Source: Isoptericola dokdonensis DS-3 (lineage in GTDB: Bacteria; Actinomycetota; Actinomycetes; Actinomycetales; Cellulomonadaceae). Taken from it: a stretch of DNA of 64,000 nucleotides. A model generated the notes under the pieces. That model searched no databases and was not told the DNA's origin. It saw only the letters and a list, made by a program, of their open reading frames with translations. Position numbers and translations under genes: made by a program. The stretch's first letter is position 1. Every line of letters begins with the position of its first letter. Of this stretch, positions 1 to 64,000 are shown one piece after another. The stretch is taken from assembly GCF_001636295.1 (NCBI RefSeq), contig NZ_CP014209.1:2852001-2916000 (forward strand), read 5' to 3'.

Positions 1-1
1 C

Positions 2-1396
2 GGCCAGACCTTCACCACGCTCAACCCTGCGACCGAGGACGTCCTCGTCGAGGTCGCCCAGGCGTCCGCCGTCGACGCCGACCGGGCCGTCGTCGCGGCC
101 CGCACCGCCTTCGAGGACGGCTCGCCCTGGTCGCGCATGACGCCGCGCGAGCGCTCGCACCTGCTGTGGCGCATCGGCGACATGATCGAGGAGCGGGCCG
201 AGGAGTTCGCGCAGCTCGAGTCGCTCGACAACGGCAAGAGCCTCGCGTCCGCCCGCGGCGACGTCGGTGTGGCCGCGGAGCTGTTCCGCTACTTCGCCGG
301 CTGGGCCACCAAGATGGAGGGCACCTCCATCCCCATGTCGGTGCCCGGCAAGCAGTTCCACGCGTACACCCGCCGTGAGGCGATCGGCGTCGTGGCGGGC
401 ATCGTGCCGTGGAACTTCCCGCTGACGATGGCCGCGTTCAAGATCGTCCCGGCGATCACCGCCGGGAACACGGTCGTCCTCAAGCCGGCCGAGCAGACCC
501 CGCTGACGGCGCTGCGCCTCGGCGAGCTGCTGCTCGAGGCCGGCGTCCCCGCGGGCGTCGTCAACGTGCTGCCCGGGTTCGGCGACGCGGGCGCGGCGCT
601 GGTCGACCACGCCGGCGTCGACAAGGTCGCCTTCACCGGCAGCACCGAGGTCGGCAAGAAGATCGCCGCGGGCGCGTCGCGGAACCTCAAGAAGGTGTCC
701 CTGGAGCTCGGCGGCAAGGCGCCCAACATCGTCTTCGCCGACGCCGACCTCGACGCCGCGATCGCCGGTGCGGCGCTCGCGGGCTACTTCAACGAGGGCC
801 AGTGCTGCGTCAACGGCTCGCGCCTGTACGTCCAGCGCAGCGTCTTCGACGAGGTCGTCGAGGGCGTCGCGGCGGCCGCGCGCGCGATCAAGGTCGGCGA
901 CGCGTTCGACCCGGCCACGACGATGGGCCCGCTGGTCTCGGCGGAGCAGCACGAGAAGGTCATGGGCTACGTGCGCGGCGCGGTGTCCGACGGCGCCACC
1001 ATCGCGGCGGGCAGCCCCGACGCGGCCGCGGACCGCGGGTACTTCTTCGCGCCGACGCTCATCACCGGCGTCACCGAGCAGATGGCCGTCCAGACGGACG
1101 AGATCTTCGGCCCGGTCGTCACGGCGATCCCGTTCGACACGGAGGACGAGGTCGTGGCCGCCGCGAACAACACCGTCTACGGCCTGGCCGCGGGCGTGTG
1201 GTCGAAGGACCTCGGCACCGCGCACCGCGTCGGTGGCCGCCTGCGGGCCGGCACCGTCTGGCTCAACACCTGGCACGCCGACGACGTCACCCTCCCGCGG
1301 GGTGGCTACAAGCAGTCCGGCTGGGGCCGCGAGCTCGGCTCGTTCGGCCTCGACGACTACACGGAGCTCAAGACGGTGATCGCCGAGCTCCGGTGA
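2..1396 (+). CDS. Aldehyde dehydrogenase family protein, 5' end outside the window
   Basis: NAD(P)+-dependent oxidation of an aldehyde to the acid in the cytoplasm; the substrate cannot be told from sequence. The reading frame is open from base 2, so the start lies upstream of the window; the first internal ATG is at 137 and the bases before it already encode family-like sequence (FTTLNPATEDVL). Landmarks in order are VPWNFPL and the KPAEQTPL stretch of the cofactor site, FTGSTEVGK, the general-base glutamate in LELGGKAPN, the catalytic cysteine in EGQCCVNGSR, and IFGPV near the C-terminus. The C-terminal LNTWHADD and GGYKQSGWGRELG resemble betaine- or phenylacetaldehyde-dehydrogenase-like members. 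A GC-rich hairpin lies about 65 bp after the stop. Confidence 0.93.
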   Translation, partial: GQTFTTLNPATEDVLVEVAQASAVDADRAVVAARTAFEDGSPWSRMTPRERSHLLWRIGDMIEERAEEFAQLESLDNGKSLASARGDVGVAAELFRYFAGWATKMEGTSIPMSVPGKQFHAYTRREAIGVVAGIVPWNFPLTMAAFKIVPAITAGNTVVLKPAEQTPLTALRLGELLLEAGVPAGVVNVLPGFGDAGAALVDHAGVDKVAFTGSTEVGKKIAAGASRNLKKVSLELGGKAPNIVFADADLDAAIAGAALAGYFNEGQCCVNGSRLYVQRSVFDEVVEGVAAAARAIKVGDAFDPATTMGPLVSAEQHEKVMGYVRGAVSDGATIAAGSPDAAADRGYFFAPTLITGVTEQMAVQTDEIFGPVVTAIPFDTEDEVVAAANNTVYGLAAGVWSKDLGTAHRVGGRLRAGTVWLNTWHADDVTLPRGGYKQSGWGRELGSFGLDDYTELKTVIAELR

Positions 1397-1459
1397 ACCT
1401 GCACGGCTCGCACCGACGCGGGCCCGCAGCGAGATAGGTAGTACCCGACACGGCCTGGA

Positions 1460-1487
1460 CGGCCGGTCCCCGACCCGGGACCGGCCG
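1460..1487 (+). terminator. GC hairpin after the aldehyde dehydrogenase gene
   Basis: An 11-bp perfect stem (1460-1470 with 1477-1487) with a 6-base loop and no T tract. It is a plausible terminator for the dehydrogenase and lies before the RBS of the next gene. Confidence 0.5.
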
Positions 1488-1535
1488 CCCGGTCCGTCGT
1501 CATGCCCCAGTGACGTATGCGAAAGGGATTCGACG

Positions 1536-4500
1536 ATGAACCTGTTCCGCAGATCCGACCGGCAGCGCGGTGCGCGCCGCAGACTCCGGGCGCCGGCTCG
1601 CCTGGCGGCCATGGTGGCCGCCGTCGCGGTGCTGGCACCCCTCACCGGCGGTGTCGCCACCGCCGCCCCGGCCGCGGCCGCGCCCGGCTCCGTCGACGAC
1701 GGCGTGCTGCGCGTCCTGCTGTTCTACAAGGCGAACTTCCACGCGTCGCACGTGCAGGCCCGCCAGGCCGTGCGCGACCTCGCCACGGAGCTCGGCACCG
1801 AGCACGGCCAGCAGGTCGACATCCAGGAGACGGACGACCCGGCGGCCTTCACCACGGCGAACCTCGCGTCGAAGGACGCGGTGGTGTTCGCGCAGACCGG
1901 CGGCGTGCTGTTCAACGTGCAGCAGCGGGCCGCGCTGGAGGAGTACATCCGCGGCGGCGGCGGCTACATGGGCCTGCACTACGCCGGCTGGTCGGTCGGC
2001 CAGAGCGAGCACGACGTCAACCCGTTCTACGCGCAGCTCGTCGGCGCGGTGTCCGAGGGGCACCCGGAGAACCCGGCGGTGCGGTCCGGCCGCGTCAGCG
2101 TCAAGGACGCCGACCACCCCCTGACCGAGGGCGTGCCCGCCACGTTCACCCGCAGCGACGAGTGGTACGACTGGCTGGCCAACCCCGCGCAGGACGTGCG
2201 GGTGCTGCTCGAGGTCGACGAGACCTCGTACGGCATGGGCAACCACGGCACCAGCCACCCCGTGACGTGGTGCCAGGAGATCGACGAGGGTCGGTCCTGG
2301 TACACCGGCATGGGCCACGAGGGCGGGGCCTACTCCGAGGCCCCGATGCTCGCCCAGATGCGCAACGGCCTCGCGTACTCCGCGGGTCTGGTCACCGCCG
2401 ACTGCTCACCGCCCACGAAGGACGCGCAGGGCTCCTGGAGCGACGTGACCCCGTGGCCGCTGGTGCCGATCAACGCGGCGCTGACCTCCGACGGTCGCGT
2501 CCAGTCGTTCGGCAGCGTCTCCTCGGGCTGCACCGACAGCACGCCGTACGACTTCGGCGGGAACTCGTGCGTCACGCAGGGCGGCCAGATGGAGATCGAC
2601 GTCTGGGACCCCGCGGAGCAGCGCACCATCGACAACGTCGCCGACTCCGTCGTGCCGAACCACACCTACACCGACCTGTTCTGCTCGATGCAGGTCCAGC
2701 TGCCCCACCGCGAGGCCACCCTGACGGTGGGCGGTGACGACGGCCTCGGCGGCAACGCGCCGAACGACGCGGCCCTCGGTGTCACCAGCTACACCACCAA
2801 CCAGGGCCTGCGGGACGAGGCGCCGATGCACTACCCGCGCTGGTACCCCACGGGGACCACGCTGCCCGACGGCTCCGTCGTCGTGCAGGGCGGCAGCCTC
2901 AAGGGCGGCCCCGGCGGCCCGGGCGTGCTCACCCCGGAGATCTACACCCCGGACGAGGGCAGCTCGTGGAAGCTCCTCACCGGCGCCACCAGCGCGGCGG
3001 CGTACGGCGACGGCGGCAACGGCAACGGGCCGGACGAGAACCGCTGGTGGTACCCGCGCGCCTTCGTGGCACCGGGCAACGGCAACGTCTTCAACATCAC
3101 CGGCACCCAGATGTACGAGCTCGACGCGTCCGGTGACGGCGAGGTGATCCTGCGGGGCACGCTGCCCGCGGCGGTCGCGAGCCAGGGCGGCCTCGGCAAC
3201 CCGGTGGGCGCCACGTCCACCGCGACGATGTACCGGCCGGGCAAGATCCTCCAGGTCGGTGGCGGCTGGTGGGCCAACGGCGGGGGCCCGGCGGGCGCCC
3301 GTGCGGGCTTCACCGTCGACATCACCGGCGGCACCGACGCCCCCGTGGTCGAGGCGACCCAGCCGATGACCCACGCCCGGCACTGGGCGACGTCCACCGT
3401 GCTGCCCGACGGCGACGTCATCGTCACCGGCGGCTCGCGGGACAACAACGGCAACGGCGGCTACGTCACCAACGCCGAGATCTGGGACCCGGAGACGGGC
3501 GAGTGGACGGTCGTGGACGTGCCCTACGAGCACGCCCGCCTCTACCACTCGACCGCGCTGCTCCTGCCGGACGGTCGCGTCATGGTGGGCGGCGGCGGCA
3601 CGCCGGGCCCGCGCAACTACACCGACGTCGAGTTCTACTCCCCGGCGTACCTGTTCGACGGCGACGAGCCGGCCGTGCGCCCGGAGGTCACGGGGGTCCC
3701 GCGGTCCGTCGGCTACGACGGCGTCGTGGACGTGCAGGCCGACGTCGACGTCTCGCGCGTCACGCTGGTCCGCAACGGCTCGGTGACGCACGGGTTCAAC
3801 AACGACCAGAACTTCCAGGACCTGGCGTTCAGCCAGGACGGCGACACCCTGAGCATCGAGACCCCGGTCGACGGCACCTACGCCCCGCCCGGCGCCTACA
3901 TGCTGTTCGTGTTCGACGCCGACGGCACGCCGTCGGTGGCGGACATCGTCCAGATCGACCCGGAGGTCGAGATGGACGTCCGGGCCGCGCACCTGGTCGA
4001 CCAGTTCGAGTACCCGCGCCTGCCCGCCGAGTGGCGGTCGGCGAACCCGCCGGCGGTCGTCGACGTGGCGCCCGGCAACGGGCGGATGTCCCCGTGGGAG
4101 ATCGACGACGCGGTCCAGCTGGTCCGTGCCGCCGCGCCCAGCCAGGGCGGTCTCGGTCTGACGGGCTACCACCTCGCCGTCGGCGCCGACGGCAGCCTGA
4201 CGCGCACGGTCAAGGGTCTCGACCCGGGCCGTGAGTACCGCGTCTCGCTGCGCTACGCGCGGGACAGCCGGTCCGCCGGCACCGCTCCGGGCACCGCGCA
4301 GCTCACGGTGGGCGACCTGTCGGCCACCCTGAGCGCGGGCGGCGACCTGTCGTCGCAGACCCGGTTCGGCTCGTACGTCGGGACCTTCGTCGCGGACGGC
4401 CGGTCGCAGGACCTGACGTTCGCGGCCGGGGACTCCGGCGCGGGCGTCATGATCGACGACCTCGTGATCGTGGGCGTCGACCCGGGCGCCTCCGACGTGC

Positions 4501-7280
4501 CGGTGCGGTACGAGTTCGAGGAGGGCTCCGGCACGACGGCCGCCAACACCGGCACGGACGGGTCGGTGGGCGCCGCGACGCTCACGGGCGGGACCGGCTG
4601 GAGCGCCGACGGCGTGCACGGCGGTGCGGTGAACCTCGCCGGCGGCGGCAACGCCAACGCCGTCGACCTGCCGGACGACCTGCTGCTCGGCGCCGAGGAC
4701 TTCACCACGTCGTTCTGGGTGAAGCCCGACACGAAGGGCAACTGGATCGGCCTGTTCCACGTCGGGGACGGGCTGGCGGACGCCGGGAGCTTCTTCCAGC
4801 TCCAGATGCAGACGCAGGCGTCGGGTGCCACCGGGCTCGCGGCGACGTTCAAGGCCAAGGGCAGCCCCGTGCAGGAGCGCGTCTACGCGACGCCTGTGCA
4901 GGACGTCACGGCCGGGGAGTGGAACCACGTCGTGTTCACGCGGCAGGGTGCCACCGGCACGCTCTACCTCGACGGTGAGCCTGTCGCGTCCCGGGACGAC
5001 CTGACGATCGACATGACCGACGTCGGGCCGACCGCGAACAACTGGCTGGGTCGCAACGGCTACCCGGACCCGGCCCTCGACGGCCTGATGGACGACGTGC
5101 GCGTCTACACGACGGCCCTGACGGACGCCGACGTCGCCGCCCTGCACGCCGACGGCACCGCGCTCGCCACGACCACCACGGTCGCCGTCGAGCCGGGCTC
5201 CCCGTCACCGTTCGGCGAGCCGGTCACCGTCTCGGCCGAGATCGCCGCCGCGTCCGGCGCCGCCCCCACGGGTGTCGCCGAGCTGTGGACGGACGGCTCC
5301 CGCGTGGGCGGGCAGGTCGACGTCTCCGGCGGCGCGGTGCTGTTCACCGACGTGGCGCTCTCCCCGGGCGACCACGAGGTCGAGGTGCGGTTCCTCGCCG
5401 ACGAGGGGTGGCGCGACTCCGCGCAGACCGTGGAGCACACGGTCGAGCGGCCGCCGCCCGGCGAGGGCACGCCGATCCACTACACCTTCGACGAAGGTCA
5501 GGGGTCGACGGCCGCCAACACCGGGCTGGACAGCTCCGTCGGGGCGGCGACGCTCACCGGGGCGACCGGCTGGGTGGCCGAGGGCCGGTTCGGCCCCGCG
5601 CTGAACCTGCCGGGCGGGGCGTCGGGCACGGGCAACCACGTCCGGCTGCCGGACGACATCGAGGCGGGGATGGACGACCAGTTCAGCGTCTCGTTGTGGG
5701 CCCGTCCGGACGCGCTGCCCATGTGGGTGCCGCTGCTCCAGATCGGCAGCAGCACGGACACGTTCTTCCTGCTGCAGTCCAACACCCAGGCGAGCGGCGC
5801 CACCGGCTTCGCGGCGACGTTCAAGGCTCCAGGCACCCCGGGCAGCGCCCAGGAACGTCTGGTGCTCGGCCAGGGCGAGGACCTGCCGCTCAACGAGTGG
5901 ACGCACGTCGTGTTCACCCAGAGCGGGTCCGTCGGAAAGATCTACTTCGACGGCGAGCTCCAGGCGACGCGCGACGACTTCACCCTCGACATCGGTGACG
6001 TCGGCGTCGACGGCCGGACGACGATGAACCTCGTCGGCGGCACGAGCTGGCCGGACGGACGCTGGGACGGTGCCGTCGACGACTTCCGGATGTTCGGCTA
6101 CGAGCTGACGTCGGAGCAGGTCGCCGACCTCCACGCCGGTCCGCCGGCGAACGCGGCACCCGTGGGTGCCGCCGACGCCTACGGGACCCTCGAGGGCGAG
6201 GCCCTGACGGTCGAGGCGCCGGGTCTGCTGGCGAACGACACCGACCTCGACGGGGACGACCTGACGGCGACGGGGCTCACCCAGCCCGCCGGCGGGACGG
6301 TCGCCCTGGAGGAGGACGGCGGGTTCACCTACACGCCCGACGACGGGTTCTTCGGGACCGACACCTTCACCTACACGGCGTCGGACGGCACGGCGACGTC
6401 GGCCCCCACGACCGTGACGATCACGGTGACGGAGGCCGAGCAGCCGCCGGTCAACGCGGTGCCGGTGGCCCTCGACGACGCGTACGACGCCGTGGGTGGC
6501 GAACCGCTCACCCTGCCGGCGCCGGGCGTGCTCGCCAACGACACCGACGCCGACGGCCAGGTCCTGACGGTCGTCGGGGTCCGGCAGCCCGCCAACGGCG
6601 AGGTCGTGGTCGGGGCGGACGGGTCGTTCACCTACACCCCCGACGCCGGGTTCTCCGGCAAGGACGTCTTCACCTACCGCGCCACGGACGGTGCGGACAG
6701 GTCCTCGCGGGCGTCGGTGACGATCACGGTGAAGTCGCCGGCGGTCACGGCCGTCGCCGGGGTCGCCCTGCCGATCACCTACGGCACGGCGGGCACGGTC
6801 TCGGTGGCGGTGTCGCCGGACACGGCCACGGGCGTCGTCCAGCTGCGCGACGGCTCGACGACGATCGCGAAGACCCGGATCGCGGACGGGGTGGGGACCA
6901 TCGTGCTCCCGGCGGGGTCGATCCTGCCGGGCGTCCACGACCTCGTCCTGCGCTACCGCGGCGACGACGACCACCAGCCGTCGACGTCGACGGTGCGGGT
7001 CGTCGTGGAGAAGGTGGTGCCGACCCTCGAGGTCTCGGCCACCAAGGTGAAGAACACCGCGGTCGTCGACGTGGTGCTCACCGCGCCGTACGACGTGCCG
7101 GTCACGGGTGAGGTGCGGGTCGCCGTCGACGGCGGGCCGACCCTCGTCGGCACCGTCGCGGACGGCCGGGTGTCCTTCACGCTGCCCCGTCAGGGGCGTG
7201 ACCTGACCCTCACGGCGTCCTACCTGGGCAGCGACACCGTCCTGGCGTCGCAGACCCGGACGACCGTCCGGGTGCAGTGA
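1536..7280 (+). CDS. Giant secreted ThuA + galactose-oxidase-like (copper radical oxidase) + LamG + cadherin-like protein
   Basis: A 1914-residue exported protein. The start ATG follows an AAAGGG ribosome site, and an Arg-rich, then hydrophobic, signal peptide ends near the AAAAPGS stretch (about residue 50). Domains in order: ThuA-like (about 57-285); galactose-oxidase/glyoxal-oxidase-like propeller with DUF1929 (about 295-835); a carbohydrate-binding-like beta module (about 840-985); LamG (990-1205); Ig-like (1208-1305); second LamG (1315-1535); two cadherin/VCBS-like repeats with LANDTD motifs (1540-1735); two C-terminal Ig-like repeats. Candidate copper and radical ligands are all present: Cys383 (FCSMQ), Tyr437 (RWYPT), Tyr670-His671 (RLYHST) and His752 (VTHGF). 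This predicts an H2O2-forming oxidase of aldehyde or sugar substrates bound to extracellular polysaccharide. No LPXTG-type anchor is visible. The domain calls are firm; the substrate is unknown. Confidence 0.88.
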   Translation: MNLFRRSDRQRGARRRLRAPARLAAMVAAVAVLAPLTGGVATAAPAAAAPGSVDDGVLRVLLFYKANFHASHVQARQAVRDLATELGTEHGQQVDIQETDDPAAFTTANLASKDAVVFAQTGGVLFNVQQRAALEEYIRGGGGYMGLHYAGWSVGQSEHDVNPFYAQLVGAVSEGHPENPAVRSGRVSVKDADHPLTEGVPATFTRSDEWYDWLANPAQDVRVLLEVDETSYGMGNHGTSHPVTWCQEIDEGRSWYTGMGHEGGAYSEAPMLAQMRNGLAYSAGLVTADCSPPTKDAQGSWSDVTPWPLVPINAALTSDGRVQSFGSVSSGCTDSTPYDFGGNSCVTQGGQMEIDVWDPAEQRTIDNVADSVVPNHTYTDLFCSMQVQLPHREATLTVGGDDGLGGNAPNDAALGVTSYTTNQGLRDEAPMHYPRWYPTGTTLPDGSVVVQGGSLKGGPGGPGVLTPEIYTPDEGSSWKLLTGATSAAAYGDGGNGNGPDENRWWYPRAFVAPGNGNVFNITGTQMYELDASGDGEVILRGTLPAAVASQGGLGNPVGATSTATMYRPGKILQVGGGWWANGGGPAGARAGFTVDITGGTDAPVVEATQPMTHARHWATSTVLPDGDVIVTGGSRDNNGNGGYVTNAEIWDPETGEWTVVDVPYEHARLYHSTALLLPDGRVMVGGGGTPGPRNYTDVEFYSPAYLFDGDEPAVRPEVTGVPRSVGYDGVVDVQADVDVSRVTLVRNGSVTHGFNNDQNFQDLAFSQDGDTLSIETPVDGTYAPPGAYMLFVFDADGTPSVADIVQIDPEVEMDVRAAHLVDQFEYPRLPAEWRSANPPAVVDVAPGNGRMSPWEIDDAVQLVRAAAPSQGGLGLTGYHLAVGADGSLTRTVKGLDPGREYRVSLRYARDSRSAGTAPGTAQLTVGDLSATLSAGGDLSSQTRFGSYVGTFVADGRSQDLTFAAGDSGAGVMIDDLVIVGVDPGASDVPVRYEFEEGSGTTAANTGTDGSVGAATLTGGTGWSADGVHGGAVNLAGGGNANAVDLPDDLLLGAEDFTTSFWVKPDTKGNWIGLFHVGDGLADAGSFFQLQMQTQASGATGLAATFKAKGSPVQERVYATPVQDVTAGEWNHVVFTRQGATGTLYLDGEPVASRDDLTIDMTDVGPTANNWLGRNGYPDPALDGLMDDVRVYTTALTDADVAALHADGTALATTTTVAVEPGSPSPFGEPVTVSAEIAAASGAAPTGVAELWTDGSRVGGQVDVSGGAVLFTDVALSPGDHEVEVRFLADEGWRDSAQTVEHTVERPPPGEGTPIHYTFDEGQGSTAANTGLDSSVGAATLTGATGWVAEGRFGPALNLPGGASGTGNHVRLPDDIEAGMDDQFSVSLWARPDALPMWVPLLQIGSSTDTFFLLQSNTQASGATGFAATFKAPGTPGSAQERLVLGQGEDLPLNEWTHVVFTQSGSVGKIYFDGELQATRDDFTLDIGDVGVDGRTTMNLVGGTSWPDGRWDGAVDDFRMFGYELTSEQVADLHAGPPANAAPVGAADAYGTLEGEALTVEAPGLLANDTDLDGDDLTATGLTQPAGGTVALEEDGGFTYTPDDGFFGTDTFTYTASDGTATSAPTTVTITVTEAEQPPVNAVPVALDDAYDAVGGEPLTLPAPGVLANDTDADGQVLTVVGVRQPANGEVVVGADGSFTYTPDAGFSGKDVFTYRATDGADRSSRASVTITVKSPAVTAVAGVALPITYGTAGTVSVAVSPDTATGVVQLRDGSTTIAKTRIADGVGTIVLPAGSILPGVHDLVLRYRGDDDHQPSTSTVRVVVEKVVPTLEVSATKVKNTAVVDVVLTAPYDVPVTGEVRVAVDGGPTLVGTVADGRVSFTLPRQGRDLTLTASYLGSDTVLASQTRTTVRVQ

Positions 7281-7285
7281 GAAAC

Positions 7286-7323
7286 GGCGTGGGCCCGCAG
7301 GATCGCTCCTGCGGGCCCACGCC
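7286..7323 (+). terminator. Strong terminator hairpin after the oxidase gene
   Basis: A perfect 17-bp inverted repeat (7286-7302 with 7307-7323) with loop tcgc, starting 6 bases after the stop codon. It is GC-rich and has no U tract. Confidence 0.8.
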
Positions 7324-7335
7324 GCTGTCCGCCGT

Positions 7336-7367
7336 CCGGCCGGCCACCCTCGCAGGTGGCCGGCCGG
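7336..7367 (-). terminator. Terminator hairpin at the 3' end of the tautomerase gene
   Basis: A 13-bp perfect stem (7336-7348 with 7355-7367) around a 6-base loop, just past the minus-strand stop at 7373. With the neighbouring 17-bp hairpin it insulates two convergent genes. Confidence 0.65.
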
Positions 7368-7372
7368 GCGGC

Positions 7373-7597
7373 TCAGTCGTCGGCGAGCGACGCGACGACG
7401 CCGGCGCGGCTGTCGTCCTCGCTGGCCAGCACGCCGCCGTTGGCGACGATGTCGGGGGTGATCTCGCTGAAGACCATGCGGACGTCCTGGCGGCGGGCGC
7501 CCAGGATGTCGACGGCGCTGTCGGCGACGGCCTGGGCGAACTCGCGGCGCTGCTCGAGGGTGCGACCGCGCAGCAGCTCGACGGTGATGTTGGGCAT
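7373..7597 (-). CDS. 4-oxalocrotonate tautomerase-like enzyme
   Basis: A 74-residue tautomerase-superfamily protein. The frame stays open to 7639, but the ATG at 7597 is preferred because it follows a GGAGG ribosome site and leaves MPNITVELL, so Pro1 becomes the catalytic N-terminal proline after Met removal. The rest (LEQRREFAQAVADSAVDILG) fits the short beta-alpha-beta fold that works as a hexamer. The physiological substrate is unknown. The gene is divergent from the YcnI-like gene, and a perfect TGGTTCA palindrome lies between them. Confidence 0.85.
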   Translation of the reverse strand: MPNITVELLRGRTLEQRREFAQAVADSAVDILGARRQDVRMVFSEITPDIVANGGVLASEDDSRAGVVASLADD

Positions 7598-7649
7598 GTC
7601 TGTCCTCCGGTGATGGCCGCCCGTCACTCCGATGTTCACGGGTGCGACC

Positions 7650-7671
7650 GTGGTTCATTGACCTGAACCAC
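7650..7671. promoter_or_regulatory. Palindromic operator-like site between tautomerase and ycnI-like genes
   Basis: GTGGTTCA and TGAACCAC, a perfect 8-bp inverted repeat with a 6-base spacer, in the divergent promoter region. It has the form of a dimeric repressor site. No regulator gene of that kind is adjacent in the window. Confidence 0.55.
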
Positions 7672-7784
7672 AGTACGCGGCCCGCGGCCCTCAGTCCATG
7701 TTTCCGACCTCAGTTCACACTCTTGACATCCGCTCGGCCGGCTGGTTCGGTGGGCGGACCGCCTCGCACCACTCGGGAGACTCG

Positions 7785-8546
7785 ATGAAGAGCACGACCG
7801 TCGTCCGCCGCGCGACCCTGACGGGGATCGCCGCCACCGGGCTCCTGGCCCTCGGGGCGGCCCCCGCCCTCGCCCACGTGACCATCACGCCGTCGACCAC
7901 CTCCCCGGGCGCCACCACCGTGCTCCGGGTCGAGGTTCCGCACGGCTGCGACGGCTCCGCGACCACCGGGATCTCCGTCCGCCTGCCCGCCGGCGTCACC
8001 GACGCCAACGCGGCCAGCACCGACCGCTGGGCGGCCGAGGTGTCCTCCGACGCCGTCACCTTCACCACCGACGACCCCCTGCCCGACGGCGAGACCGCCG
8101 TCGTCGAGCTCAACGTGAACCTGCCCGACGAGCCCGGCACCACCCTCGTGCTCCCCGTCGTCCAGACCTGCGAGGAGGGCGAGGCGGCCTGGACCGAGAT
8201 CGCCGAGGACGGGCAGGACCCGGAGGAGCTCGACCATCCCGCACCCGTCGTCGTCGTGGCCGGCACCGCCACCACCGGTGGCGCGGACGCCGCGGGCACG
8301 ACCGACGATGACGCGTCCGGTGAGCCGGACGTCGCGGCGGAGGCCGATGAGCACGCGGGTCACGCCGGGCACGGTGCGGGCGACGGTGCGGGCGACGGCG
8401 CGGCCGGTGACGCCGAAGCCGCGGCCGCCACGGGCGACGACGGTGCGATCGGGCCATGGGTGGTCGTCGGCGCGGTCGGCGTCCTCGTCGTCGGCGGTGT
8501 GGTGGGCCGCGTCGTCCTGCAGCGCCGCCGCACGTCGGCGCCGTGA
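7785..8546 (+). CDS. YcnI-like (DUF1775) copper-binding membrane-anchored protein
   Basis: A 253-residue exported protein. The ATG at 7785 follows GGGAGA; the frame opens further upstream but without a ribosome site. After the signal peptide (cleavage after PALA) the mature chain starts HVTITPSTTSPGATT, giving the N-terminal histidine that binds copper in YcnI-type domains. A DUF1775 domain spans about residues 25-150. An Asp/Glu/His/Gly-rich linker follows, then one C-terminal membrane helix (about 225-245) and an RRR stop-transfer tail. The gene overlaps the CopC/CopD fusion by a GTGA, so the two are probably co-translated and act together in copper handling at the cell surface. Confidence 0.88.
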   Translation: MKSTTVVRRATLTGIAATGLLALGAAPALAHVTITPSTTSPGATTVLRVEVPHGCDGSATTGISVRLPAGVTDANAASTDRWAAEVSSDAVTFTTDDPLPDGETAVVELNVNLPDEPGTTLVLPVVQTCEEGEAAWTEIAEDGQDPEELDHPAPVVVVAGTATTGGADAAGTTDDDASGEPDVAAEADEHAGHAGHGAGDGAGDGAAGDAEAAAATGDDGAIGPWVVVGAVGVLVVGGVVGRVVLQRRRTSAP

Positions 8547-10264
8547 GCGCGGTGGGCACCGCCCGTCCGCCGGGTGCGGCGCGCTCGCTCGTCGCCGCGA
8601 CGTGCGGCGGGCCGGGCGTCGTGCACCGCGCCCGAGCGCTCCTGGCGCTGCTCCTGCTGGCCGTCGCGCTCGTCGTCGGCACGGGCGGCAGCGCCGCGGC
8701 GCACGCGACGCTCGTGGGCACCGACCCCGCCGAGGGTGCCGTGCTCGAGGTCGCCCCCGAACGGGTCACGTTCACGTTCGACGAGTCGGTGATCGGCGTG
8801 CCGGCCGGCATCACGGTGTTCGACGCGACCGGCGCGGAGGTGCCGTCGGAGGCGTCGGTGGACGGCTCCCGGCTGTTCGTCGACCTCACCGGGGACGTCC
8901 CGGACGGCACGCTCGTCGTCCTGTGGCGGCTGGTGTCCGAGGACGGCCACCCGATCGGCGGGTCCCTGAGCTTCGCCGTCGGCGCCCCGAGCGCCGTGGT
9001 GGACGTCCCGACCGCCGAGGCCGAGGTCGCCTCCGAGCCGCCCGCCCTGCTCGGCGCGGTGCGCGGCCTCGGGTACGTCGGCCTGCTGGCGGCCGTGGGC
9101 GTGGCCGTCTTCGTCGTGCTGTTCCTCCCGGCGGGCCCGGTCGCCGACCGGTCCCGCGCCCGGCTGAGGGTGGCGGCCCGGGTCGCCGCCGTGGCGGGTG
9201 CGCTCGGCTGGCTGCTCGCGGTGCCGCTCGTCGCGCTCTACCAGCTCGGTCGGCCCGCGAGCGCCCTCGGCGAGCCTGCGACCTGGTCGGCGCTCGCCCG
9301 CGCCGAGCTCGTCGTGCCGGCCGTCGTCGTCGGCGGCCTGGCCCTGGCGGCCGGCGCCCTGCCCCGGTCGGGTGCTCCCGGTCGCGCGCGCACGGCCCTG
9401 GTGCTCGGCTGCTGCGCCCTGGCGGTCACCGCACCGGCCTTCACCGGGCACACGCGGGCGGCGACCCCCGAGGCGCTCGTGATCGCCGTGGACGTGGCGC
9501 ACCTGGCCGCCGGCTCCGTGTGGCTCGGTGGCGTGCTCGCGCTCGGGCTGGTGCTGGGCGACCTCGCCCGCGGCGACACGGGCGCCGCCGTCGTCGCACG
9601 GTTCTCGGCCGTGGCCGCCGGGCTCCTGGCGGTGCTCGTCGTGGCCGGGGCGGTCCTCGCGTGGCGGATCGCCGGGAGCTGGGAGGCGCTGACGTCGACC
9701 TCCTACGGCACCGGCCTGCTGGTCAAGGTGCTCATCGCGCTCGCCGCCGTCGGCGTCGCCGCGTGGAACCGGTTCGTGCTGCTCCCGCGCCTGCGCACGG
9801 CTGCCGCCTCGGCCGGCCGGCGCTCGCCGTCCGAGCTGCTGGTCCGCACGACCCGCGTGGAGGCGGGGCTGCTCGTCGCGGTGCTGCTCGTCACCGGCTT
9901 CCTCGTGGACCGCAGCCCCGAGCCCGTCGCGGCGGCGAGCACCGCCGAGGTCGCGGGCCAGGAGGTGCAGCTCGACGCGATCACCGCGGAGGTCGTCCTG
10001 ACGCCCCTCGCCGTCGGACCCGCCACCCTCACGATCGAGATGACCGACGCCGCCGGGGCACCCGCCGAGGGGTACGAGGCGCCGCGGCTCAGCCTCACGT
10101 CGGGGGACGTGGACCTCGGGGCCGTGCCGCTCGTCTCCCTCGGTCCGGGCGTCTACTCCGGCGAGGTCCTCATCCCCACCACGGGGGAGTGGGACGTGCA
10201 GGTCTCGCTGCGCACCACCGAGTTCGACAACCCCGTGCGGACGGCGACGTTCGACGTCCCCTGA
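8543..10264 (+). CDS. CopC-CopD fusion copper transport protein
   Basis: A 573-residue fusion. The GTG at 8543 overlaps the upstream stop (GTGA); GTG at 8621, just before the signal sequence, is an alternative. After the signal peptide the mature part begins HATLVGTDPAEGAVLE, the CopC domain with its N-terminal copper-ligand histidine (about residues 55-150, including EDGHPIGGSLSF). Eight or so membrane helices of the CopD type follow (about 175-470), with the conserved HLAAGSVWLGG segment. A C-terminal extracellular beta domain (about 480-573) resembles FixH/YtkA-like modules. It likely imports copper received from the YcnI-like neighbour. The stop is 2 bp from the stop of the convergent regulator gene. 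Confidence 0.88.
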   Translation: MSAVGTARPPGAARSLVAATCGGPGVVHRARALLALLLLAVALVVGTGGSAAAHATLVGTDPAEGAVLEVAPERVTFTFDESVIGVPAGITVFDATGAEVPSEASVDGSRLFVDLTGDVPDGTLVVLWRLVSEDGHPIGGSLSFAVGAPSAVVDVPTAEAEVASEPPALLGAVRGLGYVGLLAAVGVAVFVVLFLPAGPVADRSRARLRVAARVAAVAGALGWLLAVPLVALYQLGRPASALGEPATWSALARAELVVPAVVVGGLALAAGALPRSGAPGRARTALVLGCCALAVTAPAFTGHTRAATPEALVIAVDVAHLAAGSVWLGGVLALGLVLGDLARGDTGAAVVARFSAVAAGLLAVLVVAGAVLAWRIAGSWEALTSTSYGTGLLVKVLIALAAVGVAAWNRFVLLPRLRTAAASAGRRSPSELLVRTTRVEAGLLVAVLLVTGFLVDRSPEPVAAASTAEVAGQEVQLDAITAEVVLTPLAVGPATLTIEMTDAAGAPAEGYEAPRLSLTSGDVDLGAVPLVSLGPGVYSGEVLIPTTGEWDVQVSLRTTEFDNPVRTATFDVP

Positions 10265-10271
10265 CGTCAGG
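10260..10271. other. 12-bp palindrome spanning two convergent stop codons
   Basis: CCTGACGTCAGG contains the TGA of the CopCD gene and, on the other strand, the TGA of the LuxR-family gene. It leaves no room for a separate terminator. Confidence 0.6.
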
Positions 10272-13188
10272 CGCCGAGCAGCCCCCGGCGGGTGGCCACC
10301 GCGACGGCCTCGGCCCGCCCGGACACGGCGAGCTTCGCGAGGATGTTCGACACGTGCACGCTCGCCGTCTTGGTCGAGATGAACAGGCGCTCGCCGATCT
10401 GCCGGTTGGACAGGCCCTTCGCGACCAGCGCGAGGACCTCCTCCTCCCGCTCGGTGAGCGCCGACGACGTCCGCCGGGCACCCGGCAGCGCGACGCGGGC
10501 TCGGCGTGCCCAGGCCTGCGCGGCCTCGGCCAGCGGCCGGGCGCCCGTCCGCTCGGCCTCCGCGAGGGCCTCCAGCGTCTCGCGGGCTCCCGCCTCGACG
10601 TCCCCGGCGGCATGCAGCGCCTGCGCCCACCGCAGCCGGGACCGGGCGACCTCGTACCGGTAGCCGTAGCCGAACGCCGCCACGGTGGTCTCCCACACGA
10701 CGGGGTCGGCCTGCTTGCCGCCCGTCGCCGCCACGACTCTGGCATGCTCGGCCTCCGCCCGGCACAGCCAGGCCTGCCCCTCCGGGCCGAGCGACCCACC
10801 ACGGGGGCGGCCCCGCTCCGCGGTGGCCCGCGCGACCTCCAGCAGCTCGTCGGCGCGGTGGCGGCGGTCCACCTGCACGACGGCGCCGTCCGCGGCGTGC
10901 GACTCCTCCGCGGCGCCCGCCAGGGCGGCCAGGGCGAGCGCCGAGATCCAGATGCGGCCCAGGAAGTACGTGCTCCAGATGGCGCCCAGGTGGTCCACCA
11001 CCGCGGCCGCCACCTCGACGGCCTCGTCGTGCCGGCCCGCCCAGGTCAGCGCGTCGACCTGGCAGCCCCCGGCGACGAGCGCGACGAAGCCGTCGACCTC
11101 CCACCGGTCGCGCAGCGCGGCGGCACGGTCCAGGACGTCGTCGTCGCCGCGCGCCACCGCCGCGTACTGCTGGGCGGCGGCGATCATCGTCGCGTCGGCG
11201 GCGGGGACGCCCGCGGGCACCTCGGTGGGGCGCAGGTCGCCGGTCGTGTACCGCAGGATCGCGTCGAGCTGCTGCATCCAGATGCCGTGCATGCTGCGGA
11301 TCGTGGCGGTCTCGCGGGCGCGGGCGAGCCCCTGGCCGAGCACCTCGCACGCCTGGGCGAGCCGGCCCGCGTAGTAGTGCGTCATCGCGAGGTTCGACCA
11401 GCAGCGGATCTCGGTGCTGAGGTCGCCCACCTCGCGCGCCCGCTCCAGCGCGGTGCGGACCAGGCGCGCCGCCGTGTCCGGGTCGTCGACCTCGATGATC
11501 GCCAGCGACGCCAGCGCGTCCGTCTCGGCCTGCGGGGCGTCCACCTCGTGCGCGACGGCGACGGCGCGCTCCAGGTACTCGCGGGCGCGGTCGTCCTCGT
11601 CGCGGTTCAGCTCGACCCGGCCGCGCACGGCCAGCGCGACCGCCAGGTCGGCCGACGGCCCCGGTCCGTCGTCGGCGTCCAGGACGGCGAACGCGAGGTC
11701 CGACTCGGCGGCGGCGGCGTCGATCTCGTCGAGCTCCATGAGGTAGCGCGCGAGGACGACCCGCACGGACGCCTGCCGCCCGGGGTCGCCGTCGAGGGCG
11801 GCCACGGCCCGCCGGGCGAGCTGCACGGCACGGGCGGCGCGGCCGTGCCGGGAGGCTGCCCCGGCCGCCGCCAGCGCCACCGCGACCCGGTCCGTCCCGA
11901 CCCGCTGCTCGGCGTCCGGGACGGACTCCCACAGGGACAGCACCTGCTCCAGGTGCCGGAGCTGCTCCGCGGGGGCCAGGAGGTCCTGGGCGGCAGCCGC
12001 GGCGTCGTACGACGCCGACAGCGCGGTGGACAGGTCGTGGCCCTGGAGCGCGTGGTGCGCCCGCTCGGCGGGCGACCCGAGGGCCGGGTCGTCCTGGAGC
12101 GCGGCGAGGTACGCGCGGTGCGTGGACGCCCGCTCGCCGGGCAGCAGGTCGAGGTACAGGGCCTCGGCGAGCAGCGCGTGCCGGAACGCCAGGTTCGCCT
12201 GCTCGACGCCGAGCACCTGCTGGGCGACCGCGTCGCGCAGGGCGTCGACGGCGCCGCCGTCGTCGAGGCCGGGGGTGCGGGCGGCGGCGGCGAGCAGGAG
12301 GTCCTCGCGGACCTGGCGGCCCCCGACCGACGCGAGCCGGACGACCTGCCGGACGGGATCGGGCAGCCGTTCGAGCCGTGCGTGCAGGATGTCCGCCAGT
12401 GACCACGGCAGCGTGCCCGCGGGGCCGGCGGCCAGCAGCTCCTCGGCGAAGAACGCGTTGCCCTCGGACCGGCGCAGGACGGCGGCGAACTCCGCCTCGT
12501 CCAGCGGCCCGTCGTTGACCGCGGTGGTGAACTCCCGCAGCTCGTCCGGCGTGAACGTGCCGAGCTCGACGTGCTCCACCCGCTCCAGCCGGTGCAGCTC
12601 CGCCAGCAGCGGGCGCAGCGGGTGGCGGCGGTCGACGTCGTCGCTGCGGTACGTGCCGACCAGCAGCAGGTGCTCGGAGCGCAGCCGGGTCGCGAGGAAC
12701 CGCAGCACGTCGCGGGTGGACGGGTCGGCCCAGTGCAGGTCCTCGACGACCAGCACCAGCGGCGCACCGGACCGCCCGGCCGACGCCAGGGCCCCGGCGA
12801 CGCCGTCCAGGAGCGGGAGCCGCTCGGCGTGGTCGTCGCGGCCCGCCGACGGCGTGCGGTTCGGGTCGAGGAGCCGGGCGAGCGCGGGGCGCTCCGCGAC
12901 GGCCTGCGCGACGTCGGGCTCGTCGCGCAGCAGCCCGAGCGCCTCGGTGAACGGCAGGTACGGGATGCCCACCTCGCCGAGGTCCACGCAGTGCGCGACG
13001 ACGGACCGCCCCCCGGCCTCGGTCGCGAGGGCCGCGAGGTGGTTCACCAGCCGGGTCTTGCCGACACCGGCGTCACCGCCCAGCAGGAGGACGCCCGGTT
13101 CGCCGGCGGCCGCGTCGTCGAACGCGCGACGGAACCGGGCGACCTCCTGGGTCCTGGCGACGAGCGGGATCTGGGACGAACGTCGCAC
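10267..13188 (-). CDS. LAL-type transcriptional regulator (AAA ATPase + LuxR HTH)
   Basis: A 973-residue regulator of the large ATP-binding LuxR family. Walker A is GGDAGVGKTRLV and Walker B is LVLVVEDLHWAD, near the N-terminus. A long alpha-helical TPR-like middle follows. The C-terminal LuxR helix-turn-helix runs from LTEREEEVLALV through GLSNRQIGERLF to VHVSNILAKL. The frame extends to an ATG at 13263, but the GTG at 13188 is preferred: it places SQIPLVARTQEV at the N-terminus as in relatives, and a GACGAT hexamer ends 6 bases upstream. These proteins usually activate transport or catabolic operons after ligand binding. The target is not evident; it is convergent with the copper genes. Confidence 0.87.
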   Translation of the reverse strand: MRRSSQIPLVARTQEVARFRRAFDDAAAGEPGVLLLGGDAGVGKTRLVNHLAALATEAGGRSVVAHCVDLGEVGIPYLPFTEALGLLRDEPDVAQAVAERPALARLLDPNRTPSAGRDDHAERLPLLDGVAGALASAGRSGAPLVLVVEDLHWADPSTRDVLRFLATRLRSEHLLLVGTYRSDDVDRRHPLRPLLAELHRLERVEHVELGTFTPDELREFTTAVNDGPLDEAEFAAVLRRSEGNAFFAEELLAAGPAGTLPWSLADILHARLERLPDPVRQVVRLASVGGRQVREDLLLAAAARTPGLDDGGAVDALRDAVAQQVLGVEQANLAFRHALLAEALYLDLLPGERASTHRAYLAALQDDPALGSPAERAHHALQGHDLSTALSASYDAAAAAQDLLAPAEQLRHLEQVLSLWESVPDAEQRVGTDRVAVALAAAGAASRHGRAARAVQLARRAVAALDGDPGRQASVRVVLARYLMELDEIDAAAAESDLAFAVLDADDGPGPSADLAVALAVRGRVELNRDEDDRAREYLERAVAVAHEVDAPQAETDALASLAIIEVDDPDTAARLVRTALERAREVGDLSTEIRCWSNLAMTHYYAGRLAQACEVLGQGLARARETATIRSMHGIWMQQLDAILRYTTGDLRPTEVPAGVPAADATMIAAAQQYAAVARGDDDVLDRAAALRDRWEVDGFVALVAGGCQVDALTWAGRHDEAVEVAAAVVDHLGAIWSTYFLGRIWISALALAALAGAAEESHAADGAVVQVDRRHRADELLEVARATAERGRPRGGSLGPEGQAWLCRAEAEHARVVAATGGKQADPVVWETTVAAFGYGYRYEVARSRLRWAQALHAAGDVEAGARETLEALAEAERTGARPLAEAAQAWARRARVALPGARRTSSALTEREEEVLALVAKGLSNRQIGERLFISTKTASVHVSNILAKLAVSGRAEAVAVATRRGLLGA

Positions 13189-13263
13189 CCGTGCATCGTC
13201 CCACCCGCCCCCGACAGGGGCACGGTCTTTCCCGCGCCTGCACAGCGAGCTCGCCATGCGCAC

Positions 13264-13795
13264 CCCGTTGGAGGTCGAGCAGGCCTACTACGCTGCACAC
13301 GAATTAGACCAGCCGGTACCTGCCGGCCAAGGATGCCGATAGAAACGAATCCCAGGCCGATTCAAGGACTAGATCCTCACGGTTCAGGTGTCAACCAAAC
13401 TCGGGGCAGATCCGGGTGGCCTCGACCTCGACGTGCTCGTCGGTGACGAACAGGGCCTCGGTTCTGGCCTTCTGTGTCCGTCAGGAGATCGGCGCCAGTG
13501 TGCAGGTTCCGCCGCGGAGTCTTCGATCGGACCCGCAATGCCGGTGTGCTCGCGTCGCACCCCGACCGTCGCGCCGCCTTTCGTCAGGTCCCCGGTCTAG
13601 TCCAGCACGAGCATCGCACGGGCGTCGCCGAGGGTGATCGATCACGTAGCCCCGCACGTCGTTCCGTGCGCCGTCGGCATCCCAGGCCGCCCCGCCCACC
13701 AACTGCTGCAACCCGTGCGGCGAAGAGTGCCCGACATGCTTAGTGATCGTCCAGCAGTTCTTCCGCTCCAACGGCACCTATGACAGAATCGCGCC
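13264..13795. other. Low-GC intergenic stretch without a convincing gene
   Basis: About 530 bp with visibly lower GC than the surroundings. Several short frames are open on both strands, but none has a ribosome site or recognisable domain. One minus-strand segment ending at a stop at 13391 reads EALFVTDEHVEVEATRICPE, which is protein-like and may be the tail of a decayed gene. Together with the next 800 bp it looks like a remnant of transferred DNA. Confidence 0.4.
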
Positions 13796-14260
13796 ATGTC
13801 AACGAAGCGTAACATTTTACGGGTGACTGGACTTGCTGTTGCAGTCGGGGTCGTCGTAACAGCTTGCTCAGACCCGCTCGACGACACCACCGTGTGTGGG
13901 ACTGTGGGCTTCAACGAAGTACAGGCAATTATAGACCCTGCCTCAACCGCGGGTGGCTTGGATGTGTTGCGGGCTAGCGGTGTCCAGATCGAAATGATCG
14001 ATGACGTGCAGGATGCCCCGGAATATGTCGAACGCGTTATCGCCCTCGAATATGAGAGCGGATCCGACGGCACCGAGACGGCATACTTCCTTGCGTCCGC
14101 CCCGGACGGTGAAGTTGTTATACCTATAAACGAATCGGCGCGGTCCGACTTCAATGAGACCCGGCATTCTCCCGAGGAGCTTTCCGAGGCGACTTCTTGG
14201 TTCGAATCCACGGAGTATGATCTACTTTCGGCCGCCGATGGCTGCTTCCTTGACTATTAG
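13796..14260 (+). CDS. Small lipoprotein of unknown function, atypical composition
   Basis: A 154-residue protein. A basic N-terminus (MSTKRNILR), a hydrophobic stretch and the lipobox VTAC (Cys near residue 24) predict lipidation and anchoring outside the membrane. The mature part has only two further cysteines and is acidic (DDVQDAPEYVERV, ESGSDGTETAYF); I recognise no family. Codon use is unlike the neighbours: AT-ending codons are common (aataac-, tta- and ata-containing stretches). No clear Shine-Dalgarno precedes the ATG. It sits alone in the low-GC island, which suggests horizontal acquisition. The coding call rests on the signal/lipobox pattern and frame integrity. Confidence 0.7.
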   Translation: MSTKRNILRVTGLAVAVGVVVTACSDPLDDTTVCGTVGFNEVQAIIDPASTAGGLDVLRASGVQIEMIDDVQDAPEYVERVIALEYESGSDGTETAYFLASAPDGEVVIPINESARSDFNETRHSPEELSEATSWFESTEYDLLSAADGCFLDY

Positions 14261-14261
14261 T

Positions 14262-14453
14262 TCATAATCGACCCTGGGGTGTACGGAATCGTGCTACCGT
14301 GCAACCCGGGAGTTCGATGTTGTCATGTCTCGCCATTGGGAACTTCTCGCCATCCTGGTAGGCAATTCCCCAGTCGGTCCACTCGTAGCCGTCCAACGGT
14401 GCTGAGTCTCCAGGCGCTTCAGCGCTCCAGCCGTCGCCTCGGCCGCGGGTCAC
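14262..14453 (-). CDS. Possible small or remnant gene in the low-GC island
   Basis: From a GTG at 14453 the frame gives 63 residues. The C-terminal half (YEWTDWGIAYQDGEKFP, MARHDNIELPG) is protein-like with balanced amino acid use, whereas the frame further upstream is Arg/Pro-rich and looks non-coding. The ribosome site is poor. It may be the 3' end of a truncated gene. It converges with the lipoprotein gene, with 1 bp between the stops. No family recognised. Confidence 0.3.
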   Translation of the reverse strand: MTRGRGDGWSAEAPGDSAPLDGYEWTDWGIAYQDGEKFPMARHDNIELPGCTVARFRTPQGRL

Positions 14454-14583
14454 AGGCTCTTCGTTGGTTGTACTCCTCGACTGGCGAGGGCACGGGGCTG
14501 CCGGACTCCTCGCCAGCCATGCGCGAGTGGAGGCTCCGCCATCGTGCCGGTTCCCCCGGTTGGGGCGCCCCGTGGTCGAGCAT

Positions 14584-14751
14584 CTACGCAGGTCTTGTCC
14601 TGCGGTGCCCGCCCGGTGCGGCGGCTCGCGCTGCGGCAGCTCGGGTCCGCAGCCGCCGCCAGAGCGACGGGCGGGCGTAGGCGGCGTCGAGGAGCTCGCG
14701 GTGGTAGGCGAGCTCCGCCTCGAGCGCCGGGCCGAACAGGGGCTGCGACAT
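14584..14751 (-). CDS. Small hypothetical protein (55 aa)
   Basis: The ATG at 14751 follows an AAGGAG ribosome site with 7-base spacing, which is good evidence for translation. The much longer open frame upstream on this strand is a GC-driven shadow of the opposite gene. The protein begins MSQPLFGPALEAELAYHREL and is helical and Arg/Ala-rich at the C-terminus; there is no membrane segment and no recognised domain. It is divergent from the YCII/sigma-factor pair, and an 11-bp inverted repeat lies between them. Confidence 0.6.
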   Translation of the reverse strand: MSQPLFGPALEAELAYHRELLDAAYARPSLWRRLRTRAAAARAAAPGGHRRTRPA

Positions 14752-14839
14752 GATCCGTCTCCTTCGTGGTGTCCTGCGTCCACGATGTCGCTGAGGCGCC
14801 GGCGCGCGGATCGTCCGGTCGCCCAGTTCTCCCGGTACC

Positions 14840-14878
14840 GGGTACCTCAGATCGACCCGCCGGGCGGCTGAGGTACCC
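14840..14878. promoter_or_regulatory. Inverted repeat in the divergent promoter region before the YCII gene
   Basis: GGGTACCTCAG (14840-14850) and CTGAGGTACCC (14868-14878), a perfect 11-bp inverted repeat separated by 17 bp. It could be a regulator site or a hairpin in either leader. GAGGTACCTC also occurs at about 58279. Confidence 0.45.
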
Positions 14879-14961
14879 ACCTCACGGTCCGATGTCGAGA
14901 ACGCGCGCCGTGCTCCGTCCCCCGGGTGCAGGCACAGTAGGGACGACGAGAGGGAACCGAC

Positions 14962-15375
14962 ATGGCCAAGTACCTGTTGCTCAAGCACTACCGCGGCGGC
15001 CCGGAGCAGCGCCCGTCCGCCCAGGAGCCGATGGAGTCGTGGACGCCGCAGGAGGTGTCCGACCACATCGCGTTCATGCAGCGCGTCGCGGACGACCTCG
15101 CCGAGCGCGGGGAGTTCGTCGACGCCCAGGCGCTCGCCCCGACGGGCACGTTCGTCCGGTACGACGGCGAGGGTCGACCCCCGGTGACCGACGGCCCGTT
15201 CGCGGAGACCAAGGACGTCATCGCGGGGTGGATGATCATCGACGTCGACTCGGTCGAGCGGGCGCACGAGGCCGCCGCCCACCTGTCCTCGGCGCCGGGG
15301 GCCGGCGGGAAGCCGCTGGAGGAGTGGATCGAGGTCCGCCCGTTCCTCACGGAGCTGCCGACGGAGGTGCAGTGA
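14962..15375 (+). CDS. YCII-related (DGPF-domain) protein
   Basis: A 137-residue protein with GAGAGGGAAC as ribosome site. The YCII/DGPF hallmark DGPFAETKDVIAGWMIIDVD is present at about residues 80-100, after a KYLLLKHYRGG start. Family members are small dimeric alpha-beta barrels encoded next to ECF sigma factors; a catalytic role is unproven. The gene overlaps the following sigma-factor gene by GTGA, so the two form an operon. Confidence 0.88.
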   Translation: MAKYLLLKHYRGGPEQRPSAQEPMESWTPQEVSDHIAFMQRVADDLAERGEFVDAQALAPTGTFVRYDGEGRPPVTDGPFAETKDVIAGWMIIDVDSVERAHEAAAHLSSAPGAGGKPLEEWIEVRPFLTELPTEVQ

Positions 15376-16634
15376 CCGGACCGGTCGACCGTCGCGCCGA
15401 CCGTCGCGACGGCGCGCCGCAGGGTCCGGGAGCCGGCGCGGTGGAGGACCTCCTCCGCCGCGCCGGCCCGCGGGCGCTCGCGGCGGTCGTCCGGCGGGGG
15501 GCGGGCTTCGCCGACGCCGAGGACGCCGTGCAGGAGGCGCTGCTGGAGGCCGGCACCCGATGGCCCGCCGACGGGGAGCCCGACGACCCCGTCGCCTGGC
15601 TCGTCACCGTGGCCTGGAGGCGCTTCCTCGACGCGCGGCGCGCGCACGAGGCGCGGCAGCGCCGCGAGGAACGGCACGAACGGCTGGTCCCGCCGGGCCC
15701 GACCGAGCAGGACGACGACACCCTGCTGCTGCTCAGCCGGTGCTGCCACGCGTCGCTCAGCGCGGCCTCGGCCGTCGCGCTCACCCTGCGCGCCGTCGCC
15801 GGGCTGACGACGGCGCAGGTGGCCCGTGCGTACCTGGTGCCGGAGGCGACGATGGCGCAGCGCATCAGCCGCGCCAAGCGGACGCTCGCCGGCGCGACCT
15901 TCGACCGGCCGGGGGACGTCGGCGCCGTGCTCAAGGTGCTCTACGTGATGTTCTCCGAGGGGCACTCCGGCGAGATCGACCTCGCGCTCGAGGCGATCCG
16001 GCTGACCCGGCAGCTCGCCGCGGCCACCGACGACCCGGAGGTCGACGGACTGCTCGCCCTCATGCTCCTCACCGAGGCCCGCCGCGGGGCCCGGTGGACC
16101 GACGGCGGCGCGCTGGTGGCGCTCGCGGACCAGGACCGCTCGCGCTGGGACACCACGCTGATCGCCGAGGGGGTCGCCCTGGTGCAGGGCGCGCTGGCCC
16201 GGGACCGCCTCGGCGAGTACCAGGTGCAGGCGGCGATCGCGGCACTGCACGACGACGCGGCGGCGCCTGCGGAGACGGACTGGCCGCAGGTCCTCGAGTG
16301 GTACGACGAGCTGCTGCGGCTGACGCCGTCGCCGGTGGTGGCCCTGAACCGGGCGGTCGCGGTGGGGGAGGTGGACGGCCCGCGGGCGGGTCTGGCGGTG
16401 CTGGACGGGCTCGACCCGGCGCTGCCCCGCCTCGACGCGGTGGCGGCCTACCTGACGGAGCGGGCGGGCGACCTGGCGGACGCGGCACGCCGGTACGCGC
16501 GGGCCGCGGCGACGGCGACGTCGGTGCCGGAGCGCGACCACCTGCTGCGGCAGGCGGCACGTCTGAACGCGGCTGCCCGGCGGGACTCCACGGGCGCCCC
16601 GACCGGCGTTCGAGACGAGGGTAGGCATACCTAA
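15372..16634 (+). CDS. ECF sigma factor with C-terminal extension (ECF42-like)
   Basis: A 420-residue sigma factor starting at a GTG that overlaps the YCII stop. Region 2 includes GFADAEDAVQEALLEA (about residues 45-60), and region 4 includes LTTAQVARAYLVPEATMAQR, ISRAKRTL (about 145-175). The C-terminal ~240 residues form the helical, TPR-like extension typical of sigma factors paired with YCII/DGPF proteins, where no anti-sigma factor is found and the extension is thought to control activity. Here too no anti-sigma gene is adjacent. The stop codon lies inside a DtxR-type box for the downstream heme oxygenase gene. Confidence 0.9.
   Translation: MTGPVDRRADRRDGAPQGPGAGAVEDLLRRAGPRALAAVVRRGAGFADAEDAVQEALLEAGTRWPADGEPDDPVAWLVTVAWRRFLDARRAHEARQRREERHERLVPPGPTEQDDDTLLLLSRCCHASLSAASAVALTLRAVAGLTTAQVARAYLVPEATMAQRISRAKRTLAGATFDRPGDVGAVLKVLYVMFSEGHSGEIDLALEAIRLTRQLAAATDDPEVDGLLALMLLTEARRGARWTDGGALVALADQDRSRWDTTLIAEGVALVQGALARDRLGEYQVQAAIAALHDDAAAPAETDWPQVLEWYDELLRLTPSPVVALNRAVAVGEVDGPRAGLAVLDGLDPALPRLDAVAAYLTERAGDLADAARRYARAAATATSVPERDHLLRQAARLNAAARRDSTGAPTGVRDEGRHT
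16616..16634. promoter_or_regulatory. DtxR/IdeR-type iron box upstream of hmuO
   Basis: On the minus strand the site reads TTAGGTATGCCTACCCTCG, close to the actinobacterial iron-box consensus (TTAGG...CCTAA form). It overlaps the last codons of the sigma-factor gene, 78 bp before the heme oxygenase start, and predicts repression by iron-loaded DtxR/IdeR. Confidence 0.65.
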
Positions 16635-16712
16635 GAACCGGTGCTACGGTGACGCCAGGTCCTGACACGTTGTCACGACAGTCCGTCATGTCGCGCCCTG
16701 GGAGGTCGCCCC

Positions 16713-17366
16713 ATGTCCGCTCTCGCCCCCGAGGCCACGCTCTCCACGCTGCTGCGCGAGGGCACCCGCGCCGAGCACCAGCAGGCCGAGAGCGAGGGCT
16801 TCGTCTCCCGCCTGATGTCCGGCGGGCTCGACGTCGCGGCCTACGCGGACCTCGCCGCCCAGCAGCTCGTGGTCTACACCGCGCTGGAGGAGGCGAGCGC
16901 CGCCGTCCGCCCCGACCTGCGCGGCGCCACGCTGGTGTTCGACGAGCTGACCCGGGTGCCCGCGATCGAGCGGGACCTCGCCCACCTCCACGGCGAGTCC
17001 TGGGCGGCCGCGATCGAGATCCTGCCGTCGACGCAGGCGTACGCGGCGCGGCTGCGCGAGGTCGGCGGGCTGCTGCCGCAGTACGCCGCGCACGCCTACA
17101 CCCGCTACCTCGGCGACCTGTCGGGCGGGCAGATCATCCAGCGCATGATGCAGCGCCACTACGGCATGGGCGCCGCCGGGCTCGAGTTCTACGACTTCCC
17201 CGAGATCCCGAAGGCCAAGCCGTTCAAGGACCTCTACCGCGAGCGCCTGGACGGGCTCGCGCTGACCGCCGCCGAGGTCGACGTCGCCGTCGCCGAGGCG
17301 CAGGAGGCCTTCCGCCTCAACCGGGCGATGTTCGTGGAGCTCGGTCTGCGGCACCCGGGCGCCTGA
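16713..17366 (+). CDS. hmuO: Heme oxygenase (biliverdin-producing)
   Basis: A 217-residue cytoplasmic enzyme that opens heme to biliverdin, CO and Fe2+, releasing iron from imported heme. The ribosome site GGGAGG precedes the ATG. His22 in TRAEHQQAE is the expected proximal heme ligand, and YLGDLSGGQ around residue 134 is the distal-helix glycine motif that lines the heme pocket. The length matches HmuO/HO-1-type enzymes. It is followed by the hmuTUV operon under its own iron boxes, which supports a heme-iron role. Confidence 0.95.
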   Translation: MSALAPEATLSTLLREGTRAEHQQAESEGFVSRLMSGGLDVAAYADLAAQQLVVYTALEEASAAVRPDLRGATLVFDELTRVPAIERDLAHLHGESWAAAIEILPSTQAYAARLREVGGLLPQYAAHAYTRYLGDLSGGQIIQRMMQRHYGMGAAGLEFYDFPEIPKAKPFKDLYRERLDGLALTAAEVDVAVAEAQEAFRLNRAMFVELGLRHPGA

Positions 17367-17465
17367 CGCCCCTCGCCCCGGCCACCCGTCCGTGGCGGAG
17401 GCGGCCTGCGACCGGTCGCGTGTGACCGGGGGCACAGGATTCCGCGCGCCCTCGTCCTTGCTCGA

Positions 17466-17504
17466 TCAGGCAAGCCTCATCTAACTTAGGCAAGGCACAC
17501 CTCA
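17466..17504. promoter_or_regulatory. Two tandem iron boxes upstream of hmuT
   Basis: TCAGGCAAGCCTCATCTAA (17466-17484) and TTAGGCAAGGCACACCTCA (17486-17504) each match most positions of the DtxR/IdeR consensus and lie back to back, 30 bp before the hmuT start. Double occupancy would give tight iron repression of the heme-uptake operon. Confidence 0.75.
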
Positions 17505-17534
17505 GCCTTGCGCACCACGTCAGGAGCTCGACGC

Positions 17535-18647
17535 ATGACCCCGGCCGCCCGCCTGCGATCCGTCGCCGCTCTCGTCGCCGCCTCCGCCGTCCTGCTCGCC
17601 GGCTGCGGCGCGGCCGGCCACGGCAGCACCGGCACCGCCGTCGCCTCCGGCCCCACGCTCACCGAGCTCGCCACCAGCGACGACCTGCTCGCCGACCCCC
17701 GCGAGTGGACCGGCGAGGTCGTGCTGGAGGCCGCCGAGCAGCCCGTCGAGCCCGTCGTCGCCGACGCGCAGCCGCAGCTCCCCGCCACCGTCACCGACAC
17801 CCAGGGCACCGAGGTCACCGTCACCGACGTCAGCCGCGTCCTCGCGCTCGACCTCTACGGGACGCTGTCGCGGACGGTGTTCGAGCTGGGCCTGGGGGAG
17901 AACGTCGTCGGCCGGGACACCTCCTCGACGTTCCCCGAGATCCTCGACCTGCCCGAGGTCACGTCCAACGGGCACGAGCTCACCGCCGAGGCGATCCTCG
18001 AGCTGGCGCCGACCGTCATCCTCACCGACACCACGCTCGGTCCGTGGGACGTGGTCCTCCAGATGCGCGACGCCGGCATCCCCGTCGTCGTCATGGACCC
18101 GCACCGCTCCACCGAGAACGCCGACGACCTGACCCGGGCCGTCGCCGCCGCCCTCGGTGTGCCGGAGGCCGGCGAGCAGCTCGCCGAGCGCACGCAGGCG
18201 CAGATCGACGCGACCGTCGCCGAGGTGGCGGCGCTCGCGCCCACCGCCGACGACGAGAAGCTGCGCGTCGTGTTCCTCTACGTGCGCGGCCAGTCGGGCG
18301 TCTACTACATGTTTGGCGACGGCTCGGGGGCCGACTCCCTCATCGAGGCGCTGGGCGCCGTCGACGTCGCCGGGGAGATCGGCTGGAAGGGCATGCGCCC
18401 CGTCAACGACGAGGGCCTGGTCGCCGCGCAGCCGGACGTCGTCCTCATGATGAGCAAGGGCCTGGAGTCCGTCGGCGGCGTCGACGGCCTGCTGGAGCGG
18501 CTGCCGGCGATCGCGCAGACCCCCGCCGGGCAGAGCCGGCGCATCCTCGCCATGCCGGACAGCCAGGTGCTCGCGTTCGGGCCGTCGACCACCGGCGTCC
18601 TCGACGCCCTGGCCCGCGGCCTCTACGCGCCCGGGAGCCTCGGATGA
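17535..18647 (+). CDS. hmuT: Heme ABC transporter substrate-binding lipoprotein
   Basis: A 370-residue surface lipoprotein. The ATG at 17535 has AGGAG 8 bases upstream. The signal peptide ends in the lipobox LLAGC. A FecCD-type periplasmic-binding-protein fold follows (class III: two lobes linked by a helix), with segments such as VTDVSRVLALDLYGTL, TAEAILELAPTVILTD and GSGADSLIEALGA. It hands heme to HmuU. The ATGA overlap with hmuU and the iron boxes upstream define the start of the operon. Confidence 0.93.
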   Translation: MTPAARLRSVAALVAASAVLLAGCGAAGHGSTGTAVASGPTLTELATSDDLLADPREWTGEVVLEAAEQPVEPVVADAQPQLPATVTDTQGTEVTVTDVSRVLALDLYGTLSRTVFELGLGENVVGRDTSSTFPEILDLPEVTSNGHELTAEAILELAPTVILTDTTLGPWDVVLQMRDAGIPVVVMDPHRSTENADDLTRAVAAALGVPEAGEQLAERTQAQIDATVAEVAALAPTADDEKLRVVFLYVRGQSGVYYMFGDGSGADSLIEALGAVDVAGEIGWKGMRPVNDEGLVAAQPDVVLMMSKGLESVGGVDGLLERLPAIAQTPAGQSRRILAMPDSQVLAFGPSTTGVLDALARGLYAPGSLG

Positions 18648-19753
18648 CGGCCCCCGCCGACGCGCCCGAGGCGCGCACGTCCCGGCCGCTCGCCGCGGGC
18701 ACCCCGCTGCCCCCGGCACGCACCGCCCGCGTCACCGCGCTGTTCGTGGGCCTCGCCGTCGCCCTCGTCGTGCTCGCCGTCGTCTCCGCCGGGTCCGGCC
18801 AGCTCCACGTGCCGCCCGCCGAGGTGCTCGGCGCGCTCGCGCACGGCCTCGGCCTCGACCTCGGCCCCGAGCCGACCCACCCCAACGGGTACACGGCCCT
18901 GTGGACGATCCGCTTCCCGCGCGTCGTCATGGCCGTGCTCGTCGGCGCCGCGCTCGCCGCGGCGGGCGCCGTCATGCAGGGGGTGTTCGGCAACCCGCTC
19001 GCCGAGCCCGGCGTCGTCGGCGTCTCGTCCGGTGCCGCCGTGGCCGCCGCCGCGACCATCGCGCTCGGCCTCACCGCGCTCGGCCCGTGGACGACGGCGG
19101 CCGCGGCGTTCGTCGGCGGCCTGATCGCGACGTTCGCCGTGTACGCGATGGCCCGCGCCGGCGGCCGCACGGAGGTCGTCACGCTGGTCCTGACCGGCGT
19201 CGCCGTCAACGCGATCTGCGGCGCGGGGCTCGCCCTGTTCACCTTCCTCGGCGACACGCAGGCCCGCGAGGAGATCGTGTTCTGGCAGCTCGGCTCCCTC
19301 AACGGCACCCGCTGGGTGTACGTCGGGATCGTCGCGCCGTTCGTCGTCGCCGGGCTCGTCGGGTCGCTGCTGCTGGCCCGCCGCCTCGACCTGCTCGCCC
19401 TCGGGGAGCGGTCCGCACGGCACCTCGGCGTGGACGTCGAGCGGCTGCGCGTCGTGGCGGTCGTCGTGGTCGCGCTGCTCACCGCCGCCGCGGTGGCGTT
19501 CTGCGGGATCATCGCGTTCGTCGGTCTGGTCGTGCCGCACCTCGTGCGCATGGCCGTCGGCCCCGGCCACCGGGTCCTCGTGCCGGCCAGCGCGCTCGGC
19601 GGGGCCGTCCTGCTGCTCGCCGCCGACCTCGTCGCGCGCACCGCCGTCCCCTACGCGGAGCTGCCCATCGGCATGCTCACCGCCCTCGTCGGCGGGCCGT
19701 TCTTCCTGTGGCTCGTGTACCGCACGCGCCGGCAGGCCGGGGGCTGGGCATGA
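18644..19753 (+). CDS. hmuU: Heme ABC transporter permease (FecCD family)
   Basis: A 369-residue integral membrane protein with about ten helices, the FecCD/BtuC type. Conserved stretches include RFPRVVMAVLVGAALAAAG, GNPLAEPGVVGVSSGA and GIIAFVGLVVPHLVRM; the last contacts the ATPase. The N-terminus carries a Pro/Ala-rich cytoplasmic tail of about 30 residues. ATGA overlaps with hmuT before and hmuV after indicate translational coupling. Confidence 0.94.
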   Translation: MTAPADAPEARTSRPLAAGTPLPPARTARVTALFVGLAVALVVLAVVSAGSGQLHVPPAEVLGALAHGLGLDLGPEPTHPNGYTALWTIRFPRVVMAVLVGAALAAAGAVMQGVFGNPLAEPGVVGVSSGAAVAAAATIALGLTALGPWTTAAAAFVGGLIATFAVYAMARAGGRTEVVTLVLTGVAVNAICGAGLALFTFLGDTQAREEIVFWQLGSLNGTRWVYVGIVAPFVVAGLVGSLLLARRLDLLALGERSARHLGVDVERLRVVAVVVVALLTAAAVAFCGIIAFVGLVVPHLVRMAVGPGHRVLVPASALGGAVLLLAADLVARTAVPYAELPIGMLTALVGGPFFLWLVYRTRRQAGGWA

Positions 19754-20649
19754 GCGCGAGGAGCCCGCGCGCAGGGACGCCGAGGGACGAGGTGTACCCG
19801 GAGCGGGGCACCGCAGCGGTCGTGCCAGGCGAACACGGCATGAGCGCAGGGACGCCGCTGGTGGAGGTCCGCGGCGCGGGTGTGCGGATCGGGGACGCGA
19901 CGCTGCTGGACGGCGTGGACGTCGACGTCCGCACGGGCGAGATCCTCGTCGTCGTCGGCCCGAACGGTGCGGGCAAGTCCACCCTGCTGGCGGTGCTGTC
20001 CGGCGACCGCGTGCCGGACGCGGGCACGGTGGCGTGGGAGGGCGAGCCGCTGGCGTCGCTGCGCCCGCGCGAGCTCGCCCGGCGCCGGGCGGTGCTGCTC
20101 CAGGAGAACCACGTGAGCTTCCCGTTCCGGGTGGTCGACGTGGTGCGGATGGGCCGCGCGCCCTGGGAGGGCACGTCGTCGGCCGACGCGGACGACGCGG
20201 TGGTGGCGGCCGCGCTGGCCGCGGCGGACGTGGCGCACCTCGCCGACCGCCGCTACCCGACGCTGTCCGGCGGGGAGAAGGCCCGTGCCTCCCTGGCGCG
20301 GGTGCTCGCGCAGGAGCCGCGGCTGCTGCTGCTGGACGAGCCGACCGCCGCGCTCGACGTCAAGCACCAGACGCAGGTGCTGGCCCTGGCGCGGCGGCAC
20401 GCCGACGCCGGTGGCGCGGCCGTCGTGGTGCTGCACGACCTGCCGCTGGCGGCGGCGTGGGCGGACCGCGTGGTCGTCGTCGCGCGGGGCGGGATCGCCG
20501 CGGACGGCGCCCCCGCCGACGTCCTCACCTCGGATCTCCTGTCGACCGTGTACGACCACCCGGTCGACGTCCTCACCCACCCCGTCACGGGCGCGCTGCT
20601 GGTGCTGCCCCGGCACGGGACGACCGTCCAGGAGGTGGCCGCGCCGTGA
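19750..20649 (+). CDS. hmuV: Heme ABC transporter ATP-binding protein
   Basis: A 299-residue ATPase from the ATG that overlaps the hmuU stop. A second ATG at 19840 would start at the beginning of the ABC domain (MSAGTPLVEVRG). The two start regions share ATGAGCGC and GCAGGGACGCCG, as if a short duplication had added the 30-residue leader, so the 269-residue form is a real alternative. Walker A is GPNGAGKST, the signature LSGGEKARASLARV, Walker B LLLLDEPTA, and the H-loop is in VVLHDLPLAA. It powers heme import through HmuU. Confidence 0.92.
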   Translation: MSARSPRAGTPRDEVYPERGTAAVVPGEHGMSAGTPLVEVRGAGVRIGDATLLDGVDVDVRTGEILVVVGPNGAGKSTLLAVLSGDRVPDAGTVAWEGEPLASLRPRELARRRAVLLQENHVSFPFRVVDVVRMGRAPWEGTSSADADDAVVAAALAAADVAHLADRRYPTLSGGEKARASLARVLAQEPRLLLLDEPTAALDVKHQTQVLALARRHADAGGAAVVVLHDLPLAAAWADRVVVVARGGIAADGAPADVLTSDLLSTVYDHPVDVLTHPVTGALLVLPRHGTTVQEVAAP

Positions 20650-21938
20650 GAAGGCCCGCCGCACTGCTCGCCCTGCTGCTCACCGCCGTGCTCGCCACGA
20701 CCCTCGCCGTGCCCGCGCTCGTGCCGGGTGCCGCGGCCCCCGCGCAGGCGGCGGCGAACGTGTCGGTGTCCGGCGTCGACGGCGCCGCGCGCGCCTCGGC
20801 GGACGGCGCGACGACGCTGCGGCTGTCCGGCTCGGGCTTCCAGTCGGTCGCGAAGGGTTTCGGCGGGATCTACGTGCTGTTCGGCTGGGTGTCGGGCAGC
20901 GGGTGGGCACCGAGCCAGGGCGGTGCGACGGGCCAGACCCTGCGCTACGTCCCGGACGCGGAGACCGGCGCGAACGCCGGCTACCAGCGGTTCGTCGCGT
21001 TCCCCGGCTCGGACACCGCGTCGGAGGCCAACGGCGGGCTCGTCGCGAAGGACGGCACCTGGTCGGCGGAGCTGATCGTGCCCGGCCCGGTGTTCACGGC
21101 GCAGGACCGGGCGGGCAGCCCGGTCGAGGTGAACTGCCTGGAGGTGACGTGCGGCGTCATCACGATCGGCGCGCACGGCGTCGCCAACGCGAGCAACGAG
21201 ACGTTCACGCCGGTCGAGTTCGTCGGGGCCGCCTCGGACGACGCCGCGTCGGGTGCGGGTGGCCGTGCCGACGGCGGGGCGGGCTCCACCGACGACACCG
21301 AGGACGCCGAGGGCACCGGGGACTCCGCCACCGACGACACGACCGGTGGCGCCACGGATGCCACGGGTGGTTCCCCGGACGCCACCGGCGGGCAGGCCGC
21401 CGCGGGCACCCCGTCGCCGTCGGCCTCCGCGGAGGCGGGGCCGGCCACCCTCGGCTTCGACCAGGCCACGGCGGTCGCGGGGCGGGTGCTGAGCTTCGCG
21501 GGCCAGGGCTTCCAGCCGGGCGAGCAGGTCGTGGTGGTGCTCGACGACGGCGCGATCGCCGTCGGGCCCCTCACCGCCGGGACGCACGGGGAGATCGCAG
21601 GGCTCATGGAGCTGCCCGGCGACCTGCGCCTCGGCACCCACGTGCTCAAGGTGACCGCCGCGTCGTCGGGCAAGCAGCCGGAGGTCGAGGTCGTCGTGAC
21701 CCGCGACCCGGCGGAGGCCGAGGCGCAGGACGCGCTCGTCGCGTCGGCCGCCGGGGCGGGTGCCGCGACGACCGGTGCGTGGGGGAGCGGCTGGTCGTGG
21801 GGCGAGCTCGCCGCGGGCGCCGGGCTGCTCGTCCTGCTGCTCGTCGTGCTGTCGTCGGCCATCACCGCGACCCGTCGGCGGCGCGCCGCCCGCGCGGCCA
21901 CGGCCCCCGCGCCTGCGACCCCGCAGGACCGGCCATGA
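20646..21938 (+). CDS. Exported membrane-anchored protein of the heme operon (HtaA-associated beta domain)
   Basis: 430 residues from a GTG overlapping the hmuV stop. A signal peptide (about 1-36) is followed by a beta-rich module (about 37-190) with the pattern LSGSGFQS...GIYVLFGWVSGSGWAPS, then a Ser/Thr/Asp/Gly-rich linker. A second Ig-like module (about 255-350, FAGQGFQPGEQVVVVLDD) and a C-terminal helix with an RRRR tail (about 385-410) follow. The first module recurs in the C-terminal half of the protein at 23408. It lacks an obvious HtaA domain of its own. The position inside the heme operon suggests a cell-wall heme receptor or relay; that role is inferred. Confidence 0.78.
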   Translation: MRRPAALLALLLTAVLATTLAVPALVPGAAAPAQAAANVSVSGVDGAARASADGATTLRLSGSGFQSVAKGFGGIYVLFGWVSGSGWAPSQGGATGQTLRYVPDAETGANAGYQRFVAFPGSDTASEANGGLVAKDGTWSAELIVPGPVFTAQDRAGSPVEVNCLEVTCGVITIGAHGVANASNETFTPVEFVGAASDDAASGAGGRADGGAGSTDDTEDAEGTGDSATDDTTGGATDATGGSPDATGGQAAAGTPSPSASAEAGPATLGFDQATAVAGRVLSFAGQGFQPGEQVVVVLDDGAIAVGPLTAGTHGEIAGLMELPGDLRLGTHVLKVTAASSGKQPEVEVVVTRDPAEAEAQDALVASAAGAGAATTGAWGSGWSWGELAAGAGLLVLLLVVLSSAITATRRRRAARAATAPAPATPQDRP

Positions 21939-23350
21939 GGACGGCACGTCGCGGCACCGCCGTCCGCGCCGGGCTCGTCGCGTTCGTCGCCGCCCTGACG
22001 CTCGGTGCGGTCGTCCCCGGCGCCGCCGCGGACGACGAGCTGCCGCCGCCCGTGCGCGTCGGCGGCGACGTCGAGGTCGAGGTGACGATCCCCGACGTCG
22101 GGCAGGGCGAGCCCACGCCCCCGCCCACGACGGGTGCCGCCGAGCTGACGGACGCCGAGCTGCGCTGGGGGATCAACGCGGAGTCGGGCACCGGCTCGCA
22201 CCTCGCCGGTGCCTGCAACTTCGTGATGGCGGGCGTGCCCGGCACGACCGGCGACGCGGGCGGCAGCCGTCTGTGGTCGGCCTCCGACGCCGACCTCTAC
22301 CGCGCCGCGCAGGGGGACGTCGAGATCCTCGTCCCCACCGCGGACGGTCGCGGCGAGCGCCGCCCCACGTACGCGACGCGCTGCCAGGACCCGCAGGGCG
22401 ACCCGGTGGTGCGGGGGACGACGACGAGCGGGGCGGAGGTCGTCCTCGACGGCGGCACCGGCACCCGCGCGCAGGACGGCAGCGTCGACATCTCCTGGAC
22501 CGGCACCTTCACCGTGGTCTTCTACGGCGGCCTCACCTACTGGTGGGCGTCCGACCCGCACCTGGTGCTGGACGAGCACGGCGACGGTGCGCTCACCGCG
22601 ACGGTCGGCGGGTACGGCACGTCCCGCGAGGACATGACGAAGTGGTCGCGGCTGACGGAGCGCGAGGTCGAGCTGGCGAGGTTCGACGACGGCCGGTTCG
22701 GTGCGACGTCGGGCGTGCTCGAGCCCGAGTGGTGCGGCGTGGACGTCCGCGGGCTCGTCGAGGACCAGTCGCTCGCGAGGGTGCAGGGCGCGGCCTGCGG
22801 CGGGTCCTTCCCCCGGTCGTTCGTGAGGTTCCAGCAGGTGACCGGGCAGGCGCCGTTCTGGTACTCCACGACGCCCGAGGCCGGGAACGCGGCCAAGGTG
22901 CCCTACCCGATGACCGTCAGCTTCGACGCGCGGGACAGCGGCGGGCGCACCGACGTCCCGGACCTCCCCGACGACGCCGGCTCCGACGAGCCCGGCAGCA
23001 CGCCGTTCGTCCCGCAGGACCTCCCGAGCGTCGACGGTACGACGGGCACGCCGTCGGGCTCCGGCTCCGGTTCCGGCCCGGGCGCCGGTGCGGCGCCCGG
23101 TCGTGCCCCGACCACCCTCGGGGCGCCCGTGCGCGCGGCGGTCCCCGCGGCGGGCGCCCTACCGGTCGTGTTCCCCGCGACGGCCGCCGGCACCCTCGGC
23201 CTCGGTGCCGACGACCTCGTCCCCTCCCTGACCTCCACCGAGCGCGCACCGGGCGACCTGCTGCCCTGGGGCGTCGCCGTCCTCGCGTTCGGTGCCTCCG
23301 CGAGCGTCGTCGGCTTCCGCCGCGGCTGGCTCGTCCTGCCGTTCACCTGA
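21935..23350 (+). CDS. HtaA-domain cell-surface heme-binding protein
   Basis: 471 residues; ATG overlaps the preceding stop. A signal peptide (1-31) precedes one HtaA (conserved region) domain at about residues 60-330, starting with LTDAELRWGINAES and containing WTGTFTVVFYGGLTYWW and a DPHLVLDEHGDG segment. HtaA domains of corynebacteria bind heme through conserved Tyr/His residues and pass it to HmuT. A Gly/Ser/Pro-rich linker and a hydrophobic C-terminal segment (DLLPWGVAVLAFGASASVVG) anchor it. It may correspond to HtaA or HtaB; the exact orthologue is uncertain. Confidence 0.88.
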   Translation: MRTARRGTAVRAGLVAFVAALTLGAVVPGAAADDELPPPVRVGGDVEVEVTIPDVGQGEPTPPPTTGAAELTDAELRWGINAESGTGSHLAGACNFVMAGVPGTTGDAGGSRLWSASDADLYRAAQGDVEILVPTADGRGERRPTYATRCQDPQGDPVVRGTTTSGAEVVLDGGTGTRAQDGSVDISWTGTFTVVFYGGLTYWWASDPHLVLDEHGDGALTATVGGYGTSREDMTKWSRLTEREVELARFDDGRFGATSGVLEPEWCGVDVRGLVEDQSLARVQGAACGGSFPRSFVRFQQVTGQAPFWYSTTPEAGNAAKVPYPMTVSFDARDSGGRTDVPDLPDDAGSDEPGSTPFVPQDLPSVDGTTGTPSGSGSGSGPGAGAAPGRAPTTLGAPVRAAVPAAGALPVVFPATAAGTLGLGADDLVPSLTSTERAPGDLLPWGVAVLAFGASASVVGFRRGWLVLPFT

Positions 23351-23407
23351 GCGGCACCACAGACCCCCAACCCCCGCCTCATCCCACTCATGGAAGGCAT
23401 TGAACTG

Positions 23408-25066
23408 ATGACCACCACCACTCGTCGGGCCGCCGCCGGGCTCGGCGTGCTCGCCCTCGGGCTGGGCACCGCCCTCGTGACGGTCGCCCCGGCCCAGGCC
23501 GCCGAGTCCCGCGACGTCGTCGCGGAGTCCGGCTCCGTCTCCTGGGGTTTCCGGGAGAGCTTCCGCCGCTACGTCGGCCTCCAGACGGCGGCGCTGCCGC
23601 CGGTCGGCGCGATCCCCGTCGGCGAGCGCATCACGCTCCGGGCCCCGGCCGAGTTCGACCTCGACGGCACCCCCGCCGCGACGGTCGACACCACCCCGCC
23701 GAACGAGACCCTCCCGTACCTGCTGCCCGTCGCGGGCGGCAGCGTCACCGACGCCGAGAACCTGTCGGTCACCTCCACCGGCGGCGCCGTCTTCGCGTTC
23801 CCGTCGCACGCCTTCACCGTCACGGTGGAGAACGTCGGCATCGAGGTCACCGGTGGCACGGGCCAGGTCGTCGGCGACCTCAGCGTCGTCATCCCGGAGA
23901 ACAACCTCGGCTACGACGCCGGCACCTACGGCGGCGACGACGTCGTCCTCGGCGACGTCGCCACCACGACCGTCGCGGTCGAGGGCGACGAGGTCTCCGT
24001 CACCGCGGACGGCGTCACGCTCACCGCCGACGGCGCCGCCGCCCTGCAGGACTTCCTGCAGGCGGGTGCCGAGCTCGACGACCTCACTCTCACCGCCGAG
24101 CTCGACGGCGCGCCGGTGCAGGAGTGGAACCCGGCCGTCCAGGTCTCGCAGACCTCCGGCTTCGACCCGTCGGCCACCTCGACGGTCACCGTGACCGGCT
24201 CGGGCTTCGACCCGCTGGCCAACGTCAACGCCGGCGGTCGCCCGCCGGTCGCGAAGGACCAGCCGACCGGCGTCTACGTCGTGTTCGGCAAGTTCGCCGC
24301 CGACTGGCGCCCGTCCGACGGCGCCGCGTCGTCGGCCCGCACGGTCGTCTCCCAGAAGTGGGCGCTGCCGGAGCCGTCGTACTCGCAGGTGAAGGCCGCG
24401 TTCCCGAACGTCGCCGGCCAGCTCGTGCTCATGAACGAGGACGGCTCGTTCTCCGCCGACCTCGAGGTCGCGACCGACGACTCCGCCTCGGGCGTCTACG
24501 GCGTGTACACCTACGCGGCGGGCGGCGCGGCCGCCAACGCGGCGCAGGAGCTCGCCACCCCGGTCACGTTCGTGGCGCCGGGCGCCTCGGGCGAGGGCGA
24601 CGTGGGCGTCGACGTCGACGTGCCCGAGTACGTCGAGCCGGTCGACCCGGGCGCGTTCTCGTGGACGATCAGCGGCACCGGCGCGGTCAGCCTCGGCACC
24701 GCCGCGCAGGGCGAGAACGCCTTCACGGCGACCGGCTCGCTGCACGCCGTGACCGTGTCCGACACGCGCCCCGAGGGCACGTGGACGATCAACGGCCAGG
24801 TCACCGACTTCGTCGGCGGGTCGTCGTCGTTCTCCGGTGCGGCGCTCGGCTGGGCCCCGGAGGTCACCTCCGGCGACGCCCTCGCCGGCTCGGCCGTGGC
24901 GGCCGGCTCGGACCCGGGCCTCACCGCGACGTCGGCGCTCGCCTCGGGCAGCGGCGAGAACGGTCAGGCCGACGCCGTCCTCGGCGCCGACCTGACCCTC
25001 TCCATCCCGCTGGACACCCCGGCCGGTGACTACGCGGGCGTGCTCACGCTCACCGCGGTGGGCTGA
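23408..25066 (+). CDS. Secreted HtaA-type protein with fused beta module
   Basis: 552 residues. The ATG at 23408 is preferred over 23390 because GGAAGG lies 10 bases before it. Signal peptide ends at AQAAES. The N-terminal half (about 27-245) is HtaA-like (SVSWGFRESFRRYVG). Next is the same module as in the gene at 20646: VTVTGSGFDP...GVYVVFGKFAADWRPS (about 260-395). The C-terminal part (about 415-552) is a WxL-like or DUF11-like beta domain (FSWTISGTGAVSLG, TWTINGQVTDFVGG). No C-terminal anchor is seen, so it is probably released or held by partners such as the DUF916 protein next door. Confidence 0.82.
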   Translation: MTTTTRRAAAGLGVLALGLGTALVTVAPAQAAESRDVVAESGSVSWGFRESFRRYVGLQTAALPPVGAIPVGERITLRAPAEFDLDGTPAATVDTTPPNETLPYLLPVAGGSVTDAENLSVTSTGGAVFAFPSHAFTVTVENVGIEVTGGTGQVVGDLSVVIPENNLGYDAGTYGGDDVVLGDVATTTVAVEGDEVSVTADGVTLTADGAAALQDFLQAGAELDDLTLTAELDGAPVQEWNPAVQVSQTSGFDPSATSTVTVTGSGFDPLANVNAGGRPPVAKDQPTGVYVVFGKFAADWRPSDGAASSARTVVSQKWALPEPSYSQVKAAFPNVAGQLVLMNEDGSFSADLEVATDDSASGVYGVYTYAAGGAAANAAQELATPVTFVAPGASGEGDVGVDVDVPEYVEPVDPGAFSWTISGTGAVSLGTAAQGENAFTATGSLHAVTVSDTRPEGTWTINGQVTDFVGGSSSFSGAALGWAPEVTSGDALAGSAVAAGSDPGLTATSALASGSGENGQADAVLGADLTLSIPLDTPAGDYAGVLTLTAVG

Positions 25067-25073
25067 CGCACCC

Positions 25074-26186
25074 GTGCGCACCCGCCTCACCCGCGCGCTC
25101 GCCCTGGCGGCCCTCGTGGCCGCCGGGGCGGGCGCCGCCTCCGCCCTCCCGGCCGCCGCCTCCGCCGTGGCTGCCGTCGTCGTGCCCGCGGCCGCCGCCG
25201 ACGACCTCACCTGGGCCCTCGCCCCGGGTGCGGGGCCGCGTCCCGACGCCGCCGCCGTCGGCGCCACCGGACGGGACCGCGCCAACTACGCCTACGTCGT
25301 CGACCCCGGTGACGAGGTGCGCGACACCCTGGTCGTCACCAACCGGTCCACGACGCCGCTGGACCTCACCGCCTACGCGACCGACGCGCTGACCACCCGC
25401 GACGGCGGCCTCGACCTGCTGCCCGCCGGCACCGAGCCCACCGACCTCGGCTCCTGGCTCACGCTCGACGTCCCCGGCGGCGAGCTCTTGATCCCCGCGG
25501 GCGCGTCCGTGCGCGTCCCGTTCGTGCTCGCCGTGCCCGACGACGCGAGCCCCGGCGACCACGCCGGCGGCGTCGTCACCTCCCTCACGCAGACCGTCGG
25601 CGACGGTGCGCTCGCTGTGGACCGGCGCCTCGCGCTGCGCGTCCACGCCCGCGTCTCCGGCGCGCTCAGCCCGGGTCTCGAGGTCCGCGACGTCACGGTG
25701 CGGTCCACCACCGGGGTGAACCCGCTCGCCCCTGCCACCACGACCGTCACCTACACGCTCGCCAACACCGGCGACGCGCGGATCGTCGCGACCGAGGCCG
25801 TCACCGTGGCGGGCCCCGGCGGCAGCGCGCCGCAGCAGGCCGCCGCCGAGCTCGGGGAGCTCCTGCCCGGCGCCGAGGTCGACCGCACCGTCGAGGTGGC
25901 CGGGGTGCGACCCCTGCTCCGCGTCGCCGCGGACGTCCGCGTCGACGGCGCCGTCGTCGGCATCGGCGGCGGCGGAGCCACCAGCGCCGCGGGCACCGAC
26001 GCCGGGTGGTCCGTGCCGTGGGCCGCGCTCGCCGTCCTCGTCCTCGTCGTGGCAGGCGTGGTGACCTGGTTCGTGCGCCGTCCGCTCGCGCCGGAGCCCG
26101 CGCCCGCGGCGGCCGCGGAACCGCCGGCGGGAAGCACGGGCAGCGTCGGCGAGCACGGGTCGACGACGTCCTCCGCGCGAGCCTGA
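25074..26186 (+). CDS. DUF916-type (WxL-interacting) membrane-anchored cell-surface protein
   Basis: 370 residues from a GTG 7 bp after the preceding stop. A long signal peptide (about 1-42) is followed by a DUF916-like domain: NYAYVVDPGDEVRDTLVV, NRSTTPLDLTAYATDA, and FVLAVPDDASPGDHAGGVV. A second beta domain follows (about 200-295). One C-terminal helix (WAALAVLVLVVAGVVTWFV) and a short Pro/Ala-rich cytoplasmic tail end the protein. In Firmicutes such proteins bind WxL-domain proteins and peptidoglycan. Its place directly behind the secreted protein with a WxL-like C-terminus suggests it docks that protein at the cell wall. Confidence 0.8.
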   Translation: MRTRLTRALALAALVAAGAGAASALPAAASAVAAVVVPAAAADDLTWALAPGAGPRPDAAAVGATGRDRANYAYVVDPGDEVRDTLVVTNRSTTPLDLTAYATDALTTRDGGLDLLPAGTEPTDLGSWLTLDVPGGELLIPAGASVRVPFVLAVPDDASPGDHAGGVVTSLTQTVGDGALAVDRRLALRVHARVSGALSPGLEVRDVTVRSTTGVNPLAPATTTVTYTLANTGDARIVATEAVTVAGPGGSAPQQAAAELGELLPGAEVDRTVEVAGVRPLLRVAADVRVDGAVVGIGGGGATSAAGTDAGWSVPWAALAVLVLVVAGVVTWFVRRPLAPEPAPAAAAEPPAGSTGSVGEHGSTTSSARA

Positions 26187-26211
26187 CCGGCGCGGAGCGC
26201 GGCCGCCGGTC
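26185..26211. terminator. Short hairpin between convergent genes
   Basis: An 8-bp perfect stem (26185-26192 with 26204-26211), overlapping the end of the DUF916 gene and just before the stop of the minus-strand permease. It may serve both genes. Confidence 0.4.
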
Positions 26212-26214
26212 TCG

Positions 26215-27024
26215 TCAGACGTCTCGGCGTCGGACGACGACGCACGCCAGGGCGACCGTGGCGGCGGTCCAGCCCACGACGGCGACGACGCTCCACACGA
26301 GCGCTCCCGGACCGCTCGCGACGTCCGGCACCTCCAGCACCGAGGACTCGGGCCCCGGCAGCGTGCGGGCGAACCACCCGACCGCGGCGACGGGGATCGC
26401 CTGCAGCAGCGCGGGGACGACGAAGACGAACCCGAGGGTCGCCGCGACCCCCGCGATGCTCGAGCGCAGCAGGAGACCGGCGGAGAGCGCGATCGCGGCG
26501 ACCGCTGCCTGGAACAGTGCCGTCCCGGCGAGCACCCGCGCCACGGCGGGGTCGGTCAGCCCGACGGGCGGGTCGCCGCCCATCAGCACCGAGCCGAGCA
26601 GGAACGAGACCAGTCCCGAGGCGAGCGAGATGAGGAACGCTGTCACGACGACCACCACGACCTTCGCCAGCACGACCGGCGTCCGGCGCGGCACGACGGC
26701 GAACGTCGTGGTGGCCGCGCCCCGCTCGTACTCGGCGGTGCCGACGAGCGTGCCGAACGACACGAGCAGGAGCAGCGGCACGTAGTTGGTGTCCGCCACC
26801 GCGCCGAGCACCGTGGCCAGCGCCTCGGTGTGGTTCGTGACGTCGGGGCGCCTGGTGAGCACGGTGATGACCGCGATGCCGACCGGCAGCAGGAACGCGA
26901 GCCCGACGAGCCACCGCGTCGAGCGCAGGCTCGAGGCCTTGAGAACCTCGGACGCCAGGAGGCCGCCGAACGTGAGCCGTCCGTGGACGACCTCGGGGGC
27001 AGAGGAAACGGTCGGGACGGTCAT
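26215..27024 (-). CDS. ABC-2 type transporter permease
   Basis: A 269-residue membrane protein with six predicted helices, for example WLVGLAFLLPVGIAVITVL and ATVALACVVV near the ends, and the amphipathic YERGAATTTFAVVP segment after helix 2, typical of ABC-2 exporters with small permeases. It pairs with the ATPase at 27021, whose stop overlaps this start (ATGA). The module resembles lantibiotic-immunity or drug-efflux exporters; substrate unknown. A second, related module is at 53154-54874. Confidence 0.85.
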   Translation of the reverse strand: MTVPTVSSAPEVVHGRLTFGGLLASEVLKASSLRSTRWLVGLAFLLPVGIAVITVLTRRPDVTNHTEALATVLGAVADTNYVPLLLLVSFGTLVGTAEYERGAATTTFAVVPRRTPVVLAKVVVVVVTAFLISLASGLVSFLLGSVLMGGDPPVGLTDPAVARVLAGTALFQAAVAAIALSAGLLLRSSIAGVAATLGFVFVVPALLQAIPVAAVGWFARTLPGPESSVLEVPDVASGPGALVWSVVAVVGWTAATVALACVVVRRRDV

Positions 27025-27935
27025 GACGCCTCCGGTGCGGTGTACTCGACGGCGTCCTTCGTGAGGGCGAAGAACGCCTGCTCCAGCGACGCCTGCTGCG
27101 GGACGAGCTCGGCGAGCACGGTGCCCGTGCGCAGCGCCAGGGCACCGACGTGCTCGCTCGGCACACCGGTCACGGTGAGCACGTCGTCGTCGGCCCGGTC
27201 GACGCCCGCGCCGGCCTCGGCGAGGGCGTCGGTCAAGGGGCCCGGATCGTCGGCGGTGCGGACGCGCACGCTCCCTGTGGTCGCGCTCGCCACGACCTGG
27301 TCCAGCGGCCCGGCCGCGACGAGCCGCCCACGCCCCAGGACGACGAGGTCGTCCGCGGTCTGCGCCATCTCGCTCATCAGGTGGCTCGAGACGAGCACCG
27401 TGGTGCCCTCCGAGGCCAGGGACCGCACGAGCTCGCGCACCCAGTGCACGCCGTCCGGGTCGAGCCCGTTGACGGGCTCGTCGAGCACGAGCGTGCGCGG
27501 CGTGCCCAGCAGGGCCGCCGCGATGCCCAGGCGCTGGCCCATGCCGAGGGAGTAGGTCCCGATCCTCCGGTTCGCCACCGTGGTCAGGCCCGTGAGCTCG
27601 AGCACCTCGTCCACACGTCGCGCCGGCAGCCGGTGCGTCAGCGCGATCGACCGGAGGTGGGCGCGCGCGCTCCGCCCCGGGTGGACGGCGTGCGCGTCGA
27701 GCATCGCTCCGATCGCCGTCAGCGGGGCAGGGTCGTCGGTGAACGGACGCCCGTCGACCCGGACCGTGCCGCTGGTCGGCCGGTGCAGGCCGAGGATCAT
27801 GCGCATGGTCGTCGACTTGCCTGCGCCGTTGGGGCCGAGCAGTCCGGTGACCCTGCTCGTGCGGACGGTGAAGCTGAGGTCCTCCACCGCGACCTTGCCG
27901 CCGTACCGCTTCGTGACGTTCTCCAGCTCGATCAC
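27021..27935 (-). CDS. ABC transporter ATP-binding protein (exporter type)
   Basis: 304 residues from the GTG at 27935; the frame is open far upstream, but the family start VIELENVTKRYGGK fixes the N-terminus. Walker A is GPNGAGKSTTM, the signature is YSLGMGQRLGIA, Walker B is TLVLDEPVNGLDP, with the H-loop in VLVSSHLMSEM. A C-terminal ~80-residue domain follows, as in NatA/BcrA-type exporters. No regulator is adjacent. Confidence 0.88.
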   Translation of the reverse strand: MIELENVTKRYGGKVAVEDLSFTVRTSRVTGLLGPNGAGKSTTMRMILGLHRPTSGTVRVDGRPFTDDPAPLTAIGAMLDAHAVHPGRSARAHLRSIALTHRLPARRVDEVLELTGLTTVANRRIGTYSLGMGQRLGIAAALLGTPRTLVLDEPVNGLDPDGVHWVRELVRSLASEGTTVLVSSHLMSEMAQTADDLVVLGRGRLVAAGPLDQVVASATTGSVRVRTADDPGPLTDALAEAGAGVDRADDDVLTVTGVPSEHVGALALRTGTVLAELVPQQASLEQAFFALTKDAVEYTAPEAS

Positions 27936-28090
27936 GAGTCGTGCCGGCGGGTCGTTCTCTTCTCGACCGCCATGCGAGCTCCTCACCGTCGGGTGCGTCC
28001 CGCCCGTGCGGCGAACGCCCAGGCGCAACCTACCGAGCGTGACCAGACTCCGCGCGACGGGGTGCGGCGACATCGGCGCACGGGCCTCGG

Positions 28091-28096
28091 TAGGGT
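28091..28096 (+). promoter_or_regulatory. Leaderless-type -10 hexamer TAGGGT
   Basis: Ends 7 bases before the ATG at 28104; no ribosome site precedes that start. Confidence 0.5.
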
Positions 28097-28103
28097 GCGA
28101 CCC

Positions 28104-28910
28104 ATGCTCGCGACCGGACGGCTGACCGCCGCTGCCCTGACCTGTGGTGCGGCGATCCTGCTGTTCGCGGTGCACGAGCGCCCGCTCGGCTACGTCCCGC
28201 TCGTGCTGGGGGTGCTGCTCGGGCTGCTCGTCGACCGGAGGCTGGGCCGCGACCTCGGGCTGATCGCGCTGGGCATGGGGATCGTCTCCGCCATCCCGTT
28301 GAAGGCCGACCTGACGGACGCCGGGATGCTGCGGTTCACCGTCGCGCTGTCGCTGGCGGTGCTCGTGCCGTGGGCCCTGTCCAAGTACGTGTTCAAGGAC
28401 GACGACGGCGCCGGTGCGGTGCGGTTCCCCGTGGCGACGGGCAACCCGTGGACGCGCGGGCAGTGGATCTACCTGGGCGTCGTGGTGCTCATCGGGTACC
28501 TGCTGCTGCCCTGGTACTTCCTGTCGTCCGGGGCGTACCTCAACTGGCCTTCCCTGGAGAACGACGGCGACATCGCCCGCCTGTTCGTGGGCGTCAACGC
28601 CGTCGGCATCTGGGACGAGCTGTTCTTCATCTGCACCGTGTTCGCGCTGCTGCGCCGCCACTTCGGGCTCCAGGTCGCGAACGTGCTCCAGGCCGTGGTG
28701 TTCGTGTCGTTCCTGTGGGAGCTCGGCTACCGCGAGTGGGGGCCGGCGCTGACGATCCCGTTCGCGCTCGTGCAGGGCTGGATCTTCGCGCGCTACAAGT
28801 CTCTGCCCTACGTCGTGGCGGTGCACCTGCTGTTCGACGCCGTCGTGTTCGCCGTGCTCGTGCACGGCCACCACCCCGAGCTGTTCGACATCTTCGTCAC
28901 CGCCCCCTGA
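28104..28910 (+). CDS. CPBP-family-like membrane protein
   Basis: A 268-residue, about eight-helix protein. The C-terminal half resembles CPBP/Abi glutamic endopeptidases: IWDELFFICTVFALLRR, FVSFLWELGYREWG, FALVQGWIFARYKSLPY and HLLFDAVVFA. The first motif is normally EExxxR; here the pair is DE, so catalytic ability is doubtful. The start is supported by the TAGGGT hexamer. It is divergent from the ABC exporter (about 170 bp apart) and followed by a very long hairpin. Confidence 0.7.
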   Translation: MLATGRLTAAALTCGAAILLFAVHERPLGYVPLVLGVLLGLLVDRRLGRDLGLIALGMGIVSAIPLKADLTDAGMLRFTVALSLAVLVPWALSKYVFKDDDGAGAVRFPVATGNPWTRGQWIYLGVVVLIGYLLLPWYFLSSGAYLNWPSLENDGDIARLFVGVNAVGIWDELFFICTVFALLRRHFGLQVANVLQAVVFVSFLWELGYREWGPALTIPFALVQGWIFARYKSLPYVVAVHLLFDAVVFAVLVHGHHPELFDIFVTAP

Positions 28911-28925
28911 ACCGGCCGCCGGCGG

Positions 28926-28984
28926 TCGAGCGTCTCTGTTCGTGCCTCATCAGCCGGTGATGGGGCACGAACAGAGACGCTCGA
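28926..28984. terminator. 21-bp perfect inverted repeat (long hairpin) between convergent genes
   Basis: 28926-28946 pairs with 28964-28984; the 17-base middle can pair again (CATCA/TGATG). It starts 16 bp after the CPBP-like stop and faces the DUF305 stop. It shares the GAGCGT...CATC half-site layout with the hairpin at 53072-53131. Confidence 0.7.
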
Positions 28985-29011
28985 TCACGCGGGATGCCGG
29001 GTGGCTCACGG

Positions 29012-29773
29012 TCAGAGCCCGGCGAGCAGGTCCTGCATGCGCCCGATCTCCGCCTGCTGGCCGGCGCCGATGTCGGTGGCGAGCTCGTCCGCCCGCTCGT
29101 CGGTGCCCTCGTTCAGCACGGTCACCGACATCTCCACGGCGCCCTCGTGGTGCTGGATCATGCCCTCCAGGTAGAGGCGGTCGAACTCCGCCCCCGACGC
29201 CGCCGCGAGCTCCGCCATCTGCTCGTCCGTCAGCATGCCCGGCATCGACATGGCGCCGTGGTCGTGCTCCGCCGCGCCGTCGGGCAGGCGCGGCCCGGAG
29301 CCGTCGCCCTGCTCCAGCTCCACCGGCACCGGCAGCTCCCGCTCCTGGAGCCACGCCGCCAGGCCGTGGATCTCCGCCGCCTGGACGTCGCGGATGCGGT
29401 CCGCGAGCGCCAGCACCTCCGGGTCCTGCGCGCGGTCCGGCGCGAGGTCCGACATCTCCAGGGCCTGGAGGTGGTGGTGGATCATGTCGGCGAAGTAGTC
29501 CATGTCGACCTGGTTGTGCGTCGCGGACTCGACGCCGGGCTCGAAGTCCTCGGGCGCCACGGTGGACGCCGTCTCGCCGGGCCGGCCGGGCTGCACGACG
29601 GTGCTCTGCGGCGGCGTCACGGCGGGGTCGTCCGACCCGGTGCAGGCCGCCGTCGTCACGGTCGCCGCGAGCAGCGCGAGGGTCGCGACCGTGCGGCGGG
29701 CCGCACGGCCACGAGGCCCGGCCACCCCCCGACCCGTGCCGGTGGACTGCCTGAACGTCGCCTTGACCTGCAT
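29012..29773 (-). CDS. DUF305 lipoprotein
   Basis: 253 residues. The ATG at 29773 follows GGGTGGTGACA; the frame continues to 29806 without a better site. An Arg-rich N-terminus, hydrophobic core and lipobox TTAAC predict a surface lipoprotein. Two DUF305 halves carry the signature helices DMIHHHLQALEMS and GMIQHHEGAVEMS, with paired histidines and methionines that suit metal (probably copper) binding; a His/Met-rich loop (EHDHGAMSMPGM) sits between them. It is divergent from the LVIVD protein. Metal binding is family-based inference. Confidence 0.88.
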   Translation of the reverse strand: MQVKATFRQSTGTGRGVAGPRGRAARRTVATLALLAATVTTAACTGSDDPAVTPPQSTVVQPGRPGETASTVAPEDFEPGVESATHNQVDMDYFADMIHHHLQALEMSDLAPDRAQDPEVLALADRIRDVQAAEIHGLAAWLQERELPVPVELEQGDGSGPRLPDGAAEHDHGAMSMPGMLTDEQMAELAAASGAEFDRLYLEGMIQHHEGAVEMSVTVLNEGTDERADELATDIGAGQQAEIGRMQDLLAGL

Positions 29774-29866
29774 TGTCACCACCCTGTTAATTCCCTGCGT
29801 GCCCACTGGTGAGGAAGGTCACAGTAGGTGAGAGTGGGGGCACACTACCAAGGAGGTGTGACGCCT

Positions 29867-31390
29867 GTGCGTCCAAAGACATCGCAGCAGAGCCGTCGTG
29901 CACTCGGGGCTGGAGCGCTCGCCGGTGTGATCGCCGTCGGCTCAATCGCCCTCGCCGCGCCCGGCTACGCCGAGCCGTCGGACGGCACCGAGCTGCCCGC
30001 CCAGAGCATCGTCGCTCTGGACGACTCGGCCGTGCCGGACTCGCTCAGCGTGCCGGGCACGTCGGACGACTACCGCATGGACCTGCTCGCGAACATCCCC
30101 AAGAACGGGGACTTCGCGGCGGAGAACGCCTACAGCTCGGACCTCGCCTTCCAGGGGAAGTACGCGTTCGCGGGCAACTACAACGGCTTCACGATCTACG
30201 ACATCAGCAAGCCGAAGTCGCCGAAGCAGGTCGTGCAGGTCCTCTGCCCGGGCTCGCAGAACGACATCTCGGTCTACGACGACATCCTCGTGCTGTCCAC
30301 GGACTCCTCCCGCAGCGACGACTCGTGCGCCAGCACGGCCCAGTCCGCCACGGTCAAGGACTCGTGGGAGGGCCTGAAGATCTTCGACATCTCCGACGTG
30401 CGCAACCCGGAGTACGTCGCCGCCGTCGAGACGGCCTGCGGCTCCCACACCCACTCCCTCGCGCCGTCGAAGAACGGCCGCGACGTGTACGCGTACGTGT
30501 CCTCGTACAGCCCGAACGGGGCGTTCCCCGACTGCCAGCCGCCGCACGACCTCATCTCGATCGTCAAGATCCCGCTGCGGGCGCCCGCGCAGGCCGCGGT
30601 CGTGTCCACCCCGGTGCTGTTCCCCGAGGGCGGCTACACCAACACCTCCGGCTGCCACGACATCACGACCTACGTGAAGCTCGACCTGGCGGCCGGCGCG
30701 TGCATGGGCGACGGCATCCTCATGGACATCTCCGACCGGGAGAACCCGGTGGTCGTCGACACGGTGCGCGACACGGAGAACTTCGCGTTCTGGCACTCGG
30801 CGACGTTCAACAACGACGGCACCAAGGTCGTGTTCACCGACGAGCTCGGCGGCGGCGGCGCGGCGACCTGCAACCCGGACGTCGGCCCGACGCGCGGCGC
30901 CAACGGCATCTACGACATCGTCGTCGACCGTGACGGGCCGAAGGCGAAGAAGCCCGGAAAGGGCCACGGCCACGGCCACGGTCACGGGAAGCCGCAGATC
31001 GAGGACCTCGAGCTGGAGTTCGCGAGCTACTACAAGATCCCGCGCACCAACACGAACTTCGAGAACTGCGTCGCGCACAACGGCTCGCTCATCCCGGTCA
31101 AGGGCAAGGACATCATGGTCCAGGCCTGGTACCAGGGCGGCATCTCCGTGTACGACTTCACCGACTCGGAGAACCCGAAGGAGATCGCCTGGTTCGACCG
31201 TGGACCCCTGTCCGCGGAGCGGCTGATCCTCGGCGGGTCGTGGTCGGCGTACTACTACAACGGGTACGTCTTCTCGAACGACATCCAGCAGGGCTTCGAC
31301 GTCCTGGAGATCAGCGACCGTGCGGTCGGCAAGCAGAAGACCCACACCTACCGCGAGTTCAACCCGCAGCAGCAGATCAGCTTCCGCTGA
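29867..31390 (+). CDS. Secreted LVIVD-repeat beta-propeller protein
   Basis: 507 residues. The strong AAGGAGG at 29850-29856 points to the GTG at 29867 (10-base spacing) rather than the GTG at 29858 or the ATG at 29828. A twin-Arg-like SRRALGAGAL start and a hydrophobic stretch lead to cleavage near GYAEPS. The body has LVIVD-type blades (GFTIYDISKPKSPKQV, LKIFDISDVRNPEYV, ILMDISDRENPVVV, ISVYDFTDSENPKEI). A Gly-His-rich insert (KGHGHGHGHGHGK) near residue 365 could bind metal. Function unknown; possibly a cell-surface scaffold next to the metal-binding DUF305 lipoprotein. Confidence 0.85.
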   Translation: MRPKTSQQSRRALGAGALAGVIAVGSIALAAPGYAEPSDGTELPAQSIVALDDSAVPDSLSVPGTSDDYRMDLLANIPKNGDFAAENAYSSDLAFQGKYAFAGNYNGFTIYDISKPKSPKQVVQVLCPGSQNDISVYDDILVLSTDSSRSDDSCASTAQSATVKDSWEGLKIFDISDVRNPEYVAAVETACGSHTHSLAPSKNGRDVYAYVSSYSPNGAFPDCQPPHDLISIVKIPLRAPAQAAVVSTPVLFPEGGYTNTSGCHDITTYVKLDLAAGACMGDGILMDISDRENPVVVDTVRDTENFAFWHSATFNNDGTKVVFTDELGGGGAATCNPDVGPTRGANGIYDIVVDRDGPKAKKPGKGHGHGHGHGKPQIEDLELEFASYYKIPRTNTNFENCVAHNGSLIPVKGKDIMVQAWYQGGISVYDFTDSENPKEIAWFDRGPLSAERLILGGSWSAYYYNGYVFSNDIQQGFDVLEISDRAVGKQKTHTYREFNPQQQISFR

Positions 31391-31417
31391 CCTCCTGCAC
31401 CGCCCGGTGACCCGGGC

Positions 31418-31454
31418 ACGGCGGCCCGTCCTGCGACGCAGGGCGGGCCGCCGT
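31418..31454 (+). terminator. Terminator hairpin after the LVIVD gene
   Basis: A 17-bp stem (31418-31434 with 31438-31454) with a single mismatch that can be a G-U pair in RNA, and a 3-base loop, 27 bp after the stop. Confidence 0.65.
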
Positions 31455-31519
31455 CGTGCGCGCCCCACCCTCCCGGGTGGGGGCCGTGAGACGGGCGGCG
31501 GGCCAGCGGGCCGCGCTCG

Positions 31520-31525
31520 TAGGCT
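31520..31525 (+). promoter_or_regulatory. Leaderless-type -10 hexamer TAGGCT
   Basis: Ends 6 bases before the ATG at 31532. Confidence 0.5.
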
Positions 31526-31531
31526 GCGGGC

Positions 31532-32179
31532 ATGAGCACAGGGACGCGGGACGTGCGGGTGTGCTTCGTGGGCGACTCGTTCGTGGCGGGCGTGGGCGAC
31601 CCGTCCGGGCTCGGCTGGGTGGGGCGGGTCGTGGCCGCCTCCGCGGCGCGCGGCCTGCCGCTGACCGCCTACAACCTCGGGGTGCGTCGGCAGACGTCGG
31701 TCGAGGTCGCGGCGCGGCTGCCGGTGGAGGTCCCGCCGCGGCTCGCGGCGGCCGGCGAGCCGCGCGTCGTGCTCTCGTTCGGCGTCAACGACACCGTCAT
31801 GGAGGACGGCGCACCGCGCGTCGACCCGGGTGCCACGGTCGAGGCGCTGCACGCCGCGGTCCGGGCCGTCGCGCCGGTCCCCGTGCTGCTCGTGGGGCCG
31901 CCCGCCGTGGTCGACCCGGCCCAGGACGCCCGGGTGCGGCACCTGACCGCCGCCCTGCGGAGCGTGTGCGCCGAGACCGGTGTGCCGTTCGTCGACGCCC
32001 ACGCCGCGACGGCGGCCGCCCACCGGTGGCACCGGGAGGTCGTCGCCGGCGACGGCGCACACCCGGGAGCCGACGGCTACGCGCTGCTCGCCGACGCCGT
32101 GGCGGGGCCGATCCTGGACTGGCTGGGCGCGCCGGTCAGCGACGTCGGCGCAGCCGGGACTCCAGCAGCGGCACCGTGA
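31532..32179 (+). CDS. SGNH/GDSL hydrolase
   Basis: A 215-residue cytoplasmic esterase/lipase-fold protein. Block I is CFVGDSFVAGVGD with the nucleophilic Ser, the block II Gly is in YNLGVRRQ, block III is SFGVNDTVMEDG with Asn, and block V is DGAHPGADGY with the Asp-His pair. No signal peptide. Substrate (ester, acetyl group or thioester) cannot be inferred. Its last 44 bp overlap the 3' end of the convergent DMT transporter gene. Confidence 0.88.
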   Translation: MSTGTRDVRVCFVGDSFVAGVGDPSGLGWVGRVVAASAARGLPLTAYNLGVRRQTSVEVAARLPVEVPPRLAAAGEPRVVLSFGVNDTVMEDGAPRVDPGATVEALHAAVRAVAPVPVLLVGPPAVVDPAQDARVRHLTAALRSVCAETGVPFVDAHAATAAAHRWHREVVAGDGAHPGADGYALLADAVAGPILDWLGAPVSDVGAAGTPAAAP

Positions 32180-33119
32180 CGGCGACCAGCGTGAGCGCGG
32201 CACCCGCGTAGGTCGCCGGGCCCGGGGGCGTCGCGCCCGGGGTCAGCAGGTCCAGCACGAGCGCACCCGTGACCTGCCCGGCGATCATCCCCAGGCCCAG
32301 CAGCAGCACCCCGATCCGGTGCACCACCGCCGCCTGGACGGCGATGAACACGATCCCCAGCAGCCCGCCCGACCACAGCACGAGGTCCGCGGGCAGGTCG
32401 GTCGGCAGCGTGCCCGTCGGTGGCCCGGCCACCAGCACCGACACCCCGAACGCGACCGTCAGGACGGCGGTGCCGACGAGGAAGTTGCCGAACGTCGCCG
32501 CCGCGACCCCCGCGAACGGCGCGGAGCCCGGCTCCTCGGCGGCGGCGCGCACCGTGCCGTTCACCGCCTGCTGCCACGCCTGGAGGGCCCCGGCCACCGC
32601 GGGGACGACGGCGAGCCACAGCCCGTCGACGCGCCCGACCGCCCCGGACACCGCGACGGCGACCGCGACGATCGTCAGCACCGGGCCCAGCGCACGACCC
32701 AGCGTGACCAGCCGGACGCCGCCCGGCGCGATCCCCAGCCGGTCCACCAGCAGCGAGCTCGTGGACTGGCCGGCCACGACCGCCACCATGAACAGCGCCA
32801 CGCCGAGCGTCGCCACCGTGAGTCCCTGCGCGGCGACGTAGCAGGCGCCTGCGGCGCCGCCCAGCACCTCCCACCAGCGCAGCCGGCGCGCCCGCAGGGC
32901 TCCCACGACCTGGCCGACGGCGGCCCGCGCGGCGGGCCAGCAGACGACGGTCAGCGCGAGCAGCACCAGGCCCGAGCCGAACGAGATGACCGCCGCCCCG
33001 AACCCGGATCCCACGTGGACCGCCAGCGTGCCGTTGACCCGGGTCTGGAGCGCCGCGCCCACGCCGCCCCCGACGGCGGCGGTGACGCCGACGACGGTCG
33101 ACCGGGCTGCGTTGCTCAC
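32136..33119 (-). CDS. DMT-superfamily transporter (two DUF606/YdcZ repeats)
   Basis: 327 residues from a GTG at 33119, with a TACACT hexamer ending 6 bases upstream (leaderless type). About ten helices form two homologous halves, each opening with a Gly-rich membrane segment followed by an RVNGTL or AVNGTV motif: AALQTRVNGTLAVHVGSGFG in the first and QAWQQAVNGTVRAA in the second. This is a fused YdcZ-type transporter; relatives often occur as two separate ~150-residue proteins. Substrate unknown. Confidence 0.82.
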   Translation of the reverse strand: MSNAARSTVVGVTAAVGGGVGAALQTRVNGTLAVHVGSGFGAAVISFGSGLVLLALTVVCWPAARAAVGQVVGALRARRLRWWEVLGGAAGACYVAAQGLTVATLGVALFMVAVVAGQSTSSLLVDRLGIAPGGVRLVTLGRALGPVLTIVAVAVAVSGAVGRVDGLWLAVVPAVAGALQAWQQAVNGTVRAAAEEPGSAPFAGVAAATFGNFLVGTAVLTVAFGVSVLVAGPPTGTLPTDLPADLVLWSGGLLGIVFIAVQAAVVHRIGVLLLGLGMIAGQVTGALVLDLLTPGATPPGPATYAGAALTLVAVTVPLLESRLRRRR

Positions 33120-33125
33120 CGGGGG

Positions 33126-33131
33126 AGTGTA
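33126..33131 (-). promoter_or_regulatory. Leaderless-type -10 hexamer TACACT (minus strand)
   Basis: Ends 6 bases before the GTG at 33119. Confidence 0.5.
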
Positions 33132-33211
33132 GGCACCGCCGGCTCCCGCGTCGGCGACCCGCCCGGCCAGCCGCCGCCGGGGCGTCCCGCGCCGGTGGCA
33201 GCATGCGGTGC

Positions 33212-34516
33212 GTGAGCACCGACACGCGCGCCGCCCGCCACGCCCGCACCGACGAGGTGCCGGTGGGGCACGGTCACGCGCACTCCCACGGCGGCCCGGT
33301 GCCGCCCGCGCCGTGGCGCACCCGCGTCGTGCTGGCGCTCCTGGTGATCCCTGCCGTCGTGGCGACCGCCCTCGGCCTGTGGGCGCTCTGGCCCTCCGCG
33401 GCCGCCGTGCCCGACCGGGTGCCCGTGGTGGTCGAGGGCAGCGAGATGGTCGTGGCGACCGTCGTCGGGCCGCTCGCGGAGAGCAACGGCGACACCTGGC
33501 CCACGACGGAGGACGCCACCGCCGGGGACGTGGAGATCCGGCTGGCCGACGGCTCGACGTCAGGGATGCAGGCGGACGCGCGGTTCGGGCTGGAGCCGGG
33601 CGACCGGGTGACCGCGCTGTTCATCGGCGACTTCGCCGAGACCGTCTCGCCGTACGTGTTCATGGACCATCAGCGGGACGTGCCGTTCGGCCTGCTCGCG
33701 GGCGCGTACGTGCTGGTCGTGCTGCTGGTGGCGCGCTGGCGGGGACTCGCCGCGCTGGTCGGGCTCGCCGCCGCGTTCGCCGTGTTCGTCGGGTTCACGT
33801 TCCCCGCGCTGCTCGCCGGCGAGGACGCGATGGGGGTCGCCCTGGTGACGTCCGCGGCGGTGATGCTCGTGGTCCTCTACCTGGCGCACGGGTTGACGGC
33901 CCGGACCACGGTGGCGCTGCTCGGCACCCTCGCGGGGCTCGCGCTCACCGCGGGGATCGGCGCGTGGGCGACCGGCGCCGCCCGGATCACGGGGGCGTCC
34001 GACGAGATGGCGCAGAACCTGCCCCTCATCGCCCCGGGGGTCGACCTGCGGGGCATCGCGCTGTGCGGGCTCGTCCTGGCGGGCATGGGTGTGCTCAACG
34101 ACGTCACCATCACCCAGGCGTCGGCCGTGTGGGAGCTGCGCGCGATGGCGCCGCACGCGCCGCGGCGCGTGCTGTTCGCCCGGGCGATGCGGATCGGGCG
34201 TGACCACATCGCCTCGACCGTCTATACGATCGCCTTCGCCTACGTCGGCGCCGCGCTGCCGCTGCTGCTCACCGTGTGGCTGCTCGACCAGACGCCGCTG
34301 ATGTCCCTGACGTCGGGCGAGATCGCCGAGGAGGTCGTGCGCACCCTGGTCGGGTCCATCGGCCTCGTGCTCGCCATCCCCATCACGACGGCGATCGCCG
34401 CCGTCGTCGTGCCCGGCCATCTCTCCGGGCACGACGACGCCGGTGCGGACGTCGGGTCCGACCTCGGCGAACCGCCGGTGACGTCGTCCGGCGACCGGGA
34501 GCCGCGCCTCAGGTGA
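33212..34516 (+). CDS. YibE/F family membrane protein
   Basis: 434 residues from the GTG at 33212, with CAGCAT ending 7 bases before it; an ATG at 33203 would add three residues. A cytoplasmic His-rich tail (VGHGHAHSHGG) leads to the first helix (about 35-55). An extracytoplasmic beta domain follows (about 65-150), then seven or more helices containing the YibE/F core: LVALVGLAAAF-like segments, GVLNDVTITQASAVWELR and SVYTIAFAYVGAALPL-type stretches. It ends in an acidic tail. Proposed as transporters, but function unproven. The N-terminal His cluster could bind metal. Confidence 0.83.
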   Translation: MSTDTRAARHARTDEVPVGHGHAHSHGGPVPPAPWRTRVVLALLVIPAVVATALGLWALWPSAAAVPDRVPVVVEGSEMVVATVVGPLAESNGDTWPTTEDATAGDVEIRLADGSTSGMQADARFGLEPGDRVTALFIGDFAETVSPYVFMDHQRDVPFGLLAGAYVLVVLLVARWRGLAALVGLAAAFAVFVGFTFPALLAGEDAMGVALVTSAAVMLVVLYLAHGLTARTTVALLGTLAGLALTAGIGAWATGAARITGASDEMAQNLPLIAPGVDLRGIALCGLVLAGMGVLNDVTITQASAVWELRAMAPHAPRRVLFARAMRIGRDHIASTVYTIAFAYVGAALPLLLTVWLLDQTPLMSLTSGEIAEEVVRTLVGSIGLVLAIPITTAIAAVVVPGHLSGHDDAGADVGSDLGEPPVTSSGDREPRLR

Positions 34517-35354
34517 GGTGGTCGAAGTCGCCCCGCACCCAGGCGGCGTGGCGCTCGGCGGAACGCAGGACGACGGCGCGGGCGTCCTGCGCGATCACCC
34601 CGTCGAAGTTGTTGTAGAGCCGTTCGAACGGCCACCGGGCGACGTGCTCGGCGACGCGCAGCGCGACGGCCCCCGACAGTGGCAGCCGGTTGGGGTAGCT
34701 GCGCATGAAGCTCACCGTGGTGCGGTCCGGATTGGCCATGATCGTGTCGCCGCTGAGCAGCACGCCGCGCCCGTCGGCGCCGCCCGCCCAGTGCACGACG
34801 ACCGATCCGGGGAAGTGCCCGCCGGGCTGGCTGAGGGTGACCCCGGGGAGGATCTCGCGCTCGCCGGACCACGCCTCGACCTGGGGTCCGGTGCGCGCGA
34901 CCCACCCGGCGTCGGCGGCGCTGACGAGCACGGGGACGGGGGAGCCGGGCGCGCCGAGCCGCCGGCTCCACTCGACCTGCACCCCGTACATGTGCGGGTG
35001 GCTGGCCACCACGGCGACGACGCCGGGCGGTCCGGCGATCTCGCGGACGGCTGCGACGGCCGCGTCGTCGACGTAGCCGAGCGGGTCCCACAGCAGCGAC
35101 CCGGCGTCGGTGCGCAGGAGCTTGGCCTGCTGCCCGATGCCGACGCCGGGCTGGGTGGCCAGGGCGTGGAGGTCGGGCTCGAGCTCGGTGATCTCGATGC
35201 TGCGGCCGGCGGCGAGCTCGTCGAGGGTGGCCCAGGCCGTGCCGGTGGCGGGCACCCACTGGCGTTCGTCGGCGCAGATCGCGCAGGTCTCGGGACGGTC
35301 GGCGTGTTCGACGCCGCAGGTGAGGCAGATCCAGAACTGCTCCGTGCTGGTCAT
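34509..35354 (-). CDS. Metallo-beta-lactamase-fold protein with N-terminal zinc-ribbon-like motif
   Basis: 281 residues; the ATG at 35354 is preferred over longer in-frame starts, with a CACGCT hexamer ending 6 bases upstream. The N-terminus has two CxxC knuckles (WICLTCGVEH and ETCAICADE), like a rubredoxin-type ribbon. The MBL part is divergent: in place of HxHxDH it reads VASHPHMYG, followed by GGHFPGSVVVHW, LLSGDTIM and a final LYNNFDGVI. Two-metal chemistry may therefore be lost or altered. Its 3' end overlaps the YibE/F gene by 8 bp (convergent). Divergent from the Zur-controlled aztD-like gene, with the zinc boxes between. Confidence 0.78.
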   Translation of the reverse strand: MTSTEQFWICLTCGVEHADRPETCAICADERQWVPATGTAWATLDELAAGRSIEITELEPDLHALATQPGVGIGQQAKLLRTDAGSLLWDPLGYVDDAAVAAVREIAGPPGVVAVVASHPHMYGVQVEWSRRLGAPGSPVPVLVSAADAGWVARTGPQVEAWSGEREILPGVTLSQPGGHFPGSVVVHWAGGADGRGVLLSGDTIMANPDRTTVSFMRSYPNRLPLSGAVALRVAEHVARWPFERLYNNFDGVIAQDARAVVLRSAERHAAWVRGDFDHLT

Positions 35355-35399
35355 GCGGACAGCGTGGCACGGGCGTCGGACACCGGCCGCCGGGATGGG

Positions 35400-35421
35400 T
35401 TGAAAATGATTCTCATGCATG
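35400..35421. promoter_or_regulatory. Zur box upstream of the aztD-like gene
   Basis: TTGAAAATGATTCTCATGCA matches the actinobacterial Zur palindrome (TGAAAATNATTTTCA core) closely. It sits in the divergent region, so it could also act on the MBL-fold gene. A weaker second site (GGTTCTCATTCGC) lies at 35448-35460. Confidence 0.78.
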
Positions 35422-35500
35422 ACAGGCTCGCTCACGCAATTGCGACTGGTTCTCATTCGCTGCGCGACGCCGTCGCGCCCACGAGACGGAAAGACACCCG

Positions 35501-36841
35501 ATGACACCCCGCACCCGCGCCGCCGCGTCCCTGGCGCTCGCCCTGCCGATCGCCCTCCTCGCCGCCTGCGCCGACGAGACCGAGCCCGCCGCCACCCCGG
35601 CCGATGCGAGCGCCGACGCCACCGACACGGCCGAGGAGCCCGCCGCCGGCGAGGTCGCCACGCAGACGGCCCGCCTCGCCCTCACCCACGACGCCGGCAT
35701 CGTCGTCCTCGACGCCCAGACCCTCGAGCAGGTCGGCGACGTCGACCTGCCCGGCTTCAACCGCCTCAACCCGGTCGGCGACGGCCGCCACCTCGCCGTC
35801 TCCACCACCGGCGGGTTCCAGGTCCTCGACCTCGGCACCTGGGGCCAGGGCCACGACGACCACTTCCACTGGTTCACCGCCGACCCCGTCCTCACCGACG
35901 TCACCTACGACGCCACCACCCCCGGCCACGTCGTCGTGCACGACGGCGTCACCGCGTTCTTCGACGACGGCACCGGCACCGTGCAGCTCGTCGACGCCGC
36001 CGAGGCCGCGACCGGCGCCGCCGGCGAGACCGTCGAGCTGCCCGTCCACCACGGTGTCGCCGTGCCGCTCGCCGACGGGACCCTGGTCGTGACCGACGGC
36101 ACCGAGGAGGAGCGCTCCGGCGTCCGCCTCCTCGCCGCCGACGGCACCGAGCTCGCGGCCACCGACCAGTGCCCGGGCGTGCACGGCGAGGCCGTCGCCG
36201 CCGACGACGCCGTCGTCCTCGGGTGCACCGACGGCGCGGTCGTCGTCGCCGGTGGCGAGATCACCAAGGTCGAGACCCCCGACGAGTACTCCCGCATCGG
36301 CAACCAGGCGGGCAGCCACGAGTCCCCGATCGTGCTCGGCGACTACAAGACCGACCCCGACGCCGAGCTCGAGCGGCCCACCACCGTCAGCCTCATCGAC
36401 ACCCGCGACGCGAGCGTCCGGCTCGTCGAGCTGCCCGCGTCGTACTCGTTCCGCTCGCTGGCCCGCGGCGACGACGGCGAGGCGCTCGTGCTGACCACGG
36501 ACGGCGCGCTGCAGGTCATCGACCCCGCCTCCGGCGAGATCACCGCGTCGATCCCCGTCGTCGACGCGTGGGAGGAGCCCACCGAGTGGCAGGAGGCGCG
36601 TCCTGCCCTCCTCACCCTCGACGGTTCCGTCTACGTGACCGACCCCGCGAACCAGCAGGTCCACGCGGTCGACCTCGTCGAGCAGCGCGTCTGGGCGAGC
36701 GCCGACCTCGACGTCGTGCCCAACGAGATCAACGGCGTCGACGGCCTGCCCGCCGACGACCACGAGGACGAGGCGCACGCGGAGGACGACCACGCGGAGG
36801 ACGAGCACGCGAACGAGGAGCACGACGACCACGACCACTGA
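35501..36841 (+). CDS. aztD: AztD-type zinc metallochaperone lipoprotein
   Basis: 446 residues. Ribosome site GGAAAG; signal peptide ends at lipobox LLAAC (Cys23). The body is a seven-bladed beta-propeller (for example TARLALTHDAGIVVLDAQT, GGFQVLDLGTWGQGHDDHFH). GHDDHFHWF at about residue 117 is a likely metal site, as in AztD, which holds zinc and passes it to the ABC binding protein AztC. An extra C-terminal tail rich in His/Asp/Glu (HAEDDHAEDEH, HDDHDH) fits zinc collection. No aztABC genes are adjacent, so its partner must lie elsewhere. The Zur box supports induction in zinc starvation. Confidence 0.87.
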   Translation: MTPRTRAAASLALALPIALLAACADETEPAATPADASADATDTAEEPAAGEVATQTARLALTHDAGIVVLDAQTLEQVGDVDLPGFNRLNPVGDGRHLAVSTTGGFQVLDLGTWGQGHDDHFHWFTADPVLTDVTYDATTPGHVVVHDGVTAFFDDGTGTVQLVDAAEAATGAAGETVELPVHHGVAVPLADGTLVVTDGTEEERSGVRLLAADGTELAATDQCPGVHGEAVAADDAVVLGCTDGAVVVAGGEITKVETPDEYSRIGNQAGSHESPIVLGDYKTDPDAELERPTTVSLIDTRDASVRLVELPASYSFRSLARGDDGEALVLTTDGALQVIDPASGEITASIPVVDAWEEPTEWQEARPALLTLDGSVYVTDPANQQVHAVDLVEQRVWASADLDVVPNEINGVDGLPADDHEDEAHAEDDHAEDEHANEEHDDHDH

Positions 36842-36860
36842 TCCTGGCCGCGGCGTCCTG

Positions 36861-36911
36861 CGACGACGTCGGACCTCACCTGCCGTCCCGGGGTGAGGTC
36901 CGACGTCGTCG
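36861..36911 (+). terminator. 20-bp perfect hairpin after aztD
   Basis: 36861-36880 pairs perfectly with 36892-36911 (11-base loop), starting 19 bp after the stop. It likely terminates aztD and shields the two-component promoter. Confidence 0.75.
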
Positions 36912-36926
36912 GTCGGTGCGGTGCTG

Positions 36927-36942
36927 CGGAACCTGCGGCGTC
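36927..36942 (+). promoter_or_regulatory. 16-bp element shared with the downstream ABC promoter (copy 1)
   Basis: CGGAACCTGCGGCGTC, 60 bp before the histidine kinase start. The same 16 bases occur inverted at 39286-39301 in front of the ABC ATPase gene. Candidate binding site of the response regulator encoded between them. Confidence 0.6.
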
Positions 36943-36990
36943 GGCCCGCGACTCCGCCTCGCGGGGGATCCGCCGCCGCCGTCCGGTCCC

Positions 36991-36996
36991 TACGCT
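36991..36996 (+). promoter_or_regulatory. Leaderless-type -10 hexamer TACGCT
   Basis: Ends 6 bases before the ATG at 37003. Confidence 0.5.
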
Positions 36997-37002
36997 GGGC
37001 GG

Positions 37003-38373
37003 ATGGCACCACCCCTGACGACGCTGCGCCTCTGGTTCGCGCTCGACGCGGACTTCGAGCGGTGGCCCGCCGACCCCCGCGCCGCGTACCGCCGGGACGT
37101 GTGGCTCGGGCTCACCCTCACCGTCCTGGCCGTGCTGGGCACCGAGGTGGCCCGCTCGAGCGGCACGCTGTGGCAGGACCAGGAGCAGCCGACCTGGGTG
37201 CTGTACCTGCTGACCGTCGCCGGGACCCTGCCGCTGACGCTGCGCCGCCGCTACCCGCTGGCCGTGCTCGCCGTCGTCTACACGCACTTCCTGCTGGTCG
37301 GGCTCACCGTCCCGGCCGTCGTCATGACGCCCGTCCTCCAGGTCGTCTACTTCATGACGCTCTACGCGGCCGTCGCGTGGGCGCGCGACCGTCGCGCGAT
37401 GCTCCTCGTCGTGTCCGCCAGCCTGCTGGCGATGTTCGGCTGGCTGTTCTGGCAGCTCGCGATCAGCACGGCCCTGCAGGAGTACCTCGACGAGGCGGGC
37501 CTGCTCGACGACCCGCCCGGCCTCATCGCACCGCTCACGGCCGTCCTCGTGAGCAACTGGCTGACGAACGTCGCCTACTTCCTCGGCGCCATCGCCGCCG
37601 GCCAGCTCTCCTGGAACTCCGCCCGACGGCGCGCCCAGCTCGCCGCGCAGGCCCGCACCATCGCGCTGCAGGCCGAGGCGCTGCAGGAGCAGGCCGTCGT
37701 CGCCGACCGGCTGCGCATCGCGCGCGAGCTGCACGACGTCGTCGCGCACCACGTGTCCGTCATCGGCATCCACGCCGCCGCGGCGGGCCGCCTGCTCGGC
37801 AAGGGCGCCGCCCCCGACGACGTCCGGGCACCGCTCGCGACCATCGAGACGGCCTCCCGCGACGCCGTCGAGCAGATGCGCGGACTCGTCGGCACCCTGC
37901 GCGGGGCCGACGGCGGTGGCGAGCCGCGCGCCGGCCGGTCGCCCGAGCCCGGCCTCGCCGACGTCGCCGCCCTCGCCCGCGCCGACGACGGCCTCGACGT
38001 CACGTACCTGCTGGTCGCCGACCCGCCCGACGTCGTCGAGACCGTCCCCGCGCCGCTGGGACTCAGCCTCTACCGCACCGTCCAGGAGGCGCTCGCGAAC
38101 GTGCGCAAGCACTCCACCGCCCGGTCGGCGCGCGTCACCGTGCGCGTCGACGCGCGACCCGTGCCGGACGACCGACGTTTCGCCCACGGGTACGTCGAGG
38201 CCGAGGTGATCGACGACGGCCGCGCCCGCCCCGGCTCCGGCGGCAGCGGGCTCGGGCTCATGGGCCTGCGGGAACGGGTCGCCGCCCACCATGGCCTCGC
38301 CGAGATCGGCCCGCGCGTCACCGGCGGCTACCGTGTGCGGGTCCGCCTGCCGCTGCCCGAGGAGACGCCGTGA
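37003..38373 (+). CDS. Sensor histidine kinase (HisKA_3, NarL-type partner)
   Basis: 456 residues. Four to five N-terminal membrane helices (about 30-215; VWLGLTLTVLAVLGTEVA, VYFMTLYAAVAWA, LISTAL-like segments) form the sensor without a large extracellular loop. The dimerisation/phosphoacceptor helix is RELHDVVAHHVSVIGIHA with His244. The HATPase domain shows NVRKHSTARSARV (N box) and GGSGLGLMGLRERV (G box). It should phosphorylate the response regulator whose GTG overlaps its stop. Signals for such intramembrane-sensing kinases are often cell-envelope stress; here inferred only. Confidence 0.92.
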   Translation: MAPPLTTLRLWFALDADFERWPADPRAAYRRDVWLGLTLTVLAVLGTEVARSSGTLWQDQEQPTWVLYLLTVAGTLPLTLRRRYPLAVLAVVYTHFLLVGLTVPAVVMTPVLQVVYFMTLYAAVAWARDRRAMLLVVSASLLAMFGWLFWQLAISTALQEYLDEAGLLDDPPGLIAPLTAVLVSNWLTNVAYFLGAIAAGQLSWNSARRRAQLAAQARTIALQAEALQEQAVVADRLRIARELHDVVAHHVSVIGIHAAAAGRLLGKGAAPDDVRAPLATIETASRDAVEQMRGLVGTLRGADGGGEPRAGRSPEPGLADVAALARADDGLDVTYLLVADPPDVVETVPAPLGLSLYRTVQEALANVRKHSTARSARVTVRVDARPVPDDRRFAHGYVEAEVIDDGRARPGSGGSGLGLMGLRERVAAHHGLAEIGPRVTGGYRVRVRLPLPEETP

Positions 38374-39212
38374 CGTCCGTCCTGCTCGTCGACGACCAGC
38401 GCCTCGTCCGCTCCGGGTTCCGGCTCCTGCTGGAGGCGGAGGACGACCTGGAGGTCGTCGGGGAGGCCGCCGACGGCGCCGCCGCCGTGGAGGCCGCCCG
38501 CCGCCTGCGCCCCGACGTCGTCCTCATGGACGTGCAGATGCCCGTCATGGACGGCATCGAGGCCACCGGTCGGGTCGTCGCGGAGGGCACCGCCCGGGTG
38601 CTCGTGCTCACCACGTTCGACGACGACGCGTACGTGTTCGACGCGCTCTCGGCGGGGGCGTCCGGGTTCCTGCTGAAGAACGCCGACCCCGACCACCTCG
38701 TCGACGCCGTCCGCACCGTCGCGTCCGGGCACGCCCTGCTGTCCCCGGAGGTGACCCGGCGGGTCGTCGAACGGATGGTTGCGTCCGGCGCCGCTCCCCG
38801 GACCGCCGACTCCGCCCCGGGGGCGGGGAGCGACGGCTCCGGGCGGACGACGGGTGCCGCCGACCGGGTCGGGCCGTCCGCCGGTCCGGGCCGCCGCGAC
38901 GACGGTGGGGCGCAGGGCCCCCCGGCGCGGGCCGCAGGTCAGGCCGCGGCCGACGGCGGACCGGTGCCGACCGCTGCCCCCTCGGACCGGGCCGGGGGCG
39001 GCGCGCCGCCGGAGCTGGACCGGCTGACCGCGCGCGAGCACGAGGTGCTGGAGCTCGTGGGTCGCGGCCTGTCGAACGCCGAGATCGCGGCCGCGCTGTT
39101 CCTCGGCGAGGCGACGGTCAAGACCCACGTCTCCAACGTGCTCGCCAAGCTGCACCTGCGCGACCGTGTCCAGGCGGTCGTCTACGTCCACCGGCACGGC
39201 CTCTCGGGGTAG
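38370..39212 (+). CDS. NarL/LuxR-type response regulator with an unusually long linker
   Basis: 280 residues from a GTG overlapping the kinase stop. Receiver domain 1-120: [13 protein letters not shown], phospho-acceptor Asp54 in [34 protein letters not shown]. The LuxR HTH is at about 210-275 ([37 protein letters not shown]). The typical linker is about 15-25 residues; here about 75 residues of Gly/Ala/Pro/Arg-rich, low-complexity sequence separate the domains (about 135-210). Likely controls its own operon and the following ABC genes through the 16-bp element in both promoters. Confidence 0.91.
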
Positions 39213-39240
39213 GCCGCGCCTGCCGACGGGCGAGGTGCTG

Positions 39241-39301
39241 CGGAACCTCACAGATCGGCAGGTGGCCCGGCTCCACCGTGAGGGGGACGCCGCAGGTTCC
39301 G
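39241..39301. promoter_or_regulatory. 16-bp element (inverted copy 2) with a half-copy, before the ABC ATPase gene
   Basis: CGGAACCT at 39241-39248, preceded by GGTGCTG as in copy 1, and the complete element inverted at 39286-39301. Together they form an inverted pair 48-108 bp before the ATPase start. Confidence 0.55.
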
Positions 39302-39335
39302 TCCTCCGACGGATCCGCCGAGCGACGCCGGTCCG

Positions 39336-39341
39336 TAGCGT
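39336..39341 (+). promoter_or_regulatory. Leaderless-type -10 hexamer TAGCGT
   Basis: Ends 7 bases before the ATG at 39349. Confidence 0.5.
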
Positions 39342-39348
39342 GGTCGCC

Positions 39349-40236
39349 ATGACCAGTCTCGAGGTCCACGACCTGACCAGGACGTTCGGCGACCGCCGCG
39401 CCGTCGACGGCATCTCCTTCACCGCCACGGGCGGGCTGCTGACGGGGTTCGTCGGCTCGAACGGCGCCGGCAAGACGACGACGATGCGCATGATCATGGG
39501 CGTCCTCGCCATCAGCTCGGGCGAGGTGCGGTTCGACGGCGCCCCGGTGACGCGGGCGGACCGGCGCACGTTCGGGTACATGCCGGAGGAGCGTGGCCTG
39601 TACCCGAAGCAGCCGGCGCTGGAGCAGCTCGTGTACCTGGCGCGGCTGCGCGGCATCCCCGCGACGGCGGCCCGCACCGAGGCGCTGGACCTGCTGGACC
39701 GCCTCGGCCTGGCGGACCGCGCCAAGGACCACGTGGAGAAGCTGAGCCTCGGCAACCAGCAGCGTGTGCAGATCGTGGCGGCCCTCATGGGGACGCCGCG
39801 GGCGCTGGTCCTGGACGAGCCGTTCTCGGGCCTCGACCCGACGGCGGTCGACGGCATGGTGGACCTGCTGCGCGAGCACACGGCCCGCGGCGTGCCGGTG
39901 CTGTTCTCCTCCCATCAGCTCGACCTCGTGGAGCGGCTGTGCGAGCGGCTGGTCATCCTGCGCTCGGGGCAGGTCGTCGCGGACGGCACCCCCGGTGACC
40001 TCCAGGAGGCCGGGACGGTGCGGCACCGCCTCGTCATGGACGGGGACGCCGGCTGGGTGCGCGGCGTGCCCGGCATCCACGCGGTCGACGTCGACGGCCC
40101 GGTCGCGCTCGTCGAGGCCGCCGACGACGCCGCGGTCCAGCGGCTCCTCGCCACGGCCGTGGAACGCGGCCCCGTCCACGAGCTCAGCCCCGTGCGACCC
40201 TCCCTGGCCCAGATCTACCGTGAGGTGACGGCATGA
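39349..40236 (+). CDS. ABC transporter ATP-binding protein (NatA-like)
   Basis: 295 residues; the ATG at 39349 fits the family N-terminus (MTSLEVHDLTRTFGDRRAV), and the longer frame upstream is Arg-rich and non-coding. Walker A is GSNGAGKTTTM, signature KLSLGNQQRVQIVA, Walker B ALVLDEPFSGLDP, H-loop FSSHQLDLV. A C-terminal ~75-residue domain ends with SLAQIYREVTA. Overlaps the permease gene by ATGA. NatA-type ATPases drive Na+, drug or peptide efflux. Confidence 0.9.
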   Translation: MTSLEVHDLTRTFGDRRAVDGISFTATGGLLTGFVGSNGAGKTTTMRMIMGVLAISSGEVRFDGAPVTRADRRTFGYMPEERGLYPKQPALEQLVYLARLRGIPATAARTEALDLLDRLGLADRAKDHVEKLSLGNQQRVQIVAALMGTPRALVLDEPFSGLDPTAVDGMVDLLREHTARGVPVLFSSHQLDLVERLCERLVILRSGQVVADGTPGDLQEAGTVRHRLVMDGDAGWVRGVPGIHAVDVDGPVALVEAADDAAVQRLLATAVERGPVHELSPVRPSLAQIYREVTA

Positions 40237-41462
40237 CCACCCTGACCCCGACCCCGCAGCACCAGGCGTCCGTCGTCGACCCGGACGGCAACCGTGGCGC
40301 GTGGCTGCTGGTGATGCAGCGCGAGATCGTCGTGCGCGCCCTCAACAAGTCGTTCGTCATCGGCCTCGTCGTGTCGATCGGCGTCCTCGCGGCGCTCGCC
40401 GGGTTCTTCGCCTGGCAGGGCTCCCGCGTGGAGACGTCCACGGTGGCCGTGTCGAGCGCGGACACCACGGGGGCGGCCGCCGTCGCGGCGGCCGCCGAGC
40501 TCGCGGAGTCCCAGGACACTGGCGACGAGATCGTCGTGCTGGAGGTCGCCGACGACGACGCCGCGCGCGCCGCGCTCACGGCCGGCGACGCGGACGCCTG
40601 GCTGCACGAGGGCGACGACGGCTGGGTGCTCACCGGCGAGGGCACCCCGGACGGCACGCTGACCCGTCTGGTCGGCGCCGGCGTGGAGACGCAGGTGGTG
40701 GGCGCGAACGCCGCCGCCGCGGGCACCTCCGTCGAGGAGCTGAGCGCTGGCGCGACCCTCACGACGGAACAGCTCGACCCGGGGGCGATGGACTCCCAGA
40801 CGCTGTTCTTCGCGTCGTTCGCGCTGTCCCTGCTGTTCTTCACGGGCGCGATCACCTCGGGCAGCATGATCGCCGGGTCCGTGGTCGAGGAGAAGCAGTC
40901 CCGGCTGGTCGAGATCATCGCGACCGCGGTGCCGCTGCGCCAGCTCCTGGTCGGCAAGATCCTGGGGAACTCGGTGATCGCGCTCGCGCAGAACCTGCTG
41001 TTCGCCGGGGTGGGGCTGATCGCGATCGCGGTGTCACCCTTGAGCCTGGCGCTGCCCGCGCTGTCGACCTCGCTGATCTGGTTCGTCGTGTTCTTCACGG
41101 TCGGGTTCCTGGCGCTCGCGGCGCTGTTCGCGGTGTCGGGCGCGCTGGCGAGCCGCCAGGAGGACCTCCAGCACACGATGACGCCGATGATGGTGATCAT
41201 CTCGGCGGTCTACTTCGTGACGTTCTCGGCGTCGGGCACCTTCCAGACGGTGCTGTCGTTCGTGCCGCTGGCGAACGTCGTCGCGATGCCCGTGCGGGTG
41301 CTGTCGGGCGAGGCGTCGTGGTGGGAGCCGGTGGTCTCGCTGCTCCTGCTCGCCGCGTTCGCGGTCGCCGCGCTGCTGGTGTGCGAGCGGGCGTTCCGGG
41401 GTGCGCTGCTCCAGACGGGCGGCCGGGTGTCGTGGAAGCAGGCGCTGCGCTCCCAGGCCTGA
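40233..41462 (+). CDS. ABC transporter permease (NatB/YhaP-like ABC-2 type)
   Basis: 409 residues. Helix 1 at about 38-58 is followed by a ~130-residue extracytoplasmic domain (Asp/Ala-rich, about 60-190), then five or six helices with the ABC-2_3 hallmark EEKQSRLVEIIATAVPLRQL-type amphipathic segment after LLFFTGAITSGSMIAGSVV. This is the layout of NatB-type exporters. It forms a transporter with the upstream ATPase and is probably controlled by the preceding two-component system. Confidence 0.9.
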   Translation: MTTLTPTPQHQASVVDPDGNRGAWLLVMQREIVVRALNKSFVIGLVVSIGVLAALAGFFAWQGSRVETSTVAVSSADTTGAAAVAAAAELAESQDTGDEIVVLEVADDDAARAALTAGDADAWLHEGDDGWVLTGEGTPDGTLTRLVGAGVETQVVGANAAAAGTSVEELSAGATLTTEQLDPGAMDSQTLFFASFALSLLFFTGAITSGSMIAGSVVEEKQSRLVEIIATAVPLRQLLVGKILGNSVIALAQNLLFAGVGLIAIAVSPLSLALPALSTSLIWFVVFFTVGFLALAALFAVSGALASRQEDLQHTMTPMMVIISAVYFVTFSASGTFQTVLSFVPLANVVAMPVRVLSGEASWWEPVVSLLLLAAFAVAALLVCERAFRGALLQTGGRVSWKQALRSQA

Positions 41463-41466
41463 CGGC

Positions 41467-41502
41467 GACCGGTGCGGCACCCGGGCGGGTGCCGCACCGG
41501 TC
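41467..41502 (+). terminator. 16-bp terminator hairpin after the ABC operon
   Basis: 41467-41482 pairs with 41487-41502 (loop gggc), starting 4 bp after the permease stop. Confidence 0.78.
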
Positions 41503-41519
41503 CGCCCCCGCACCGGGGT

Positions 41520-41565
41520 AGGGGTATCCCCCGGTCCTTCTCCGGGACACCCCCCGAATACCCCT
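41520..41565. promoter_or_regulatory. Inverted repeat in the cydA upstream region
   Basis: AGGGGTAT (41520-41527) and ATACCCCT (41558-41565), a perfect 8-bp inverted repeat with a 30-bp spacer that straddles the expected promoter. Possible operator; regulator unknown. Confidence 0.35.
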
Positions 41566-41596
41566 GAGCGGGGGTCCGGGCGGCCCCCGCGCGGCC

Positions 41597-41602
41597 TAGC
41601 GT
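41597..41602 (+). promoter_or_regulatory. Leaderless-type -10 hexamer TAGCGT
   Basis: Ends 7 bases before the ATG at 41610. Confidence 0.5.
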
Positions 41603-41609
41603 CGCACCC

Positions 41610-42827
41610 ATGACCGCCGTCGACGCCGCTCGTCTGCAGTTCGCGCTGCTGGCCGGCATCCACTTCCTCTTCGTCCTGGTGACGTTGGGGCTGGGGCCGG
41701 TGGTCGCGGTGCTCCAGACCCGGTGGGCCCTCACGGGACGCGAGGTGTTCGAGCGGGCGACCCGGTTCTGGGGCCAGCTCTACCTCGTGAACTACGCGCT
41801 CGGCATCGCCGCCGGCATCGTCATGGAGCTGCAGCTCGGCCTGCACTTCCCGGGGCTGCTGGAGGTCGCCGGGGGAGTGATCGGGGCACCGCTGGTGGTG
41901 GAGACGATGGCGGCGTTCTTCCTCGAGTCGACCTTCCTCGGGATCTGGGTGTTCGGCTGGCACCTGCTGCCCCGCGCGGTGCACACGGCCGCGATCTGGG
42001 GCGTGGTCGTCACGGGATACCTGTCGGCGTTCACCGTCATGGTGGCGAACGGGTTCCTGCGCCACCCGGTCGGGTACGTCATGGAGGACGGCGAGGCGCA
42101 CATCGCCGACGTCGGCGAGCTCGTGACGAACCCCGCCGCCGTCGTCTCGGCCGTCCACGCGCTCGGCGCCTGCCTGGTCGCGGGCGGGTTCCTGCTCGTC
42201 GGGGTGAGCGCGTGGCACCTGCGCCGCACCGCTCCGGACGGCGACGACGACCTGTGGCGGCGCTCGCTGCGGACCGGCCTCGTGACGGGCACGCTCGGGG
42301 CGTTCGTCGCCATGGCGTCCGGTTTCGCCCAGTTCACGTACTTCCAGGACGTCGAAGCGGCCCAGGAACCGGTGGTCGGTATCGCTTACGGGGTCATGGA
42401 CCTCGTAGCCTTCATGACCTTTCTCTGCGGCGCCGGCATGCTCCTGCTGCTCGTGCGCGGCGCGCTGTTCCGGCTGTGGACGCCGGCGCGCCACGGCCTG
42501 TACCGCGTGCTGACGGCGCTGATCGCCGTCCCCTTCGCGACGGCGCTGCTCGGCTGGGTCGCGCGCGAGGTGGGTCGCCAGCCGTGGGCGATCGTCGGGG
42601 TGCTGCGCACCGAGGACGCCGTCTCCGACGCCTCGTTCGCGACCGTCATGACGTCCCTCGTGGTGCTGGTGGGCGTCCTGGGCGCCCTCGCCGTCGCCGA
42701 CTGGACGGTGCTCGCCCGCCTCGCCCGCCGCGGCGACGACCGGCTCGCGCTCGGCGCACCTCCCGCGGACGTGCTCGCCGACCCCGACCCGACGGCCGAC
42801 GTCCTCGCCTTCGGAGGTGCCCGATGA
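41610..42827 (+). CDS. cydA: Cytochrome bd-type quinol oxidase subunit I, short form
   Basis: A 405-residue membrane subunit that would oxidise quinol and reduce O2. Heme-site residues are visible: His18 (AGIHFLF), Glu98 and Glu106 (VETMAAFFLEST) and His183 (SAVHALGAC). The GRQPW motif (EVGRQPWAIVGVLRT) is present near residue 325. It is shorter than classical CydA (about 450-520), and the region after the GVMDLVAFMTFLCGAG helix leaves little room for a long Q loop. I could not place the Met ligand of heme b558 with confidence. Followed by a CydB-like gene with ATGA overlap; no cydDC assembly genes nearby. Confidence 0.86.
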   Translation: MTAVDAARLQFALLAGIHFLFVLVTLGLGPVVAVLQTRWALTGREVFERATRFWGQLYLVNYALGIAAGIVMELQLGLHFPGLLEVAGGVIGAPLVVETMAAFFLESTFLGIWVFGWHLLPRAVHTAAIWGVVVTGYLSAFTVMVANGFLRHPVGYVMEDGEAHIADVGELVTNPAAVVSAVHALGACLVAGGFLLVGVSAWHLRRTAPDGDDDLWRRSLRTGLVTGTLGAFVAMASGFAQFTYFQDVEAAQEPVVGIAYGVMDLVAFMTFLCGAGMLLLLVRGALFRLWTPARHGLYRVLTALIAVPFATALLGWVAREVGRQPWAIVGVLRTEDAVSDASFATVMTSLVVLVGVLGALAVADWTVLARLARRGDDRLALGAPPADVLADPDPTADVLAFGGAR

Positions 42828-43825
42828 ACGCCACCGGATGGGGTGTCCTGCTGGCCGTGCTGCTCGCGGGATGGATGCTGGTCGACGGCGCCGCGCAGGG
42901 TGCGCTCCAGCTCTCCCGCACCGTGACCGCGGGCGCGCCCGGTCCGGCCGCCCGGGACCACCGCCGTCGCGCGGTGCTCGGAGTCGTGGGCCCCCTGCTC
43001 CTGCTCGGCGAGGTGTGGCTGGTGGCCGCGGCTGGGGTGCTCGTCGGCGCGTTCTGGGAGGTCGAGTCCGCGCTGTGGGCGCACGGCTACCCGCTGGTCG
43101 TGGCGCTGCTCGTCGCCTGGGTCGTGCGCGACGCCGCCGTGTGGTTGCGCAGCAGGTCGGACCGACCGCGGTGGCGCGCCGGCTGGGACGTCGCCGCGCA
43201 GGTGGCGGGCCTTGCCCTGCCTGCCGCCGCGGGAGCGCTCCTCGGCACCGCGTGGTCGCTCTTCGCCCTGCCCGCCGGCCAGAGCGTCACCGGCCCGGGC
43301 GTCGTCCCGTTCCGGGCCGCCCCCGTCCTGCTCGCCGCCCTGTGCGTGCTCGGTGCGAGGGTCCACGGCGCGCTGGTCCTCGCGGCCAGGATGCGCGACG
43401 TCCCCGGCGTCGCGGACCGTGCCCGCGTCCAGGCCGGCGCCGCCCTCGGCCTGTTCTCCGTGGTCGCCGCGCTCACCGCGTTCGCCGCTCTCGGCGCGTT
43501 CGGGGGCGGCGCGCGGGCCGCCGTCGTCGCGGCCCTCGCGCTGCTCCTCGGGGCCGCCGTCGCGCTCGCAGCACTGTTCGACCTGGACCGCGGGGCCACC
43601 CGGGCGGTCACGGTCCGGTCGGCGGGGCTCGTGGCCGTCGTGCTGCCCGTCGCCGCGACGGTGGCCGTGGCCGGTCCGGGTGTCGTCGCGGCGGCCGCGC
43701 CGTCGCCCGTGCTCGCCGGCCTGACCTGGCCGGTCCTGGCTGCCGTGGTGCTGGTCGCCGTCGTCCAGTGGTCCGCCTGGCGGCTCCTGCGCGGCCACCG
43801 TGCCCCGCAGGTCGCGTTCCTCTGA
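42824..43825 (+). CDS. cydB: Cytochrome bd-type oxidase subunit II-like protein
   Basis: 333 residues, eight to nine helices. GGAGG lies 7 bases before the ATG, which overlaps the cydA stop. The N-terminal helix with LAGWMLVDGAAQGALQL corresponds to the VLDGFDLGVG region of CydB, with Asp conserved but the rest diverged. Assignment rests on this segment, helix number and its pairing with cydA. Without the neighbour it would be a weak call. Confidence 0.78.
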   Translation: MNATGWGVLLAVLLAGWMLVDGAAQGALQLSRTVTAGAPGPAARDHRRRAVLGVVGPLLLLGEVWLVAAAGVLVGAFWEVESALWAHGYPLVVALLVAWVVRDAAVWLRSRSDRPRWRAGWDVAAQVAGLALPAAAGALLGTAWSLFALPAGQSVTGPGVVPFRAAPVLLAALCVLGARVHGALVLAARMRDVPGVADRARVQAGAALGLFSVVAALTAFAALGAFGGGARAAVVAALALLLGAAVALAALFDLDRGATRAVTVRSAGLVAVVLPVAATVAVAGPGVVAAAAPSPVLAGLTWPVLAAVVLVAVVQWSAWRLLRGHRAPQVAFL

Positions 43826-43872
43826 GGCGCCCCGTGCGCGACGACCGGGTGCGAGCGCGACGACGCCGGGGC

Positions 43873-43878
43873 TACGGT
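43873..43878 (+). promoter_or_regulatory. Leaderless-type -10 hexamer TACGGT
   Basis: Ends 6 bases before the GTG at 43885. Confidence 0.5.
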
Positions 43879-43884
43879 GCGGTC

Positions 43885-45483
43885 GTGGCCCGACGCCGTG
43901 ACCGGGACCTCGTCGCGTTCGACGTGTCGTCCGACGCGGCGCCCCCGTCGTCCGCCGCGGCCCCGCCACCACGTCCGGGGCCGGTCGCTCGCTGGCGCGC
44001 CGCCGACCCCACGGCCCGACGGCGTGCCGCCCGGCGGGTCGCCGTCGGGGCGCTCGTGGTGGTCGTGGCGGCGGGCGTCGGCGTGGCGACGGTGGCCGAG
44101 CAGCGGGGCGAGCGGCTGCGGGCCGCGCCCGGTGGGGTGGTCTCCCTCGACGGCCCGCTGGCGCCCGTGTGGGGTGCGACGGTGCACGACGTCGCCGCGG
44201 TGCTGCCCGCCGGCGGGCTCGCGACGGTCGAGGGCGAGCAGGTGGTGGCCCGCGACGTCGCCACGGGCGCGCTGCGCTGGCAGGTCGTGCTCGGGGCGGA
44301 CGTCACGTGCGGCCCGCGGCCCCGACCGGGCAGCAGCGCCGAGTGGGCGACGCCCGCCGGCCTGGTGACCTGCGTGCACGGCACCGGCGCGGGCCGCGCG
44401 GTGACCGTCCTCGACACCGACGGTGGCGTCGTCGGAACCCGTGCCCTGCCGGCACCCGACGACGGCGGTGCGGCGCCCGTCGTCGTCCCCGGCGCGGACG
44501 GCTCGCTGGTGGTCGCCCACCACGACACCCGCCTCGACGACGTCCTGGAGTTCGCGACCTCCCAGGACGCGTTCGAGCAGATCCCGCGGGTGGTGCCCGA
44601 CGACGTGAGCGCCCGCGTCGTCGTCGTCGACGCCCTGACCGGCCGCACGCGCGCGGAGGTCCCCGTGCGGGTCGACGCCCGCTTCGACGGCCTGCGCTGC
44701 TACCGGCAGCGGCCCGTGACGCCGGAACCGACCGGGCGGGGCTCCGCCTTCGTGTCCGACCTGACGTTGCCCGCGCCGGTCGCGAGCCCGAGCGTCGTGC
44801 TCTACGAGGGGTGCGGCGTCGCCGGCGCGGCCACCTACGACGGCGTCGACCTCGGCGTCGCCGCGCCCGACCGGCTGACCGTCTGGGTGGCGGGCGACCC
44901 CCAGCAGCCGGACCGGGACGGGTTCGTCACCGGCGACGGCACGCGGGTGGTGTCGGCGGGTGGCGACGTCGCGCTCGACGTCCCGGAGGGCGACCTGCTG
45001 GCCGCCGCCGCGACCGACGGCCGGTCGTCGCTGCGGTTCGCGCGCGTCGGCTCCGGGTCCCTCGTGGCCCTCGACGGTGAGACGGAGCGGTGGCGGGCGG
45101 CCGCGGCCGATCCGTGGGTGCTCGCCGCGACACGCGACGTCGTGGTCGTGGGCGGGCAGGGGGTGGTGGTGGCGTTCGCCGCGGACGGCGGCGCCCCGCT
45201 GTGGCAGGTCGCGCCCGAGGGGCGGGAGTGGTGGCCGGTGGGGGCGGTGACGGACGGCCGGACCGTCGTCACCGGGCGCGTCGAGCTGCGCGACGGCGTC
45301 CCCTTCCCGTCGCTGCTGCGCGTCGACCTGTCCACGGGGGAGTGGACCACCCAGGAGCTCCGTGGCGACCAGCCGGTGCTGCCCGTCGCCGTGGACGGCC
45401 ACCTGCTGCTGCTCGACGTCACCGCCGTGGACGCCACCCGCCGCTACGACGTCACCAGCGTGCGGGTGCTGGCGCCGCGCTGA
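43885..45483 (+). CDS. Membrane-anchored PQQ-type beta-propeller protein, paralogue 1
   Basis: 532 residues from the GTG at 43885 (VARRRDRDLVAFDVSSD). A cytoplasmic N-terminus of about 50 residues precedes a single helix (RVAVGALVVVVAAGVGVATV, about 52-72). The remainder is an extracytoplasmic PQQ-like WD propeller: repeated blades such as VEGEQVVARDVATGALRWQV, FAADGGAPLWQVAPEG. It shares the order (A)RRRD-FDV-helix-R.APGG(V)xSLxGPL-CGPRP with the next gene, and the overall plan with the third; the three are tandem paralogues. Function unknown; a structural or scaffold role resembling BamB-type propellers is possible. Confidence 0.83.
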   Translation: MARRRDRDLVAFDVSSDAAPPSSAAAPPPRPGPVARWRAADPTARRRAARRVAVGALVVVVAAGVGVATVAEQRGERLRAAPGGVVSLDGPLAPVWGATVHDVAAVLPAGGLATVEGEQVVARDVATGALRWQVVLGADVTCGPRPRPGSSAEWATPAGLVTCVHGTGAGRAVTVLDTDGGVVGTRALPAPDDGGAAPVVVPGADGSLVVAHHDTRLDDVLEFATSQDAFEQIPRVVPDDVSARVVVVDALTGRTRAEVPVRVDARFDGLRCYRQRPVTPEPTGRGSAFVSDLTLPAPVASPSVVLYEGCGVAGAATYDGVDLGVAAPDRLTVWVAGDPQQPDRDGFVTGDGTRVVSAGGDVALDVPEGDLLAAAATDGRSSLRFARVGSGSLVALDGETERWRAAAADPWVLAATRDVVVVGGQGVVVAFAADGGAPLWQVAPEGREWWPVGAVTDGRTVVTGRVELRDGVPFPSLLRVDLSTGEWTTQELRGDQPVLPVAVDGHLLLLDVTAVDATRRYDVTSVRVLAPR

Positions 45484-45512
45484 CGGTCCGCGCACGAGCC
45501 GCGGTCAGGCAG

Positions 45513-45518
45513 TAGGTT
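45513..45518 (+). promoter_or_regulatory. Leaderless-type -10 hexamer TAGGTT
   Basis: Ends 6 bases before the GTG at 45525. Confidence 0.48.
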
Positions 45519-45524
45519 GCGCCT

Positions 45525-47213
45525 GTGGCACGACGGCGCGACACCGGCACGGTCTCCTTCGACGTCTCCTTCGACGCGGACGACACCCTGGATCCCGGCG
45601 TGCCCTCGCCGCGACGACGGACCGGCGGGCGCTGGCGCGCGGCGACCCCGCGGCAGCGGCGGCGGGCCGGGCTGATCGGCGGCGGGCTGGTCGTGCTGGT
45701 CGTGGGTGGTCTGGCGACGACGACGGCGGTCTCGGCGCACGCGGACGCCCAGCGGCTGCGCGAGGCGCCGGGCGGCGTGCTGTCCCTGGAGGGCCCGCTC
45801 GTCGAGTCCGTGCGGACGGACGCCGACGACCTGGCCGCGGTGCTCGACGCCGGGGTGCTCGCGCTGGTCGACGGCGCCGACGTCGTCGCGTGGGACGTCG
45901 CCGCGGGCGAGGAGGTGTGGCGCACCGAGGTGGGCGGGTCGCCCCGGTGCGGGCCGCGCCCGCAGCTCGGTGGCGCCGTCGACTTCGCGACGCCGGTGGA
46001 CACCATCACGTGCCTGCAGGACGACGGCGCCCGGGTGACCGTGCTCACCGCGGACGGCGACGTCACCGGGACGCGGGACCTGCCGGCCGACGGGTACGGG
46101 CGCGAGCACCAGGTGGTGGCGCCCGCCGCCGAGGGCGGGCTGCTCGTCGTCGAGCACGACCCCGGCCTGCCGGAACGGGTCGAGATCCCCGCGGACGACT
46201 CCGGCGACCCGTGGCTCGTGCTCGACGAGCTGGAGCGCCAGGTCACGCAGGGCACCGCGCACGTCGAGGACGCCCTGACCGGGGACGTCCGGTTCGAGCT
46301 GCCGGTGAGCCAGCCGGGGGGCCGCGGGGCGGGCTACTGCTACGACACGTACCTCACGAACGACGCCTCGGTGGGCGGTGAGTCGGAGGCCACCCTCCGC
46401 CCGGCCGACGTCGTCGCCACCCCGCACCTCGTGATGTACGAGCGGTGCGGTGCGAGCGCGCGGGGCACGGCGGCGGGGGCGCCGTTGGACGTGGGCGAGG
46501 GGATCGACAGCTACGGGAGCATCGGGTGGTTCGTCGGCCCGGGTGCCAGCAGCGTCCAGACGGCCACTGACGGCGAGCTGGTCGTGCCGGACGGCTCGAC
46601 CACCAAGGTGGTCGACGCGTCCGGGGACGTCGTGCTGCGTGCGCCTGCACAGCTCGCGGCGCCGTCGGCGACGGACGGGAGCCCCGCCGGGCTGTGGATC
46701 GGCACACGCGACTACGCGTACCTCGTCGCGCTGGACGAGACCGGCGAGCAGGTGTGGCAGACCGACGGCGGGGACATCTCGCTGCTCGCGCAGACGGCCG
46801 ACACCGTGGTGATGGCGAACTGGGAACGGGTGGTCGGCCGCGACCCGGCCGACGGTGCCGAACGATGGCGCGTCCCCCTGATGGGGACCGATCTCCTTGG
46901 CGGCGCGGTGAGCCGCGACTGGAACCCGCGGGCGATGGTGACGGACGGCCTGCGCGTCATGGTCCTCGTCGAGAGCTACAGCGAGGACGGGAGCGGTTCG
47001 TTCGGGCTCCTCACGGTGGACCTGGCCTCCGGGGACCACGAGATCGACATGCTCGACCTGGACGGCCGCGACGGTATCGCCGACGGCGGCGAGCGCGGCT
47101 GGGTGCTCCCGTGGCTCGTCGCGGTCGACGGCCACCCCGCGCTCCTCGGGATCGGCCTCGACGAGGCGTACCGCTACTCCGTCACCTCGGTCGCGACCCT
47201 CGGGTCGCCCTGA
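45525..47213 (+). CDS. Membrane-anchored PQQ-type beta-propeller protein, paralogue 2
   Basis: 562 residues. The start VARRRDTGTVSFDVSFD is nearly identical to that of the preceding gene. One helix at about 47-67 (LIGGGLVVLVVGGLATTTAV), then RLREAPGGVLSLEGPL and the propeller with AWDVAAGEEVWRTEVGG, LDETGEQVWQTDGGD and RDPADGAERWRVPL blades. Several cysteines (GSPRCGPRP, ITCLQ, GYCYD, YERCG) also occur in paralogue 1 at matching places and may form extracellular disulfides. Same unknown function as its neighbours. Confidence 0.83.
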   Translation: MARRRDTGTVSFDVSFDADDTLDPGVPSPRRRTGGRWRAATPRQRRRAGLIGGGLVVLVVGGLATTTAVSAHADAQRLREAPGGVLSLEGPLVESVRTDADDLAAVLDAGVLALVDGADVVAWDVAAGEEVWRTEVGGSPRCGPRPQLGGAVDFATPVDTITCLQDDGARVTVLTADGDVTGTRDLPADGYGREHQVVAPAAEGGLLVVEHDPGLPERVEIPADDSGDPWLVLDELERQVTQGTAHVEDALTGDVRFELPVSQPGGRGAGYCYDTYLTNDASVGGESEATLRPADVVATPHLVMYERCGASARGTAAGAPLDVGEGIDSYGSIGWFVGPGASSVQTATDGELVVPDGSTTKVVDASGDVVLRAPAQLAAPSATDGSPAGLWIGTRDYAYLVALDETGEQVWQTDGGDISLLAQTADTVVMANWERVVGRDPADGAERWRVPLMGTDLLGGAVSRDWNPRAMVTDGLRVMVLVESYSEDGSGSFGLLTVDLASGDHEIDMLDLDGRDGIADGGERGWVLPWLVAVDGHPALLGIGLDEAYRYSVTSVATLGSP

Positions 47214-47264
47214 GCCGGTCTGTGGCTCGACGGCGTCACCCCGGTGAGCGCGCTCCGGCGGGGT

Positions 47265-47270
47265 TAACGT
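47265..47270 (+). promoter_or_regulatory. Leaderless-type -10 hexamer TAACGT
   Basis: Ends 6 bases before the GTG at 47277. The GGAGG between them touches the start codon, too close to act as a ribosome site. Confidence 0.5.
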
Positions 47271-47276
47271 CGGAGG

Positions 47277-48935
47277 GTGGGGCGCAGGCGCCGTCCCGAG
47301 GGGGCGTTCACGTTCGAGCTCGTGCCCGACGAGGCCGAGGTCGTCACCACCGACGTGCCCGGGCCCGGGGTCGACGACGACACGGGCGACGGGAGGGCCG
47401 GCGGTGCGCGCCGTGGCGCCGTGGGGCGGGCCTGGCGTGGCACGCACCGGCACACCCGGTGGGGGGTCCTCGTGGCGACGGTCGCGCTGGTGGGCACGGG
47501 ACTGGTGGTGGACGCCGTGATGGACCGGGGCCGCGAGGCGGCGCTGCGGGACGCCGCGGGCGGCGTCGTCGATCTCACCCTTCCTCCGCGGGAGGTGTGG
47601 CGCGTCGACGGGGTGGCGGACGAGCCGGCGCTGCCGGGCGGTCTCGCCGCCGTCGCGGGGGACGTCGTGGCGGTGCAGCGGGCCGGCGAGCTCCTCGGGG
47701 TGGACCTGGCGTCGGGCGAGCCCCGGTGGACGGTCGACCTGGTGGACCGGCCGGGGGTGTGCGGGCCGGGCCTCACGTTCTGGTCGGACACCGCGGAGAT
47801 CACGCAGGCGTCGCGGGTGGTGTGCCTGGGGGAGTCGCGCGGCGGGGGCACCTCCGTGATGGTCGTCGAGTCCGACGGCACGGTGCTGGTGCGACGGGAG
47901 CTGCGGGACTCCTTCGACCTGGCGATCCCCGGCCCGGAGGCGTCCGTCCTGACGGCGCAGTGGGTGGGTGCCCCGGGGGACGTGGACGTCGAGCTGCAGG
48001 GCGACCCGATGACCGACCTCACGGTCGTGGGGGAGATCGACGAGGGCTACGACCTGCGCGTGCGGCTCGAGGACGCGGTGACGGGCGAGGAGCGCTGGTC
48101 GCGCACCGTGCCGTTCGGGGAGGTGCTGGACGAGGAGCAGTGCGTGCGGTGGTCCACCGGGGGCCGGACGGCGGAGCTGGAGCGGCGGGGTGTGGTCGAG
48201 CACGCGGTGAGCGAGCGGCTCGTCGGGGTGGCGGGGTGCGGGGTCCTCGCCTACTTCACCCCGGACGGCCACCCGCTGGACCTCGGCCTGTTGACCGAGA
48301 CGGACGAGGAGACGGTGCGTCGGGTCCGGCCTCTGGCGGACGGCGGGTTCGCGGTGTCGGCGGGCGGCTGGGGCGCGAGCACGTGGGAGCACCACGTGTT
48401 GGACGACGCGGGCCGGCTGCGCTTCGTCGTGCACGGGCGCCTGCTCGACCCGTGGGCGACGTCGGGCGACGCGGCGGACCGCTGGCTGGTCCGGCAGGAC
48501 GAGGCGACGGTCGCGCTGGACGCGCAGGGGCGGGAGGTGTGGCGGGCGCAGGTCCCGGCGCTCGAGCTGCTCGCCCGCACGGCGGGGGTCGCGGTGGTGC
48601 TGGACGACCGGGACCGGGTGGTCGGTCTCGACCTCGCCGACGGCGCCGTGCTGTGGGTGCGCGACGACGTGGCGACGCCGGAGCCGGAGTCGTCGTCGGG
48701 GGATCGCCGCACGGGGGAGATCCAGTCGGTGTTCACCGACGGGTCGGTCGTGGCGACGGTGGCCCCGTCGTACACCGACGCCGCGGTGGTGTCGGCGTGG
48801 CGGGCGCTCGACGTGTCGACGGGGGAGGACCTGTGGTCCGTCGACCTCGTGCAGGAGGGCTGGGGGGTGGACCTCGCCGTGGACGGCCACCTGCTGCGCT
48901 GGTGGCCGACCGGGCTGGCGGGCATGTCCCCGTGA
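47277..48935 (+). CDS. Membrane-anchored PQQ-type beta-propeller protein, paralogue 3
   Basis: 552 residues from a GTG (VGRRRRPEGAFTFELVPDE). Helix at about 60-80 (GVLVATVALVGTGLVVDAV), followed by LRDAAGGVVDLTLPP and propeller blades (LGVDLASGEPRWTVDLVD, ALDAQGREVWRAQVPALE, LDLADGAVLWVRDDV). It is more diverged than paralogues 1 and 2 but keeps the same plan and cysteines (RPGVCGPGL, VVCLGE, GVAGCGVL). Each of the three genes seems to have its own leaderless promoter. It converges with padR, 7 bp between stops. Confidence 0.82.
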   Translation: MGRRRRPEGAFTFELVPDEAEVVTTDVPGPGVDDDTGDGRAGGARRGAVGRAWRGTHRHTRWGVLVATVALVGTGLVVDAVMDRGREAALRDAAGGVVDLTLPPREVWRVDGVADEPALPGGLAAVAGDVVAVQRAGELLGVDLASGEPRWTVDLVDRPGVCGPGLTFWSDTAEITQASRVVCLGESRGGGTSVMVVESDGTVLVRRELRDSFDLAIPGPEASVLTAQWVGAPGDVDVELQGDPMTDLTVVGEIDEGYDLRVRLEDAVTGEERWSRTVPFGEVLDEEQCVRWSTGGRTAELERRGVVEHAVSERLVGVAGCGVLAYFTPDGHPLDLGLLTETDEETVRRVRPLADGGFAVSAGGWGASTWEHHVLDDAGRLRFVVHGRLLDPWATSGDAADRWLVRQDEATVALDAQGREVWRAQVPALELLARTAGVAVVLDDRDRVVGLDLADGAVLWVRDDVATPEPESSSGDRRTGEIQSVFTDGSVVATVAPSYTDAAVVSAWRALDVSTGEDLWSVDLVQEGWGVDLAVDGHLLRWWPTGLAGMSP

Positions 48936-48942
48936 TCCGGGG

Positions 48943-49560
48943 TCAGCCGGCGAGCAGCAGGTAGAGGTCGCGGCGCGCCTTGTCGAGGATCTCGACGGCG
49001 GACGCGCCCTGCTCGGGGGTGCCGGTGCGGGCGACCTGCTCGACGGCGCCGTGGAGGTCGCGCAGGGCGCGGTGGACCTCGTGGCCGCGGTGGCGGGGGC
49101 CGCCCTCCCAGGGGGTGCCGAGCTCGTCGCGGTGCTCGGCGACGTGCGCGCGGCCCGTGTCGGTGAGGGTGGCGAGGCGTCGGCCCTCGTCGTCGGACAG
49201 GGTCACGAGGCCCTCGTCCTGGAGCTGGGCGATCGCCGGGTAGACGGCGCCGGGGCTGGGCCGCCAGGCACCCTGGGAGCGCTCGGCGAGCTCGGTGATG
49301 ATCTGGTAGCCGTGGCGGGGCTCCTCGTCGAGGAGCAGCAGGATCGCGGCGCGCATCTGGCCGCGTCCGCGGCGCGGGCCGCGTCCGCCGGGGCCGCCGG
49401 GGCCGAAGCCGCCGGGGCGGGGGCCGCGGGGGCCGGACTCCCAGCCGGCGTCGAAGCCGCCGCGTCGCCCGCGGCCTCCGCGGGGGTGGTCGCCGCGGCG
49501 TCGTTCGGCGTGGGGGAGGTCGAAGGGGTCGGTGAAGGGGGTGCTGTTCGGGGTGCGCAT
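48943..49560 (-). CDS. PadR-family transcriptional regulator
   Basis: 205 residues; the ATG at 49560 has GGAACC upstream, and the frame continues to 49776 through the promoter palindromes, which is unlikely to be translated. A disordered Gly/Arg/Pro-rich N-terminus (about 1-75) precedes the winged helix: MRAAILLLLDEEPRHGYQII, SPGAVYPAIAQLQDEGLV (recognition helix) and LTDTGRAHV. The C-terminal helix (AVEILDKARRDLYLLL) would mediate dimerisation. Two palindromes just upstream suggest autoregulation; targets may include the endonuclease gene that diverges from it. Confidence 0.87.
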   Translation of the reverse strand: MRTPNSTPFTDPFDLPHAERRRGDHPRGGRGRRGGFDAGWESGPRGPRPGGFGPGGPGGRGPRRGRGQMRAAILLLLDEEPRHGYQIITELAERSQGAWRPSPGAVYPAIAQLQDEGLVTLSDDEGRRLATLTDTGRAHVAEHRDELGTPWEGGPRHRGHEVHRALRDLHGAVEQVARTGTPEQGASAVEILDKARRDLYLLLAG

Positions 49561-49608
49561 GGGTGGTTCCTCTCGGGACGGGGTCGACGGGCGGAGCGCC
49601 TCGCCGAC

Positions 49609-49638
49609 GTATCGAAGATACATCAACGATATATCGTT
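49609..49638. promoter_or_regulatory. PadR-type operator palindromes
   Basis: GTATCGAAGATAC (49609-49621) and AACGATATATCGTT (49625-49638), both near-perfect palindromes in an AT-rich patch that must contain the padR promoter. The GTATCnnnGATAC form resembles known PadR sites. Confidence 0.65.
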
Positions 49639-49709
49639 AGCAACAGTCGAGACGTGTCGCGGCACGGATCGGCGCCCGGATGTCTCCGGCGGATGGTTGG
49701 CTCGGTGGC

Positions 49710-50846
49710 GTGACCGGCTACGACGCCTCCTTCCTCGGCCCCGACGACGCCCTCGCCGTCCCGCTGCCCGCGCCACGCGTGGTCCCCGGCGTCGCGCCCC
49801 GCGAGCTGCGCCGGCTCGACCACCCGCACTTCACCGTGCTCCTCGACCCCGCCCGGCGTCTCGCCGCCGCCACCGCCTGCACGATCGACGGCGCCCGGCT
49901 CCGGCCCCTGCCCCGCTCCGGCACCTGGCGGCTCGACCCGCAGGCGCCCGCCGACGAGCAGGCCGGCCCCGAGCTCTACGCCCGCAACGCCCTCGACCGC
50001 GGCCACCTCGTGCGCCGGCTCGACCCCATGTGGGGCACCGTCCCCGAGGCGCAGGCAGCCGGTCGCGCCACCTTCGTCTACTCCAACGCCGCCCCCCAGG
50101 TCGACCGGTTCAACCAGTCCAAGGAGCTGTGGAACGGACTCGAGGACCACGTCCTCGCCTTCGCCGACGTCCACGACCACCGCGTCGTCGTCCACACGGG
50201 GTGCGTCTCCGACCCCACCGACCCCGTCTACCGCGGCGTCGCCCTCCCGCGCCGCTTCTGGAAGGTCGCCGCCTGGGCGGCCGCCGCAGCGGCACCGTCC
50301 GACGACCCTGCAGGTCGAGGAGGCGTGTCGGCGCTCGCCGACGACCGCGAGTCAGCGCAGGCGGGCACGAGTCAGCGCGGACCGGCACGAGTCAGCGCAG
50401 GCGGGCGCGAGTCAGCGCAGACCGGCGCCAGTCAGCGCAGCCAAGCGCGAGTCAGCGCTGGCGACCGCGAGTCAGCGCAGGCGGGCACGAGTCAGCGCGA
50501 ACTGGCACGAGTCAGCGCGACCACCGAGCCACCGATGCTGCGCGCCGCGGCCTTCGTGCTGGACCAGTCCCCGCAGCTCGACGTCGCCGACCTGCGTGCA
50601 GCCACCGCCCAGGCCCTCGCCGTCGGGGACGTCCCACCACTCGGCCCCTACCGGACCTTCCAGGTCCCGGTCGCGGACGTCGAACGCCTCACGGGCCTCG
50701 ACCTCGGCGCCCTCGTCGCCGCGGACGTCCTCGCCGGGGAACCCGCTGCCGGCCGTCGCGACGTCGTCGAGCCACTGCGCGTCGGCACCGTCCCGAGAAG
50801 CTGGTCGCCGGTCACCACCCCCGCGGACCTCACCCTCGCCCCCTGA
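49710..50846 (+). CDS. DNA/RNA non-specific endonuclease interrupted in frame by a repeat array
   Basis: 378 residues from the GTG at 49710 (VTGYDASFLG); an ATG at 49680 adds ten residues. NUC1/His-Me-finger nuclease: RNALDRGHLVRR holds the catalytic DRGH motif, SNAAPQVDRFNQSKELWNGLE carries the metal-ligand Asn, and HTGCVSDPTDPVYRGV and RRFWKV follow. No signal peptide. Between RRFWKVAAW and the matching strand MLRAAAFVLDQ, family members have a short turn; here about 57 residues (about 214-270) are encoded by nine 20-bp repeats, reading RESAQ, TSQR and RVSA in rotation. The repeat holds no stop in the three sense frames, so the reading frame survives. Activity of the product is uncertain. 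Confidence 0.83.
   Translation: MTGYDASFLGPDDALAVPLPAPRVVPGVAPRELRRLDHPHFTVLLDPARRLAAATACTIDGARLRPLPRSGTWRLDPQAPADEQAGPELYARNALDRGHLVRRLDPMWGTVPEAQAAGRATFVYSNAAPQVDRFNQSKELWNGLEDHVLAFADVHDHRVVVHTGCVSDPTDPVYRGVALPRRFWKVAAWAAAAAAPSDDPAGRGGVSALADDRESAQAGTSQRGPARVSAGGRESAQTGASQRSQARVSAGDRESAQAGTSQRELARVSATTEPPMLRAAAFVLDQSPQLDVADLRAATAQALAVGDVPPLGPYRTFQVPVADVERLTGLDLGALVAADVLAGEPAAGRRDVVEPLRVGTVPRSWSPVTTPADLTLAP
50349..50518 (+). repeat. Intragenic array: nine GAGTCAGCGC motifs at 20-bp spacing
   Basis: Motifs start at 50349, 50369, 50389, 50409, 50429, 50469, 50489, 50509 and 50449, each followed by a ten-base spacer often ending GGCRC. The array lies within the endonuclease coding region. Confidence 0.93.
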
Positions 50847-50848
50847 CC

Positions 50849-50938
50849 GAGTCAGCGCGAGCTGCCGCCACTCAGCGCACACTGGCGCGAGTCAGCGTAG
50901 GCCTCCGCGAATCAGCGCAATCCTCCGCAAGTCAGCGT
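50849..50938 (+). repeat. Array of five GAGTCAGCGC motifs (locus I, left arm)
   Basis: Motifs, some with one change, start at 50849, 50869, 50889, 50909 and 50929; they begin 2 bp after the endonuclease stop and point towards the hairpin. Confidence 0.9.
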
Positions 50939-50960
50939 TGGACGCCGACGCAAGCCTGGA

Positions 50961-51055
50961 GGGCGTCGCAGGGTGCCGCGCGACGTCGTCGAACCCGGAG
51001 TGAAGGGCGCCCTGGCGCCCGTGAACGCGACGTCGCGCGGCACCCTGCGACGCCC
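50961..51055. repeat. Long hairpin with conserved core (locus I)
   Basis: Perfect 28-bp arms (50961-50988 with 51028-51055). The 39-base middle is the reverse complement of the core found at loci II and III (GTTCACGGGC...CCAGGG...CACTCCGGGT). Replaces any ordinary terminator between the endonuclease and antiporter genes. Confidence 0.9.
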
Positions 51056-51069
51056 GGACCCGGTAGTGC

Positions 51070-51139
51070 GCGCTGACTCGCGCCGGTGTGCGCTGACTCG
51101 CGCCGGTGTGCGCTGACTCGCTGGAGTCTGCGCTGACTT
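51070..51139 (-). repeat. Array of four inverted GAGTCAGCGC motifs (locus I, right arm)
   Basis: GCGCTGACTC starts at 51070, 51090, 51110 and 51130, again at 20-bp spacing. The array points back to the hairpin and ends about 40 bp before the antiporter promoter. Confidence 0.9.
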
Positions 51140-51177
51140 CGCCAGGCAGGCGAGCAGCGCGGACGATGGCGCCCCCC

Positions 51178-51183
51178 TACGGT
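51178..51183 (+). promoter_or_regulatory. Leaderless-type -10 hexamer TACGGT
   Basis: Ends 7 bases before the ATG at 51191. Confidence 0.5.
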
Positions 51184-51190
51184 GAGGTGC

Positions 51191-53041
51191 ATGGACGTCA
51201 TGCTGGTGGCGGTCGCGTCCGTCGCCGTGATCATCGCCGTGTCCGCGCTCGCACCCCGGGCGGGGGTGGGGGCGCCGCTGGTGCTGGTCCTGATCGGCCT
51301 CGGCGTGAGCTTCCTGCCGGCGGTCCCGGCGTTGGAGGTGGAGCCGGAGATCATCCTGGCCGGGGTGCTGCCGGCGCTGCTGTACGCGGCGGCGGCGTCG
51401 TTCCCGTCGATGGACTTCCGCCGCGACTTCGGGGCGATCTCGGGGCTGAGCGTGCTGCTGGTGGTGGTGTCGGCCGTCGTGCTGGGCTTCGTGTTCTCGT
51501 GGATGATCCCTGGCCTGGACCTGGCGGCCGGTATCGCGCTGGGTGCGATCGTCAGCCCGACGGACGCGGTGGCGACGTCGATCATCAAGCGCCTGGGCGC
51601 TCCCGCGCGCGTGGTGACGGTGCTCGACGGCGAGGGGCTGCTGAACGATGCGACGTCGCTCGTGCTGCTGCGGTCGGCGGTGGCGGCGACGGCGGCGAGC
51701 GTGTCGTTCTGGTCCGTCGTCGGGGACTTCGTGTGGGCGGTGGCGATCGCCGTCGTGAGCGGTGTGGTGGTGGGCCTGGTGGGGCTGCGGGTGCGGCGTC
51801 GGCTGCCGACCCCCGCGCTGTCCACCGGGGTGTCGTTCCTGGTGCCGTTCGCGGCGTACTGGCCGGCGGAGGCGCTGGAGGCGTCGGGGATCGTCGCCTC
51901 GGTGACGGCGGGCCTGGTGACGGGCACGCTGTCGGCCCGCTACCTGACGCCGCAGGTGCGGTCCGCGGAGAAGACGAACTGGCGCACGGTCGAGGGGCTG
52001 CTGGAGGGCGCGCTGTTCCTCGTCATGGGTCTGGAGTTCTTCGCCCTGGTCACGGACGTGCAGGCGGAGCACGGGTCGTTGTGGCAGGCGCTGTGGGTGG
52101 CGGTCGTCGCGGCGGTGGGCGTGATCGCGATCCGGGCGGCCTTCATCCTGCCGCTGCTGCGGCTGCTCGCGCGCCGACGCCGGCGTGGCGAGGAGATGCG
52201 CGGCGCCCTCACGACCATGCAGGACCGGCTCGACGCGAAGCTGGCCCGGCGTGACGACTCACGGCCGATGACGTCGGCGGACGCCGTGGACGTGCTGCAC
52301 GCCGCCTGGCCGGAGGAGGACCAGGAGCGCCGTCGGCGCCGCCAGGAGCAGTGGGAACGCCGGGTCGCGGACCATCCGGAGGAGGCGCGGCACCGCCAGC
52401 GGCTGCTCGACCGTCTCGACCAGTTCCGGCGTCGGCTGACGCGGCGGGTCGCGGACATCGACTACCTCGCGGCGGCGCCGCTCGGGCCGAAGGAGGGGGT
52501 GGTGCTGGTGTGGGCCGGCATGCGGGGCGTGGTGACGCTGGCCGCGGCGCAGACCCTCCCGCAGGACTTCCCGCAGCGGTCGCTGCTGGTCCTCGTCGCG
52601 TTCGGGGTGGCGGTCGGCACGCTGCTCGTGCAGGGCGGGACGTTGCCGTGGGTGGTGCGTCGGCTCGGGCTCGCCGGGGTGGAGTCGCCGACGGCGGCCG
52701 ACCACGCGGCCGGGCTGCGCGCCGTCGTGCACGACGCCGCCACGGGCCTGCTCGACGGGGCGCCCGCCCGCCCGGACGGGACGCCCTACGAGCGGGACGT
52801 CGTCGCGACCGTCCGCGGCGCCGTCGTGCGAGAGGAGTCGGAGCGGGACGAGGACGCCGCCCGGTCCGACGAGCTGTCGGCGCAGTACTTCGAGCTGCGG
52901 GTCCGGGTGATCGAGGCGCAGCGTGACGCCCTGCTGCGGGCCCGCGCGGACGGCACGTTCGACTCGGCGCTGCTGTCCCGCGCCCTGGACCTGCTGGACG
53001 CGGAGCAGATCGCCGTCGAGATGCGCGGCGAGACGCTCTGA
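51191..53041 (+). CDS. Na+/H+ antiporter, CPA1 family
   Basis: 616 residues; ATG 51191 is fixed by the hexamer upstream. About eleven helices in the first 400 residues include ILAGVLPALLYAAAASFP, GAIVSPTDAVATSIIKRLG (ion-site region with TD) and LDGEGLLNDATSLVL (the ND-type motif of CPA1). A cytoplasmic charged segment of about 120 residues (345-450, many Arg/Glu) splits the transport domain before GVVLVWAGMRGVVTLAAAQT. The tail of about 130 residues is helical and acidic. Expected role: sodium or potassium/proton exchange for pH and salt homeostasis. Confidence 0.9.
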   Translation: MDVMLVAVASVAVIIAVSALAPRAGVGAPLVLVLIGLGVSFLPAVPALEVEPEIILAGVLPALLYAAAASFPSMDFRRDFGAISGLSVLLVVVSAVVLGFVFSWMIPGLDLAAGIALGAIVSPTDAVATSIIKRLGAPARVVTVLDGEGLLNDATSLVLLRSAVAATAASVSFWSVVGDFVWAVAIAVVSGVVVGLVGLRVRRRLPTPALSTGVSFLVPFAAYWPAEALEASGIVASVTAGLVTGTLSARYLTPQVRSAEKTNWRTVEGLLEGALFLVMGLEFFALVTDVQAEHGSLWQALWVAVVAAVGVIAIRAAFILPLLRLLARRRRRGEEMRGALTTMQDRLDAKLARRDDSRPMTSADAVDVLHAAWPEEDQERRRRRQEQWERRVADHPEEARHRQRLLDRLDQFRRRLTRRVADIDYLAAAPLGPKEGVVLVWAGMRGVVTLAAAQTLPQDFPQRSLLVLVAFGVAVGTLLVQGGTLPWVVRRLGLAGVESPTAADHAAGLRAVVHDAATGLLDGAPARPDGTPYERDVVATVRGAVVREESERDEDAARSDELSAQYFELRVRVIEAQRDALLRARADGTFDSALLSRALDLLDAEQIAVEMRGETL

Positions 53042-53071
53042 CCCGGACGCCGCACCTGCCCTGTTGCCGCA

Positions 53072-53131
53072 ACGAGCGTGCAGACCTGGCACCCCATCGG
53101 GGCGGATGGGGTGCCAGGTCTGCACGCTCGT
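53072..53131. terminator. 27-bp perfect inverted repeat (long hairpin) between convergent genes
   Basis: 53072-53098 pairs perfectly with 53105-53131 with a 6-base loop. It lies between the antiporter stop and the stop of the minus-strand permease and shares the GAGCGT...CATC half-site layout with 28926-28984. Confidence 0.72.
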
Positions 53132-53153
53132 CGCGTCGACGGGGCCGGCGCCG

Positions 53154-53978
53154 TCAGGCCGTCTTGATCTCGCCGCGGGTCACCCGGGCGATGCCGACGG
53201 CCAGCGGGATCCCCACCCACACGAGCGTCGACGTGGCGATCTGCGCCCACATCTCCCCGCCGCTGGACAGGTCCAGCTGGGCGGCCATGGCCGGGTCGGT
53301 CATCAGCGGTGCGCTCGCCGTCGACAGGTCGATCCACGGCCACACGTCGGCCCACGCCGTGACGAACACCGCCACGGTGCTCACGACGACGGGCAGCACC
53401 AGATAGGTGACGATCGCGGTCGGCGTGCTGAGGAACGCGAGACCGAACGCGACACCGCTGAGCATCCAGATCGCCACCATCACCAGGGTGCCCCAGGTGA
53501 CCGTGCCCATGCTCCAGTCGGGGGTCGCGTCACGGAACGTCACGACCCACAGGTGGGCCAGCGCGGCGATCCCGACGGCGACGACGTAGAACGCCACACC
53601 GGACCCGACAGCGGTCACGGCCTTCGCCCAGATGACCCGCAGGCGCCGCGGCTCCAGGGTGAAGGTCGTCAGGGCGGTGCGCTGCGACCACTCGGACGTC
53701 GCCGCGAGGATCGCGACGATCGGCAGCAGCATCGCGAGCGGCGTCGAGCTGCCGATGAGGAACGCCTCGAACGGCACGTTCCCGTCGCCGACGGCGCCCA
53801 TGACGAGCATGACGGCGGCGGTGACGGCCGCGATGACGATGAGCAGCCAGCGTCCCGCGCGGGTGTCGAGCTGCTTGCGCCACTCCACCAGGACGAGACG
53901 GCCGAACGTGACGGCCGGGACGTCGCTGCGGCTGGTCAGCGTGGGCGGCGGGGACAGGGTGCGGTCGACGGTGGTCAT
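53154..53978 (-). CDS. ABC-2 type transporter permease (second exporter module)
   Basis: 274 residues, six helices (WLLIVIAAVTAAVMLVMGAV, STPLAMLLPIVAILAATSEW, AIVTYLVLPVVVSTVAVFV and others). TSEWSQRTALTTFTLEPRRL is the amphipathic segment matching TAEYERGAATTTFAVVPRR of the permease at 26215, so the two modules are related. Overlaps its ATPase gene by ATGA. Confidence 0.86.
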   Translation of the reverse strand: MTTVDRTLSPPPTLTSRSDVPAVTFGRLVLVEWRKQLDTRAGRWLLIVIAAVTAAVMLVMGAVGDGNVPFEAFLIGSSTPLAMLLPIVAILAATSEWSQRTALTTFTLEPRRLRVIWAKAVTAVGSGVAFYVVAVGIAALAHLWVVTFRDATPDWSMGTVTWGTLVMVAIWMLSGVAFGLAFLSTPTAIVTYLVLPVVVSTVAVFVTAWADVWPWIDLSTASAPLMTDPAMAAQLDLSSGGEMWAQIATSTLVWVGIPLAVGIARVTRGEIKTA

Positions 53979-54874
53979 GCCGTCACCTCCTCACGGGCGT
54001 GCTCGGCGGTGAGCTCGAGGAACAGCTCCTCGAGGCCGCGCGAGGAGGCCTCGCGCAGCTCGACGACGACGACGCCGGCGCTCGCCGCGGTGCGGGCGAC
54101 GTGCTCGGCGTCGGCGGTGGCGACGACGCCGCCACCGGTGCGGTGCTCCACCTCGGTGCCGGCAGCGCGCAGGGCGGACACGAGCGCGGCGTCGTCGGTG
54201 GACCGGACGTACGTGCCGGCGCCACGCAGCAGCTCGTCCTTGGTGCCGTCGGCGACGATGCGGCCCCGGCCGATGACGACGATGCGGTCCGCGACCTGCT
54301 CGATCTCCCCGAGGAGGTGCGACGACAGCAGCACGGTGCCGCCGTCGGCGGCGTACCCGCGCAGGAGGTCGCGCATCCACCGGATGCCGGCGGGGTCGAG
54401 GCCGTTGGCGGGCTCGTCGAGGATGAGGACCTCGGGCTCCCCGAGCAGGGCACCCGCGAGGCCGAGGCGCTGCCGCATGCCGAGCGAGTACGTGCCGACG
54501 CGGCGGGACGCCTCGGCGGTGGTGAGCCCGACGACGTCGAGGACCTCGTCGACGCGGGAACGGCCCACGCCCGTCAGGAGCGCGGCGAGCGCGAGGACCT
54601 CGCGGCCCGTGCGGCCGGCGTGCTGCGCGGAGGCGTCGAGCAGGACGCCGACGCGGCGGCCCGGGTTGGTGAGCGCCGCGTACGGCAGCCCGAGGATGCG
54701 CGTCGAGCCCGACGAGGCCGGGGTCAGGCCGCACATCATGCGCATGGTCGTCGACTTCCCGGCGCCGTTCGGGCCGAGGAAGCCGGTGACGAGACCCGGC
54801 TCGGCGGTGAACGACACGTCGTCCACGGCCAGGACCGGCCCGTACCTCTTGGTCAGGTGCTCCACGGTGATCAT
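53975..54874 (-). CDS. ABC transporter ATP-binding protein (second exporter module)
   Basis: 299 residues; ATG at 54874 with GGAG upstream (MITVEHLTKRYGPVLAV). Walker A GPNGAGKSTTM, signature YSLGMRQRLGLA, Walker B VLILDEPANGLDP, H-loop LLSSHLLGEI. The C-terminal ~80 residues carry a domain as in BcrA/NatA-type exporters. It diverges from a two-component system 160 bp away, a usual arrangement when the regulator controls the exporter. Confidence 0.9.
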   Translation of the reverse strand: MITVEHLTKRYGPVLAVDDVSFTAEPGLVTGFLGPNGAGKSTTMRMMCGLTPASSGSTRILGLPYAALTNPGRRVGVLLDASAQHAGRTGREVLALAALLTGVGRSRVDEVLDVVGLTTAEASRRVGTYSLGMRQRLGLAGALLGEPEVLILDEPANGLDPAGIRWMRDLLRGYAADGGTVLLSSHLLGEIEQVADRIVVIGRGRIVADGTKDELLRGAGTYVRSTDDAALVSALRAAGTEVEHRTGGGVVATADAEHVARTAASAGVVVVELREASSRGLEELFLELTAEHAREEVTA

Positions 54875-55023
54875 GGCTCCAGCCTCCCGGGCGGGCGGCC
54901 GCGGCGGATCACCCGGACGGTGGGTCCTGCTCCGTCGGCCGGATGGACCCGGGTCATCCTTTCGGCGGATGCCGGCCCGGCAGGCCGAGCCCGACGTCGG
55001 ATGCCACGGCGGGGTGCCCGACC

Positions 55024-55029
55024 TACGCT
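55024..55029 (+). promoter_or_regulatory. Leaderless-type -10 hexamer TACGCT
   Basis: Ends 6 bases before the GTG at 55036. Confidence 0.5.
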
Positions 55030-55035
55030 CGCTGG

Positions 55036-56334
55036 GTGCCCGAACCCTCCGACCCCACCCCTGCCGACCGGCCGGCCCGCCCGACCGCCCCGACGGGGTC
55101 CGGCCTGCCGGGCGGACCGACGGCGCCGCCGCGGGCCCCGGGTCGCGCCGCACGGATCTGGTCGGAGACGTGGCGCCTCGGGCTCGCGCTCCTCATGAGC
55201 ATGGTCGTCACCGGGTTCGTCGTCGTGGAGGTCGAGGCGCAGCGGATGGCGATGACGGGCGAGCAGCTCGCGCTCGACATCGCCGTCGGGATGCTGTGCT
55301 TCGGCCTGGTCCTGCTGCGGCACCGCTGGCCGACGGCGGTCGCCCTGGTGGTGTGCACCGCGGGAGCCGTCTCGGTGTTCGCCGTCGGCCCGATCACGCT
55401 CGCCGTCGTCTCGCTCGCGACCCACCGGCGGTGGTGGCGTATCGCCGTCGTCGCCGTGGTGTACACCGTCGCCCTGTGGACGTACGAGCAGCTCTACCCG
55501 TCCGTCGAGCCGATGCCGTGGGCCGTGTCGATCGTCGGCGGGCTCGGGATGTTCGCCCTGCTCGTGTGGATCGGCGCCTACGTCGGGCTGCGCCGCGAGC
55601 ACATCGCGTCCCTGTACGAGCGGATCGCGACGGCCGAGCGCGAGCAGGCCAGCCGTGTCGCGCAGGCCCGCGCCAACGAGCGGGCACGCATCGCCCGCGA
55701 GATGCACGACGTCCTCGCCCACCGCATGTCGCTGGTCGCGATGCACGCCGGGGCGCTCGCGTACCGCTCCGACCTGCCGCCCGAGCAGGTCGCCGAGACC
55801 GCGGCGCTCGTCCGCGACTCCGCCCACGAGGCCCTCGGCGAGCTGCGGGAGGTCCTCGGTGTGCTGCGTGGGCTCGACGGTCCCGCACCCGGAGCCGACG
55901 ACGCCGAGGCGCGCCCCGAACGCCCCCAGCCCACCCTCGCCGACCTCGACGAGCTCGTCGTCGCGACCACCGCCGCCGGCACCCCGGTACGCGTCACCGA
56001 CCGGGTGCCCGATGACGCCGCCCTGCCCCTCGCGGCGTCCCGCAGCGCCTTCCGCATCGTCCAGGAGGCCCTGACCAACGTGCGCAAGCACGCCCCCGGC
56101 ATCACGGCGTCGATCGTGCTGCGCGGCGCCCCCGGCCAGGGCCTGTGGATCACGGTGAGCAACCCGACCCCCGCCCGCGAGCCCGCCGCACCCGGCGCCG
56201 AGACCCGACCCCCGACGTCCGGGCTCGGCCTGCTCGGGCTCATGGAACGCGCCGAGCTCGCCGGCGGCACCCTCACCGCCCGCGACGCCGACGGCCGGTT
56301 CGTCGTCCAGGCCTGGCTACCGTGGGCGCCATGA
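55036..56334 (+). CDS. Sensor histidine kinase (HisKA_3 type)
   Basis: 432 residues from the GTG at 55036; the ATG at 54943 lies upstream of the promoter hexamer. A Pro/Ala-rich cytoplasmic N-terminus (about 1-45), four to five helices (about 50-190), then a coiled linker (LYERIATAEREQASRVAQA) and the phosphoacceptor AREMHDVLAHRMSLVAMHAG with His224. HATPase: LTNVRKHAPGI and SGLGLLGLMERAEL. Partner of the next gene (ATGA overlap). Confidence 0.92.
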   Translation: MPEPSDPTPADRPARPTAPTGSGLPGGPTAPPRAPGRAARIWSETWRLGLALLMSMVVTGFVVVEVEAQRMAMTGEQLALDIAVGMLCFGLVLLRHRWPTAVALVVCTAGAVSVFAVGPITLAVVSLATHRRWWRIAVVAVVYTVALWTYEQLYPSVEPMPWAVSIVGGLGMFALLVWIGAYVGLRREHIASLYERIATAEREQASRVAQARANERARIAREMHDVLAHRMSLVAMHAGALAYRSDLPPEQVAETAALVRDSAHEALGELREVLGVLRGLDGPAPGADDAEARPERPQPTLADLDELVVATTAAGTPVRVTDRVPDDAALPLAASRSAFRIVQEALTNVRKHAPGITASIVLRGAPGQGLWITVSNPTPAREPAAPGAETRPPTSGLGLLGLMERAELAGGTLTARDADGRFVVQAWLPWAP

Positions 56335-56996
56335 ACGTGGTGAACGTCGTGGTCGTGGACGACGACCCCCTGGTCCGTGCCGGGCTCCGCCTCATCCTCG
56401 GCGGGACCCCGCAGGTCGACGTCGTCGCGGACGCCGCCGACGGTGCCGACGCCGTCGACGTCGTCCGCCGCACCCGACCCGACGTCGTCCTCATGGACAT
56501 CCGCATGCCCCGGCTCGACGGGCTGGAGGCCACGCGCCGCGTCGTCGCGCTCCCCGACGCACCGCGCGTCATCGTCCTGACGACCTTCGACACCGACGAC
56601 ATGGTGCTCCAGGCCCTGCGCGCCGGAGCCGCCGGGTTCCTCCTCAAGGACACCCCGCCCGAACGGCTCGTCGCCGCGGTCCTCGCCGCCGCCGACGGCG
56701 AGCCCACCCTCTCGCCGTCCGTCATGACCCAGCTCATCGCGCGGGTGTCCGCCGAGGTGCCCGACCCGGCCGTCCGCCCCGGCTCCGCCGCGCAACGCGT
56801 CGCGTCCCTCACCGACCGGGAGCGGGAGGTCGCCGTCGTCCTGGCGCGCGGGCTGTCGAACGCGGAGATCGCCGCCGAGCTCTACCTGAGCGTCCCCACC
56901 GTGAAGACCCACCTGTCGCGGATCCTCGACAAGCTCGGCGCCGCCAACCGTGTCCAGGCCGCCATCGCCGTGCACGACGCGGGCCTCACCGCGTAG
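56331..56996 (+). CDS. NarL/LuxR-type response regulator
   Basis: 221 residues. Receiver 1-120: VVVDDDPLVRAG, phospho-acceptor Asp56 in VVLMDIRMPRLDG, TTFDTDDMVLQALRAGAAGF. LuxR HTH at about 155-215: LTDREREVAVVLARGLSNAE, VKTHLSRILDKLGAANR. Normal linker, unlike the regulator at 38370. Probably controls the divergent ABC exporter. The first motif of repeat locus II starts 3 bases after its stop. Confidence 0.93.
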   Translation: MNVVNVVVVDDDPLVRAGLRLILGGTPQVDVVADAADGADAVDVVRRTRPDVVLMDIRMPRLDGLEATRRVVALPDAPRVIVLTTFDTDDMVLQALRAGAAGFLLKDTPPERLVAAVLAAADGEPTLSPSVMTQLIARVSAEVPDPAVRPGSAAQRVASLTDREREVAVVLARGLSNAEIAAELYLSVPTVKTHLSRILDKLGAANRVQAAIAVHDAGLTA

Positions 56997-56998
56997 CC

Positions 56999-57128
56999 GA
57001 GTCAGCGCACGTCGGCGCGAGTCAGCGCAACCGGGCGCCAGTCAGCGCAAGCGAGCGCGAGTCAGCGCAGTTTTGCGCGAGTCAGCGCACGGCGGCGCGA
57101 GTCAGCGCAGGTTGCGGCGAGTCGGCGT
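56999..57128 (+). repeat. Array of seven GAGTCAGCGC motifs (locus II, left arm)
   Basis: Starts at 56999, 57019, 57039, 57059, 57079, 57099 and 57119 (last one GAGTCGGCGT). Spacers usually end in GCGC. Directly abuts the response-regulator stop. Confidence 0.92.
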
Positions 57129-57140
57129 GCGCTGGCTTCC

Positions 57141-57235
57141 GGACGGCGGAGGGAGCCGCGCGTCGTCGCGTTCACGGGCCCCAGGGGGCCCTCCACTTCG
57201 GGTCGGACGACGACGCGCGGCACCCTCCGCCGTCC
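57141..57235. repeat. Long hairpin with conserved core (locus II)
   Basis: 28-bp arms (57141-57168 with 57208-57235) with one mismatch. The middle (57169-57207) has the core in forward orientation: CGTTCACGGGCCCCAGGGGG, CCCTCCACTTCGGGTC. Confidence 0.9.
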
Positions 57236-57325
57236 TTCGTCGTCACGTCGGGCTTGTGGTCTCGACGACGACGACGCGCGGCACCCTCCGCCGTCCTTCG
57301 TCGTCACGTCGGGCTCGTGGTGTCG
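57204..57325 (+). repeat. 61-bp tandem duplication of the right hairpin arm
   Basis: The segment with CGACGACGCGCGGCACCCTC and TCGTCACGTCGGGC occurs twice at 61-bp distance with only a few differences, so the left arm has two possible partners. Confidence 0.85.
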
Positions 57326-57360
57326 ACGCCGGCGGGGGCGGGGCGGTCGTGCACGGACGT

Positions 57361-57430
57361 GCGCTGACTGAACGAGGTTCACGCTGACTCGCGCCGATGT
57401 GCGCTGACTCGCGCCGTCGTGCGCTGACCG
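57361..57430 (-). repeat. Array of four inverted GAGTCAGCGC motifs (locus II, right arm)
   Basis: Starts at 57361, 57381, 57401 and 57421 (20-bp spacing), ending 2 bp from the stop of the minus-strand nfo gene. Locus II thus fills the whole gap between two convergent stop codons. Confidence 0.9.
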
Positions 57431-57432
57431 CG

Positions 57433-58218
57433 TCAGAGGCGGGCGCGGAGCCAGGCGATGTCGGTGCCCATGTCGCCCTTGGTCTCGCAGATGACGGGGG
57501 CGCCGGCATCGCGGACGACGCCGACCAGGAGGTCCTCGGGGATCTCGCCGACGCCGAAGTTGGTGTGCCGGTCGGCGCCCGACCCGGCGGCGTCGCGGGA
57601 GTCGTTGGCGTGGACGAGGTCGATGCGACCGGTGATCGCGGTGACGTCCGCGACGACGGTCGCCAGGTCCAGGCCCCCGGCCCAGGCGTGGCACGTGTCG
57701 AGGGTGAATCCGACGTCGGACCCGCCGTCGGCCTGCTGGATCGCGGCCCACAGCTGCTCGATCCGGTCCAGGCGGCGGGCCATCGAGAAGTCGCCGCCGG
57801 CGGTGTTCTCCACCAGCACCGGGACGTCCGTCTCGAGGGAGTCGATCGCCTTGCGCCAGTTGTCGAACCCGGTGGCGGGGTCGTCCTTCGCGGTGACGTG
57901 CCCGCCGTGCACCACCACACCCTTCGCGCCGATCTCGCCCGCGCGGGTCATCACCTGCTGGAGCAGCTTGCGGCTCGGGATGCGGATGCGGTTGTTCGGC
58001 GACGCGACGTTGATGACGTACGGCGCGTGCACGAACACGTCGATCCCTGCGGCTGCGACGTCCGCGCGGAACGCCTCGGCACCGCCGTCGTACTCCAGCG
58101 GCGGCACCTTCCACGACTGCGGGTCGGAGACGAACACCTGCACGACGTCGGCCTGGAGCCGGCCGGCCTCCGCGACGGCGTCGTCCAGGGACACGTGGGC
58201 ACCGATCTGCAGGCTCAT
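57433..58218 (-). CDS. nfo: Deoxyribonuclease IV (AP endonuclease, endonuclease IV family)
   Basis: 261 residues; ATG at 58218, supported by TAGGCT ending 7 bases upstream. TIM-barrel AP endonuclease that cuts 5' to abasic sites in base-excision repair. Metal-site stretches are present: IGAHVS at the N-terminus, VVHGGHVTAKDD, VLVENTAGG, TLDTCHAWAGG, HANDSRDAAGSGADRHTNFG and ICETKGD at the C-terminus, which carry the His, Glu and Asp ligands of the trinuclear zinc centre. Slightly shorter than E. coli Nfo (285). Confidence 0.92.
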   Translation of the reverse strand: MSLQIGAHVSLDDAVAEAGRLQADVVQVFVSDPQSWKVPPLEYDGGAEAFRADVAAAGIDVFVHAPYVINVASPNNRIRIPSRKLLQQVMTRAGEIGAKGVVVHGGHVTAKDDPATGFDNWRKAIDSLETDVPVLVENTAGGDFSMARRLDRIEQLWAAIQQADGGSDVGFTLDTCHAWAGGLDLATVVADVTAITGRIDLVHANDSRDAAGSGADRHTNFGVGEIPEDLLVGVVRDAGAPVICETKGDMGTDIAWLRARL

Positions 58219-58225
58219 GCCCGCC

Positions 58226-58231
58226 AGCCTA
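58226..58231 (-). promoter_or_regulatory. Leaderless-type -10 hexamer TAGGCT (minus strand)
   Basis: Ends 7 bases before the nfo ATG at 58218. Confidence 0.5.
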
Positions 58232-58352
58232 GGCGGCACCACCCACGCTCGCGGGATGCGTCACGCCGGGACGCTCCGAGGTACCTCAACTGTCCGACGC
58301 GCGCGCGTGTCCGCTGCTACGTTGCAGGCCTCACCAACGGAGGAGTCGCGGG

Positions 58353-58607
58353 ATGGTCTGGGGTAGTGGCTGGTTCACCGTCATCTCGCTCGTGCAGCTG
58401 CTGGCGCCCCTGGTGACGGCGACCGCGCTCGTGGTCATCGCGGTGACTTTCGTCCGTCGCGCCCGCGCCGCCGCCCCGGTGGACCCGACCGACCGCCCCG
58501 GTCTGATGGAACAGCGGCTGGAGCACCTCGACCGGCTGCACGCCGCGGGGCGCATCACCGACGACGAGCGCAGCGCGGCCCGCGCCCGGCTGCTCGGCGA
58601 GTTCTGA
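58353..58607 (+). CDS. Small membrane protein with C-terminal SHOCT motif
   Basis: 84 residues, GGAGGAG ribosome site 8 bases before the ATG. One membrane helix (about 10-32, VQLLAPLVTATALVVIAVTF) and a cytoplasmic SHOCT segment, MEQRLEHLDRLHAAGRITDD then ERSAARARLL. SHOCT motifs are thought to mediate oligomerisation. The next gene carries an equivalent C-terminus. Confidence 0.8.
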   Translation: MVWGSGWFTVISLVQLLAPLVTATALVVIAVTFVRRARAAAPVDPTDRPGLMEQRLEHLDRLHAAGRITDDERSAARARLLGEF

Positions 58608-58614
58608 GGCGGCC

Positions 58615-59064
58615 GTGGAACCCTCCGACCTCCTGGACGCCTACCACTCGGGCGACATGACAGGTGACGACGTCTTCATCGAGGACCCCGCGTTCGTCGA
58701 CCCGACGTTCGTCGACCCGTCGGGCGGCGCGTTCGGCAGCCTCTTCGCCCTCGTCGCCGTGCTCGTCGTCATCAGCGTGATCGTGGGCGTCGCGATGTCG
58801 GTGCGGCGTGCCGCCAAGCTCCGTGACGCGGGGATCGACCCGCTCGACCCCACGACGGACCTGCAGATCCGGTACATGCAGCGCACGGCACCGTCGCCGG
58901 AGACCCGTCGTCCGACCCCCGACGTCCCGCCCGCCCCCGCCCAGGCATCGACCCCGCGGCCGGTCGAGGAGCGGCTCGCCGAGATCGACCGCCTGCACGA
59001 GGCGGGCACGATCACGGCGGCGGAGCGCGACGCGGCCCGCGCGCGGGTCATCGAGACCATCTGA
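58615..59064 (+). CDS. Membrane protein with C-terminal SHOCT motif
   Basis: 149 residues from a GTG, 7 bp after the preceding gene. Acidic N-terminus (about 1-40), one helix (about 42-63, LFALVAVLVVISVIVGVAM), a Pro-rich linker and the SHOCT end VEERLAEIDRLHEAGTITAA, ERDAARARVI. It and its neighbour likely form an operon and may interact through their similar C-termini. Function unknown. Confidence 0.8.
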   Translation: MEPSDLLDAYHSGDMTGDDVFIEDPAFVDPTFVDPSGGAFGSLFALVAVLVVISVIVGVAMSVRRAAKLRDAGIDPLDPTTDLQIRYMQRTAPSPETRRPTPDVPPAPAQASTPRPVEERLAEIDRLHEAGTITAAERDAARARVIETI

Positions 59065-59114
59065 CGCAGCCCCCCGCGGTCGCCCGGCACGATCTGGAGC
59101 GAACGGCGCGCGCG

Positions 59115-59120
59115 TAGGCT
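59115..59120 (+). promoter_or_regulatory. Leaderless-type -10 hexamer TAGGCT
   Basis: Ends 7 bases before the ATG at 59128. Confidence 0.5.
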
Positions 59121-59127
59121 GGGACGC

Positions 59128-59952
59128 ATGCCCAGCACTCCTCCGCTCGCGTACGTCGTCGCCGGTTCCGAGGCCACCGGCGGCGCCGGCATCCAGGCCG
59201 ACCTGAAGACGTTCCAGCAGCTCGGCGCGTACGGCGTCGGCACGCTCACCTGCATCGTCTCGTTCGACCCGCAGAACGACTGGGGTCACCGGTTCGTCCC
59301 GGTGGACCCGCAGGTCATCGCGGACCAGATCGAGGCCGCGACGGGCACGCACGACCTGGACGTCGTGAAGATCGGGATGCTCGGCACCCCCGCCACGGTG
59401 GACGTCGTGGCGCGGTCGCTGGCGGCGCAGCCGTGGCGGCACGTCGTGCTCGACCCGGTGCTGATCTGCAAGGGCCAGGAGCCGGGCGCCGCGCTGGACA
59501 CGGACACGGCGCTGCGGGAGCAGGTGCTGCCGCTGGCGACGGTCGTCACCCCGAACCTCTTCGAGGCGCGCACCCTGGCGGGCATGGACCGGATCGGTTC
59601 CGTCGAGGAGCTGGTCGAGGCGGCCCGCCGCATCCACGCGCAGCTCGACACCCCGGCCGGGCCGCGGTACGTCGTCGCCAAGGGCGGTGCAGAGCTGCCC
59701 GGGCCGGACGCCGTCGACGTCGTGTTCGACGGGCAGGAGGTCACCGTCCTGTCGGCGCCGAAGATCGGCGAGGAGCGGGTGTCCGGCGCGGGCTGCACGT
59801 TCGCCGCGGCGATCACCGCCGAGCTCGCGAAGGGCGCGGACGTCCCCGACGCCGTCCGCACGGCCAAGGACGTCGTCACCGCGGGCATCGAGGCGCGGGT
59901 CGCGGCCCGCACCCCCTTCGACACGGTCTGGCAGGGTGCGTACCGCCCCTGA
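59128..59952 (+). CDS. ThiD/PdxK-type kinase (hydroxymethylpyrimidine or pyridoxine kinase)
   Basis: 274 residues, ribokinase fold. VVAGSEATGGAGIQADLKTF is the substrate/N-terminal signature of the ThiD group, GMLGTPATVDVV and VLDPVLICKG follow, and GEERVSGAGCTFAAAITAEL is the catalytic anion-hole region (GAGC; Cys as in the CC-PLK type of pyridoxal kinases). The Cys, together with a stand-alone position away from thiamine genes, makes a vitamin B6 kinase (PdxK-like) a good alternative to thiamine ThiD; sequence alone does not decide. Confidence 0.85.
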   Translation: MPSTPPLAYVVAGSEATGGAGIQADLKTFQQLGAYGVGTLTCIVSFDPQNDWGHRFVPVDPQVIADQIEAATGTHDLDVVKIGMLGTPATVDVVARSLAAQPWRHVVLDPVLICKGQEPGAALDTDTALREQVLPLATVVTPNLFEARTLAGMDRIGSVEELVEAARRIHAQLDTPAGPRYVVAKGGAELPGPDAVDVVFDGQEVTVLSAPKIGEERVSGAGCTFAAAITAELAKGADVPDAVRTAKDVVTAGIEARVAARTPFDTVWQGAYRP

Positions 59953-60018
59953 CCCCGCCACGGGAGGGTCAGGTGACCGCACACCGGACGCAAACTTCGC
60001 CTCAAGCCCGGTTCGGCT

Positions 60019-60024
60019 TACCCT
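60019..60024 (+). promoter_or_regulatory. Leaderless-type -10 hexamer TACCCT
   Basis: Ends 7 bases before the GTG at 60032. Confidence 0.48.
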
Positions 60025-60031
60025 CGGGTGC

Positions 60032-62755
60032 GTGACCGACAACAACGGACAGCACAGCCCGAGCACGGGCGCCATCGAGCGTGTGGTCGCCCGTCACGAG
60101 ATGCCCGACCCGCTGCGCGAGGACATCCGCCTGCTCGGCGGCCTTCTCGGCAGCGTGCTGCGGGAGTCCGGCGGCCAGGAGCTGCTCGACGACGTCGAGC
60201 ACCTGCGCGAGCTGACGATCCGCGCGTACGGCGTGGTGGACGACGGCGTCGCGCTGGCCGAGGCCGCGGACGTCGTCGCGGGGTTCTCGCAGGAGCGTGC
60301 CGAGCAGGTCGCCCGCGCGTTCACCTGCTACTTCCACCTGGCGAACCTCGCCGAGGAGTACCACCGGGTGCGGGTGCTCCGGCAGCGTGAGCTCGAGGCC
60401 GGCGCGGCCATCGAGGAGTCCCTGCCGGCGGCGTTCACGCAGCTCGCGGAAGAGGTCGGGCGGGACGAGGCGCTGCGTCGCCTCGGCGAGCTCGAGTTCC
60501 GGCCCGTCCTGACGGCCCACCCCACCGAGGCGCGCCGCCGGGCGGTGTCCGGCGCCGTGCGCCGCATCTCCACGCTGCTCGCCGAGCGCGACACCATGCA
60601 CCTCGGCGGGACGTCCCGCACCGAGAACGAGCGCCGGCTCCTCGCCGAGATCGACACCATGTGGCGCACGTCCCCCATCCGCGCCAGCAAGCCGACCGTC
60701 CTCGACGAGGTCAAGACGGCGATGGGCGTGTTCGACGCCACCATGTTCGACACGTTCCCCGAGGTGTACCGCCGCCTGGACGACTGGCTGCTCGACGGCG
60801 AGGCCGGGCGCACGCTGCCCCTGGCGAAGCCGTTCGTGTTCCTCGGCACGTGGATCGGCGGGGACCGCGACGGCAACCCCAACGTCACCGCGGAGGTCAC
60901 CCGCCAGGCCGCGACGCTGGCCGCCGAGCACGCGCTGACCGCCCTGGAGAACGCCACCCGGGCCACCGGCCGCAAGCTCACCCTCGAGGAGGCGAGCACG
61001 CCCGCGTCGGCGGGGCTCAAGGCGCTCTGGCAGAAGATGCGCCAGCTGTCCGACGAGCTCGTCGTGCAGGCCGCCGCCGAGTCGCCGAACGAGCCGCACC
61101 GCGCCGCCGTCCTCGCGATCGCCGGCCGGATCCGGGCGACCCGCACCCGCGACGCCGACCTCGCCTACGGAGCCCCCGAGGAGCTGGAGGCCGACCTGCA
61201 GGTCGTGCAGTCCTCGCTCGTCGAGGCCGGCGCCCACCGCGCCGCGTACGGCGACCTGCAGCGCCTCGTCTGGCAGGTGCAGACCTTCGGGTTCCACCTG
61301 GCCGAGATCGAGGTCCGCCAGCACTCGCAGGTGCACGCCGCCGCGCTCGAGGAGATCGCGGAGAAGGGCGTCCACGGCGACCTCTCCGACCGCACCCGCG
61401 AGGTGCTCGACACGTACCGTGCGCTCGGCGCCGTGCAGAAGCGGTTCGGCGTGCGCGCCGCCCGCCGCTACATCGTGTCGTTCACGCAGGCGCCCGAGCA
61501 CCTGGCCGCCGTCTACCAGCTCGCCGAGCTCGCGTTCGAGGGCAGCGACGACGTGCCCGTCATCGACGCGATCCCGCTGTTCGAGACCTTCGCGGACCTC
61601 GAGAACTCCGTCGACATCCTCGAAGCCATGCTGGAGATGCCGCAGGTGCAGCGCCGCCTCGCGGAGAACGGCCGCCGCGTCGAGGTCATGCTCGGCTACT
61701 CCGACTCCTCCAAGGACGTCGGCCCCGTCGCCGCGACCCTCGCCCTGCACTCCGCCCAGTCGCGGATCGCCCAGTGGGCGGCCCGCCACGGCATCACGCT
61801 CACCCAGTTCCACGGCCGTGGTGGCGCCCTCGGTCGCGGGGGCGGCCCCGCCAACCGGGCCGTGCTGGCGCAGCCGCCGCACTCCGTCGACGGTCGGTTC
61901 AAGCTCACCGAGCAGGGCGAGGTCATCCTCGCCCGCTACGGCGACCCGACCATCGCGGCCCGGCACATCGAGCAGGTCGCCGCGGCCACCCTGCTCGCGT
62001 CCGCGCCGTCCACCGAGGAGCGCAACGCGACGACGGCGGAGCGGTTCGCCCCGGTCGCCACGTCCCTCGACGCGACGTCCCGCGCCCGGTTCCACGAGCT
62101 CGTCAAGTCCGAGGGCTTCCCCCAGTGGTTCGCCCAGGTGACGCCGCTGGAGGAGGTCGGCCTGCTGCCGATCGGCTCCCGTCCCGCGAAGCGCGGCCTG
62201 TCCGTCAACTCGCTCGACGACCTGCGCGCCATCCCGTGGGTGTTCTCCTGGTCGCAGGCCCGCATCAACCTCGCCGGCTGGTACGGGCTGGGCACCGCCC
62301 TGCGGGAGTTCGGCGACCTCGACGTGCTGCGCGCCGCGTACACCGAGTGGCCGCTGTTCGGCACGCTCCTCGACAACATCGAGATGTCGCTCGCCAAGAC
62401 CGACGAGCGCATCGCCGAGCAGTACCTCGCCCTCGGCGACCGCGACGACCTCGCGCAGATGGTGCTCGACGAGCTGCGCCTCACCCGCGAGTGGGTCCTC
62501 AAGATCACCGGCAACGACTGGCCGCTGGCCAGCCGCCGCGTGCTCGGGCGCGCCGTCCAGCTCCGGTCGCCCTACGTGGACGCCCTGTCGCTGCTCCAGG
62601 TGCGCGCGCTGCGCGCCCTGCGCACCCAGGGTGCCAGCGAGGGTCTCACGGTGGACGACGGCGAGTGGGTCGACGGCGGGTACAAGGACCGCTGGCAGCA
62701 CCTGCTGCTCCTCACCGTCAACGGCGTGTCCGCCGGCCTGCAGAACACGGGCTGA
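60032..62755 (+). CDS. ppc: Phosphoenolpyruvate carboxylase
   Basis: 907 residues; the GTG at 60032 (VTDNNGQHSPSTG) gives the usual family length, and the frame further upstream overlaps the kinase gene. Makes oxaloacetate from PEP and bicarbonate to refill the TCA cycle. His163 in LTAHPTEARRR is the catalytic histidine; FLGTWIGGDRDGNPNVT binds PEP; VMLGYSDSSKDVGP and FHGRGGALGRGGGPANRAVL (about residue 595) are the second signature. It ends with QNTG, the conserved C-terminus. TGATG overlap with cutC. Confidence 0.96.
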   Translation: MTDNNGQHSPSTGAIERVVARHEMPDPLREDIRLLGGLLGSVLRESGGQELLDDVEHLRELTIRAYGVVDDGVALAEAADVVAGFSQERAEQVARAFTCYFHLANLAEEYHRVRVLRQRELEAGAAIEESLPAAFTQLAEEVGRDEALRRLGELEFRPVLTAHPTEARRRAVSGAVRRISTLLAERDTMHLGGTSRTENERRLLAEIDTMWRTSPIRASKPTVLDEVKTAMGVFDATMFDTFPEVYRRLDDWLLDGEAGRTLPLAKPFVFLGTWIGGDRDGNPNVTAEVTRQAATLAAEHALTALENATRATGRKLTLEEASTPASAGLKALWQKMRQLSDELVVQAAAESPNEPHRAAVLAIAGRIRATRTRDADLAYGAPEELEADLQVVQSSLVEAGAHRAAYGDLQRLVWQVQTFGFHLAEIEVRQHSQVHAAALEEIAEKGVHGDLSDRTREVLDTYRALGAVQKRFGVRAARRYIVSFTQAPEHLAAVYQLAELAFEGSDDVPVIDAIPLFETFADLENSVDILEAMLEMPQVQRRLAENGRRVEVMLGYSDSSKDVGPVAATLALHSAQSRIAQWAARHGITLTQFHGRGGALGRGGGPANRAVLAQPPHSVDGRFKLTEQGEVILARYGDPTIAARHIEQVAAATLLASAPSTEERNATTAERFAPVATSLDATSRARFHELVKSEGFPQWFAQVTPLEEVGLLPIGSRPAKRGLSVNSLDDLRAIPWVFSWSQARINLAGWYGLGTALREFGDLDVLRAAYTEWPLFGTLLDNIEMSLAKTDERIAEQYLALGDRDDLAQMVLDELRLTREWVLKITGNDWPLASRRVLGRAVQLRSPYVDALSLLQVRALRALRTQGASEGLTVDDGEWVDGGYKDRWQHLLLLTVNGVSAGLQNTG

Positions 62756-63615
62756 TGGACCAGGACGTGACGCCCGTCGGTGCCGCGGCACCGACGGGCT
62801 CCGCCGTGCCCGGTGACGCCGTCCCTGCCGGCACCGCGCGGCCGGAGGCCTGGCGTACCGGGACGGTGCCCGTGCTCGAGCTCGCCGTGCAGGACGTCGC
62901 CGGGGTCGACGTCGCGGCCCGTGTCGGGGCACGACGCGTCGAGCTGTGCGCGGCCCTCGGCGCCACCGGCGGCATGACGCCCGGCCCCGGACTGCTCGCC
63001 GCCGCCGTCGAACGCGCTGCCGCGCCCACCGCCGGAGCACCCGTCGAGGTGCACGTGCTCGTGCGCCCCCGCACCGGCGGCTTCGTGCTCGTCGACGGCG
63101 AGCTCGACGTCCAGGTCCGCGAGGTGACGGCCGCCGTCGCCGCCGGGGCGCACGGCGTCGTCGTCGGAGCCCTCACCCCGGCCGGCACGGTCGACACGGC
63201 GGCCGTCCGCGCCCTCGCCGCCGCCGCGGCCGGGGCCGAGGTCACCTTCCACCGGGCCTTCGACCAGGTCGCCGACCCGATCGCCGCCCTGGACAGCCTC
63301 GCCGCCGCCGGCGTGACCCGGGTCCTCACCTCCGGTGGCGCCGCCCGCTGCCTCGACGGCCTCGACCGGCTGCGGACCTGCGCCCACCACGCCCACGGCC
63401 GGCTCGGCGGTGCCGTGCAGGTCATGGCCGGCGGCGGCGTCCGCGTCGACGACGTCCCCGCACTGCGCGCCGTCGGCGTCGACGCCGTCCACCTGTCCGC
63501 CAAGCGTGTCGTGTCCGACGACGGTGGGCCCGGCGGGGGAGGGGACTCCGGCTACGAGGTCACCGACCCCGACGTCGCCGCGGCCGCCGCCGCGGCGCTG
63601 GGGCTGCTCGGCTGA
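62755..63615 (+). CDS. cutC: CutC family protein
   Basis: 286 residues; ATG overlaps the ppc stop by one base. A 35-residue Ala/Pro/Thr-rich N-terminus precedes the TIM barrel, which starts VPVLELAVQDVAGVDVAARV, GARRVELCAALGATGGMTP. Further landmarks: EVHVLVRPRTGGF, EVTFHRAFDQVADP, VTRVLTSGGAARCLDGL and VMAGGGVRVDD. CutC was named for copper homeostasis, but its biochemical role is unsettled. Coupling to ppc may only reflect operon packing. Confidence 0.92.
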   Translation: MDQDVTPVGAAAPTGSAVPGDAVPAGTARPEAWRTGTVPVLELAVQDVAGVDVAARVGARRVELCAALGATGGMTPGPGLLAAAVERAAAPTAGAPVEVHVLVRPRTGGFVLVDGELDVQVREVTAAVAAGAHGVVVGALTPAGTVDTAAVRALAAAAAGAEVTFHRAFDQVADPIAALDSLAAAGVTRVLTSGGAARCLDGLDRLRTCAHHAHGRLGGAVQVMAGGGVRVDDVPALRAVGVDAVHLSAKRVVSDDGGPGGGGDSGYEVTDPDVAAAAAAALGLLG

Positions 63616-63621
63616 GCTTCG

Positions 63622-63672
63622 TTCGGGCTGTTCGGGCTGTTCGGGCTGTTCGGGCTGTTCGGGCTGTTCGGG
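63622..63672 (+). repeat. 9-bp tandem repeat TTCGGGCTG, 5.7 copies
   Basis: Perfect copies from 63622, immediately after cutC, ending in a partial TTCGGG at 63667-63672. A simple sequence repeat likely to vary in copy number. Confidence 0.95.
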
Positions 63673-63674
63673 TC

Positions 63675-63774
63675 GGCCGGGGCGCCGGGGTGGCGCGCCG
63701 TCGCGTTCACGGGCCCCCAGGGGGGCCCTCCACTCCGGGTCTGACGACGGCGCGCGACCCCGGCGACCCCGGCC
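63675..63774. repeat. Long hairpin with conserved core (locus III)
   Basis: Arms 63675-63703 and 63745-63774 pair over about 28 bp with one mismatch and one unpaired base. Core (63704-63744) in forward orientation: CGTTCACGGGCCCCCAGGGG and CTCCACTCCGGGTCTGACG. Confidence 0.88.
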
Positions 63775-64000
63775 GGGTCAGCGCCGTTCGATGCGAGTCA
63801 GCGCAGGTTCCACCGAGTCAGCGTACGGACGGCCGAGTCAGCGCTCGGCGTGGCGAGTCAGCGTACGGATCGCCGAGTCAGCGTACGGACGGCCGAGTCA
63901 GCGCTCGGCGTGGCGAGTCAGCGTACGGACGGCCGAGTCAGCGCTCGGCGTGGCGAGTCAGCATCAGGACCGCCGAGTCGGCGCGACCTGCGCTGACTCG
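63775..64000 (+). repeat. Array of eleven GAGTCAGCGC motifs plus a first inverted one (locus III, runs out of the window)
   Basis: Motifs at 63775 and every 20 bp to 63975, alternating between endings GCGC and GCGT. A 60-bp higher-order unit (GCGTACGGACGGCC, GCGCTCGGCGTGGC) is duplicated. At 63990 the inverted form GCGCTGACTC begins, so a right arm continues beyond the window. Confidence 0.92.

Follow-up and report, generated by a model that had tools for sequence, protein, structure and literature searches.

Our analysis identifies, in Isoptericola dokdonensis DS-3, a family of arrays in which a short motif (CGAGTCAGCGC in this species) is repeated head to tail at a 20-bp pitch between drifting spacers, placed at the 3' ends of genes and most often between convergent genes. 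The palindromes that tend to accompany the arrays belong to a second, separable and older-looking family. We tentatively interpret the arrays as phased binding sites for a putative protein, forming a gene-end boundary of the BIME kind, and we place the probability of this reading at roughly 40%. What could be observed directly is the pitch, the constancy of the motif, the dialects among relatives, the location at gene ends, the indifference to orientation, the occurrence in some species and not others, and the co-location with palindromes.

The arrangement is seen in compact form at locus II, the gap at 56997-57432 of the window, by which we mean the whole 64-kb stretch of DNA analysed. This gap separates a LuxR-type response regulator gene (56322-56996, + strand; PF00072 and PF00196), which is conserved in sister genomes, from a convergent gene of the AP-endonuclease family (57433-58218, - strand; PF01261), called nfo in the preliminary description. 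Seven direct motifs of the GAGTCAGCGC type occupy 56999-57127 of the + strand at a 20-bp pitch, with starts at 56999, 57019, 57039, 57059, 57079, 57099 and 57119, the first array lying 2 bp from the regulator's stop codon. Four inverted motifs at a pitch of about 20 bp occupy 57362-57430 of the - strand, with starts at 57362, 57382, 57402 and 57421. Between them lies a core palindrome (57141-57235, +), whose 28-nt arms (57141-57168 and 57208-57235) are 96% complementary and whose apical sequence, GTTCACGGGC..GCCCTCCACTTCGGGTC, is conserved. The gap is filled by these elements, as the preliminary description had it, with 2 bp to spare on each side, though a 61-bp tandem duplication of the palindrome's 3' arm and the sequence downstream of it was overlooked there (57206-57327, +; copies at 57206-57266 and 57267-57327, 97% identical).

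The same plan had been claimed for two other loci in the window and holds for the first of them. Locus I (50849-51139) has direct motifs after the TGA stop (50849-50937, +), a core palindrome with flanks (50944-51076, -) and four inverted motifs (51071-51139, -). Locus III departs from the plan, with the hairpin first (core palindrome with flanks, 63655-63789, +) and both arrays to its right, namely eleven direct motifs (63775-63983, +) and the start of an inverted array (63991-64000, -) that continues past the window end (chromosome 2916011-2916059). A perfect 9-bp tandem repeat, GTTCGGGCT, present in 5.8 copies at 63621-63672 just past a stop codon, adjoins the locus III palindrome. The window also contains a nine-unit array (50349-50517, +) within the coding frame of a nuclease gene (49680-50846; PF01223), where the sister genome G008 carries a different linker. 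Gain or loss of units in numbers other than multiples of three would throw the gene out of frame, which makes the array a possible phase-variation site.

The 20-bp period is a property of the genome at large. Motif pairs at 20 bp number 35 in the window (at most 3 mismatches), against 0.09 expected from shuffles, and 216 + 233 = 449 on the 3.83-Mb chromosome (at most 2 mismatches), against 0 + 0 for the reversed control; recurrence elsewhere in the genome was the test that the preliminary description had proposed for itself. In a sample of 33% of the genome (59 evenly spaced 20-kb stretches, one stretch next to the window and the window itself), same-strand GAGTCAGCG pairs with at most one mismatch numbered 179, 124, 82, 50, 28 and 17 at spacings of 20, 40, 60, 80, 100 and 120 bp, and no other spacing within 120 bp was represented by more than five pairs. 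A spacing of exactly 20 bp in every array, as originally reported, is thus correct for nearly all units of this genome but for rare steps of 19, 21 and 40 bp. Chance or composition as the cause of the arrays is ruled out by the shuffle and reversed controls and the spacing counts. The sample contains 46 clusters, with locus III, cut by the window end, counted as two, and extrapolates to a genome total of roughly 130-140, mostly at gene ends. Four clusters are single motifs and 42 are multi-motif, the latter comprising 25 in one orientation only, 10 of the >< type and 7 of the <> type; the array-hairpin-array plan is a minority among them.

The unit consensus, (C)GAGTCAGCG(C), was derived from 239 units in 62 runs and has eight core positions that are 97-100% constant, with weaker edges (first G 85%, last C 88%, next base A 64%). 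Part of this constancy is built in by the selection of hits at no more than one mismatch, against which we set the observation that 20-bp steps are far commoner than 40-bp skips. Apart from a C/G-rich end the spacer is loose, and adjacent spacers differ at a mean of 4.27 of 11 sites, which bears out their description as variable. Identical adjacent spacers nevertheless occur in 13.7% of cases against 0.26% at random, indicating that arrays grow by tandem duplication and that spacers then drift while motifs hold. Homogenisation could also account for the constancy of motifs within arrays.

Mapping of the copies against gene ends, also proposed in the preliminary description, places the arrays at gene 3' ends and most often between convergent genes. 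With gene positions from a simple gene caller of our own (1118 genes in the 33% sample), the 59 arms of at least two units divide into 31 in convergent gaps, 19 in tandem gaps, 2 in divergent gaps, 1 in a gene and 6 at stretch edges. Counted as distinct gaps, arrays are found in 19 of 191 convergent, 16 of 675 tandem and 2 of 191 divergent ones (convergent versus the rest, p 2.8e-6), and 15 of the 19 arms in tandem gaps are closer to the 3' end of the upstream gene (p 0.019). In 12 of the 46 clusters, by our own count, the outermost motif itself supplies the TGA stop of a flanking gene (GCGC-TGA-CTC). Array orientation relative to the nearest gene end is evenly divided, 25 same and 25 opposite, which argues for recognition as double-stranded DNA.

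The palindrome family behaves differently, its stem varying from copy to copy around the conserved apex. The sample contains 20 copies and one more at a stretch edge, or about 60 per genome by extrapolation; a permissive scan with the palindrome core was discarded since its matches were mostly spurious. Our alignment comprises 24 copies (20 from the home genome, G000, and 4 from G008), retained from 27 rows after L066, L086:14571 and L122 were dropped by eye as chance matches. Its consensus has an energy of -76 kcal/mol, with two-sided changes at 24 of 35 pairs. The 648 cells of the 27-pair main stem comprise 596 Watson-Crick pairs, 48 mismatches, 3 G-U pairs and 1 gap, and this scarcity of G-U suggests that the arms are generated or corrected at the DNA level, for example by template switching. 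Orthologous stems of G000 and G008 at three loci differ by 4, 0 and 2 two-sided Watson-Crick changes and by 2, 3 and 5 other changes; the latter indicate that decay in place occurs too and count against correction as DNA. A noisier, fold-based stem count gave 7 two-sided Watson-Crick changes, 4 one-sided changes to G-U, 20 one-sided changes that break the pair and 4 other two-sided changes. A palindrome family whose arms differ in each copy and yet pair almost only by Watson-Crick rules is a second puzzle posed by these genomes.

Placement at gene 3' ends between converging genes, together with the stability and two-sided changes of the palindrome consensus, could be explained if palindromes and convergent arrays formed structures in the RNA that terminate transcription from both sides or stabilise 3' ends. 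In keeping with such a role at the RNA level, the locus II arrays are 79-97% mutually complementary, the compact >><< elements of a second genus (g6) are inverted repeats of up to 28 bp, and array units have lower folding energies than their shuffled counterparts (median -6.2 versus -4.0 kcal/mol). We regard this explanation as distinctly improbable, however, because arm-to-arm pairing is impossible in the single-orientation clusters (25 of the 42 with several motifs), orientation to the gene is random, and 3 G-U pairs in 648 stem cells is below our own expectation for RNA under compensatory selection. Rfam likewise gave 0 matches at gathering score within 50000-64000, the best sub-threshold match on the palindrome core being F6 at 31.1 bits against 46.

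Palindromes in the sample lie in convergent gaps (12), tandem gaps (6), a gene (1) or at stretch edges (2), with 0 in divergent gaps. An array shares the gap in 7 of 11 convergent core-bearing gaps (1.1 expected, p 8e-6) and in 3 of the 6 tandem gaps with a core (0.14 expected, p 2e-4), and array-core-array composites occur also in G008 and, spelled in other dialects, in G007 and G012. In 11 sister genomes, the core locus with the best score has both arms in 2 cases, one arm in 2 and none in 7. The pairing of arrays with palindromes is a tendency and not a rule, and the single composite element originally envisaged finds no support: arrays and hairpin occur together in 10 of 17 classifiable core-bearing gaps and, by our patterns and model, apart in other genera. 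A palindrome model, R1, matches 39 of 221 family genomes, including 18 of 18 congeners and members of five other genera, among them genera in which the array patterns gave no match, with no match in the 17 genomes of g6; it scored at most 15 candidates per genome, so that counts are minima, and the matches inspected individually are those of G000 and G008.

Inward-facing arrays that flank a palindrome at several places in the home genome, and in G008, G007 and G012, also bring to mind the ends of a mobile element, in which > < arrays would be multi-site transposase ends around cargo or palindrome, and single genes are flanked by arrays in a few places. This explanation is very unlikely: the flanked genes appear by eye to be unrelated and ordinary, many clusters face outward or have a single orientation, and no plasmid or phage match was obtained. 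Array-bounded cargo was accordingly rejected from the look of the enclosed genes, as was plasmid or phage origin, the three pattern matches in viral contigs being plain short tandem repeats of period 10/20. Single small genes lie between inward-facing arrays at L035 13013-13450, L068 112-696 and L059 14337-14921; by eye, they are Nudix-like, acetyltransferase-like and unknown.

Related genomes carry the same kind of array in other spellings. The exact pattern CGAGKYAG N12 CGAGKYAG matches 43 of 221 family genomes, whereas reversed controls gave 0 in nearly all genomes and never more than 2; several other family genomes have only one to three matches, which may be chance. By 20-bp pattern, arrays are found in 14 of 18 congeners (14-286 matches each) and in 17 of 17 genomes of g6 (1-26), so that the proposed search of related genomes recovers the motif at the same, or nearly the same, pitch. 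These patterns impose a 20-bp step, which makes the g6 counts minima. Four congeners (G002, G006, G009 and G014) have no array at this step, including by a looser three-unit pattern. Counts of exact motifs at free spacing in G005, G008, G017 and G007 gave 20, 40 and 60 bp with two exceptions overall, at 19 and 39 bp; steps at g6 loci, themselves picked by the 20-bp pattern, are 20 bp in 30 of 47 cases, 21 bp in 16 and 22 bp in 1. Head-to-tail g6 arrays with 21-bp or mixed 20/21-bp steps, missed by the pure 20-bp pattern, are present at L166 7332, L169 5857 and L163 5909. An exact scan of genome contigs for the home spelling gave 3 unrelated records with small local repeats, and a draw of 396 genomes at order level gave the own genus and two single matches, with a pattern that is narrower than the known dialects and would miss that of g6. 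In Tersicoccus solisilvae (L031, about 368-485), two TGCGCTGACTCCGGC units at 20 bp lie past an apparent gene end beside a palindrome.

At least six spellings of the motif exist among the relatives: CGAGTCAGCGC in the home genome and G008, CGAGGTAGCGC in G017, G015, G016 and G004, CGAGGTAGTG in G007, CGAGGTAGGC in G001 and G005, CGAGGTAGTTC/TCC in G003 and CGAGGTAGAAC/AGC in g6. These calls were made from hit counts or first listed places and not from all matches, and G010 and G013 fall outside the assignment. G008 has a second spelling, GACTCAGCG, which probably explains its 41 reversed-control matches. The common form in g6 is compact, CGAGGTAG N12 CGAGGTAG N13 CTACCTCG N12 CTACCTCG, often near stop codons, and such elements occupy corresponding places in several species at loci that are 83-99% identical. 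In two sets of six orthologous g6 elements, identity reaches 0.95 and 0.98 in the motifs, compared with 0.84 and 0.86 in the spacers, in small samples with motif columns defined from one intact sequence. The 50-base flanks of set X reach 0.92 (left, partly coding) and 0.87, and the left flank of set Y 0.82, its right flank being without alignment. The contrast between motif and spacer is a modest one, as the left flank of set X lies above the spacers and near the motif value. In G130, L171 and L175 lie about 15 kb from one another and are similar gene ends (..CGGC-TGA), both with a compact element shortly after the stop, and paired ends of this type recur at corresponding loci of other g6 species.

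Individual gaps differ greatly between sister genomes. The gap orthologous to locus II is without array in G017 (23 bp), G006 (39 bp), G012 (65 bp), G014 (92 bp) and G003 (136 bp); it measures 200 bp in G005, with an array in another spelling, and 524 bp in G008, with arrays and palindrome, while six further sisters have longer gaps occupied by other sequence or genes. The locus III gap is 451 bp here, 512 bp in G008, 30 bp in G005 and 52 bp in G007. In G009 (L108), a sister without arrays at 20 bp, the corresponding gap contains a different repeated palindromic sequence, no more than about 500 bp beyond the 3' end of the AP-endonuclease gene. The arrays look dispensable, being absent at 20 bp from 4 of 18 congeners and from orthologous gaps of others.

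A selfish repeat, later tolerated at gene ends, accounts for this patchiness equally well and is a close rival of the binding-site reading, nearly as likely in our estimation. Under this alternative, the 20-bp units would be spread by a putative motif-recognising enzyme and persist where they do least harm, without benefit to the host. Presence in 14 of 18 congeners, the four sisters whose array-free gaps measure just 23, 39, 65 and 92 bp, the array within a coding frame, the tandem growth of units and their orientation independence are all consistent with it. On the other hand, orthologous g6 motifs are more conserved than their spacers, and g6 elements persist at the same places. RAYT is the proposed mobiliser of REP sequences, although some REP genomes may lack it, and a search for RAYT (PF01797) gave no match in any of the 18 congeners or of 23 genomes from other genera with array matches, 5 of 14 named controls being positive. 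For the Y1 type, the earlier observation that no transposase is present extends to 41 genomes.

The binding-site reading, to which we return, draws on what is least variable in the arrays, the pitch and the motif, together with what they seem indifferent to, namely orientation, spacer and partner hairpin; this combination points to a protein that recognises the sites in the double helix, and the location at gene ends suggests a boundary role. Each array would be a row of binding-site-like motifs to which a putative sequence-specific DNA-binding protein of the lineage may bind cooperatively at a pitch of about two turns. Once bound, the array would form a nucleoprotein block at the 3' ends of genes, mainly where two genes converge, that could work in either orientation as a boundary to transcription or supercoiling, a role hypothesised for REP/BIME clusters (PMC3733652). 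Motif spelling and protein would co-evolve, giving rise to dialects, and arrays would grow and shrink through tandem duplication of units.

Counting against this reading are the congeners and orthologous gaps without arrays, the array within a coding frame and the pitch of 20 bp, which at 10.5 bp per turn falls short of a whole number of turns. The suggestion that all motifs lie on one face of the helix fails for the same reason, as 20 bp is 1.9 turns, with a rotation of about 34 degrees per unit and about 206 over seven motifs. A one-face arrangement would need near 10.0 bp per turn, and the 21-bp steps common in g6 are two full turns. A slow spiral of sites would suit a filament-forming binder. 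Going further, a lineage-specific polymerising DNA-binding protein may coat hundreds of sites of two-turn pitch at converging gene ends and organise domains of transcription or topology, the word being re-spelled genome-wide as putative protein and sites co-evolve; this fuller version is speculative and somewhat unlikely. The concerted replacement of a short word at many places, with the 20-bp pitch kept, is a testable case of co-evolution between sites and protein. If the arrays are protein-bound, they would represent a gene-end boundary system outside the groups in which BIMEs are known; if selfish, they would be a repeat family that spreads without RAYT.

In agreement with the preliminary description, which knew of no named element of this kind, no named family for the arrays was found in Rfam or in literature searches. 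A text search for the motif gave none about such a repeat among the matches listed, and for Cellulosimicrobium, Isoptericola and intergenic tandem repeats nothing among the matches listed was pertinent. CRISPR and TIGR arrays resemble the present arrays in the alternation of conserved and variable segments. A 20-bp period and a motif of about 10 bp, compared with CRISPR repeats of 24-48 bp, uphold the earlier exclusion of CRISPR. TIGR arrays consist of conserved and variable segments and are accompanied by a Tas protein with a Nop domain. We rejected this identity from the number of clusters (46 in the sampled third of the genome), the 20-bp period and the lack of a Nop-domain gene (PF01798; 0 matches in the own genome, 4 of 14 control genomes positive). 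Iteron and ParR-type centromere arrays are direct repeats of about 20 bp bound cooperatively; the arrays described here differ in being present many times along the chromosome, at the ends of genes.

Uptake sequences are scattered as single copies or pairs. A word of about ten bases, dialects among relatives and a gene-end location would fit uptake-type recognition sequences with species dialects, and a short word whose spelling differs among related species is the feature shared with the DNA uptake sequence dialects of Neisseriaceae (PMC3630211). Nearly all copies here are in arrays, in contrast to the dispersed singles of Neisseriaceae, and in the 33% sample single exact motifs make up 4 of the 46 clusters, which makes this identity scarcely credible. 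REPIN/RAYT systems (PMC3116915) share with the arrays the character of non-coding dispersed repeats that populate intergenic space; here RAYT is lacking and the unit is not a hairpin pair.

Among the closest comparisons are REP/BIME repeats, in particular the GTAG-tagged REPs. In the description of Di Nocera et al. (2013; PMC3733652), these are numerous, usually lie downstream of genes that are followed by a convergent or a unidirectional neighbour, form pairs and clusters, and include some copies within genes. The main text of that paper is without the names Isoptericola, Xylanimonas, Cellulomonas and Actinobacteria. Our arrays, too, lie downstream of genes in convergent and unidirectional gaps. 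As to the tag, GTAG is contained within CGAGGTAG in most dialects, the home species and G008 having CGAGTCAG instead (TCAG for GTAG). A GTAG-tagged REP unit is characterised by a palindrome with a 5-13 bp stem beside the tag. An uninterrupted stem of at least 5 bp is present in 31 of 179 array units, against 46 of 179 after one shuffle each, while the fold energies below those of shuffled units indicate that short stems are present. The arrays thus differ from GTAG-tagged REPs in the lack of RAYT, in having few units with a 5-bp stem, and in a head-to-tail pitch that is fixed at 20 bp.
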